64,000 nt of DNA from Apostichopus japonicus (lineage: Eukaryota; Echinodermata; Holothuroidea; Aspidochirotida; Stichopodidae), in NCBI RefSeq assembly GCF_037975245.1, contig NC_092566.1:16837001-16901000 (forward strand), read 5' to 3'. Made by a program: the position numbers and the translations under genes. Positions 1-64,000 of this stretch are shown piece after piece (within the stretch, counting starts at the first letter, position 1; every line of letters starts with the position of its first letter). The notes under the pieces are model-generated. The model had not been told where the DNA came from, ran no database searches, and worked only from the letters and a program-made list of their open reading frames with translations.

Positions 1-155
1 CTCAGACATTGTTAAGGAACACACAATATGGCTGAATGTCCCAGTGAGGAATATTTCCTGGAAGGTTGTAATTAAAACAGTTTAAGAATTTTGACCCAAA
101 GGAGACCATATTTAAATATCTAGCATATTTGGTGACAATACAGTATACCTTTTAA
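1..155. repeat. dispersed repeat, copy 1
   Basis: About 155 bp closely resembling 27209-27360, sharing the blocks 'ctgaatgtcccagtgagga' and 'tttaaatatctagcatattt'. A more diverged relative is at about 7170-7305. No coding potential. It lies inside or beside an intron of the minus-strand GST-1 gene. The family is not recognised. Confidence 0.7.
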
Positions 156-171
156 GGCTTCACCGCCTTAC

Positions 172-1664
172 CAGCTTCCCTTGCGATGTATCGGCAGATG
201 GCTAGTGTTTGGATTAATCTTTTACCGTTCACCTCAAGAATTGGTACCATGCCGTGCAGGATAGCTTGGGGAAGAAATATGGTAGAAACGAACACAGAAT
301 TAAGTTTACTACTCAATATGACAAATACTTATGGCCATTATTAACCAGCTTCTTCAGTAAGAGAGACAAAAGTATATTTTCATACAATGTGTTGCCCGCG
401 GCATATTCCATTCACATTTCCTTTTTAACTTTTAAATGTCCCTAATTTTAAGTTCACTTCATAGTTTGTCAGTTAAAATATGATTTTTATTTGTAGTTAC
501 CGAGATGGCGTTTTATTCCCCCTCCCCTCCAAACCCCACCCCTCGTAACCTAGTTTGACTGGATAAACATTCAACTGTCCCCTCGCGAGTATGTTTAAGG
601 TCAGGTTATACTATCAAATGCGGATATTCCTACATGATATTGTAGCCCAAACATCCCACCACCTCCACCCAACCCCCCCCCCCCTCCCGATTCAAAAGGC
701 GAAAGTACAGTGTATTATATATAACTACAAAAGCATATGTTTATTAATTCATAAATAGGCATTCCTATGCGTCCTACATTCAAAAACCCGAAACGAAAGA
801 CAACTTGCAACGTCGGTAAGATTCACTGACGAAGAAGTAGGTATAATGACCTTGCATGACTAAACAGGGGCCTGGTGAACCCGACGATGCACGGTCCATA
901 AAGCGGGCAAGCAAGGGTACTACACGTCCCCGAACCATCTCCTATCCCCACTCCAGCCCCCTTCCCCGCCCCACGTTTAATTGATCAAAATCTCCCTTTC
1001 ATAAGTAACAAAACGCCCGTCTTGTTCATGACAGTATAGCCCTCGAAGCGAACATGACCCTCGATCTACACTCACCAGGATTCATTCCTTTTCCACCCTC
1101 TCACCTTGTATGACGTATATTATCATATGTTATTTATCATTCCCCAACAACCTTCTTACTTAACCTTCACAGATTCATGTGTTTATGTTTTGCAAGGTCG
1201 AAGTTGACATTTTCATGGTGCTAATCTTGGTAAGTCCCAGCCACTATAGGCTATGTCAATGCTTTCAAAGCTTTCGTTGGTTTCATATACTTAGGCCTAA
1301 CCTGTACATTTACAAGTTTATCGAGGTTGCGTCGAGTAGGCTATAAATACTTTACACTACTATCAACGTGACATGTAATATGTCATATATTCGAATACTT
1401 AATTTGAAAGCATATATATATATATATCGTTTTAATAATATACTATTACCCCAGGTACGTACGCACGTGTGACTGCAATGCATAACACACTTTATCGGGA
1501 TTTTAGCAATGCTAAATCTATCCACACTTACTCTTCTTGAATTCTGGCCAATTCTCATCCGGTATTCGGTAATCTTCAAATTCTATTCCAGCTACCTTAA
1601 ACATGAGTCTTGGACCCTCGCCGCGGCCCATGGCATTAAAGTATATTAATTTGTAGCTTGCCAT
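172..1664 (-). CDS. Sigma-class glutathione S-transferase GST-1 (5' part; rest beyond left edge)
   Basis: Two exons are visible: 1532-1664 (ATG at 1664, 133 nt, donor AGA|GTAAGT) and 172-264 (acceptor CCCAAG|, donor CTG|GTAAGG). Both end in phase 1, as in GST-2 and GST-3. The product starts MASYKLIYFNAMGRGE, the thioredoxin-like N-terminal domain of sigma GSTs, with the expected catalytic Tyr at residue 8. Exon 2 gives ...GMVPILEVNGKRLIQ... with the conserved cis-Pro (VP) of the glutathione site, then LAICRYIARE, equivalent to the SNAIL helix. Family role: cytosolic glutathione conjugation, or prostaglandin D synthase-like isomerisation. The helical C-terminal domain (three exons in the paralogues) is outside the window, so intactness cannot be judged. 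Exon 2 is 15 nt shorter than in GST-2 but close to other sigma GSTs. Intron 1 (265-1531) holds C-rich low-complexity sequence and nothing else recognisable. Confidence 0.85.
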
Positions 1665-1956
1665 ATTCGAAGCTTGTAATAACCGTGTTGCTGAATAGCT
1701 AGCAACGGACCAATACACTGTGCAGGATATACACTGTATATGTACAACGAATTGACGTACACCAATAGAAATTGAACTACTTCAATTTCTACGAGTACAC
1801 CTCATATACATAGACAGGTATGGAAATCCCTTTGATGATTGTGCAACGTAACGTGCAATTCTAAATCACCGCGTGTTTACAAAGGTCAAGTTATGAAATA
1901 CATTCACATTGCTAGATTGTAGTATTGAGGCTGTAGGTGTGATATTATATATGATT

Positions 1957-2236
<280 letters not shown>

Positions 2237-2348
2237 AGGACATATAAAGTTGACTTGACGAGTATACGAAATAACAAATTTTACTTGAAATTTCCCCTGG
2301 AACCTACCTCAACAAAACCGTTAATCTATATATTTATATGTTACTAAG

Positions 2349-3063
2349 ATGGATACGTCGGATACACCATGGGTAAAGATACCCATTGTGGATAGTCCAT
2401 GAGTGGATATGCTACTCTATGGGTGGATTTTCCATGGGTGGATACACCATGGGTGTAAACACCATTGATGGATACTCCATGAATGGATATGCTACTCAAT
2501 GAATGGATACTCCATGGGTGGTTAGACCATGGATGGATACGCCATTGATGGATACTCCATGAATGGATATGCTACTCATTGAATGGATACTCAATAGGTG
2601 GTTAGACCATGGATGGATACGCCATTGATGGATACTCCATGAATGGATATGATACTCAATGAATGGATACTCCATGGGTGGTTAGACCATGGGTGGATAC
2701 GCTATACGTGTAAACACCATGAGTGGATACTCCTTGCGTGGATACACCACGGGTGGATACACCATGGATGGATACTCTATGAGTGGATATACCATGGGTG
2801 GATACTCCATGAATGGATATGCTACTCCGTGGATGGGTACTCGTTGGGTGGTTAGACCATGGGTGGATAGGCTACTCCATGTGTGTAAACACCATGACTA
2901 GATACTCCATGAGTGGATACCTCATGAGTGGATACTCTATGGGTGATATACCATAGGTGGATACTCCATCATGGATGGATTCTCCATGGGTGGATACTCC
3001 CATTTGTGTATGCACCATGAGTGGATACTCCAGTGGATACCCCTTGGATGGATAGGACCTACT
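2349..3063 (+). repeat. 15-bp minisatellite
   Basis: About 715 bp of degenerate tandem copies of a 15-bp unit with consensus near GGATACNCCATGRGT, often grouped into higher-order blocks containing 'gaatggatatgctactc'. Because 15 is divisible by 3, open frames rich in a 5-residue GWxxH-type repeat arise on the plus strand; I treat them as by-products. It lies between the divergent GST-1 and GST-2 genes. Confidence 0.9.
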
Positions 3064-3833
3064 CTATGAGGCATGTTTGCTAAGTTATTATCTTAAAACA
3101 CAGATAAAGTAAACAATAATTGTAGAATCAAAACAACAACGTCATGATCTTTGAACTAATACGTGATATGAGGATGACCACAATATCTGCTGAATCAATA
3201 ACATAATAGAAAAGGACAGACGTTAGTGTTTTTAACCTGCGCGAGCAAAACCAGTGGTATACTTCGTTCAAACTTAGCCTAAATCTCTGTTACAAATACC
3301 GATCATAGCACAATCCAACTGAAATAATGAGCTCATTAGTTCGACTAGTCAGTTTTAGTGCCAGTGATGACGTCATATCCAAAATTACATTTAGTTTCTT
3401 AAGTCATAATTTCAATACATTCAAAGTATTGCCTGTCTGAAAAGTTAGATCGAACGAAATAAATTACTTCTTTCGATCTCAATCTGGGTAGGGCCCAGTA
3501 AATCTTTTGGAACAAAACCTCAAAAATCTAGTTAATATATAGTCACTTTGCTGTATCTCATTTTAAAGGTCAATTTGCCCATCATCACCAAAATAATATG
3601 TCATTTCTCATCTTACCCCCCCCCCCCCCCTTTATTTTTGTTTTTCTGACACATTTCTTGTACTATTCCTTTAGCCCTGAAGAACATTCATGTGTATAGA
3701 GTTAATCATATTTATCCATCGCCACGTTCCTCTTTAAATAAATAAACAAAAATATCCCGGTCAAATTCCACATTCCAATTACAGCAAGAGCATTGCATCG
3801 ACAAGTTCATTCTAAAACTAAAGCTGGATACTA
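3064..3833. other. Intergenic sequence upstream of GST-2
   Basis: AT-rich, with a poly-C run near 3618-3631. No coding region, RNA gene or mobile element recognised. Its right part probably holds the GST-2 promoter. Confidence 0.5.
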
Positions 3834-3840
3834 TATATAA
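3834..3840 (+). promoter_or_regulatory. Possible TATA box of GST-2
   Basis: TATATAA lies 133 bp upstream of the GST-2 ATG, next to a short, GC-richer leader. The match is good, but TA runs are common here and no start site is known. Confidence 0.4.
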
Positions 3841-3972
3841 GGTTGTCTTAGTTTAGAAACGTAACAATTCGAGGCGAAGGATTGTCTTCTTGAGATAACA
3901 TATTTTTTGTCGTTCTTTGACACGGTTTTTCTTTGGTAAGATCGGATTCATGTATAGTTTCTGAATACTGTG

Positions 3973-8566
<4,594 letters not shown>

Positions 8567-8639
8567 CCGTTTTGTGTTACACCGTTACTTTTGTTGGTAG
8601 TCTTCAAAAATGAAAACCAACAAAGGAAGAAGATTAAGA

Positions 8640-8645
8640 AATAAA
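8640..8645 (+). terminator. Poly(A) signal of GST-2
   Basis: Canonical AATAAA 74 nt after the GST-2 stop codon, in AT-rich sequence. Distance and position fit a metazoan 3' UTR. Confidence 0.65.
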
Positions 8646-10371
8646 GGAACATTATTTCATAATTTTTGTAATTAATGACGAATTAATTACGAAATAAGGT
8701 ACCATTGTAGTTTTCTTGATAAATCGTTAAATTCAATGAAAAGAAAGCTTCAATGGGTGAAATTGGTAAAACGGACACTTCAAATGCATACCACTTGGGC
8801 AGGAGTGTGATAACCAGACATTTTGGAAGTTACGGATATTGGCGGCTATATAGCAGACTCTCTCTAATATCATGTAGAGTATACGTCCATTCCATGTACG
8901 TTGTTGTTGCCATTGTTACAGCTGCTCGATCGTCCATGACGTGTGGAGTGCGATGTTTACTCGCGAATGGCGGTATGAAACGATTCGAGTATTTAGCGTA
9001 TATATGCATGGTGTTACATAATGACACATAATGACACCATCCACAGTACAAAGAAATGGTGGTGTAGGGCGGACTTGTCCGATGGGCACTTCGTCAGATT
9101 CCGAGGGGCTGAGATCAATTAGGGGCCACTAGCCTCCAAATAAAAAAACGCTTGTACGCTTGTGTACCAGTTTTGTTGCGATATAATGGGCATGTAATAA
9201 TACTTTCCATTCTACATAGAACAGGTATTGTAAGATGTAAGAAAAACAAAAATTTCATGAAATAAAAACAGTAAAGAAAAACCCAGTCAAGGATGGCACC
9301 ATATTTTTCGGCAACTTAATAAAAACTATTCTTATTGGGGCCATGATTTAACATTTCAATACAAATCAGAATACATTTTTTTCTTGTAGCCAGTCTTGCT
9401 TGGCATCTTAACTTTATAATTAAATATCATGATTTATAATTTTAATAAGCACATCCGGCTGCTTTTGGTACATTTTTAATTGTAAAGAAATTAGCTTAAA
9501 GAAAACAAAAAAGCAAATTCAGTTGTTGATGAAGAAGGCAACACAAACATCAGTATTAGCTATAGATTGTCAATATGGTGCTTATGAAGACCTACTCCCC
9601 CTACCCCACTCCCCCCCCCCCAAAAAAAAAGGGAAGAAGAATGTAGTGGCTGTGATATATTACCCCAAACACAAGGTTGACAACTTGAGCAAGATTAGCA
9701 AATGACATCACAGATCCATCAGTGATATTATGTCTCATGTCTTTCTTTACGATGTAATTTACTGTATTTTCAATCATGGAGATGGTACAGGTGTATTTTG
9801 CGAATTTTTCTGCTAAACCTCTAAAAAACTTGATATTACGTAGCACTTACTGGCATTTTGTTTCCGCAAACACGCAGAAATCATGTTTACTTGAACCATG
9901 CAAATATTTGATGATCGAAAATGCACTGTGTAAGAAAACTTGTGATCACCAGAAATGATTTTCAAGGATAACTTCTGTCACAAAATTAATTTTTTGAAAC
10001 TTTAATGTTTTTTTTTCTGAATCTTCAAAGCAGTTCATCATCATTTCTCTCTCAATAAGGTAGATGACATTTGGATTTTTGCCATTAAAATAGGAACAAG
10101 GGTTTGAAATGATGATTAATCGTTTACTTCTATGAAAGCTCTTTTTAATGAAAATCTCCTTTCTACTATTTTAATTTTCCGCTTACAGGAATATGATAAA
10201 AAAAAAGTAATTATTTGTTACTGTGCTATGGGAGTTGCACCATCTTAATTACGAAAATATATATAAATATTTAATTTTTGTATTATTTACAGAAGTCACA
10301 GGCACATAGAAAAATCAAGATTCAGTTGTCGACCAGATATTTATATGAATTGTCCCTTACATTTGTTGCGA
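8646..10371. other. Intergenic between convergent GST-2 and GST-3
   Basis: About 1.7 kb of mostly AT-rich sequence with short poly-C and poly-A runs (near 9610-9630). It should hold both 3' UTR ends. Nothing else recognised. Confidence 0.5.
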
Positions 10372-14987
<4,616 letters not shown>

Positions 14988-14988
14988 A

Positions 14989-15235
14989 GGTGCGTATCCG
15001 GGGGGGGGCGTTGGGGGCGCGCGCCCCCCGGGTAAGAAAAAGAGGAGAGAAAAAAAAGAGAGGAAAAAAGGAAAAAAGAGGGGGGAAAAGAGGAGGAGAG
15101 GAAGGAAGGGAAAAGAAAAGGAAGAAAGAGAGAAAAAGGAGAAAAGGAGGGAGTTAACGAAAAACGCCAAGACACCGGGAAGAGAAAGAGGAACAGTGAC
15201 ATTATTACAGCGCTGATCCCTATTATATACACAGG
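14989..15235. repeat. hAT-like end plus purine tract
   Basis: CAGGTGCGTATCCGGGGG at 14989 looks like a hAT terminus, followed by G/C runs and a GA-only tract (about 15040-15155) coding for nothing. No matching right end with a target duplication was found. Confidence 0.45.
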
Positions 15236-15483
15236 GTAGCCAGTGACGGATCAAGGATTTCGGAAGAGGCGTGTGCTTCACCCTACCCCTTACACCGACA
15301 ACTCAATTGTTGACGTTTCCATTTTTCTTTTCTGACTCATGATCTATATATTCTATATATGGTCTATCATAACGCGTGTGTGTGTATATACGCCTTAATC
15401 AATTGTAGAACGGTGCTATGGAACCAACTGTGCACTGGTCTTGAACTCGACCGAGTCGTCGGAGAACATGACGCATTTCGGGA

Positions 15484-15800
15484 AGGGGGCGACCGCCCCC
15501 CCCCCCCCTTCAGCATATTTTTTTTATGATATCGCTAGTAATTTCAAAATAGAAAGTGCTTAGATGCAACTTACAAGGCCTGGGAAGTGTCATTTCCAGC
15601 GATCTGGGAGGCATTTTCTACCAAAATTTGCTTGTACGCTTCGCGCCAACAAATGGTCCTGGGTAGTGCCATATCCAGCGATCTGGGAGGCATTTTCGGC
15701 CAAAATTTTCTTATACGCTTCGCGCCAACTAATGGAGGAGCTACGCTTAGATAATTTGCCTACAGGCTTCGCCCTTCCCTTGGCAAATTCCTTGCTACGC
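15484..15800 (+). repeat. Decayed hAT-like repeat with 'gcgccaac' module
   Basis: Two tandem partial copies (about 15585-15650 and 15660-15735) of a module containing 'gatctgggaggcattttc' and 'tacgcttcgcgccaac'. The module recurs at 16.5, 17.4, 45.7 and 47.0 kb. No intact ends. Confidence 0.6.
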
Positions 15801-16366
15801 GCCGGTTCGAATTTGTAAAGCAAACAGCAGATATCACATCATATCAGTGAGCATGAAAATGGCGTTCCATGATGAACAGCCTCAAAATTGTCCGACTTGC
15901 CCGAAAAAAATAACCAAAAATTCCAACATGTTAATGTCAATATCATATAAGCAAGCATCGGTTATTACATCAGATGCCATCGTGTACCTTACGGTCCGTG
16001 AAAGTTGCTCAGTATACCGCGGGATGCTAATGTAAACAACGAAATGTCTTATGTAGATGGAGAAAATCATCGAGGTCCAATTATGTTAAAACTCTCTTTT
16101 ACATTAGTAATGGCGAATTAGGGCTGCAGCCCCCACCCCCCCGCCTCCTACGCCTATGTGTATTGTTCGGTTTCGGAAATATCTGCTATATTTTCATTTC
16201 CTTCAACCAAGTTTTATAATAGCCGTTATAAGAGGTTTTAATATTTGTACACCAAGAAATTAACTGTGTCTGAATTTTTGAAAATTTCTGACCGACATTC
16301 TTCATCACACGTCCCTCTACTCGTGCAATATTGACCGGTCTGTTAGGGGTTCAAGGAGTTTTTAAA

Positions 16367-16626
16367 GGGCGGCGGAACCGGGGGGCACGTGCCCCCCCTC
16401 ACTTTTCCTCAGGTTAAAAATGTGCCCTTTTTCTACATAAAAATATAGGTGTCTCAAGTTAGCAAGAGGCCAGGGAACCAGAATGAACACTCGGGAAGGG
16501 CCGTTTCCGGCCATCTGAGGGGTTTGTAAAACCAAAAAAATTCTTGCACGCTCCGCGCCAACCGATGGTGGCGCTCCGCTCAGATAGTCGTGCATACAAC
16601 TTTGCAAATCCTGGCTACGCCGCTGA
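16367..16626 (+). repeat. hAT-like nonautonomous element, degraded
   Basis: The right end, GGCTACGCCGCTG, matches in inverted orientation (11 of 16) a GC-rich left end at about 16367. The module 'ccgcgccaaccgatggtgg' is at 16552-16570. The flanking 8-mers do not match, so the boundaries are uncertain. Confidence 0.55.
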
Positions 16627-17239
16627 CTTTCTAATGAATTTCTGTGGGTCAAACTCAAAGCTATTTAGAATGGAAAAAAATTGTTAAGATATTAACAAGA
16701 AATAAATTCTAATTCGGAAGATTCCTTACATTAGCAACTAGCATAATTTCACCTCATTTTGTCTCAAAAGAAAACTTGTTCCATGTTTCCTAATTTGCAC
16801 ATTGGATATTGCAGTTCTAGTATGCATATTTTCCTTGAGGGGGGGGGGGGGGCGTTGATGGAGTGATGTGTATACGCAAATAAGATAAATACAATAAGAG
16901 TTATAAATGGTACTAAATATAAGGCTGCATCAGTCCAATCGAATATCTGCAAAGTGCCCTTTGATGTCGGTGCCCCCCCCCCAGATTAAAAGTGCTTCTG
17001 CCGCCCTTGGGTTTTTCTATATTGGTTGTCCATAGATGAAATTTTGTGCAACATTATGGGTATGTTTTGAATTGAGTTTAATCACGAGAAACGTGAATTT
17101 TCAAATTCTGAACAAATAATGGGCTTAAAACCTTGAAAAGTGGGGCTTTCGGATATTGTGGGCCGTGACGTAGAATCACCTACAAAAGCAATGATCCACA
17201 GGACATGCGATGAGGTTGAACATGATGTGTGACTGGTGA

Positions 17240-17473
17240 CAAACTTCAAAAAGGTTATGGATGGAAAAAAAAAACTATTGGGAAAAACTTGGTTCTCTGG
17301 CAAAAAGTGTACATCTGGTTGGTCATTTTCAAGCCCGAGAAGTGCCATTTCCGGTGATCTGGGTGGTATCAAAACCAGAAAATTTCTTGTACGCTGCGCG
17401 CCAACCGATGGTGGCGCTCCGCTTAGATAGTAATTCGCGCCCCCCGGGTTAGAAAATCCTGGATACGCGCCTG
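17240..17473 (+). repeat. hAT-like repeat fragment
   Basis: Contains the same module ('tgcgcgccaaccgatggtgg' at about 17395-17414) and ends in CTGGATACGCGCCTG at 17473, an inverted match to the terminus at 14989. The left boundary is not found. Confidence 0.55.
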
Positions 17474-17970
17474 GTGACTGTTACAAATAGACAACAAATC
17501 AGAATTATACCCACGGGAGACATGGGCCAAATGTTGGTTACGTAACCCCTGCCCCCACCCCCCCTCTCCCACAACGGGCATGCTACCAATGCATGTCTTT
17601 GAAAGTTATTTCACAATTTACGTGTCACTAGTAATGGCACAGAATGTAAATTGAAGTAAACGGTAAAAAGAAGAAAAGAAGAAAAAGAACATTACAATGC
17701 TATGTTATATTATTTGATTCCTCACTATTTACGTCCCTTCTATAGTTGGATGAAACGGTGTTTTTGATTGATCCATTTAACAAAGTTATAGTTTAGAATA
17801 AGCAAACTTTGTAAAGTTAACACAAGTTATTTAGTTATATGACCTAAGCGTATATGCTTCGATGATCCAACTTGCATTACAAAGACCTTTATAAATATGA
17901 AGACTTGAAAGTATAAACGAAAATTTCTCTTTTACCTTATGGGAATAAAATGAAACTATAGTTACGGTTT

Positions 17971-18171
<201 letters not shown>

Positions 18172-18526
18172 CCTACACCTTCTCCATTCTTCTATATAAG
18201 TCAAGTGTTTCGTGAGAGTCGTTTCAAGTAGTTTCAACTGGTTAAATATGTTTAATCTCCGTACGGCAAGCACCTACTTTTAATATTCCAATAAAAGGTT
18301 TAAAGACGAAAAACAGATGTAAATTAAACATGTAAGATTGTTGCTCGACAAGGTATAACCAGATCAGACATCGTTCCTTCAAGGAATATTGAAGTTCCAT
18401 TGTTGTACTATCGTGTAAATGTTGGCATAAAACCATTTATAGACACGTCTGTGTTGACTTTGATCAATAGCGTGTATAAGTCCTCGGTAAACAAACGATT
18501 TTCAACGAAAATTACCCGAGATATTG

Positions 18527-18534
18527 TATAAATA
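18527..18534 (+). promoter_or_regulatory. Possible TATA box of CLCA-A
   Basis: TATAAATA lies 103 bp upstream of the CLCA-A ATG. A CRE-like half site, GACGTCA, follows near 18568. Position is plausible; no transcript evidence. Confidence 0.4.
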
Positions 18535-18636
18535 TGAAAAATTACATGTTGAAATCGTCATTATTGGACGTCAGCGAGATAAGCGAGTTTTAATGCAAGC
18601 AATTAGTTACGAAACTTAATTTCATCTACCGCGCCG

Positions 18637-21600
18637 ATGATGACGACTCGTATTACGAATCTGTTTGCCCTTGTCGTATTCGCCGTGACAATTTCGTCCT
18701 TTATTCGGGAAGGACTCGCTTTGACGAGGCCGTACTCGGTCAAACTCGTCAACAACGGATACGAAGATGTGGTGATTGCGATCCACGAAGACGTTCCCGA
18801 GGACCAGAAACTGATAGATGAAATTAAGGTATACCACTTTTTTTTTTTTTTTTTTGGCCTTTCTCTTTTTCAATAAAAACAGTAATTAATAAGGATCATA
18901 CAAACAATAATTAATTTTGATCATATCAATGTACATAGTGGACGATTATTATCACGCTCTGTGCGTATATAGGCATTATTTCCATTTTCCATTTATCGAT
19001 GTGTTTTTTTTTTTAAGCCGCAAACTGCCCGACTGACCACGACCCGGACTCTATACTCGACCGTCGTTAAGTTGACAAATCTCGGATAGTCGGACAGTGT
19101 GCGTTTGCATAAGATCACGACTGATCGATATTTTTCGGCTACTTTTTCATGTCGCGTCGGTTTCAAACGGGAAAATCTGAACAAGTAGCGTTTCATGGCT
19201 TAAACTGCACAGTTTAGCAACGACAAAAATTAACAAAATTCATATAACCAATCACGGTTCACTAAATATGAGCTCCGGGCAAACAGTCGTTGCGTGCGCT
19301 GGCCAGTCAGGTCACTGTGCTGGCCGGAGTCAATTGTAAGTCAACTGGATTTTACGACAGTCGAGAACTAGGTGGCGACGGTCAAGTTAAGTCGTGTCGT
19401 GATAATTCGGACATAATGCTCGCTTTGTCGGCAGTGATTTCGATATCTACCTATATTTCCCTGTCCCATCCCAACCCTCCCCCACCCCTCTCCGCCATCC
19501 CTACCCCCTCTCCACCCCCATCCTATACTTAATGGCTTTATTAATAGTTGCCCGTAAAGAGCAGAACAAGAAGATAAAAACTAAGTAAAGCTCTTGTCAT
19601 TCAACTTCAACTCGACGGTGTCTTAAATGTATACAGTTGAGAGGGATGAATTTTTTTATTTTACAGAAAGTTCTCGATATACCGTCGTCTACAAAGTATA
19701 ATAAAATGTTCTCTTGTAAAAGTAGAGTCCAATACATACATCCTTCACTAATTTAAAAAAAAAAATATTTGCATAATATAAAATATACTCATCTGCCAGT
19801 CGGGAGAAAGCTAAATATGATGTATGGTCATTTTCCCCGACTGAAGACGATGTAACTTAAAACTGGCTAAATTATGATCAGTCGTAGCTTTTAGCTCACG
19901 CACACCGCCCGACTATCCACAATATCCCACTAGTAACGACGGTCGGGTTGAGTTATACGATCAGTCGTGCAGTGTGCGACGGGCTTATACGTCTGGCCTG
20001 GTCGACCTCAGTCGGGGAAACTAAACATTCAGCGCTCCCCGACCTTCAGTCGAGGCATTGCGCAGAGGTTCACGACTAAAGCCCTCCGCTCACTACCCGA
20101 ATGATTACCACCCGTCTCAACTCGAGCGTCGCTAAGTCGAAAATCGTAAATAGCCTGTAGTTTGCGACCACTGTGCGGCGGTCAGTTTGCAGACCATGGG
20201 TCTTCAAATCTATCGAAACCTACGTTTGCGGCCATCTTAAATACTGGCTAGTTCGCAATCGGTTTGTCGTAAGCACAAAACACACTGCCCAACTCCCCCA
20301 CCTTTTCTACCTTGCGATGTAAGAGTTGCGTCGGTTCGTGTTCAGTTGAGCCGTGTACGGCAAATTTTAGTACAACGATGAAAATTGACAGCCTCTCAAA
20401 TTTACTTATTAGTTCTCATTATACTCGTTACATATACCGTTTCTATTATACTGTTTTTATACTTTATTTAACTCTTTATATGATCTATAACTTTTCACTG
20501 CATTCTCTGACAAAATAATTAGGAAATGCAAAAAAAAAATGAGATACGATTACTTCTTTAATTTGCAATTTAGTCATCACTTTTTCTTCCTACACTTTTG
20601 TGATTGATTTATTTATTAAAAACAGAACCCTTAAGAAACTTCATATATATATTTTTTTATATTGTAGCGAATGTTCATCGATGCCTCACCATACCTGTAC
20701 GAAGCGACCAAAAGGAGAATTTTCTTTCGACGCGTGACCATCCTGGTACCAATGACATGGAACGACAACGCCCTCTATGTCAGTCCCTTGAATTTCACCT
20801 TTGACACCGCTGATGCTATTGTTGCCACCGAAAATCCTCGATTTTCTACTGGTACCGCTGGTCTAACAGTTCCACATTGCAAGCATTTTGAAGGATGCGG
20901 GAAACAAGCGGCGTACATCCATTTCTCGCCATCTTTCTTGATGGATGACAATAGAGAAATTTATCACGGAAATACAGGTATTTTGTTTCAAATGGCATAT
21001 GTGTCGAAACTTAACATGTATTCAATTGCTTTTGTCTGATCATTCCATCATTGTCTCCACAAATAAAGAAAAAAAGACCCCCCTTCCCCTCCCAAATCAG
21101 TACAAATAGCCAAGATCATGCTTAATTGAACAATACAATTCCTGAATTTCGTCAAAATGTGAAAACGACAATTTCCAGTAAAACAAAATTGTTAAAATAT
21201 GCACGCAGGTAGATTTAAATTTCGATGCCCCTTAATTTGCATAAAAAATGAATATATTTGGCAACAACCAATGACATGAGGGGACAAGAGTCAAGTCGGG
21301 ACAGAGAAACAATTGATTTACTCCCGGATCACAGTTTCTCCCTTATTGAGTAAATTATGAAAATAAGAATATAATCTTCTTTATTCCTATATTTTCATAT
21401 TTTGCGTATATGCATAACTTCTGCCAACCAAGAGCAGAGGAAATGTCTAATGGACATTTAGCTTATTTTTAGATTTCTTTATAATATTGAAATCGTTCAT
21501 GCACAGAGGAAAGCTACAAAATTTCTACCAAAAAAGAATTCGGTATTTTGATAAAAAAATCAAAACAGAGAATATTATCAGCTATATATGCCTATGTAAA

Positions 21601-24600
21601 TATTAAAAATATATTACATTTTACGGATGGATGATCATCAAAAAGATTATGATTAAAAAATAAAACATTTGCAAAGTATCTATATACTATAATGACATCA
21701 CAGACAACACGCTGTGATCCACTTGTTGGAGTATAGTTGAAGGTTTGACCTATCAAAATAATATCGGTATAACATTCAATCAACCACATCTCCGAACTAG
21801 GACCAAGATATATAGACGATTTTTTTTTTCTTCTTTAAAATAACATGTCATTTGGAATATTCTATAGGATGAGTTTGACATTGTAGAATGTCAAACGAAT
21901 ATCTCTTTCGATTAATGATAGCATCATCAGCTTGTGACTAATTCAAATCAAATGTTTGATTTTATTTTCGTTTTATGATAATTATGATAATTAAATTATT
22001 AAACCCAAAGGACGACTGCTTGTCCACGAGTGGGGCCATTACCGTTGGGGTCTATTCAATGAATACCCGGACCCTATAGCCGATCCAGATTTTCAGCAGT
22101 CATTTTATCACTCTCCAACTACGGGCAGATTCGAGGCGACACGGTAAACTGTTTTTATTATATTATTACATTTTAATATTATATATATTTGATTTGGTTC
22201 ATATTTTTCTTTGCAACGATGGTTACATATTGAATGATGATGCAAAAAAAGATTTTGATTTTTGTTGTTGTAATTTTTGTTTTAGAAAGGGGGGTGGGGG
22301 TGGCATCTTCATTAAGTCACAAACAAACACCCGGTTTAGATCCGATTCGATCCAATCTGAATAAAAAAAAACAAAAAAAAAACCAATAGCTGAGTTTCTC
22401 GTGTACTACAACAGCCTTAATTAAAGTGTTAACAAATAGACAAGAATTATATCTTTTATATTTATTCCTTTTTTTTAAGGGGGTTGTGCAGACGAAAATT
22501 GTCGAATCTCCGGTTAAAACTTTGTTTACATTAAGAAAAAAATGCCACCAAAACAAAAGAGGGTATAAACTGAACTTCTAAAAGTGTTCAACTGACGGAG
22601 TGTTTACAATCAAATGAAATCATCAATTAGTGACTAAATTAAATTGAGTTTTAATGAAAGTATAAATTTCGCTTCGTATAAACTTTCTGGTCATTCTCTA
22701 TCAAGAGAGAAAGTTACAGCAGTGCTTTAAGGGAAACAATTTCTGACAAACTTCTTTCGACAGCTGAGCTATCAGTTCAACATGAGGTTATATTTTCCTA
22801 AATATACACCAATATCGGTACCTCAATTGGGGGGGGGGGGGTTATATTGATATAACGGGAGTGCATATAATTACTTTGTCGGCAAACGCTTTGGAAAAAA
22901 AGGTGTTATGCAAAGACCAATAAGTCAAAAGCCTATACAGCTATATTTGTTTTTGAGATTTGAATCATAAATTTATCACCAGGTTGTCATGCATGACTAT
23001 TTACTTTTAATGTTGGTTATCATAAAATTACTTGCTCTGCAAAGATTTTTATACAAGCAATCAAGTGTCAGGCGATATATATTTATAATTATATACATAG
23101 TTTTTTTATATAAATTGAAGTTGGAAGTTGTAAAATTCTTTTGATCATGTGGACTATTGCCAATTAGTTCATGAGATAAGAGGTACGTTGTTTAACTCAT
23201 TTTGATTCAATGAATAAACATTGTTTTTTTTCCTTACCATTCTTAAATATTGCCATACTTCGTTAATTTGTCCTCTTCCGTTACATTAAAATGTTTAATA
23301 AATATTGACTTTAAAGCTGTAGTTTGCTTTGTGCAGTAATTGTTTGTTTTTTGTCGATTTACCCAATATTTGTATTAATCACGTTATAATAAGTTTTAAA
23401 GTGGTTTGGCCAGGATATTCTATCTATACCTAACCATGTTCAGCACATTAAACTAGTATACATACAGTTGAATAATGTATACACCGATCATTCAATGTAA
23501 CAAAGAGATCCCATTTCATTAAAGCCACATGACTATAACATGATTTATACCGATTTCTTTATAAATTAAAGGAACTTATATTCCAACCAAATTAATGCAA
23601 ATATGAACGTTTTTGACAAACAACCGAATGCCGAATGCATTTAATAATTTCGTTTTTCTTGTGGCGAGTTTAGTGCAAGACTATAAGCGAACAGATTAAT
23701 CGTTGTATAATATGGTGCTATAACAGATCGATAGACTGAATTACATTCACGGCCCGGTTTTCATTTACGCATGCGCAGTGAACTTTCACCCTCTTTTTCT
23801 CCTCTTCTTCCTTCTTTGCCCTCCCAGGTGTTCTAGTGACTACACATCTTACAATCTTGTCTACGACGAAAAGAAATCCACATTTCGATTTTGCAATGGA
23901 AACCAAAATGTTGGGTATGAAGATGGCTGTATTAGCATACCTAGTACTTCTCAACCTAGCATCAGTGGTTCTATTATGTATGGTTACACCAGTATACCGG
24001 AGGTATATACATATATTTCTTTAAAAAAAAAGTATGTCAATTTTGCTATGATCACTATATTTCATATATTATTAAAAGTCGGTTAAATAGGGTCCAGTCG
24101 AGGGTGGGGTAGATGACGGGAGCAGGTTCAGGGGAAAAGCACGAACTTGGAGGGGCCACAGGACAATGATTTAAGTTGGGTGAACTAAAAAGTTACCTTA
24201 AAGCTTCCCAACAAAGTGCTATGTGCATTATGTCCTCCTTTAATTACATTTTTTGGAAGAAAATCATTTAAAAGAAAAAGGGACACTTTAAATTTACTAA
24301 AATGGAAAAAGAGTACTTTTTATTACTAAACAGGGGTACTTCTCATTTATGAAGAGGGGCAGTTGAGGTGGGGTTGTGGGCCGGCGGGAACACGTCCTAT
24401 GTGAACCCTTCTAAACAGCCACGTATATCTATTGCAGGTCACTCAGTTTTGTGATAACGACACATCAGATCCTAGCAACTATCACGTGACCGAAGCTCCT
24501 CATAAACACAACCGTCTCTGCGATCTCCGGAGTAACTGGGAAGTGATGAGAGAACATCCAGACTTTCAAGGTTTGCAAAAATTTGAATTATTAATTTTCA

Positions 24601-27600
24601 AAGATTGAAAAATCGCTCTTTGAAAGTACCCAGGATTCGAATGCTCCCAAAAAGAATATGCTATACAAATTGGACTCTTAAGGCCCGGTCACACTATACC
24701 GATTTTTTATCGGAATACTATCCGATTTTCCCAGAGGAATCGAAACAGCCAGTTTTTCGTGCGGGTCTTCTAGCCACAGTGATAAAGGACCTGATTTGCT
24801 ATCTGTTGAGCCATTCCGATGTGGAATAGCCCTCTCCTAACTTTTGATATTGACTCCGTTTCCTTTTATCGGATAGCTATCCGATTTCTCTTCCGATTTT
24901 TATCGTTTTCGATGTTACGTCACTTCATAATGTAGTCCGTTCCAGAACCCCTCGGATTTGGAGCAGGTATTCGAATATTCCACTGCATTCATTGCATTCA
25001 CTACCACAAACATCAATTTTCCGCCTAAAATCGGAAAAATCGGACCATATTCCGATAAAATATCGCTGTAGTGTGACCGGGCCTTAATGGAGTGAAAATG
25101 TGTCCTCTTGTTTAGACTGGATACGCTACGTTTAAAGGGGGTCACTCTTCGATAAGAGTGAAAATCACTCCTCAAAGTGCGACAATTATTGAATTCGCAC
25201 TCTTTGAAAGAATACTTAAACGTATGTTAATGAAAAAAACAAATCCCATTGTTGCATTAACAATACGGTTATACCAAAAAGTTACCATTGGGGTCCTTAC
25301 CTGTCAAACTAACCGTTCGTATTAACGCATCACATAGAAAAATAATGTTACGGGAGAGGGGGTGGGGGTGGGTGCAGTGGCGTAAGGAAGGTACTTTTGA
25401 GTGGGGGGGCGGGCTGAAGACTGATGGCCGGCCTGGGGGAGAGGTCTAAGGGATTTTTTTTGCATTTCCAGGTGGCCTCGTATGCAATTTGGTGCAATAT
25501 AGCACACTTCAACACCCACTCCATTTTGTAAATAATTTTGCATTTTCACCTGGCTTTAAAAATGCAATTTGGTGCTCCAAATGAGATTTTTTTTCTCATT
25601 TGGAAATGAAAAAGGGGTTTTCTGACTTGCGAAGCGGGGGGGGGGGGGGGGAGGCGGAATGATACTTCCGCCCCATATTTTTCACTGGGGGGGGGGCTGG
25701 CGCCCCCAGCCCCCCGGTTCCTACGCCCTTGGGTGGGTATATTCCTGTCTTTATAATGGAGGTGTTACATGCATCACGTGACGTCAAATTACTCCATATT
25801 TTGTTAACAGGAAGTGAGAGTCAACCACGTGACATCCCAGACAGCCAATTGGTCCCCGAGATTGTCGTTGCCCGAGCCAGACCTGCTCAAATGGTTCTAG
25901 TTCTAGACACGTCAGGCAGTATGAATGTAAGTTACCATACATCAATAGCGCCACCATTAATTTTCGACGAGGCAAATTTCCAGCGAGAAACATTCGATTG
26001 GTGATCCTTAATCTCACTTTATCACTATTGTAACAAACGGTGCAAGAATATGGACTCGATTTTAATTCGCGGGCGAGAATAACTGCTTTTAAGTGATCTG
26101 ATTAGGACACGTGTTGAGATTTTTCCGATTAATGACATATAGCCGCACAGTATATACGATATAATATTTAATGTATAGAGTGCACGATTTGTTTTACGTA
26201 ACGACATCGATACCGAGAGCCGACCATTTGTATAGGTACAGATGACAATTGTTGACAAAATTATTAAGAGTAAACAAAGATTTTGTAAAAAAAAAACGAA
26301 AGCATTTTTTTTGTCTCACTCGTCTTCTAGCCGCAATTGTAATATCGGCAAATGATTGTTTTAATCAATTCTATTCTTTGTGGTGCGTACAGGCAGGGAG
26401 TTGTTTCCATAACAACTCCCTGGTACAGGCATGTACCCCGCACTCCACTCTAAGATCTAGTAACATTCTTACATAGCGCCACCAATCAAACCTCTCTGAG
26501 GTCACTAGCCTCCTCATCCTTATTAGTTGTTACAGGCTATATAGCTTAGATCAGAGTGCGTACGTATAGGTGGAGACAGGTACGTGAGGTGTGTAAATTG
26601 TAAATCACCTTGGAACTGTGGTTTTCTTTTTTTCTTCAATTTTGGAATCATGGCTATACCAACAAAGAAGTTCACTTTCTTCTTCTTCTTTAATAATCGT
26701 GACAGAATTATGGCAGAATACAGAAGCAAGCCACGACAGCACAAAACTTCATAGTCACAACCTTGGTTCAGGGCACACTTCTTGGAATCGTCCATTTCTC
26801 GGACGAAGCTTTTGAGTTAAGCAACTTTACCCTTGTAGAGTCGGACAAGGTACGAAGAAATTTAGCCGGTAAAGTTCCACAATCGGCAAAGGGTAGCACC
26901 TGCATTGGTTGCGGACTGGAGAAAGCACTGGAAGTAAGTTTTATAGCAATTGATATGAAATACGATTCAACTATATTTCTACTTTTTTTGTTTGTTTGAT
27001 CCTTACAAGGTTATACCTCTCTCTGAAGTCATTATCATATCAGGAATATGGTGTAGCATACCCTGAAAGTCCCATTGAGTTATCCCTATGGAAAGCGATT
27101 CAGACTAACTTTAAGGGTAGTCTGTATAGGCCCCAAAGTATAACACGCTCTAATTGCTAGAAGTTTTCAAAAAGTACTTTCCTGGAGGTCTTTTCTCTCC
27201 AAACTGTTCTCAGACATTTTCAAAGAACACATAAGATGACTGAATGTCCCAGTGAGGAAAATTCCTCGAAGATTGTAAAAAAAAAACAGTTACAGAATTT
27301 TGACCAAAGGTGACTATATTTAAATATCTAGCATATTTGGGGCAAATACAGCACACCTTTAATTTTAAAGAGGTTAATACCTTCAGTACAAAGTATCACC
27401 CCCCCCCCCCCCACATACACACAAACTTCCCTCCCCTCCTTCTTCCTTTGAAATCTAAGGGACCCTGAACTGGTGGGGAGGGGGGTGGGGGAACACAAAT
27501 TGCTAGTAGCTATCACGTTGTTATCCATATTATACTGAATTATATCATACCTAGCCATAATAAAACAAAAACATGCAACATGATTTTCAATTTTTCCTTC

Positions 27601-30600
27601 TTATTTTGGTACGTAGATTATCGAAAGTAATAACAACAGCGCCGCTGGTGCGACCGTGTTGCTCATAACGGACGGGCAAAACACGAAATCGCCCGAGAAA
27701 CTTGAGGAAATGCAAGCATTATACCCAGAGAAGCAAGTGAAGATCAATTGCGTAGCTTTCACGAATAATGCTGATGGTATCTTGAGGAATTTATCCAGTT
27801 CAACGGGTGAGAATTTTGCTTCTCTCCTCAAAAACACCGGTGGCAAGATTATAATTTGCTATTTCTGAACAAAGTATTTGGAAGGTTCCGTATATGGATA
27901 TAGCTGGTTATGGCAGGATTTTTTAAATTTTCAAATTGTTAAACATTGATAAATTTTTAATTTTAAATTTTAAAAATTTTCAATTTTCAATTTTTCAAAT
28001 TTTAAATTTTCAAATTGTTAAACATTGATAAATTTTCAAATTGTTAAACATTGTTAAACATTGATACAAATAGCTTTTTTTAATGTAACTTTTCTAGCAA
28101 CTTTTGACTCGTTTATTTATGGTTACTCAGTATTTCTCACAATAAGATTGCAATTTACAAACTAGGATTCTATGCTAGATCTGACCAAGTAATCTGTGTC
28201 ACAATCATGAATTCAAAAACTTTAAATGTTTAAAGGATATGAGTATTGTGCTCCGTCCATAAAATGGTGGCGCCCTTCCTTAAACGTTTGGTGCTCCTTG
28301 ATCTGACCTAAAGTTCCTGGCTATGGGTCTGCTATCAGCTCGATATCAACACTGCTACAATATTAATCATATCTTCATATCTATTTTAAGTTGATGCAGG
28401 AATGTGTCGAATATGCATTACAATAATACATCAGCCATATAAATAAATATATAAATAAATTCATTTTTATTGTTGTCTTTCAACATTTGTTTATTAATTT
28501 AATTTCCAGGTGGACGTTTATTCCTGCAAACCGACGATGCAAAGTCAACAGGATTACACGATGCTTTCATTGCAACAACAATCGGATCAGGAACCAGTAA
28601 AGATCGACCAATCGAAGTATGGCATGCTAACTATATCCTACAAATTAAATATAATTTATTCCACTGATTTTAAATTGTAATCTTCACAATTAGTCGGGCT
28701 AAATGTGTCTTAGCTTCAACATTGAAACCTCCCTCTGTAAACTCATGTCTTACAAATACGTTAGAACTACAGTCTTCCCCCCCCCCCCCCCCCCCAAGAA
28801 AGTTTAACTGCACACAATCCCAACTAAAGACTTTTTTCTTTTGTTTCCTTCCCTCCTTTCAACAAAGCTATTGACGCAGTCTTTTCAGATGGACCCAGCG
28901 GAACAAAGAAGTGGGGGCGTTTTCATCGATGGAACCCTCGGGAACCGAACAACCTTTGAGTTCATGTATTTCAAGAAGAGATTGGATTCCAGTAAGATGT
29001 TAAAATGTGCCATTAGTAATTCTACTGTACAATTTTACATCTTATACTGATTATTGTATACATACGCACGCAGATCATGTGCTAATTAGTGGCTACCATC
29101 ATATTTAATCCCATTACTGTCTTTTCGCAAGGGATGGATGGAGGGGGGGGGAGGGGAGAAGTGGGTTGAAGAAGCTCATCCAAAGCAGACCCGCACCCCC
29201 CCCCCTGCCCCACGAAATGTTCGACGGAGAAGAAAAAGGATAATCTCGAAATGATTCCATATCATTTCAGTATCAATTCTTGATCGTGACGGGCGGGGGG
29301 GGGGGTGGTCGGGGAAAATTCCAATACGGGCTATTTCATAACGTTGGAACTGGAAGGGATGTGGGGGGGGGGTGGTTGAATTATAGCTTAAAACGTATTC
29401 GGCTTCAATAGAATAAACTTTACTGGCAACTGACTTATGATAGCATTTGGTACCGTGATATTATGAAAAGATCAACGCATATCAATTTTTACTTGTGGGT
29501 TTTGTTTTTAATATTTAAAGGGCTAGCTGACCTAAAATTACAACATTGAAACAATTAATTGAAATAATTAGCAAGACTTGTTTCATACTTGTTATTGCAA
29601 AGTATCCATCTCTAGACTTCGGGTACAAAATGCCCAAATTACGAGTAAAATTACGAGTACAAATCTAAGCGGTCGAGTACAGATCAAAGTAACTATGTTA
29701 TAGGTACACGTATACATTCTGCCTATGACAACTATGGTTTGTATATACATTTTTGACAGGTTTGCAAGTGATCCTCACCTCCCCGTCTGGAACTGTGTAT
29801 GATGAAAGTAGTCAGGGTTATGGGGTAGATCTCACTTTCAGTGTTTCAGCATTCAGAGTGGCTGGCATTGCAGAGGTAAGTATTTAACTACACGATTACT
29901 TTTATAATACAGATTTAGAAGTAGCTAATAGTGAAAACAATGTTTCACACGTACTTCTTCGTCATGCAAAGAATTATAAAAAAATATATTTTTTTTTATG
30001 GATTGTAATTCTCCATAATGACCCCCCCCCCACCCCTACTACCCGGCGAAATAAAAGAGAAACTTCAAAACGTATTTGGTGAAATTTCGTTACTAACTTC
30101 TTAGTACATAGTAACATCTTTCAGTGTTCATATAGCTTATGTCACGGCTTAAGTCAAGCTCGAAACACGCGATGCACGCTCCTTAAATTTATATTTGCAT
30201 GAACTTTCAACAACAAAAATGTCCATCAACATAGCCCACTTATTGAATAATCGTTTAAATGTAATATTAAACAATATCCGATAAAAGTCTTAAAGTAGAT
30301 ATATCGACAGCCCCCCAAAACAAAAAAATAAAGTGGAGAAACAGAGATATGGATATCATGCTTTACAAATGTCTTTTATAAAAGCCCGGATGGTGGTCCT
30401 ATAAGGTGACAAATCGCTTGCAAGAGGCACTAGATATCTTGGTGACCATTGTGTCGTACCCAGCTCGACATGGAGTAGAGCCTATCATTACAACAGCAGA
30501 GATGAGCGACAGCCTAACCGACGTATCCAGCCAACACCTTATAGCCTTTGCAGAGGTACGCCAGGGTTTTAGTCCGGTTGTTAACTGTAGGGTAGTAGCA

Positions 30601-33197
30601 ACCATCGAGGACCCAATCGGACAGTCAATGGAGATAGAACTACTTGACAACGGAGCAGGTAAATTATATATTTCCGCTCTCATTCGTGATGTGGTATAAG
30701 CTCCTTTCAGCCAAGCGTGTTTTTAGGTTGTTGCAAAATTGACTTATTGCTAAGGTCCCATACTAAAGAGTACTTGAGACAGTATTTCAGCAACAGCCCG
30801 CACATGGCATTGTAACCATATGTAATTAGGCGTCTTAAATTCACGTTCCTCAATAATTTTACATTCCATAACATCCACGTGGGCGTGGTGCCATTTCGGT
30901 CACTTTCAGTGTCAGTCGACATTGGTCTGCGCAACCCCCCCCCCCCCCTTCTCATATCAAACATGTGCCGGCTCCTTGATAAACCATAAAGGAACCATAA
31001 ATGACACAAAACTTATATTTATTAAATTATTGAGCAAAATAAGCTTTCACTATAGAATTAACGTGACTCAATCAGATCACTTCTATTATAACTTGTATGC
31101 TCTATCAACTGAGCCCCATTCACTCTAGACAATTTATTATGGTAATCCGTAATCAGCCGTTTCATATAGCAGGCTACACAGGAACCGTCCGTAGAGCATA
31201 TATAAGTTGATGCTTTGTATGTGCTGTATCACGTGACCTGACCGGGAGCGTTTTTTTTTCCCCAGGACGAACGTGGGTTTCAGGTTTTTCAGGAATTTAC
31301 AAATTCGTTTGAAATCAGTGTTAGGGTTTAGAAAGTGGGTTAAGGATACAGTTTCTATGGAATTGCAGGATTGTCGTTCATAATCTGGGGTCAAAACTAG
31401 GAAAAAAGATTCAGAACATGTTTTTTGAAAAAGCGTCACATGTTTGGAATCCAGGGATTTGATTGGCCGATGCCCACGTTCGTCCTGGGAAAAAAAAAAT
31501 ACGCGACCGGGGAACTGTGAATCCCGAGACACTTGTTATAGACAATTCCATCAATATTAAGTTATGACCTCCCTATTTTAACACTAGGTGCTGATATCAC
31601 GACTGGGGATGGCATTTACTCACGTTATGTCACAAAGTATGGCGGCGAAGGGTTCTATGGCATTAGAATAAGCGTTGATGACAACAACGGAACAGCTCTC
31701 ATTCTGAATCAACATGGTGCAGGGTTACCCTACTCTAGAGGCCTAGCTTACGTAGACCCGGAAGAACTGCTTGCTGGGAACCTGCCAACAGTAGGTGAGT
31801 TTAGCATGAAATGAGGTTAAGTTTATTGTTTACATGTGTGAGGGATACTTCCGGTCTATATGTGTGGTTTTTGTATTTGGTTGTTTTCTTCTTTGATGTT
31901 TACTTGTGTTCCAAGTACTCCTAAAGACGAACAAAGAATTTTTTTTTTATTATTACTATCATTTATTTGTTTTAGACGGGGAGCCTATAACTCTACCCGG
32001 TATGCCGATTGCCCCGCTTACAGGAACTCCTGCCCCTCCGTTTTCTAGGCAAACATCAGCAGGCTCAAGTAGGGTAGAATATTCCGGAGGGGATTTCCCA
32101 AGTAATTTGAACCAACCACCGTCCAAGATCAATGACCTCAGAGTGACTTCAACGTCATATTCGGATGGACATATAACGTTAGAGTTTACAGCACCTGGAA
32201 GCGATTTAGATAGCGGAACTGGTAAGCACACACATTCCATGTTCTCTTTTCATTTATGTTACTAATCAAATTGTATGCGTATTTGCATAAAATATTACGC
32301 CACATGGACACCATTTTTTTTGGGGGGGGGGGTTGGTCGAAGGGTGTGGGAGGGGCAGGGAGAATTCATTTCCGTGTAAGATCTGACATAGTAGGTTAAA
32401 TTTGTTTGCAGATTAAGGGAATTTTATTTCAAACAGATCTTTAAAGTGATTATTGAAACAACCACCGTCCAGGATCAATGACCAATGAGTGACTTTAACG
32501 GAGCAAATGTGCTCATGAATATTGATCATGTTTGAATGTTTTACTTTAAATAATAACTATCCATTCGAGGGAGTATATAGGCCTAATTTACAAAATGCCT
32601 GATATAGTCAGTTAACAATCTCTATATGAAAACGACATTGTTCTTATAACAGCTGAAAAGTACCAAATTCTCCATTCGACGTCGATAAGGAATTTACACA
32701 ACGATGGCGCTGTTGAATTGGACGAGCATGCAATCGTTGTCGGAAATTTGACAGAGCCCTCTCCCTTTGGCAAGAAAGAAAAATTAATTGTTCACTATCC
32801 CATCGACGAAGAAGATGACGCCATTACGATCAATTTTGCTATCATAGCCTTCGACGAAGTGGGAAACGAAAGTCCACTTTCTAACATTGCTACTGCTACT
32901 TTGCGTAAGTACATTCCTACAGCGTCCCCTGATGTGGATACATCAACTCACATGAAGACAACCACGGTCCCTACCGCTATAGTGGACCTCAGACCCGACC
33001 CATTACCAATTGCGGCTCTCGTTGGCGGGGTACTCGGTGCCACTTTGTTCTTCCTGTTGATTGCATTGTTCGGCTTCATGTTGCAGAAGATTATTGTAAA
33101 CAAGAAAGGAAAACCCGACAACTTCCATGAAGAAAAATCCCCTCATCATCAGAACAAGGGTTATGATAACGGCATTCATGGACATGAAACTGCTTAA
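18637..33197 (+). CDS. CLCA-type protein CLCA-A (calcium-activated chloride channel regulator family), complete, 1031 aa
   Basis: Fifteen exons join in frame: 18637-18828, 20668-20977, 22011-22143, 23828-24002, 24438-24570, 25811-25926, 26706-26933, 27617-27806, 28510-28616, 28868-28991, 29760-29875, 30385-30658, 31588-31794, 31976-32221, 32653-33197. Domains: signal peptide (residues 1-29); CLCA N-terminal domain with MFIDASPYLYEATKRR and [15 protein letters not shown]; zincin motif HEWGH (173-177) followed by WGLFNEY; Cys-rich segment; VWA domain from about 340 with metal-site DTSGS (347-351) and LLITDGQNTKS; a beta-rich segment with EVRQGFSP; fibronectin-like stretch; membrane helix about 969-993 and a short basic, His-rich tail. 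Mammalian CLCAs are secreted or membrane-tethered self-cleaving metalloproteases that modulate the channel TMEM16A; the same biochemistry here is inferred. The third zinc-ligand position, Asp as I recall it in mammals, is Asn184. Start is the first of two adjacent ATGs. Length is normal to slightly long. Confidence 0.94.
19010..20375. repeat. Cluster of degenerate GC-richer repeats in CLCA-A intron 1
   Basis: At least four degenerate blocks, some inverted, share motifs such as 'actgcccgact', 'cgaccgtcgttaagttga' (19058), 'cgacggtcgggttgagtt' (19940), 'gcgacggtcaagttaagtcg' (19373) and 'cagtgtgcg'. The sequence is clearly GC-richer than the surrounding intron. Probably several old copies of one short palindromic element. 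No coding potential. Confidence 0.5.
24682..25083. mobile_element. TTAA-flanked inverted-repeat element, 402 bp
   Basis: Imperfect terminal inverted repeats of about 50 bp begin GGCCCGGTCACACTA and contain 'ttatcggaata'. They are flanked on both sides by TTAA (24678-24681 and 25084-25087). No transposase. TTAA duplication fits piggyBac or Kolobok; reading the duplication as TTA/TAA would fit PIF/Harbinger. It lies in intron 5 of CLCA-A. Confidence 0.8.
25375..25731. mobile_element. Nonautonomous hAT-type element, 357 bp
   Basis: The left end CAGTGGCGTAAGGAAGG and the right end (complement CAAGGGCGTAGGAACC) are imperfect inverted repeats. They are flanked by GGTGGGTG (25367-25374) and GGTGGGTA (25732-25739), an 8-bp duplication with one change. 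Interior is G/C-run-rich without coding. It lies in intron 5 of CLCA-A, about 80 bp from exon 6. Confidence 0.75.
26394..26422. repeat. 29-bp perfect palindrome with flanking 7-bp direct repeat
   Basis: CAGGGAGTTGTT, loop TCCAT, AACAACTCCCTG: a perfect 12-bp stem. GTACAGG directly flanks both sides. It looks like a minimal mobile-element footprint or a hAT-like solo palindrome. In intron 6 of CLCA-A. Confidence 0.75.
27209..27360. repeat. dispersed repeat, copy 2
   Basis: Closely similar to 1-155, with a poly-A expansion at about 27278. It lies in intron 7 of CLCA-A. Confidence 0.75.
27915..28085. repeat. AT-only simple tandem region
   Basis: Internally repetitive 'caaattgttaaacattgata' and 'aattttaaatttt' blocks, in intron 8 of CLCA-A. 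No function suggested. Confidence 0.8.
31040..31130 (-). repeat. Degenerate tRNA-like sequence
   Basis: On the minus strand 'ggggctcagttgatagagc' resembles a tRNA D-arm/A-box, with a poor B-box-like 'gatctgattgagtc' downstream. No complete cloverleaf. Likely a tRNA or SINE relic in intron 12 of CLCA-A. Confidence 0.35.
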
Positions 33198-35526
33198 AAT
33201 ACGTTGAAGTAAATTCACATAAAGAATGGCAGACCAAGGGTTCAAAACTTTTTTTTTCAAAAACATTACAATATGCATTTAAAGCACATAAATGAAAAGT
33301 AATTAATGCGCACCGGTTTAATTTTCGCTAATGCGAGCGTGTCGGCGTGGGTCCCGGGACAAGCCATAGGGCACCTGTCGGAGGGAAAGAGGGGCGAAGT
33401 TTGCGGTCTTCATAATTTTCCAGAAGTTATCAGCTTTAACTCAGCATAATTTTGGAGGTAGACGTAAAAAAAGTTGTGTATCTTCCAGCTAAAGATTCAT
33501 CTTGGGCATGGCAAATTTGATTTGGGGTTGGGTTGGGGGTATCGAACATGGGGGAGGGGGTACGTTTCCTTTGTGCCTACCCCCATTGGCGACGCCACTG
33601 TATTAAAACGTCCTTGTCATGCTAATTGACATTATAATAGGTCTTAACCAAACCAGCTCTCTTGCGATCAACGTTTGCGTAAAATATATTGATCTTGAAG
33701 GTATATCCAATGATTTGAGTTGAGAAATTCGTTGCGATCTTTACAATATAAGAATCATCCCTGTAGTGGGCTTAAGTTGATTTCGTATTTCTGAATCTTG
33801 TTCACTTTAAAATTTTTGATCCAAAACAAAAATGTGCGTCATTCAGTATATGGTATAATTACAAACGTTCGGCAGACTCTCTCATTAGATATATGTTTTA
33901 AAGTAAAATTATTGTAGTATAGCCAATATCTCAAACCTCATATTCTTTTGGAGCGATAATCCGCCTTGCAGTTAAAAAAAATGTTCCAGTATACTACCTG
34001 TCACATGGCTCATGGGGAAAAGTGATTATTATTTGCAGTAATAAATTCAGAGCAAAAATATAATAATTTATATTGATCTTTGTTTTTGTGTTTTTGACGG
34101 CTTAACCTGCAGGATGGATGTCAATATATATGTTGCACGAGGGAAACCGATCGTCAGAGTTGTAACTATAAATATTGTGCTGTATGTATCGGGAAAACTT
34201 AACCGTGCCTGTTCGTGCTGCTTATCTTTTTCTTTAGTAAACACCAGTCATAACATTCGAACATTGTCCTTGAAAAAAAGGTTTATTGCAGCGGTCCGCA
34301 AACGTTTGGTCCAAAGACCCATGCATGAATGAGTCACGACCCACTAGATATTTCCTCCCCGCCCCACCCCCACATAATCGATGTTGGGAATGAACGAAAG
34401 CTAGTTAGTTTCAACACTTAATGTTTAAAAGAAATAACTTAAAACTATCTTCGTCGATATGAATAATATATCTATAGGAATGTATCTTAGTTCGATCAAT
34501 TACAGTCTTACTTTGAGGAAAAGCGTTCGCTAAAATTATTACCGACCATACGTTGCTTTAAAACAAAGCTGCAGAACGCCACTAGTTTAGAAGAGTGGCA
34601 ATGTTAGCAAATGTTACCAAATTTTGATGTAGTGGGTTTAGATTAGTTTGTATCTCGACCCAGTCTTTTTTGAAAAGTACTTTGTAAACTAGTGCAGGTT
34701 CCCTTTTAAGGAACATCCGGGTATTCAACACATAATCGCAAACGTATATTTGTTAAGCTGTTCAAGATGATTTCTTTTGACTGTTTCGGGTGATTGTTAT
34801 GGATTATCTCTTCAAATCAAAAGTCACGCGTACCACTGCCCCTCGTATTTCGTGAACCACTCCCCCCACCCCCAGATCCAAACCCCCGCCTCCACAAACC
34901 CGCCTGATACCCTGCAAACGCCACCATTAATATATTCTTTCACGGCAGCTCTTAAAGTATGAAAATAAAATGTTTTTACAACATTGAAATTCCTGGTGTC
35001 ATCTTAACACCCGGGTACTTGTATATTAGAAAGCTATATATTATGGTATACGGTATAATCGCGGTAGTAAGGGCAATGGGGCATTAATGTTAAATTGAGA
35101 GATAACGGTTATAACGTTCTCGCTGATTTTGCTCATTAGTTTAGTATTATATTCATCCATATACTATGTGACATGTGCTATAATCTTCTGTATACGTATA
35201 GTTGCCTAAATACCAATGAAATCGCCAAACTTTGTAACACTTTGTACACTTTGTACACTTTCAATGATTAACGTTTTGACAAACACATTAATGGATGATC
35301 TTATCTGAAGTACAGCTACTAATACAAACATATCGGTATGTAACACATGATTATAAGTATACCAATTGTTATGTGATACATATCAATGTTTGTATTACTA
35401 TCTATATAGTCCTATAGGATTATAGATAATGCCACTTTCCAAGCATGAATCATCACCCATTCTGATATCAAATTAGAACTAGTAATGGCGCGAAACATGT
35501 ATGTATATCTGTCTGTCCGTCCCAGA
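33198..35526. other. Intergenic between CLCA-A and CLCA-B (left part)
   Basis: CLCA-A 3' UTR, then AT-rich DNA. 'ttggcgacgccactg' at about 33587-33601 resembles a hAT right end; no left partner found. Short open frames here have no recognisable product. Confidence 0.4.
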
Positions 35527-35976
35527 TGATCCATCCATCCATCCATCCATCCATCCATCCATCCATCCATCCATCCATCCATCCATCCATCCATCCATCC
35601 ATCCATCCATCCATCCATCCATCCATCCATCCATCCATCCATCCATCCATCCATCCATCCATCCATCCATCCATCCATCCATCCATCCATCCATCCATCC
35701 ATCCATCCATCCATCCATCCATCCATCCATCCATCCATCCATCCATCCATCCATCCATCCATCCATCCATCCATCCATCCATCCATCCATCCATCCATCC
35801 ATCCATCCATCCATCCATCCATCCATCCATCCATCCATCCATCCATCCATCCATCCATCCATCCATCCATCCATCCATCCATCCATCCATCCATCCATCC
35901 ATCCATCCATCCATCCATCCATCCATCCATCCATCCATCCACCCACCCACCCATCCATCTATCTATCTATCTATAG
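35527..35976. repeat. (CCAT)n microsatellite, about 105 units
   Basis: Roughly 410 bp of essentially perfect CCAT tetranucleotide, ending in CCAC and then TATC units. It is open in several frames on both strands (HPSI.. and GWMD..), which are artefacts of the repeat. Confidence 0.98.
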
Positions 35977-36544
35977 ATCTATCGATATATATATTTATAG
36001 GTGAAAAGTCAGAGGGAAGCTCAGAATCTCCAAAAATTTACAGACACACGGCGCCATATCCGTATCCCTCCTCTGTCAGTTACACCATGGAGCTATATGG
36101 TTACACATAATTGCCATTAAGCAGGCAAGTAACGAATTTTCAACGCAGTGCACAGAGGTGTCAAAACAAAAGCGTTGAGATGAGGGATTTATCAGTAAGG
36201 GCGTCTCTCGACATGCCCCTTTCTGTCAACGCTTGTCATTGATAACATGGGGATTGTTATCGTTTAATTTTCAAGGGCAAATAACAAAAGAGAACAACCA
36301 GAAAGCCAACATGCTTAGAGTGATTCCTTACCATAGTAGAAACATTGGTCCAACATTTGATCGTGAAGTCACTGTGTTTACAATTAGGTACAAAATGTTC
36401 AACATCCATGGACATTGACTGACATTTTATTTTTGTCGACCCACGGACCAAATGAGTATGAGTTCAAAGATACTAACCATAGCAGATAACACTTTTGGTG
36501 TTTGTCATGTTGAAAGCTGGATTTTTTTTATAGAACTATTAACA

Positions 36545-36760
36545 TGATCGCTTGTTAGTGTAACCATATCTCAGAAGACAAATTGCAACAGTTTACAAGG
36601 TTTTCACAGTTTGACCTCTGGTGACCTCAAATTACCAGTGACCTACCTGGAAAGCAATAGGGACCGTGTACTTACCGAAGGCAATCTACATAGCAAGTTT
36701 GAAGTTCAACCAAATTTAACTTTTAGATTTATCGTGTTGACAAGCAGTTGTAACATACAC
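36545..36760 (-). repeat. Single copy of the 'ggtcaaa..gtgaaaac' repeat
   Basis: On the minus strand it reads 'gaggtcaaactgtgaaaac' then 'cttgtaaact', matching the units that occur in tandem at 53.0-54.9 kb. The family therefore also exists outside the large transposon. Confidence 0.6.
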
Positions 36761-36812
36761 ACATACATATACCTACACGCGCATACATACATACATACAT
36801 ACACACACTCAA
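36745..36812. repeat. (CATA)n/(CA)n microsatellite
   Basis: Short CATA/CACA tract directly after the dispersed repeat copy. Confidence 0.85.
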
Positions 36813-38228
36813 CACCATTGCATTATTCAGACTTCGGCAAGGTAGGCCTTTACAAATGGAAAGAGTATTTTTTTTCCCTTCCGAAAGGGCCACTTTTTTA
36901 TTTATGAAAAGGTGCACCTTTGAGGTTTTCGCAAAACTGGGGAGCACCCCAACCCTGTGACGTGAGCCCCACCTTATATTCTTTCTTAGAAGTTACGTAT
37001 ATATTATTGCACTTCTTAGATTCCCCTGAACAGTTTATCCTCATACCATCTCCCCCCTCCCACCTCTTGTGTAGTGCAAGGAACGGGGTTGTAGTAGGCC
37101 TGAGTGCCTATTCCACCTTTAAACTTGGAATAGGAATGGAACTTATGTTACACTCTGGCCACCCACTTCGGTTGCTCACTATGCATGTCATACCCCCCCC
37201 CCCCACTCCTCCCTTCCACCTTCCCACATCTGTCATACCCTCGCCACACCCTTTTCTCGCTACATCCCTCTCTTCCGGGCTCCCAGGCACCCCCTCATTC
37301 TGCAGGCATCTCTCCTTTCCTACAACCCCGTGCCATTCCACGCATTAACTCTTTACCTTGGTATCGCAAAACAACAGATCCCAAAGTTTCCATGGAAATG
37401 CATACAGAATTAAAAGCCAAATCAGCCAACGAATTTCGGACACTTTCTCCAACTTTGAGATATGTGAGTCCAAGGTATATCCAACCAGGGAGCCGCTTAT
37501 TCTAACTCCCTGATCAAACCCCTTCAGCATATTCTACTCTTCCTGATTTGTTCCGCAACTGGGAGAGGGTCATGATTCGCAAAAGATTGAGCATATGCAA
37601 AAAACATCGCCTGTTATTAGGAAAATATTAATTTGGGACAGGCGTCACAGGCCTATGACAACCATGTAAGTTTTACTCTGACTATAGGGTAAGAATTCCA
37701 TGCTACAAACGAGACATACAAACATATGTATATGTGTTTATAATGTATGATCGACTTTTCAGAACTATACTGGGTAAATAAACCTGCTTAATGCAATCCA
37801 TCTTGGATTGGGTGGAGTCCTTGCCCTTTGACCCTAATAGGGTCTCAAGTTCTGTACGCTCCTCCCTGCGTAAATCATTTGTTTGTATTAATATCCTTAC
37901 TTTATGTTGACAGAAATATCTAGCAACAAGACCTTTGGTCACCAGCGTGCACAGCTCTGTCGTCTGTTGTGTACTACTAACGTGCACCACCACCAATATC
38001 GGTGAAGTAATCCTGGGTTAAGGCTTATATCAAACCGTACAGTTGACTCGAGTGCACCACGGAGGATTGCCGTAGCGCTAATGCTAACAGGAAAGCCTAC
38101 AGATAGGAAGGTTTCTAACTGGTCATATTTAAATCCCAGGAAAGCTATGATTCCATGAGTGAAATGTCGTTTCTAAGTTATCACAGATTCGTGTTGGTGA
38201 CCGCGCATCTTTCTGTGCCAGTTTTTCT
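36813..38228. other. Intergenic upstream of CLCA-B
   Basis: C-rich low-complexity block at about 37190-37340. The last few hundred bases should hold the CLCA-B promoter and 5' UTR. No convincing TATA box seen. Confidence 0.4.
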
Positions 38229-40344
38229 ATGGCAATGGCAATAGAGTGCAGACGATCTACGCTCAAACAGCCTAACGTTTTAACTATACCTCTGTATCTC
38301 TGTTTAGTACTAATACTCACAGTTCTGTGCCCTACCACGGATTGTTTAGCTAAACCTTCATCAATACAACTCGTTGACAACGGATACGAAGGAATAGTGG
38401 TAGCTATACGGGATGACGTAGAGGAAAACGGGGAGCTCATCGAGGAAATCACGGTACGTATAGAAAACAGTATACTTACATTTTGCAGCTATACCGTTCA
38501 CTACAACAAGCACACCACCTCCAAGACATAGTGCTAACAATTCTTGTATCATTCCATGTAGGTCTGTAGAACTGAATGTAGAGTGCAAAATGCGTTCTCA
38601 CTTTGCCGTGTCGGTAGACAGCGGCCTTTAGGGCGACAGAGCACGATGGGGGGGGGGGGGGGCTCACAGGATGGGGGAGGGGGGTGCTTCTCCGCACCGT
38701 CTCTACCAGTGACCAATAAAGTCATTCGACTGGATCACACTTTATCATGTTGTATCATGCAAGGTAACGTTTGAATTGGATTGCAGATGGTTTTCGCGAT
38801 CATATGCATGTCGCCGACCAACGGTAGATCTCTAGAATAAAGTGTATAGGTCTACGTGCACGAAAACTAATTTAATTTTGGCCTATCAATTAAAGGTACC
38901 AATTTGAATTGTCCTATATCCAGCTCGCTCCGAGACAACATATTGTTTCAACATTATAATAACCACACCAATCAGCTATGAGACTTGGGGGTGGGGGGGG
39001 GGGGGTACGTACACGACGACTGTATCTTACGATACCTCCGTGGATGGTATTGTTCAAATAGGAGCACGTACACAAGCTGGTTAGTCGATTTGACCTATTT
39101 CATTTCCACGACTGAAATCCCCGCAGCACAATATTTTTGGGCGTTGTCAAATTGGTGTCATATTTATGCAGTTATGTATAATAAACATTCCGAAGACACT
39201 AACCCTTATACCTATAGTTTGAACTGGGTTTCAAGTTCTCGGATATATTATCGTGGGTCGTGGGTCGTATTAAGCTTAGAGCTATACATAATGGTGATAT
39301 CATAACTATTGAGGTTTTTGTCTTGTGTGCATAACGTAAAGTTTTGAAAGTAGGAAGTTTTTGAGATGAGAACAGGCTACAAACTGAACTATATAGCTAA
39401 ATGGCCGTTTGGCATTGCATCGACACGAATTTTTTTTTTGGCAAGATGTTAGGATATGTCCAATTGCTAACAACTAAATGTCCTATTAAATTGGTGCAGG
39501 GCTTGTTGGCATTTTAGAATAAATTCACGAATTTTTAAGGTAAGCATGCAACAGGCCTATCTGGAGAACGTGAAAGTTATAGTTTTTAAGTTAGTTAAGG
39601 AACCTGTGAAGTTCGAGAATGTAAAATACTCATGTTGTAACAAAATGTTCCTAACAAATTAATTAGGCCTTGCTTTGCTGGTAACTAACATAACATTTTT
39701 CACCAGAAAATCAAAATGTCTTTAAAATGCTTTAAGGATTTCATCCATTGTGAAATTATTTATATAATAATATATAACATATTAGCAAGTGACGAAGACT
39801 TGAGTTGTTTATAGCTCCATGGTTTATCTTATCGATTTAATACACCAACCACAAATTGAAAATAGCCTACATGTGTAAAACAAACTGCAGTAGTCATCTC
39901 GACGTGCGCAACATTGGCAATGCGCCATAGAAGGCAAATCCAGATCATGCATGGACCGCCTTTGGCAATTTTATTGAAAGTTGATACCGATATCCCGCTA
40001 AGACGTCGGTCTATTGGGAGATAATCAATATTTTTTACCTGCTTTAATGAGTCCAACACAGGCAAGAGACTGTTACCTGTTTTCCTTCAAAAAGTAACAA
40101 TGGGGAATGTTGGTAAGGGAGGGAAGGGGGGGGGGGTGTGGGGGGTTAGTTGTTAGAGCCAGATTTGCCTGGATTTCTGGACACCGTGAATGTATACCCT
40201 ATTGATTAGCTGCCTTCTCTTATGGTTTTTCACCGGAGTTGTCATTTTAAACCTCCCACCATTCAGAAGAACAGCCGAGAACGTTATCGTCAATGATACC
40301 CTTTAAACAAGCCATGTTTTTTCTATAATACATACATACATACA

Positions 40345-40416
<72 letters not shown>

Positions 40417-43400
40417 TATATAGATATATATATATATATATATACATATACAGGTCCACATATATATATATATTTATATATATAGCCTATATATATATAT
40501 ATATATATGGAAACAAAAGAAAAAAGAAACACGTGATCTAACTTCTGTTACTTTAGTTTTTCTCGAGAATCCATAATATTTGTAATTTTGGTATAATATG
40601 CCTTTTCTTGAATGCAACTGGAAAAGATATATACCGGTTACGAACACGTGTGTCAAGTGCATGTGATCTCACAATGGTACGAATATACTCGTTGGCTCCA
40701 CCCACATTTTATTATTTCGACATTAACCTTTATAGAAAGACGCTCGTTTTATGACATCCTTCATATCAACAAGACCACATGTTTTAATGGCAAATTGCCA
40801 ATGTAGGCTACTTCTGAGAAATCAAACAAACTTTAACTAACTTTCAATTTAACACCAATGAAAACAAATCCGCCCCCATCTCAAACATGATAGGCCTGTT
40901 TATGAAAAGGTCAGAATCTATAAAAGGTATTAATACACCCTAATATGGACACCCGCACTACCAGAGATTAAAAGCGCAGAGAGCAAGCTGTAAGAAATGA
41001 CTAAATAAGCTTGAATTTACGACAATGTTAATTGAAGCGATGTTTCATATGGCAGAGTTCGAGAACAGACATCGATAAATTTACTAAAATCAGAGTTTGC
41101 TCCATCGTACATGAGGAAGAGGCAAAATCTGATTTGAAACCATCATGTTTAATTGTTATAACGGGATATCACTCTATAGAGTATGTGGTCCGTGGGATAG
41201 ATAGCCCCACCCCTACATAATACCCCCCCCCCCAAACGGTCGACAATCGTGTACAAATGGAATATAGTGTATGGGATTTTGGGGTCTGTCCGGCGTTTGA
41301 TCCACCAATGTTTTGAAAAAAAAAATATCATACAATATCGGTTTATAAGCATTACCGAGATGCATCATTCTATATGTAAGTATATATACATTCGAAGATA
41401 TCAGTAAATATTGACAGCTGGATTTAATACATCGAAGGTTACAAGTCGTCCGAAAACACTCTTTTTCCCCCCCTAACTGTTGCTATAGGCCTATATATTT
41501 ACATATTTTCCCTCATTTGATTGTCAGTATATGCTATATTTTCACACATTGCGTAATAATGGCAACTTTTTTATTCCACCCAAAACAATATATTATATAA
41601 TTAAAGATGCGTTTCTCATTTGATATTGAGAAAAAGCATTAACCACATGTACGTTTTTTCTCTCCACAATACGTATAAACGAATAAGCAATTTATTCTTC
41701 AACAGTTAAATTTCAATAACTTTTTTTTTGTTTGACTTAAATTTTCAAACGTCATAAATTGGTTACATTTTCCACAATGAAGCTTTCATACAGCATAATT
41801 TAAATGTATATTAATTATATGAGAATTATTTCTTAGAGTACAGATCTATTACATCATACATGGGATTCACCGACTGGGGCGTCGGGCGGCACTGTTCAAA
41901 TATACCATATTTTCCCGGCTAGTCCATATTTTCTCGGGGACCAAAATTGACCCCGGGTCCTTGGGTATAACCCCTCCCCGTCTTAATCGCCAGGCCAGAA
42001 CGAACAGCAACACTAAACAGAGTTTCAAAACAGAATAAAAGCATTCTAAAAACCGTTGAACAACCAAAACTGAGTATATATGTTGCAATCAATCGAGAAA
42101 AAAAAATGTCAAATCTTCTGAAATGACTTTCTTTGCGATTTTCTCGCATTTGTCATCATTATTTATATATCATGACAATTAGTTTGCTTAGAAAGCCTTT
42201 TATTATTTTTTTTTGTGGGCGGGGGGGGGGGGTGGTTGTTGCTGAAACCGAGTTATAGTTGCGTACATACGTATATAGGCTACACAATATAGCGGTATGC
42301 CTACGTATAATGTGTCAGTTGAAACACATGCCCATCTTTCTACTAGACTTATAGTGAATCGAATATGTTTGATGTTTCAATATATTTTATAGTACCAAAG
42401 AGTTGCCGATGTACATCTGTTCACCGATAATACCTTGATTCTGCGCTCAAAACGTCAAATTTAAGGTAACCCTAAATCTCTGTTTTGAACTGAATAAGTA
42501 AAAGGGCACTTGGATAGCATTGTCATATAGTTACGATAGAATGCATTTCATCATTGCACATTGAACGTGTCGACGTTAACATCAACCGTCTGTGAATAAA
42601 CAAAATATTGAAAAAACAAAACCCGGAAATATTGAGGCATTCAATCGCCGTGAATTTAATTTCAGGCAAAATGAACGGATGGTATTCAAAAACTTGTTTA
42701 ATGAGCCAAATCTGATAAGCATTATTTTCCCACGAAAAATCCGCTCAGCTTGTGGCTTAATTGGAGTCAATGTAATTTACAGGTCGTCTGAACAAATGTT
42801 TGCAACAAATAATTCGCAAGATAAAGACAAAAAGTTAGGTTTAAATCCTTAATGAACTTTACACAAATTTCAATTAACTTCTTGCACGTCAAACTGTGTT
42901 TAATCCGTTGCTCAGTGACCATGGAATCTAGAGAAAAAAATTGTCCATTATTGACAGATAGTACGTGTGATGAATCTGCTATTGAATAATACGTACCAAA
43001 ATGCACTAAGTATACGTGTATGGAACGCGAAAAGGGAAAACTTATTTCGTCGTCTAAACTAAGTTTGTTGTTGTCTAAACTAAAGCTGTTGCTGTTTTAC
43101 CATGCTTTGGCTCAAACTCACGTTGATGTCTTAAATTCCGTTGTCTAAACTTACGTCTTTGTCTAAACTTACGTTAAATTTAGCAACGAAATAAGTTTGC
43201 CTTTTTCGCGTTCCATATACGTGGAGACTAAAACTCGTACGGCCAGACGGACGCGAAAAAATGACCCCAAAATTGCCAATTTATGATCTGTAATGTGTTT
43301 TTAATGTCACCTCCGTTTTAAAGGGTATCCGGTTTCCTACAGACGCCATCTTGAATTTTTGGGAAAATGATAACGTTTTATATGCATGATTCAACCAACT

Positions 43401-46400
43401 AATGATATTCAATATTCTTATATATGTTTGTTTGATGTTTAGTCCTTTTTAAGAGATTTATATGTTCTTATTTTTTGAAGAGTTCTTTGTAAACAACATG
43501 CATTTTCATGCTTTTGAAAACTGCACGTACCCGCGATTGCCTCTTTAAATAGAATCGGTCGCAGGATATCAGTGTATAAATATTGAAGCACCTCTGTCTT
43601 GAAAACGTTCCTGTTTATGAACATTGACGTTATGAATAACGTTTTATGAACTGTTATGGACTGTATATTTCAGTATATAGGACAATATTCCAATTATAAT
43701 GTTTGAATGCATAAACAACTTTTGGTCTTAAAATACATAACGGAATTGTTAGAGAAAAACCCCACAGGAAACCATATAAATCATGCGTTTATGCATGTAT
43801 AGGCTATTTAACTATCGTGCAGCGTGGCTCGTTTACAAAAGTATATATATGGTTTACACGCATAAATGGCGCTCAATTATAACACATCAAACAAGCATGT
43901 GCGTACTTTCCTGTGCTTCGTATTCTAACTAATGCAGTTTTCGTTTTTTGTTTTTTATCTACAGAGCATGTTTAGCGACGCATCTTCCTACTTGTATAAC
44001 GCCACAAGGCAACGTGCCTATTTTAAAAACGTCACAATACTAATACCTCAAACGTGGAACGCCAGTTGGGCTACGGCGTCCCCCGTAAACTACACCTACG
44101 ACGCCGCGGATATTATCGTTGTTCCTCTTGGACCAACTCTTTCAAACGCGTCTTCCTTGCCGCCGCCTCCACATTGCAAGCACTTCGAAGGATGCGGCAA
44201 ACAAGCTGCTTACATCCAGTTTACATCCGATTTTCTGACCAGAAATAACACCAAGCAATACTACGGAAACTTTGGTGAGTTGCATTTATACGCCTTTCAA
44301 TTTATATTTTTACATGTACCGTATTATGCACATTACGTTTACTCAGGCTACACCAGTAACCATGCATATTATATATATAAAAAAAATTAACAAAATTACA
44401 AAATATGTTTCATATGGCAACTAAGTGCGTTTTTGCATATCATGTGATTACGTCATGTTTTGAATCATACACATTCAATTCTTCCAAGTTTAAAGGTACA
44501 AATATGTATGCGTCACAGAACTGCGTAATATATTTAGTCTTTCTTATAAAAGGAATAACGTACAATAAATATATTATTTGATCCAATCAATGAAGCCATG
44601 AAGCTGGTAGTTGGACAAATTCAATTTTGTTCAATATTGGTCCTATACATTTTTTGTAAGCCTGACTTTGCTATAGTGCAATTAATTAGATAGTGGTCTT
44701 ATTATTAACATTTGAACGCAAATGCGTTCTTAATCATCCATCCGTAGTGGCAAAATTGAGAGACCTTATAATCACGAAGTGTAAGAAAAGTTTGTCCGGT
44801 ATAAGTAGCCTGCAGCACATGTTGCAATTTACCGTAGCCCCTAGCGCTAACTATAAATATTTCAATGGGATATTAATTACCTATTTGCATGGGCGTCAAC
44901 AGGTGGGGGACGGGGGGACATGTCCCCCCACGTTCAAAAGTGGAGGGGATATCATATCATTTGTCCCACCCACTTTTCAGAGTAGTTATTAAAAAAAATC
45001 ACATGCATATGCGCGATTTTCTATTTCAGGTCAAGAAATCTGGACTCCCTGGGCCCCTGCTACCTATCACTTGCACCGTCATTTATCTCCCATTCTCCCA
45101 ATATCCTAAATCTGCCCATTTAATTCGTTCGGGGGGGGGGGGGGGGGGAGACCATTCGAAAGTGTATTGAATCTTGCACACATGTTGTTTGTATGGGTTC
45201 CAAGGGATTAGGTAAGCCATACAGGTAGATGGTGATGAGTTACTATGTTCATATCACTACCTCCAGTCCCTTGGACTGGACGGACGAATAGGGGTGTAGG
45301 GGTTAAGTAATTTAGATCTTTATTGTTGAGTGCCGGCTAGGCGCTACACACGCTCTGCGCGCGGTGCCTTTTTCTGATTATTATTATTAAAGTACCTGGG
45401 CACATAACAACTGACGTCTCGCACCTACATGCATGTATTATATATACCACTCCACTCATCCCGGAGGTGACGGCGCCACCTTTTCAATATTTCGTTTGAG
45501 ATGGACGCTGTGTAATTCGTCTCCCTTGGTGTCAGAACGGCATCTTTCTACCAGTACTTTCTGTCGGAATTTAGTTTTGTGAGACAAAATTTCTCCTCAC
45601 AGATCTGGTTCTGATGTAACTAAAAACGACTCAGGAAGGCCGTCTCCTGCGATCTAGGGGGTCTTATGTACCCAAAATTTTCTGGTACGCTACGCGCCAA
45701 CCAATGGTGGCGCTCCGCTTAGATAGTATAGTGTCCCCCTCACTTTCTGAAACCTGCTGACGCCCATGCCTATTTGTGTAGGCATACGTGATGCAATTCA
45801 TGTTCATTTTATTTTCTTATCAATTTGATACATGTGTTTGTAATTTATATAACAATGAGCACGTGAAAATTGAAACATAAAGCAACACGTACGTGACAAA
45901 ATGTCGCCAGTACACTGTAAGAAATGTACGTAATTTTACAGGAGTTTTGCCGCGTGAAATAACAGTCGATCCTGTTTTTCTACGTTCTTACGGTATTTTA
46001 CCCTAAAAGTACAGTGCTCAGACGAACAATTACGTAAACATGGTAAAATAACATTATATAATGTTAATGTATCGTCATCCACTGTTATTTAACATTAGCG
46101 TATCGTTATTGTGTAATTTAACTGTAGTGTGTGTAAATGTACGACACCTTTCTTGTTAATTCACGATGTAGTAACTTCAATTGACATTTGAAGGACGTAA
46201 AATGACGCAGAAATTGTAAAGTAACAGGCATTTCATCATCTTCTGTTAATTAACAGGGAAATATCAGAATCTTGTAAGTTTACGGTTGCAATCTGTAATT
46301 CAACACTGTGTTTTACGGAAAAGTATAAACATTTCAAGCAAGTATAGGCCTGTATTATATACACTTGCAAGACGTATAGGCCTATGCTAATGCAAACATC

Positions 46401-49400
46401 GTAGACCCCTTTCCAATGAGTCCCGATATTGTAGTGTTCAGTACAAAACCCCGCACCGAGTTCTAAAATTTCCTATACGCTTGTGAATTCAACTATGAGC
46501 GCTGTTTCGGTGGGTTTTTCACAGTTGTCTCCCCTAATCATGGAAAATCAGTTTTTGTACCGTATATTACCTATATGTAGTTGATGTTACTGTTATTGTG
46601 TTATTATCATGGGGGAAATATCCTGCTAACGTGTTGAAACAGTGATTCCGTTTACGGCAGAGGCGGCGGATATAGGTTGGACACATAACCGGAATCCCGC
46701 CGCCATGGTTTACGGCACAAAAATACAGTGTTCAAGTAGCCTCAGCATTAATAAGGTAAAAGGGCAAAGTATAGTCATCTACGTAATGTAACTTAACGGT
46801 ATACAAGTCGGTGCGGACTGGCCATACGGACACTTGGGTTGAATGTCCGGTGGGCCAGTGGGCTAGGTAAAAATGGGCTGGGTTGTGCCCCCCCCCCCCT
46901 CTCAATTAAAGTTCTGTGTTGCCTTAAGTCCTGTGAAATGTCATATTCGGTGATATAGGAGATATTTAGCCAAACAATTTGGTTGTAAGTTACGCGCCAA
47001 CTCGAGTGGCGCTCCCAGATAGTAAGGAGCTTAGATTGCACGATGCGGACCTCTCTACGACGAAAAGACTTGCGTTCTGCGCATGCGTCTACTTCACCAT
47101 CTCGTTTTCCCTGAGATTTTACACCGGGTGTCAATTTTTACATTGTACTCAAAACGAAAACTTGAGATAGCGTGTGACGTCATATGTCGCCTACTCTGAC
47201 CAGGCCAAGATAACCACATGACTGTCATTTTCCCCGTAGTAAGAATCTTAAGCGCAAAGCCAACAGGACCATTGCGACGACGTACACTGTCGGTTTACTT
47301 CCCGTTGCACTACTCCGCGCCGTGCAATCTAATTCTATATTGTCACGAATATGTAGCCCTCATCGGGTAGGTCACCTAATTTTTGCCTGACGGTATCACT
47401 GTAAAAATCCGTCACTAGCTGTTTCATAATACTGCGGCGTGAAATATCTGTTATTTAGCTTTCTTTTAGATATTTAACCTAAACGTAAAGTGCTCAGACT
47501 ACAATCACATAAATATAGTAAAATAACGTTAATTTATTGTCATCCTTGAATTGAAATACCGCTTGAATTTGTTGTGTATCAGTTATCATCACAACAAGTT
47601 TCAACTTGATATTACATTGGCTTTAGTCTCGCCTATTGGCTACGTTGATCACATGGTGTTATTGCGCCAACCAGGAGTCTTTTAACTAACTTCCTTTTCG
47701 CGGCGTTTTTCCTTACTATCCTTCGTTCGTATTACTAATGCATGCGCCTCGCCGAGGCAAGTTACAACATGCAGGATCGGAACAGTACATACGTATGTAT
47801 GTAGAGCGTGTACCAAATTATATCGAGCGCTGAGCGAGAACGAGTAAATGTACACGTACGTACGGACAAACATAAATAAATGTGAGTGCTGTCCCTGTCG
47901 TATCACTTCGTAGTTCGTCTTACATGAATATCCAAGTTTCAGATTCAGTTGGACAAGAATGCAGTGTCAAACAGGCAAGTGATTTATTGAATTTCCAAGA
48001 TTACAAGCATGAAACCTGTATGTGATACTTGCAATTTGCAATGCAAGAATATCACACATTACGTTAATCACTGTAGGACCCATAGGCACATTCGAAACGC
48101 ACGTTTTACTTGCTGCATAACTGGTTGTATTCGAACGTTTTATACATACAAAGCGTTAGTGTCACATATTGCAAGGAATCACACAGCAGCAAGCTATGAT
48201 CAAGGGGATGGCCATGATGAAGGCCTAGGCTCATATCGAAATGTAGGTGTTGGTGTCAAGTGTATGCTAGAATTTTGCCAACACCAAAGCTCTGATATCA
48301 AGGAATTGATCTCTCACCTAAGAGGACATATTGAAAGTGGTTTAAAGGTAGATTGCCCATTCGAAAATTGTAAAATACAATTTGGCAATAAGAAATCATT
48401 TTCATATCACTTGTCTCGTCATCATAGAAATTATAAAGTAGGTGATGTAGCCTCAAGGTATGTTGTGACTGTGAGCCAAGGCCCCACAGATGTGGTAGGT
48501 GAAGCCATATACCCTATAGGCCTACATAATGAAGACAACTCTGACAGAAATGAATTAGATGAACAAGACTCTGTTGAAACTGAGCAGGAACAGGATCTCA
48601 AAAGTCGTACTAGTAGTAGCCATGAAGGGGATACCGTCGTTTGTGGTGAAAACCCCTCTGAAAATGTAAAAGAATTTACACAAAGCGTTGCACTATTCCT
48701 GTTGAAACTGCAGTCCAAGTACTTGATTCCTAATTCAACCATTCAAGTAATTGTTGAACAGATGTGTTTCCTCAACCAACTTGGAAATGAGAATACAAAA
48801 AAATGTATTGTAACACAACTACAAACAGCTGGCATAGGTCTAGGCCTAGCTGATGAAAGATCTAATGAACTTGCTCAAGATATTATGACTGATGTTTCAG
48901 AATTAGGATGTTCTCTTGCACCTGCTAGTGATTCCCAACATTTTCAGTCTCCAGAATGTGGAAAACTGCGATCTGGATATATGAGAAAAAAATATTGGAA
49001 AGAGAACTTCAAATACGTGAGCCCAGAATCAATATATTTGGGAGAGCCAAATGGTGGCAAGAAGGAATATTGTCACTATGTGCCAATTTTGGAGACACTA
49101 AAACTCATGTATGAGGATAAATCTGTTCAAAACCATATCATACCAGTAGATAAGGAAAGAAGTGGGTATAGTGATATTCAGGATGGGAAAGTATTTCGGC
49201 AGAACACATTTTATCAAAGAAATCCAGATGCTTTGCAAGTTATGCTGTTTCAAGATGGGTTTGAAGTTGTCAATCCATTGGGATCTTCTAGAAACAAACA
49301 CAAGATGCTTGGAGTTTATTGCACACTGGGTAATATTGATGCTAGATGTCGATCACAAATTGATCCTATACAGTTAGTTCTGTTATGTAAGGAAAAGACA

Positions 49401-52400
49401 TTGAAAAAAATTGATTCTCAGAGGGTTTTTTCAAGGCTCATTACAGATTTAAAGCATTTAGAAGAAAATGGTATTGTACTTAAAAATGGTTATGTTGTTA
49501 AAGGGACTGTAGTTGCAATAATTGGAGACAATCTAGGATCCCATTATATAGGGGGTTTCTGTGAAAGTTTCAGTTCTCACTATTATTGCCGTTACTGCTT
49601 GCTTTCAAAGATAGAAATTGCCCAAGGGCTTCCTTACGTTGAAGGAGTGTATCGCACACGTGAATCATACAGGAGAGCTCTACAGTCGCTGGATGACGAT
49701 GGTGAATCTGTGCATCATGAGGGAATTAAATTTGATTCTCTCTTTAATTCTCTGACATATTTTCATGTAGCCAGTCCTGGGCTTCCTCCATGCCTTGGCC
49801 ATGATTTATTTGAGGGTGTTGTGGACTATGACATGGCCCTTTTTATCCAGTATTTTGTAGCTAAAAAGTGGTTCAGCTATGAGAATTTAAACAGAAGGTT
49901 GCAACTGTTTCCATTCAAAGGTCGAGACTCTGCAGATATGCTGACTAGTGCAGTCAAGCCTCAAGGAGAAAGGATTGGTGGACAAGCAGTGCAAAACTGG
50001 TATTTCTTGCGTTTTTTCCCCCTTGTTGTATACGGGCTAGTTCGTAACATAAAGGACCCAGTATGGCAGTTACTTCTGCAACTGAAGGAAATTGTTGAAA
50101 TTATTGTGTCTCCAACTTTGCAATCATCTCAGGTAGCTTTTCTGAAAGTATTGATAGAGGAATATCTTGAAGGGAGGGCCGACCTCTTTCCTGAAAGGAA
50201 GTTACGACCCAAGCATCATTTTCTACTTCATTATTATTACCTTATTTTCATGTTTGGACCTTTGATCAAGGTTTGGACTCTCCGCTTTGAAAGTAAACAT
50301 TCTTTCTTCAAAAGATGTGCCAGATACTGTCAAAACTTTGTCAACATTACTTCAACATTGGCAGAAAGGCACCAATTACTGCAGGCATATTCCTTTCATG
50401 GACGTTTGTTTGCTGATGATGTTAAAGTAGCAAAAGGGATCCCATTCCACCCAGAGTTATATGCCGAAAACATCCAAAAAGCTGTTCTTGCTGTTCAATT
50501 TACAAGAAAGACTTGTTTGTGATAATAAAGGAAGATGAGGACTGGACATTTGCTTGCATTATGCTAATATTGGTGGTAAGAGAAAAAGTTGTTTTTATTG
50601 TGCAGAAATACCAGACTACCCATGTGCATGAATATGGCTTATACCAAGTGAAAAACAGGGCAGCAGATTCAAACCCTGTTTCGTGTGTGGCATACTCAGA
50701 CCTTCTAGATTATTGTCCTTTGTCAGCATACAAGGTTGATGGGCAATACATGCTTTCATTGAAAAACAAACCCACCAATATGTAGATTATTTTACAGGCT
50801 AGACAGTTCCAGCACGGCTTCTGACACTGATACTGATAGAGATACTGTCATTATAACAGACATAGAGAGAGTGTGCTGGAATAGTGTACCTGACATAAAC
50901 GACGAGCAATTAAGAAGACTCTTGGCAAAATTAGAGGCAGCTGGTGTATTGACTACAGATGATCTGGAGTACATCAGAGAAGATGATATTTTGGGAATTG
51001 TCACACCCATCCAAGCAAGAAAACTGATCAAAGGATTTAAAAAAGGTAGGAACTTACTCAGTACCATCTGTTTTACCTTCCCCATCAACGCTGTAAAGTG
51101 AAAACAGTCTAAGAAAATAAGCGAACAAATGTGACCATGTAGATTTTCAATATAGCAAAACATTGCAAACTAGGCTACATGTCAAATTTATTCCATCAAA
51201 GTTCACTGAAAAGTTCATATTTTACGTCAACTGTACAGTCAGGGGTAAAGTGGATTAATTGACCAATCTGCACGCGCAACCAGCAAATTGGTGGTGACAA
51301 ATGTCTATATTAGCAATTAAATCTGAGCACAAAAATCCTCACATATACTGACAGTAAGGTCCATGCCGTATTTCCATTGAAACAGCTTGTGTGAAATTGT
51401 AATAATTTCATTGGACTAGTTTGTATTGCGCAACCGGTATCAAAAAACATGCAGCCTCCGAATTTTTGAACAAAACTTATATAAGAACTGCATTGTATTG
51501 ATTAGGATCGTTACTTTTAACGTGTGTATGCAAACATGTATGGTTGTCCCATGGACAGTCTGCAAATAAAGTTGTCCCAGCCTAAATTTACGATCCGAGG
51601 CAAACAGACAACAGCTGCTTTTAAGCCCTGTATCTGCATACAAAAGTTACTTCCAGGTGGAAGGGCTTTAATCAGAAACCTTCTACCTAAGTTTATATGT
51701 TGGAACTGTGTTCTAGCTTCAAACCTGCGAATGTTTGTAGCTTTGCGTGGTTATCATGTTTATTATGATAGTAGCACGGCATGTTGTACTCGTCACCCAG
51801 TATAGTCACATATTGCTGCTGTCTCTGTGCCTGAAACTACGTACCCCCTAGCCCAGCGTACAGTGCAGCTACTTGTACTGCGCACACCAGGAAAATGGCA
51901 GGAACTTTGAGGAATTCTAGTTAAAAATGTTAAGTTTGGTTTGAGCCGCAGCCAGTATTTAGCTAAGCCTAGGCATAAATGTTACAGGCATCTAGCCTCT
52001 AGGCTATACCTGGGCTAAAACAGCATTGTGTTGTTGCATGTAGCCTAGCTAGCTATAATACCTGGGCTAACCCCGTTTTAATTGTGTTACGGCATGTACT
52101 GCATGCACTAATTATAATGTTACTGCACTGTTAGTGTTAGTGTGTTACACTATTATAAAAGCCTAAGTTGGGCTAAGAAGTCAAACCTACACCAAGCTTA
52201 GCCAGATATAGTGGTACAAATGCAAACCATTACCCCGCAACTGTTAGCTTGACAATTTGAATGTAGCTGGCTGCATTAATTGTGCACTGTCCATTCACTC
52301 TGTTGAACCATATTGGCTGGCAAAACGAACAAATTCTAAACCCTGGCTCACGTCAGTGCTGTATAGCCACAACCGACAGTAAGCAGTCGTACTGTGCGCA

Positions 52401-55400
52401 TTAATATGCAGGGCCTTTAGCTGAATTAATATGTTGTGTTCTCAACAACACAGAATACATCTATTCCCTCTATTGTGTAGCTGCTTTTTAAGTGACTACT
52501 CTTCTAGAGATAATCCTAAACTGTACAACTACATAGCTTTGCAGAGATGGATTATCATTCCTCTTGGCTTTGACATGGACTCCATTATCCCTAAATTGTG
52601 CTACAAGGGGCACATATATGATGGATTGCTACTGCATGGTTGGGAGAGAACTTTAACCAAATTTTTACATTATCACAATCTTGACAGGTTTATGATATTC
52701 AATGTTGTCACAGAATTTGAACCACCTGTTTTTGGTAATTTGTTAATTAAGGGGTTCCTACATATTCTCAAAGTCAGTAAATCAAGCTCTGTTAGCCTTT
52801 AACTAGCTGTGAATTTGTTGTTTATGTTATCAAAAGTACAAATCTGCTTATTTTTCCTAGTGCATGACTGCATGTACCAATGGCCCACGATGTAATGTAT
52901 TGTATTCTCACTTACATGCATGTGGACTTAGGGCCTGCAAGTTATGTAAATATTCAATTTTCACAAATTAAACTAAGGCTGAAGGAATCTATGCCATGCA
53001 TGGCGATGGCGCATGTTTGTATGCGTGGGTGGTGTGTGTGACGCCTTGCCTTGTAAACACGATATCACAAGAAGTGAAAATCGCTTGAACTTCAAACTTA
53101 GTATACTGGTAGCCTGTGGTGAGTAGATAACCCTTAGTGTTTTTCATGGAGGTAAAAGGTCATTTGAGTTCAACAGCTCGGGTCAGCAGGGGTCAAATTG
53201 TGAAAACCTTGTAAACATGATATCACAAGAAGGGAAGCTTGGACAGATCTCATATTTGGTATGGGGGTGTACCTCATTGAGTGCAAGAAGCCTATTGTTT
53301 TTGGTGGAGGTCATTTAGGTCAGCAGGGGTCAAATTGTGAAAACTTTGTAAACACAATATCTCAAGAAGGGAAGCATGGATCAGTCTCATATTTAGTGTA
53401 TAATTGTACCACATTAAGTACAAGAAACCTGTGGTTTTTGGTGGAGGTCAAAGGTCATTTCGGTTCAGCAGGGATCAAATTATGAAGACTTTGTAAACAT
53501 GATATCTCAAGACGGGAAGCTTGGACAGATCTCATATATGGTATTAGGTGTACCACATTGAGTGCAAGAGCCGTATTCTTTATGGTGGAGATCAATTGTC
53601 ATTTGCAATCATCGGGGGTCAAATTTTGAAAAGCTTGTAACAACGATATTGTTACATGGGAAGCTTGGACAGATATCATTTGGTATTTAGGTGTATAGAG
53701 TGTAAGAACCTATTATTTGTGGTTGTTAATGGTCAGTTGTGGTCACACTGCTATTAAATATCTCAAGAATGGGAGTTGTCATTGTGAATGTATTGTTTAT
53801 CACATCTCAATGCTTTATGCTGTATTACTAAGATCAAGTATGTTGTTAACCCTCTCTATACAGTACATCAGTGAATGCAATGCATTTTTACATTTTGGTT
53901 AAAACGGGCAATTGATCTTATCTTGTTCTTATTTGATCGTAGATGAAAGCGCATCAAATGCAGACTCATCACCATCGAGTAGTGGCCAGAGCCGCACTGC
54001 TAGCCGCTGGCAACCAAAGGAAGTGACGCTGTCTCTATCACCAGGTTCTACTTATTTTCTTCTTTTTTTATTGGCTAATTCTGTCAGCCAAAGGATTCTG
54101 TGCAAGAGTTCGCTAGTTTTTGACACTTAATTGTGGTTTGTCTGTGGGTTTTTATCCAATAATAACTTTTCAATGCTTGGAAACTCATTTACATGATTTC
54201 TAATGTGATAAACATTGTTTTTTGTATGCAATCAAGTTGGTGCATGTGCTTGTCTGTATGTGAGGCCCTAGCTTGTAACACAATATTTCAAGATATATAG
54301 GTAACTACAGCAGATTTCATATTTGGCATGTGGCTTCCCCATACTACGGTAAGCACAAAAACCCTATTGTTTTGGTAGAGGTGAAAGGTCATGTGTGGTC
54401 AGCAGTGGTCAATTTGTGAACACATTGTAATCGTTAACACAGTATTTCAAAAATGGAAACTTGGATGCTATATTAGGGGTTTGAATGTACGTTATATAAT
54501 GTACAAGCACCCCATTGCTTTGGTAGATGTTCCACATTGAGTGTAAGAGCCTATTATTTTTGGTGGAGGTTAGAGGTCATTTGTGGTCAACAGGGGTCAG
54601 ATTGTGAAAATGGTGTAACACAATATCTCAAGAAGGGAACTTGGTATGTAATTAGCCTTTGGGTGATGTAGCCCTTGTATTTTTTGAGATCATGAACAGA
54701 GGTGAAAGTCTGAACCTTGTAAATAAGATATCTGAAAAAGTAGAAGTTGCTCAATTGAACTTGAAACTTGCTTTATGTAGGTACCCCTTGGTGAGAAGAT
54801 GATACCTCCTACTTGTATAAGGCAAAGACCTTAGGTAAACCCAAGACCCTTGCATTTTTCATCATTTCTGGTCAGCAGTGTGTCATGTAGAAGAACCTTG
54901 TAACAGAAGTTGCTGCTCATATTGGCAAGGAATCACCAAGTCTTTTGACTTTCTGGTTTATTGAATTGTCAATTGAAAGCATCTGTAAAGATACAGTAAA
55001 TCTTTGTTTTTATATATTTTGTAGGTCAGCTTGTGTTGATTGATAAATGTGACAGCAATCTGCTTGTGGAAAGCAAACCTTATTGGCACTGTTTACATTG
55101 AATGACTTATATCTGAGTTTGTGTGTGGGGAGGGGGGACAAATCAATGTTTATAAGAGCTTCCATATTCATCCCCTGTCCCATACTGAATTTTGTATGAG
55201 CTACATACTGTACTATTATTGATTCAAACATTCAATTGTTTAAATCTGCACATATTCTCTAATTTGTTCCTTGAATTACAGTTGAAGGAAGCAAGTCTGC
55301 CCCAAGTAAGGTAATAGATTTGGATATGATGTTGAGCAGAATTCCAAGAAAAACAATACATATTTTGGAGAGAAATGAAAGACTCCCTCCAAGAATTCGT

Positions 55401-58400
55401 AAAGAATTTGTGCGACTAGTGGTAGATAACATTATTGACTGCAAAGGAGCTACATACCCTAGAACAAGTGAGTTGCGTTTATATGCCAGCCAAATAGTCA
55501 GCAAGTATAAAACACTTGGAGACCATCTTGATGGAGTGGTAGTTGGAACAGGATACGAGAGCTTACTGAAACAATTCGTCAATCGAGTGGACAATCTTGG
55601 GAGATCTGTTGTTCAGGGATCACTGAAAAGAAAAGCATTGGCAGGATGCAAAAGTCCCAAAGAGAGACTAGCAGACCAGTACGGGTGTGTAAATTGGCAG
55701 CCTGAGTCTTTGCCGGAGGGTGAATCTGGGGAATCTCAAAGAAAGATTATGAATGAGCTGAAAAGCCTGTGGGAGTCTGGGACTGGAAAAACAAAGGATG
55801 TAAAGAACAAAATGATACACACATATGCTACACAAAGAAAGGACATTAATGAAAAAGACTGTGTTCTGACAGATATCATAGAAAACTGGCCTTTTTTGTT
55901 TGAGGAGGAGTACTTGCTGGCTCACTTCAAGAAACTTATGGGAATTGACATCATGGAAAATATGTCATCTAACTTTGAGCATAGAGTTCCAAAGCTTTAC
56001 AGATACTTTCAACAAGTAGCCAAGCCAAAGATTGAAGCAACCCACAAAAAGATACAAGATGCAGTTGACAAGAAAGAAGACAATAGCCCTCAAGTAATGG
56101 GACTGCTAATGCTTCTGAGCGAGCACCTAGGAGAGGATCTGGGAGAGCACGTAAAGAGTACTGACAAGGTAAGCAAGGAACTGTTTCTCATAATTTCAAA
56201 ACTGTTATTTTCCTTACTCATTACCGGCAACTAGCTTCCACTAGCATGTTATGCCTCAGGTAAGGTAGAGTGCCCAGAGACCAGCAACCAAGAGAGGGGT
56301 GGATTTAGGGACTATAAAACTAGAAACAGTTGTGCACCCAAGGGGCTAAGTGTTTGTGAAAACATAGTCTGACGGGTTTTACTCAAACATAAAGAGAATT
56401 GATCATACAGGGCCTCCTCATAGGACATGCACAATTTCTACAGATGCTCTTGAATTGTTTTATGTAAAAATCAGGCCTCAGCTTTATAAAGCATATTATG
56501 CTCTAAATTGATTGAATTTGTTGCCAATATTTCATTTTAACCTATCTTGCCTTTTCTCCCACTGCTGACCATTGACTGTATCAATTTTCTTCAGGAAAAG
56601 AGTGCTGACACATGCATTGAGGCCATGGACTTGCAAGGCCCTGTTGTTCTGGTTGCACATGGTAAGTGTTGTTTGTTTTGATTGTTCATGCTACTCCATA
56701 GTGTACTGATCAGTGACTAATTACCACACTAAATACGCTACTGGAATTGTTCCAACAAAAAATATGTCTACGTAACCATTCATTTATGTCAATATCAAAA
56801 TATGGTACGTACAACCATGCAGTTTACTCAGGACTGCATCATGATTGGACACCATGCATGTTGGGTAGTGTCTGCAAAGGTCATACAGTGGTCAAATATA
56901 TAACTTTATACTTACTGTAAATTCCTTGTGTGTGTATTCATCAAGCCATGCTATTTATAAAATTGTATGCTTTGCCCCATCAATCTCTGATGCTTTGTAA
57001 TAGGACTGGCAAATTAAAGGTAGTCAGGACTCGCCCAAAGGCAAAATGATAACAGGGCCATCACCAACTTTCTCTTGTCTGCAACCCAAAGTTCTATCTA
57101 AGCTCCGCCCATTATTTACGTTGGTCTGCACTCTTCCCATTGCAACTATATGTGAAGTCCCTCCCATTGTTTACAACTCACTCTCATCCAAGTAAACATT
57201 GACCAAGCCAGATCTGGTTTCACCCCCTGGTAAGCATCAGCAGGCCTTGTCCTTAGCTCCCCTTAGGGCAATAGAAAAAGTTCTGCAAGTCTCTTCTTTG
57301 GACCTGACAACTAAATAATTATGACCAAAGCTTACCAGACTCACCTAACATGGTATGTACACAGTACTACACACTAAAGCTGTAATTGACACCTTGTAGT
57401 ACACAGTATATATGCTGGTATGATTTGCACAATGTAGAAATGCATGCAATTTCTGATAATTCAATATTTTCTTTTCAAAGGGAAAGTACTGACAGCAACT
57501 TTGTTTTCTCTCGCCATTGGAGGGAAAGAAACGACTAAAGTAACCAATCCTCTATCGGGTGTGTGCGTATGGTTTGCAGCTTATTATGTCTTCAACCTAA
57601 AATATCCAGAAAAGGCGCCGGCGCTCTTGGAATTTATCCAACGGTGAGTAGTTATATTGTAGTCAAGGACGACCACTGCCTCGTCTAAGCGTCAGGAAAT
57701 AATGGGGATTGTAATTATTGTGCAATCCTAGGAATCCCTGTAAGCTTTACATGTCCCCACTCTTGGGCAAATTGCCCTTATTTCACAAGCAGTTTCCCCA
57801 TATCAAATTACACTACAATCCGACATAACAAACTCAGCATGCTTAAACGAATTTACTCCACCATCAAGTCCCAGAGTTATGAAGGTTGGGTATTAAAAAC
57901 CATTAAAAGTCCCTACCCTAGAGTGGACAATGCAACTGGTAATACTGACCAATATTGCCACTAAAATAGAGGTCATGAAGGAAGTATACTTTGAAAGTGC
58001 ATAACCATCAAATCGTTTGCCCTATCCACTTTAGGTGCAACATCTTTAATCAAGTTAAACATTTTTAGACTATACTTCAAAATGTTATTGCGTCCTGATG
58101 AATTTGGATGATATCTCGCTCAATATTTGAGTATGGAAGACTCAAAAAAGGCAAATGTTTAAACTCAGTTAAAGTGTAATTACCAGATCCATAAACAACT
58201 ATTTCCTGTAACACATGTACTTTATCCCAAAATACCATGCTGCAAAATGCCAACCTGCCTATGGCCATCATGGACAATTGATTATAAAAGGTTTCCAATC
58301 CTTACTATAATACATGCATGGGTATTTTACTATATTGTTATTATTATATGATTATATATAATTTTAAAGTTTTCATCCAACATGAGGAGATACCATTGCA

Positions 58401-60560
58401 TCCAAATATTTGAAATTGCCCAAGTACTCTATAGTGATGCATTTGTGGTGTTGCTTGATTAAAAAATAAATACTGAATAATGATTTTGTGTTTCCTGCAG
58501 GATCTTCCTTGGAATCAACCCGGACTGTGGGACTAAGAGACAAAAGATGAAAGGAAAGAAATCTGCTGTCAACCCAGTAGTGCTTAAACTTGCAGGCGAG
58601 ATGAGTAACTTTGAAAATGACTGGGCATTGTAGGTCCCAGAATGGGATACATCCATCATGGTTACAGAACACTCTCAAAACTTTTTTTTGCTGGATCAAG
58701 TTTGTATTTAAAGTTATAACACCTCTCTTTTTCAGTACTTATAGAGGTGGTTTGTCTCAGATATTAGGGTAAATAGCCACACATTGTGTGCTACACAGAT
58801 TTTGATTGCTTGTTTTATTTATTTAGTTTGTTATTTACTTTTCATTTTTGTCCTGTTTCCATAAAGCTTGTAATTGTTTTGAAAAGTTTAAGTAAGTAAT
58901 GGTGTGCTATTGCATACATGTGATTTTACCTAGCTGGTTACTTGAATAGACAAGTTTTTTTTCCAATTCTATAACTCCTAAAGTGATTCATGTGAAATCA
59001 GTATTGCTTCTAGGAAAGATGTTAGATCATGAATCTGTTATTTAAGCAGATGTATGTGGTTTTCTGTTCTGGATATACACAATACTGTTACAAATACAAA
59101 TTTGCACTAAAATATTTCAGAAAGTTCTAGTTGAAGAAAATTTTGGCAGCTATGACATGTGTTTCTGATATCAAGACATTTCTGAAAGGTGAAATCTGGT
59201 TATGGGGCTACAGTATGATTTCATTTTTATGGAGATCACAGACCAAAAATAATTTGGCTAGCCTATCTTTTGATTTGAGAAATTCCTTGTCCATGTTAAA
59301 AATGCTAAATTTTAGCATAATTGATTTTATGTAATGTTTTTTTGATAAGTTGCTGTTAAAGCAAAGTTAGTATGGGGCAGTCCTTGGTTTCTGATGTCTT
59401 TGCTATTTCACAGCAGCATTCTCAGGCTGGCATACAAAGTATGTAAAAAAAAAACTATATTAAGGTGTTAAATCAAGTACAATATCTTTTATGAAATTCA
59501 TTTCACCGTTCACACTGCCTACAAATTGACTTGCTTTGACATATATCTGTTCATTTACAGGAGGTATTTGCGATGGCATTGTAAGTGTCAGTACAATACC
59601 GTGTTTCAGGATGTTTTCATTGTTATTTCTATGTTCCTTTCAGTTAATAAAGGATATATGAAACATTTACTCACAGTCCACATGTTTTTTTTTAATAGTA
59701 CATGTCTGCTAGTTCAAGTCACAGCTAGTAAATGAACTTCACGAAACGTTTTTATACAGTCTATGTTATTTTACAGTATAGTACCGTCCGCCAAAGTAAC
59801 AGTATAGTACCGTTTTTTTACAGATTTTTTTCAGTAAATATACGATGGGAAACGTTTTTTCACGGTCCGTGTTATTTTACGGTGGACTACCTTCCGCCAA
59901 ACTGACAGTAAAATGCCGTTATTTTGCAGATTTATTTCAGTAAATATATGATGCGAACCTTTTTTTCACGGTCCCTGTTATTTTACGGTGGACTACCTTC
60001 CGCCAAACTGACAGTAAAGTACCGTTTTTTTACAGATTTATTTCGGTAAATATACGATGGGAAACGTTTCCCCACGGTCCGTGTTATTTCACAGTGCCGT
60101 TTTTTTACAGAAGTGAGATGCTGTAAATACATGACGGGAAACGTCGTTTCACAGTCAATGTTATTTTACGGTAAACTACTGGCGTCCAAGACTGCCAGTA
60201 AGTTACCGTTTTTTTACAGATTTATTTTTTACAGTGTACGTACTACTGTACCTGTTGGTTAAAACGAACTTCAAAGTTCAAACAGTCGGAACATTCAAAA
60301 TTGACAACGGCATAAAATGTAACAAGGAACAATCAATGAAATTAAGAGCATAAGAAATTAGTTTAAGTCCTGGATCAAACATTTAAAGGTATTTAAGGAG
60401 TCGGCATTCTTTCACTCCTTTCGGACTACTCCTTAGTAGCAACATATGAAAATGTTTTCTGATGATACTGGGTATTACCACCCTCTAAGAATAGATTATT
60501 TCGTGTGGTATACCTAAGAGAGTGGTTATGTATATTGTTCGCGTGATGGAACATGTCCAC

Positions 60561-60592
<32 letters not shown>

Positions 60593-60644
60593 CCACATAT
60601 ATATATATATATACCATATATATACGATTTCAATTATATACTTT

Positions 60645-60720
<76 letters not shown>

Positions 60721-61160
60721 AATGCAATGGAGGTAAACGACAAAGGCAAATGAATATATATAAACGAAAATCGTAATGAGTTGGAAAATCAAGAACAGTG
60801 AAAAAACTTTCAGCCTCCACCGGGATTCGAACCACGGGCCTTCCGCTCTGTACGCGGACACCCTAACCACTAGGCTATGGACGCTGATTGTATGTCCAGA
60901 GGTTCGAAACCGGTAAGGAAGGTCGTAATTCCACTGTAGGCGTTTGTCACCTGTATCGAACAATACTAGTTATGTTTTTGGTGACATATTTTGCCTTACT
61001 CTAGAGATCAAAAGTATCTTTTTCGAGATCCGGCTTTAGGAATCACAAATGATTTCGAGTTGGTTAGCATCATGTTTGATCGGAAGGCCCTTGGTTCGAA
61101 TCCCGGTGGAGGCTGAAAGTTTTTTCACTGCTCTTGATTTTCCAACTCATTACGATTTTC

Positions 61161-61256
<96 letters not shown>

Positions 61257-61953
61257 TATGATAATGATATAAAATAATGAAGTTCGATTAACAAAGGAAC
61301 ATATATACTAACGTTTTCGTTGCGGTTCTAAAAGATTATTGCAGTAGCAAACAATGTAATAAATATATTGACTAGAAATATATTGAATATTCCATTCTGA
61401 TATACTTATAGGTAATTTGTTGTTGATTTATCATCGAAACTGATACTGCTGGAAGTAAGTTTTGCTGTCAATGTTCTCTGTATATAAATGCAACATTTTA
61501 TGTAGAAATATGAAAAATTTCCCTCTGCGATAAACGATTTAAATATGATAGAAAATAATAAGAAAGAAACAAAGACATTTGCCATTGACGTGTTTCGAAG
61601 ACATCTTTCATTTTGCTGTTGCAAGATGCATTTACCAAAATATTACCAAAGTTTGAAAATTAATATCTGTGCGATATAAAGTGCTATGGGGATGTGCAGG
61701 AAATCCCTTTTAACATGTTATAGACATTAACAAAAAATAATACGAACGGGAAGACTAAATAATTCGATTCTCCATAAATTTTTAGAAAGAAACTTATGCA
61801 AGACGCTCTTTTTCATACAGGTCGCCTTCTGGTTCACGAATGGGGCCACTTCCGCTGGGGACTGTTCAACGAGTACCCAGATGAACAAGCCGATCAACAA
61901 TTTTACAGTGAATTCTTTTATTCTTCAATACGAGAGGAGTATCAAGCAACAAG
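38229..61953 (+). CDS. CLCA-type protein CLCA-B, exons 1-3 (continues beyond right edge)
   Basis: Exons 38229-38453 (ATG at 38229, alternative ATG at 38235), 43965-44274 and 61821-61953. Exons 2 and 3 equal CLCA-A in length (310 and 133 nt) and phase. Residues 1-45 hold a hydrophobic signal sequence, followed by [20 protein letters not shown] (CLCA N-terminal start), [31 protein letters not shown] and the zincin motif HEWGH (184-188) with WGLFNEY. The metal-ligand substitution to Asn (195) is shared with CLCA-A. No exon 4 is visible in 61954-64000; the VWA domain must lie beyond the window. Intron 1 (5.5 kb) holds a TA microsatellite and a foldback element. Intron 2 (17.5 kb) is mostly transposons. 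Same family role as CLCA-A; arose by tandem duplication. Confidence 0.9.
40331..40508. repeat. TA-rich microsatellite
   Basis: CATA then TA repeat with interruptions, in intron 1 of CLCA-B. No SINE head next to it. Confidence 0.92.
43020..43216. mobile_element. Foldback (MITE-like) element, 197 bp
   Basis: Terminal inverted repeats of about 33 bp begin ATGGAACGCGAAAA and end in CTTATTTCG. They are flanked by ATACGTGT (43012-43019) and ATACGTGG (43217-43224), an 8-bp duplication with one change. The interior has four 'gtctaaact' repeats. Family unknown; hAT-like by duplication length. In intron 1 of CLCA-B. Confidence 0.78.
44888..45768. mobile_element. Nonautonomous hAT-type element, 881 bp
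   Basis: Inverted ends CATGGGCGTCAACAGG and (complement of right) CATGGGCGTCAGCAGG differ at one base. They are flanked by an exact 8-bp duplication, CCTATTTG, at 44880-44887 and 45769-45776. The right half holds the module 'ctacgcgccaaccaatggtg' shared with four other repeats here. No transposase. It sits 144 bp left of the CACTA-like element. Confidence 0.9.
46805..47040. repeat. hAT-like fragment inside the left arm of the large element
   Basis: Starts 'gtgcggactggccatacgga', resembles hAT ends of the CAGTGGCGGACTGG type, has 'ggtgggccagtgggc', and ends with a copy of the 'acgcgccaactcgagtggcg' module. Likely a nested insertion. Confidence 0.5.
47396..47560 (+). repeat. Second copy of the transposon's left end
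   Basis: CACTGTAAAAATCCGTCAC begins a stretch that parallels 45913-46080: 'gcggcgtgaaat' / 'gccgcgtgaaat', 'aaagtgctcagac' / 'tacagtgctcagac', then 'gtaaaataac' and 'attgtcatcc' / 'atcgtcatcc'. It is either an alternative inner terminus, a nested nonautonomous copy, or a duplicated left arm. Confidence 0.7.
47924..48025 (+). other. Upstream ORF overlapping the transposase start
   Basis: A 33-codon frame ([10 protein letters not shown]...) starts 85 nt before the transposase ATG and ends 17 nt inside it, in another frame. It could dampen transposase translation or be part of an unrecognised 5' exon. It contains a GC-AG-type donor-like CAG|GCAAGT. Confidence 0.3.
48009..50522 (+). CDS. CACTA/EnSpm (tnp2-like) transposase with N-terminal C2H2 zinc fingers
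   Basis: A single 837-codon open frame. Residues 5-25 (C-x2-C-x12-H-x3-H) and 35-58 (C-x4-C-x12-H-x4-H) are clear C2H2 fingers; two more follow at about 84-150. An acidic linker (about 170-215) leads into the catalytic core. There [13 protein letters not shown] and [17 protein letters not shown] resemble the two tnp2 blocks with catalytic Asp residues, YYCRYC is the Cys pair, and [14 protein letters not shown] matches the later block with the third acidic residue. Expected role: nuclear cut-and-paste transposase, the fingers binding terminal DNA. The start is the first ATG before finger 1. The usual C-terminal segment is in another frame just downstream (50513-50785), so the gene may be inactive or recently broken. 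Family assignment is from motif layout, not a search. Confidence 0.82.
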   Translation: MKPVCDTCNLQCKNITHYVNHCRTHRHIRNARFTCCITGCIRTFYTYKALVSHIARNHTAASYDQGDGHDEGLGSYRNVGVGVKCMLEFCQHQSSDIKELISHLRGHIESGLKVDCPFENCKIQFGNKKSFSYHLSRHHRNYKVGDVASRYVVTVSQGPTDVVGEAIYPIGLHNEDNSDRNELDEQDSVETEQEQDLKSRTSSSHEGDTVVCGENPSENVKEFTQSVALFLLKLQSKYLIPNSTIQVIVEQMCFLNQLGNENTKKCIVTQLQTAGIGLGLADERSNELAQDIMTDVSELGCSLAPASDSQHFQSPECGKLRSGYMRKKYWKENFKYVSPESIYLGEPNGGKKEYCHYVPILETLKLMYEDKSVQNHIIPVDKERSGYSDIQDGKVFRQNTFYQRNPDALQVMLFQDGFEVVNPLGSSRNKHKMLGVYCTLGNIDARCRSQIDPIQLVLLCKEKTLKKIDSQRVFSRLITDLKHLEENGIVLKNGYVVKGTVVAIIGDNLGSHYIGGFCESFSSHYYCRYCLLSKIEIAQGLPYVEGVYRTRESYRRALQSLDDDGESVHHEGIKFDSLFNSLTYFHVASPGLPPCLGHDLFEGVVDYDMALFIQYFVAKKWFSYENLNRRLQLFPFKGRDSADMLTSAVKPQGERIGGQAVQNWYFLRFFPLVVYGLVRNIKDPVWQLLLQLKEIVEIIVSPTLQSSQVAFLKVLIEEYLEGRADLFPERKLRPKHHFLLHYYYLIFMFGPLIKVWTLRFESKHSFFKRCARYCQNFVNITSTLAERHQLLQAYSFHGRLFADDVKVAKGIPFHPELYAENIQKAVLAVQFTRKTCL
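50513..50785 (+). pseudogene. C-terminal part of the transposase, displaced frame
   Basis: Ninety codons from [10 protein letters not shown] to [20 protein letters not shown] resemble the C-terminal tail of this transposase type, ending at TAG. The frame differs from the 837-codon frame, and the usual linker of some tens of residues before the 'VVIKEDED' block seems short. A small deletion with a frame change is the simplest explanation; an unannotated intron is possible. No independent start codon is convincing: the frame stays open upstream without an ATG. Confidence 0.55.
50798..58633 (+). CDS. SAM-domain protein, SAMD3-like, inside the transposon (start exon not found)
   Basis: Six exons join in frame: 50798-51045, 53943-54044, 55282-56168, 56595-56661, 57481-57643, 58501-58633 (TAG). 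All have GT-AG borders; about 533 codons. Exon 1 encodes a Ser/Asp/Thr-rich stretch, then a SAM domain ([14 protein letters not shown] ... [20 protein letters not shown]), usually a protein- or RNA-binding or oligomerising module. Exon 2 is a Ser-rich linker. Exon 3 encodes the block [20 protein letters not shown] ... [20 protein letters not shown], typical as I recall of vertebrate SAMD3-like proteins. The C-terminus has [18 protein letters not shown] and ends FENDWAL. No ATG precedes the SAM domain in frame, so a 5' exon lies upstream, or the gene is spliced from the transposase transcript. The reading frame is intact. Its role in transposition or as cargo is unknown. Introns 1 and 2 carry tandem repeats. 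Confidence 0.82.
53040..53700 (+). repeat. Tandem repeats of about 137-145 bp, SAM-gene intron 1
   Basis: About five degenerate units, each containing 'ggtcaaattgtgaaaac', 'atctcaagaagggaagct' and 'tttttggtggaggtc'. Unit starts are spaced 137, 145 and 144 bp (53191, 53328, 53473, 53617). Confidence 0.85.
54240..54910 (+). repeat. Further copies of the same repeat, SAM-gene intron 2
   Basis: Diverged units ('aggtcatttgtggtcaacag', 'acaatatctcaagaaggga') resume after exon 2 of the SAM gene, so the array appears to surround the 102-nt exon. Confidence 0.75.
58634..59754. other. 3' flank of the SAM gene within the transposon
   Basis: AT-rich, no recognisable gene. Probably the 3' UTR and downstream spacer; the nearest clear AATAAA is far downstream at about 59645. 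Confidence 0.4.
59755..60236. repeat. 106-bp subterminal tandem repeats
   Basis: 'gttattttacggt' recurs at 59765, 59871, 59977, 60083 and 60160, spacing 106, 106, 106 and 77. Each unit contains 'accgtttttttacagattta' and 'gatgggaaacg'. The terminal TTACAGTG is a truncated last unit. Such arrays bind transposition proteins in CACTA elements. Confidence 0.92.
60563..60649. repeat. (TA)n microsatellite with ACCA interruptions
   Basis: TA tracts broken by 'accaca' and 'accata', adjoining the tail of the minus-strand SINE. Confidence 0.9.
60650..60886 (-). mobile_element. tRNA-derived SINE, copy 2
   Basis: On the minus strand: A box 'tagcctagtggttagggtg', anticodon stem TCCGC/GCGGA, B box GGTTCGAATCC, body 'gaaagttttttcactg...ccaactcattacgattttc', then a TA tail at 60650-60717. 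Best preserved of the three copies. Confidence 0.85.
61050..61258 (+). mobile_element. tRNA-derived SINE, copy 3
   Basis: 'gttggttagcatcatg', B box GGTTCGAATCC, the same body as copy 2 in the opposite orientation, and a TA tail at about 61160-61258. The head is degraded before the B box. With copy 2 it forms a head-to-head pair. Confidence 0.85.
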
Positions 61954-63427
61954 GTAAGTTTTGCACTTTCAAATAACGCAAAAGCACGATTTGCTGGAAG
62001 CAAATTTGTTTCAGCTGATAAAAGCCTGATTTTGATATCCGTTTTCGGTGGATTTTTGTTAGTATAACTCCATAGGGTTGTATATAAAAAGTTTGGCTAT
62101 AGTCAAGCTTTATTAGAGGTAATGAACTATTTCATATAAAGTAATAGTCAACTTTTAATTTATCATTTTTGAACTTTGAATGTGATTATTTGAAAACTTT
62201 GAATACAGTTGGCGACGAAATCTTGACAACCGAAAGCAATCATTAAAATCCAATTTATTGGTTCCGATGCTTTGCACTTTTAGCAAGTTTAAAAGTAAAC
62301 AATAAATTTGAATGAAGATAAAATATATATATAACAATATGGATGGTCTTCAAAGGAATATGCACAATTCCAACCATCCTTAGTGGTCTCTATGACATAA
62401 GTTGTAACTGTTATCAACAATTTCCCTAAAACAGCTAAAAAAATCTCTGTTCCATCCTTGCGAGATATCACATTTTAAATGTATTCTTTTCTTTCAACAC
62501 ATATAAGGCTGAAGACTTGATCAAGTCTAAACACGACATCCTCGAGCAGCATGTGTTTCAATTATCTATGTTCCTATCTATTTATTACTATATGTTTATT
62601 TTCTGTAATTGGGCTTGTGTTTTGCAAATACTGAAACTAAAACGTTGGACCTATTAACATGACCTTTAACGGTGGTTTCAGTGTTAAAACTGTCAAGAAC
62701 TTCTCTTGACAATATGACAAGAAAATTAGAGAGAAAGTGAGGGGGCGGGGGGGGGGGGGGTGGGCAGATCCGAGTAACATTAATGACGCCCGTACAGGCA
62801 TGCGCATATAAACATAAATGGCAGCTTCCGGACAAGACTGTTAAAACATGATTTCTCATAAATTAAATGATTGGCCTTTTTTGTATGGGGGGGGGGGGGG
62901 AAGTTCTATGCACAATGTATCATTGCCATATACAAGCCATATATATCATGGTAGGTGTTGTGTATATAAATCCGCGATGTTGAAATATTTCATAACATAT
63001 TTACTGTATAGGAATCACATTTGGCTGAAAGTCAAATTTCTATGGCACGTTTACCTTAACGACGCAGTTTGTTTTGCTATAAACATGTTAGCAAGTTACA
63101 CCCAAGATTATAGACTCTATCATAATTAACAAGGTTGGGGAGTCAACAACTGTATAAATTGTATGATACCAACAATGAAAGAAAGAAGTCAGAGATAACC
63201 GATATTGTAAAATCATCGGTAATAGACGTTATCTTTGAAGCACCCGCCTTCTAAGCAAATATGTCGACGTGTATAGTGTATAGATAACACAAAAGGGAAA
63301 ATAAGTGTGCATGATGATACTGGACAAAATGACGATAAGTGTGTGTAAATATAAGATTACTCAACAATCCACTGAAACCGTTTGACGTGGTGAACAACTG
63401 TACTTGAGTGATATATATATATATATA

Positions 63428-63519
<92 letters not shown>

Positions 63520-63580
63520 TAGATATATAGATATAGACAGACATATAGATATATAGATATAACTAATAATCATAATAATA

Positions 63581-63652
<72 letters not shown>

Positions 63653-64000
63653 CTGAATCAATAGATAGATGGATGGATGAATGAATAAATGAAAAAAATA
63701 AACACAGAGATACAGAAAAATTATAAATCTATTTTTATCTAACTATTTTGAATAACAGCCGTTCTTTCTCATTTTCCACAATACAGAAAGTGGTTTTGCA
63801 TGCAACAGGTTCTCAGATTTGATTTACTTAATGCCTTGTTATTGACATCTACATTTTGTTTGATATTGTAGGTTATCATGTCAAACCTATAATTTACGGG
63901 TATTTCTACCCTATTGGTGACAATATTCCTGAAGATAAAGGCATTATGAAAACATTAAATTCTAGTTTTGTAACCCTTTATCCGTTGTTTATAAGATATG
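61954..64000. other. CLCA-B intron 3 (5' part)
   Basis: AT-rich, with poly-G runs at about 62746-62763 and 62887-62900. No exon homologous to CLCA-A exon 4 is present. Confidence 0.6.
63409..63651. repeat. Two (TA)n microsatellites
   Basis: TA tracts at 63409-63513 and 63583-63651 are separated by 'agatatag'-rich sequence. No SINE head recognised beside them. Confidence 0.93.

Follow-up and report, generated by a model that had tools for sequence, protein, structure and literature searches.

A candidate two-protein CACTA-type transposon of the sea cucumber Apostichopus japonicus, in which a SAM-like protein gene accompanies and co-diverges with the transposase gene

In maize, Spm requires both TNPA and TNPD, TNPA recognises the subterminal repeats, and a large open reading frame lies in intron 1 of the unit (PMC2613891). 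For animals, SmTRC1 of Schistosoma has been described as a CACTA element with a Transposase_21 reading frame and 2-bp target duplications, whose alternatively spliced short products were likened to TNPA; in this one animal case that we found in print, the authors detected no relatives of the second proteins (PMC1636069). Duplications of 2 bp are likewise attributed to animal TRC elements in a paper on horizontal transfer (PMC4298943). Here, we analyse a window, i. e. the whole stretch of 64,000 nucleotides from contig NC_092566.1 of A. japonicus (positions 16,837,001 to 16,901,000, forward strand), with an element that bears on how large animal CACTA elements move and on whether they need a partner protein as in En/Spm, and also on the origin of two-protein recombinases such as RAG1/RAG2. 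Alternatively spliced products of an animal CACTA element have a precedent in SmTRC1. What is new here is a conserved, co-diverging, SAM-like partner of an animal CACTA transposase. Among the open-licence PMC papers listed in our searches, none reports a SAM-domain partner in a CACTA element.

The initial annotation had proposed matching 13-bp ends with one mismatch, a TA on both sides and tandem subterminal repeats, and all of these are present (Table 1). With the opening 588 bp of the element as query, two further full-length copies were found in the same genome, on contigs C15 and C10, as well as two short partial matches on C17. Both full-length copies start and stop at exactly the same bases as the copy in the window, and they are flanked by CA/CA (C15) and TA/TA (C10). 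Since the three copies end alike but have different flanks and duplications, chance ends are ruled out. The copies are 98.5-98.8% identical over the aligned columns and diverge by 1.3-1.8% in noncoding sequence, and we can conclude that the family of the window has moved recently. An imperfect array of 137-144-bp repeats occupies positions 53049-54744 of the window, mostly within an intron of the second gene; 282 bp near 53254 are absent from the C15 copy, and the C10 copy has 918 additional bases at 54337.

Table 1. Features of the element, in window coordinates except for the transposase of the C10 copy
Feature	Position	Strand	Remark
Whole element, 14,324 bp	45913..60236	+	Same end bases in three copies; TA, CA, TA duplications
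TA target duplication flanking the element	45911-45912 and 60237-60238
5' terminal inverted repeat CACTGTAAGAAAT	45913..45925	+
5' subterminal motif TTTTAC[AG]G, two sites (45934, 46311)	45934..46318	+
Second gene, exon 1 (MQCQT + G), GC donor	47959..47974	+	C10 product identical to NCBI model P0050
Transposase ORF, C-terminus truncated by a 52-bp deletion at 50490/50491	48009..50522	+	Predicted fold matches RAG1
Open 944-aa transposase, C10 copy	L008:3109-5940
Second gene, exon 2, entirely inside the transposase ORF and in its frame	49921..49999	+
Second gene, exon 3, SAM-like domain	50798..51045	+
Second gene, exon 4	53943..54044	+
Second gene, exon 5, main conserved domain	55282..56168	+
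Second gene, exon 6	56595..56661	+
Second gene, exon 7	57481..57643	+
Second gene, last exon, stop codon 58631-58633	58501..58633	+
106-bp subterminal tandem array, 3.3 copies	59743..60096
3' terminal inverted repeat, inverse CACTGTAAAAAAT, 12/13 identical to the 5' one	60224..60236	-

Of the tnp2-like zinc-finger transposase that had been proposed for the large reading frame, the zinc fingers were found as four N-terminal patterns of the C2H2 type, whereas the tnp2 assignment holds at the level of the family: 10 of the 44 relatives matched PF02992 (Transposase_21, tnp2), with a best E of 5.6e-6, but the protein of the window itself had no such Pfam match at E 1. The deletion that truncates this protein is absent from both other copies; altogether, the transposase is broken in two of the three copies and the second gene is open in all three. 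Among the 49 related proteins found, 44 were aligned, and the residues D418, D509, C529, C532 and E763 are present in every one of them, with H738, H739 and H743 in 43; the catalytic signature of D, C, H and E residues is used as defined in PMC12730594. A fold of the RAG1 type was obtained in the predicted structure, suggesting that the transposase folds like the antibody-gene cutter RAG1, and the protein bears a BAH-like end. A comparison of the transposase profile with the sequences of solved structures yielded only zinc-finger proteins among the best 60 of 172 matches, and no relatives were confirmed in viral contigs; the alignment of the second proteins proved too diverse for such a search.

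A second spliced gene on the same strand had also been noted. It is confirmed, but it does not lie solely downstream of the transposase: its first two exons are upstream of and inside the transposase reading frame. Its last six exons are connected in frame through GT-AG sites; with all eight exons, the C10 copy yields a product that agrees with the NCBI gene model P0050, assigned to A. japonicus, at every one of 564 aa. The version in the window differs from P0050 at 6 residues, while that of C15 is open and one residue shorter. According to this model, exon 1 begins before the transposase ATG, and the first two introns of the second gene contain nearly all of the transposase reading frame, so that one transcription unit may yield both proteins by splicing. 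If exon 1 is left unspliced, its ATG opens a short upstream reading frame whose end at 47982 precedes the transposase ATG (48009); whether or not exon 1 is spliced at its GC donor would thus be a simple switch. Because of this nesting, the parallel with the two-gene En/Spm system that the initial annotation had drawn appears to be even closer than guessed.

Alternatively, the two genes might be separate and non-overlapping, each with its own promoter, and exons 1 and 2 of P0050 would be an annotation artefact that bridges two units. P0050 is indeed an automatic model, its exon 2 consists of transposase coding sequence, and in families B to E (see below) an in-frame ATG is found near the start of the SAM exon. 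However, in the window's family the open frame of the SAM exon offers no in-frame ATG further upstream, and the phase at its splice site calls for two bases from a preceding exon; exon 2 provides them. Moreover, P0050 uses a GC donor, and gene-model pipelines rarely call such a donor without transcript support. Taken together, two separate genes are an unlikely arrangement, and we prefer the single, alternatively spliced unit.

The initial annotation had raised the question whether the two genes always travel together. In the genome, the transposase search gave 64 matches (48 of 388 candidates scored) and the second-gene search gave 77 matches (77 of 310 candidates scored), which were merged into 47 transposase loci and 58 second-gene loci after one row, corresponding to exon 2 inside the transposase of the window, had been dropped from the latter. 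Among the matches listed, a second gene follows on the same strand at 38 of the 47 transposase loci, 17 to 8,497 bp downstream, and 38 of the 58 second-gene loci are linked to a transposase in this way. The other 20 second-gene loci may represent fragments, or their transposases may be among the unscored candidates. The rule is thus followed at most loci but with nine exceptions; two of these were read 9 kb downstream, and in both a second gene, though a diverged one, lies on the same strand (A3 profile, E 4.4e-18 and 2.5e-22). The idea that the nine loci represent divergent transposases without a second gene was therefore rejected for the two examined. In a set of 30 loci (L010-L039), the SAM exon was present within 1.5-kb flanks in 23. 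The remaining seven are five copies of family D, L020 and L036. For family D, the absence of a second gene, suggested by all five copies having no SAM exon within 1.5 kb, was rejected, as the exon is 2.2 kb away in one copy that was read further. L020 departs from its family just before the place of the SAM exon and has second-gene exons 8.4 kb downstream, and L036 is a 5' fragment of the C15 transposase.

Three lines of evidence speak against the possibility that the second gene is a host gene that was captured by chance and is carried as a passenger. First, the linkage in 38 of 47 loci extends over families whose transposases are 40.8-60.0% identical in the five compared. Second, the pN/pS ratios between copies are 0.17, 0.25 and 0.37 in the second gene, compared with 0.19, 0.25 and 0.38 in the transposase (Fisher tests, p 0.0001 to 0.05, the three pairs sharing copies and thus not being independent), values that show purifying selection on both genes. 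Finally, the identities of the transposases and of the second proteins correlate across the five families (r 0.88, a value reached by 2 of 120 label permutations including the observed one), and A-B and C-D are the closest pairs of families for both proteins. Capture of host genes by CACTA elements is well known in plants, and the relative from Haliotis has a different C-terminal end, both of which would fit a passenger. Nevertheless, linkage, selection and co-divergence strongly contradict a passenger gene, and we reject this explanation as highly improbable.

The organisation of the element is not confined to the family of the window. In families B, C, D and E, one copy of each revealed ends beginning with CACTGTTAAAAA, with 12 to 17 matching bases, that enclose both genes in elements of 15,947, 13,671, 19,754 and 13,362 bp, respectively, with TA duplications; the end search in these copies required a matching duplication. 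As an independent test, the predicted end bases hold in four more copies of families C, D and E, with the duplications TA, TA, TA and TG. Shared termini among copies were thus found for 3/3 full-length copies of the window's family and for 4/4 additional copies (second or third ones) in families C, D and E. Matched 2-bp duplications flank all 11 insertions examined (9 TA, 1 CA, 1 TG), the ends of four of them having been picked by the search that demanded a match. Ends of the form 5'-CAC..GTG-3' together with duplications of 2-3 bp place the element with CACTA/EnSpm within the CACTA/EnSpm-Mirage-Chapaev-Transib (CMCT) clade, and the 2-bp duplications at 11 of 11 insertions differ from the 5-bp duplications of Transib and RAG. 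The comparison of ends covers families A to E; a sixth family (L038) lies outside it.

In addition to the CACTGT ends and the 2-bp duplications, the five families share the subterminal motif TTTTACRG. The last 620 bp of the element in the window contain nine TTTTAC[AG]G motifs. In the first plus last 700 bp, counted on either strand, there are 11 in A, 5 in B, 6 in C, 11 in D and 9 in E, as compared to 7 in 71,060 bp of interior sequence of the five families. None of 1000 Markov shuffles of the ends reached the motif count in any family. The motif was chosen on family A and then holds in B to E; the sites are few in B and C, and there is none at the 5' end of B.

For the second protein, the proposed SAM domain is tentatively backed by the fold and by relatives, but there is no Pfam hit in the protein of the window; a helix-hairpin-helix domain is the alternative reading. 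In a limited comparison, its main domain gave no convincing fold match (best Foldseek E 0.93; the VIA rows lie mostly at residues 45-121), and the second-protein profile found nothing below E 0.55 among the sequences of solved structures. The relatives comprise at least five families in one genome as well as proteins from fish, spider and mollusc. Those from fish and spider (P0051-P0058, P0062, P0063; three from Labeo rohita) are all uncharacterised and presumably resemble proteins annotated as SAMD3-like; vertebrate SAMD3 may be derived from such an element. In P0059 of Haliotis asinina, the usual C-terminal end is replaced by a homing-endonuclease zinc-binding region (PF05551, best E 2.4e-10), which might reflect a fused gene model. 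The second-gene relatives next to two of the most diverged transposases (L058:341-1363, L059:168-1442) have an N-terminal region that differs from the SAM-like one. It contains a Y.D.D...[VI].L pattern, which we take to be a PB1 motif, and it is thus possibly PB1-like; Pfam named no PB1 domain in either protein, and a PDB sequence search with one of them gave just two weak unrelated matches (E 1.7 and 1.8).

We consider it reasonably probable that the element, as a DNA transposon of the CMCT clade, moves by cut and paste and depends on two proteins of its own; the selection on both genes and their linkage speak indirectly for the dependence on both. Joining of exon 1 at its GC donor past most of the transposase reading frame would give the second protein, and retention of the intron the transposase. 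The transposase with its four N-terminal zinc fingers would cut at the CACTGT ends, like RAG1 and Transib. The second protein would multimerise via its N-terminal SAM-like domain, either on the TTTTACRG sites clustered near the ends or together with proteins bound there. It might thereby pair the ends and, like maize TNPA, control the promoter of the element itself. A different division of labour between the two proteins is conceivable: the four zinc fingers of the transposase could read the subterminal motif, and the second protein could be an anti-silencing or expression factor that opens the chromatin of the element rather than binding the ends in the cut complex. However, Pfam identifies no domain of a chromatin-modifying kind in the second protein, and in the plant precedent it is the second protein that binds the repeats (PMC2613891). 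We deem such a chromatin-opening factor rather improbable and favour a second protein that acts at the ends.

It is tempting to speculate on a more general principle, and here we are more tentative: the elements may belong to an ancient group of animal CACTA elements that use two proteins. The partner would have an N-terminal domain for polymerisation that can be exchanged (SAM-like in most of the families read, possibly PB1-like in the two most divergent ones); it would polymerise on TTTTACRG near the ends and be made by splicing around a BAH-bearing transposase with a RAG1 fold. If true, this would give animals a counterpart of TNPA/TNPD and, independently, an analogue of RAG1/RAG2. The partner described here is conserved and under selection, and it diverges in step with a transposase whose predicted fold is RAG1-like. 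With a defined pair, both frames of which are open in the C10 copy, and a candidate DNA site, the requirement for the partner becomes directly testable.

The comparison with known systems reveals both similarities and differences. The target duplications of the RAG1/RAG2 transposon (ProtoRAG) and of Transib are 5 bp long, in contrast to the 2 bp seen here. RAG2 is characterised by kelch and PHD features, whereas the second protein of the sea cucumber element is SAM-like and otherwise helical in the model. The fungal ESTA and Plavaka elements of the CMCT clade share with our element the C(2)C and H(3-4)H motifs and an extra gene beside the transposase, and ESTA also the TA duplications; their extra gene, however, encodes a TET/JBP dioxygenase, and their hosts are fungi (PMC12730594). 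SmTRC1 and the animal TRC elements are similar in being animal CACTA elements with Transposase_21, 2-bp duplications and, if the gene model holds, alternatively spliced products, but TRC ends begin with CCC, and the second proteins of SmTRC1 had no detected relatives, in contrast to the shared partner found here (PMC1636069). With maize En/Spm and soybean Tgmt, the element has in common CACTA-type ends, a tnp2-type transposase and subterminal repeats, and, with En/Spm, if the gene model holds, a second protein from an overlapping, alternatively spliced unit, with a large reading frame in intron 1 in maize; the N-terminal zinc fingers and the BAH-like end of the transposase are not among the plant features in the part of that source that was available (PMC2613891). 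The plant elements differ in their 3-bp duplications and CACTA rather than CACTGT ends, and the second protein of the sea cucumber element would differ from TNPA in being SAM-like. Finally, tnpD lies within the tnpA introns in maize, just as, by the gene model, nearly all of the transposase reading frame lies within introns of the second gene here.
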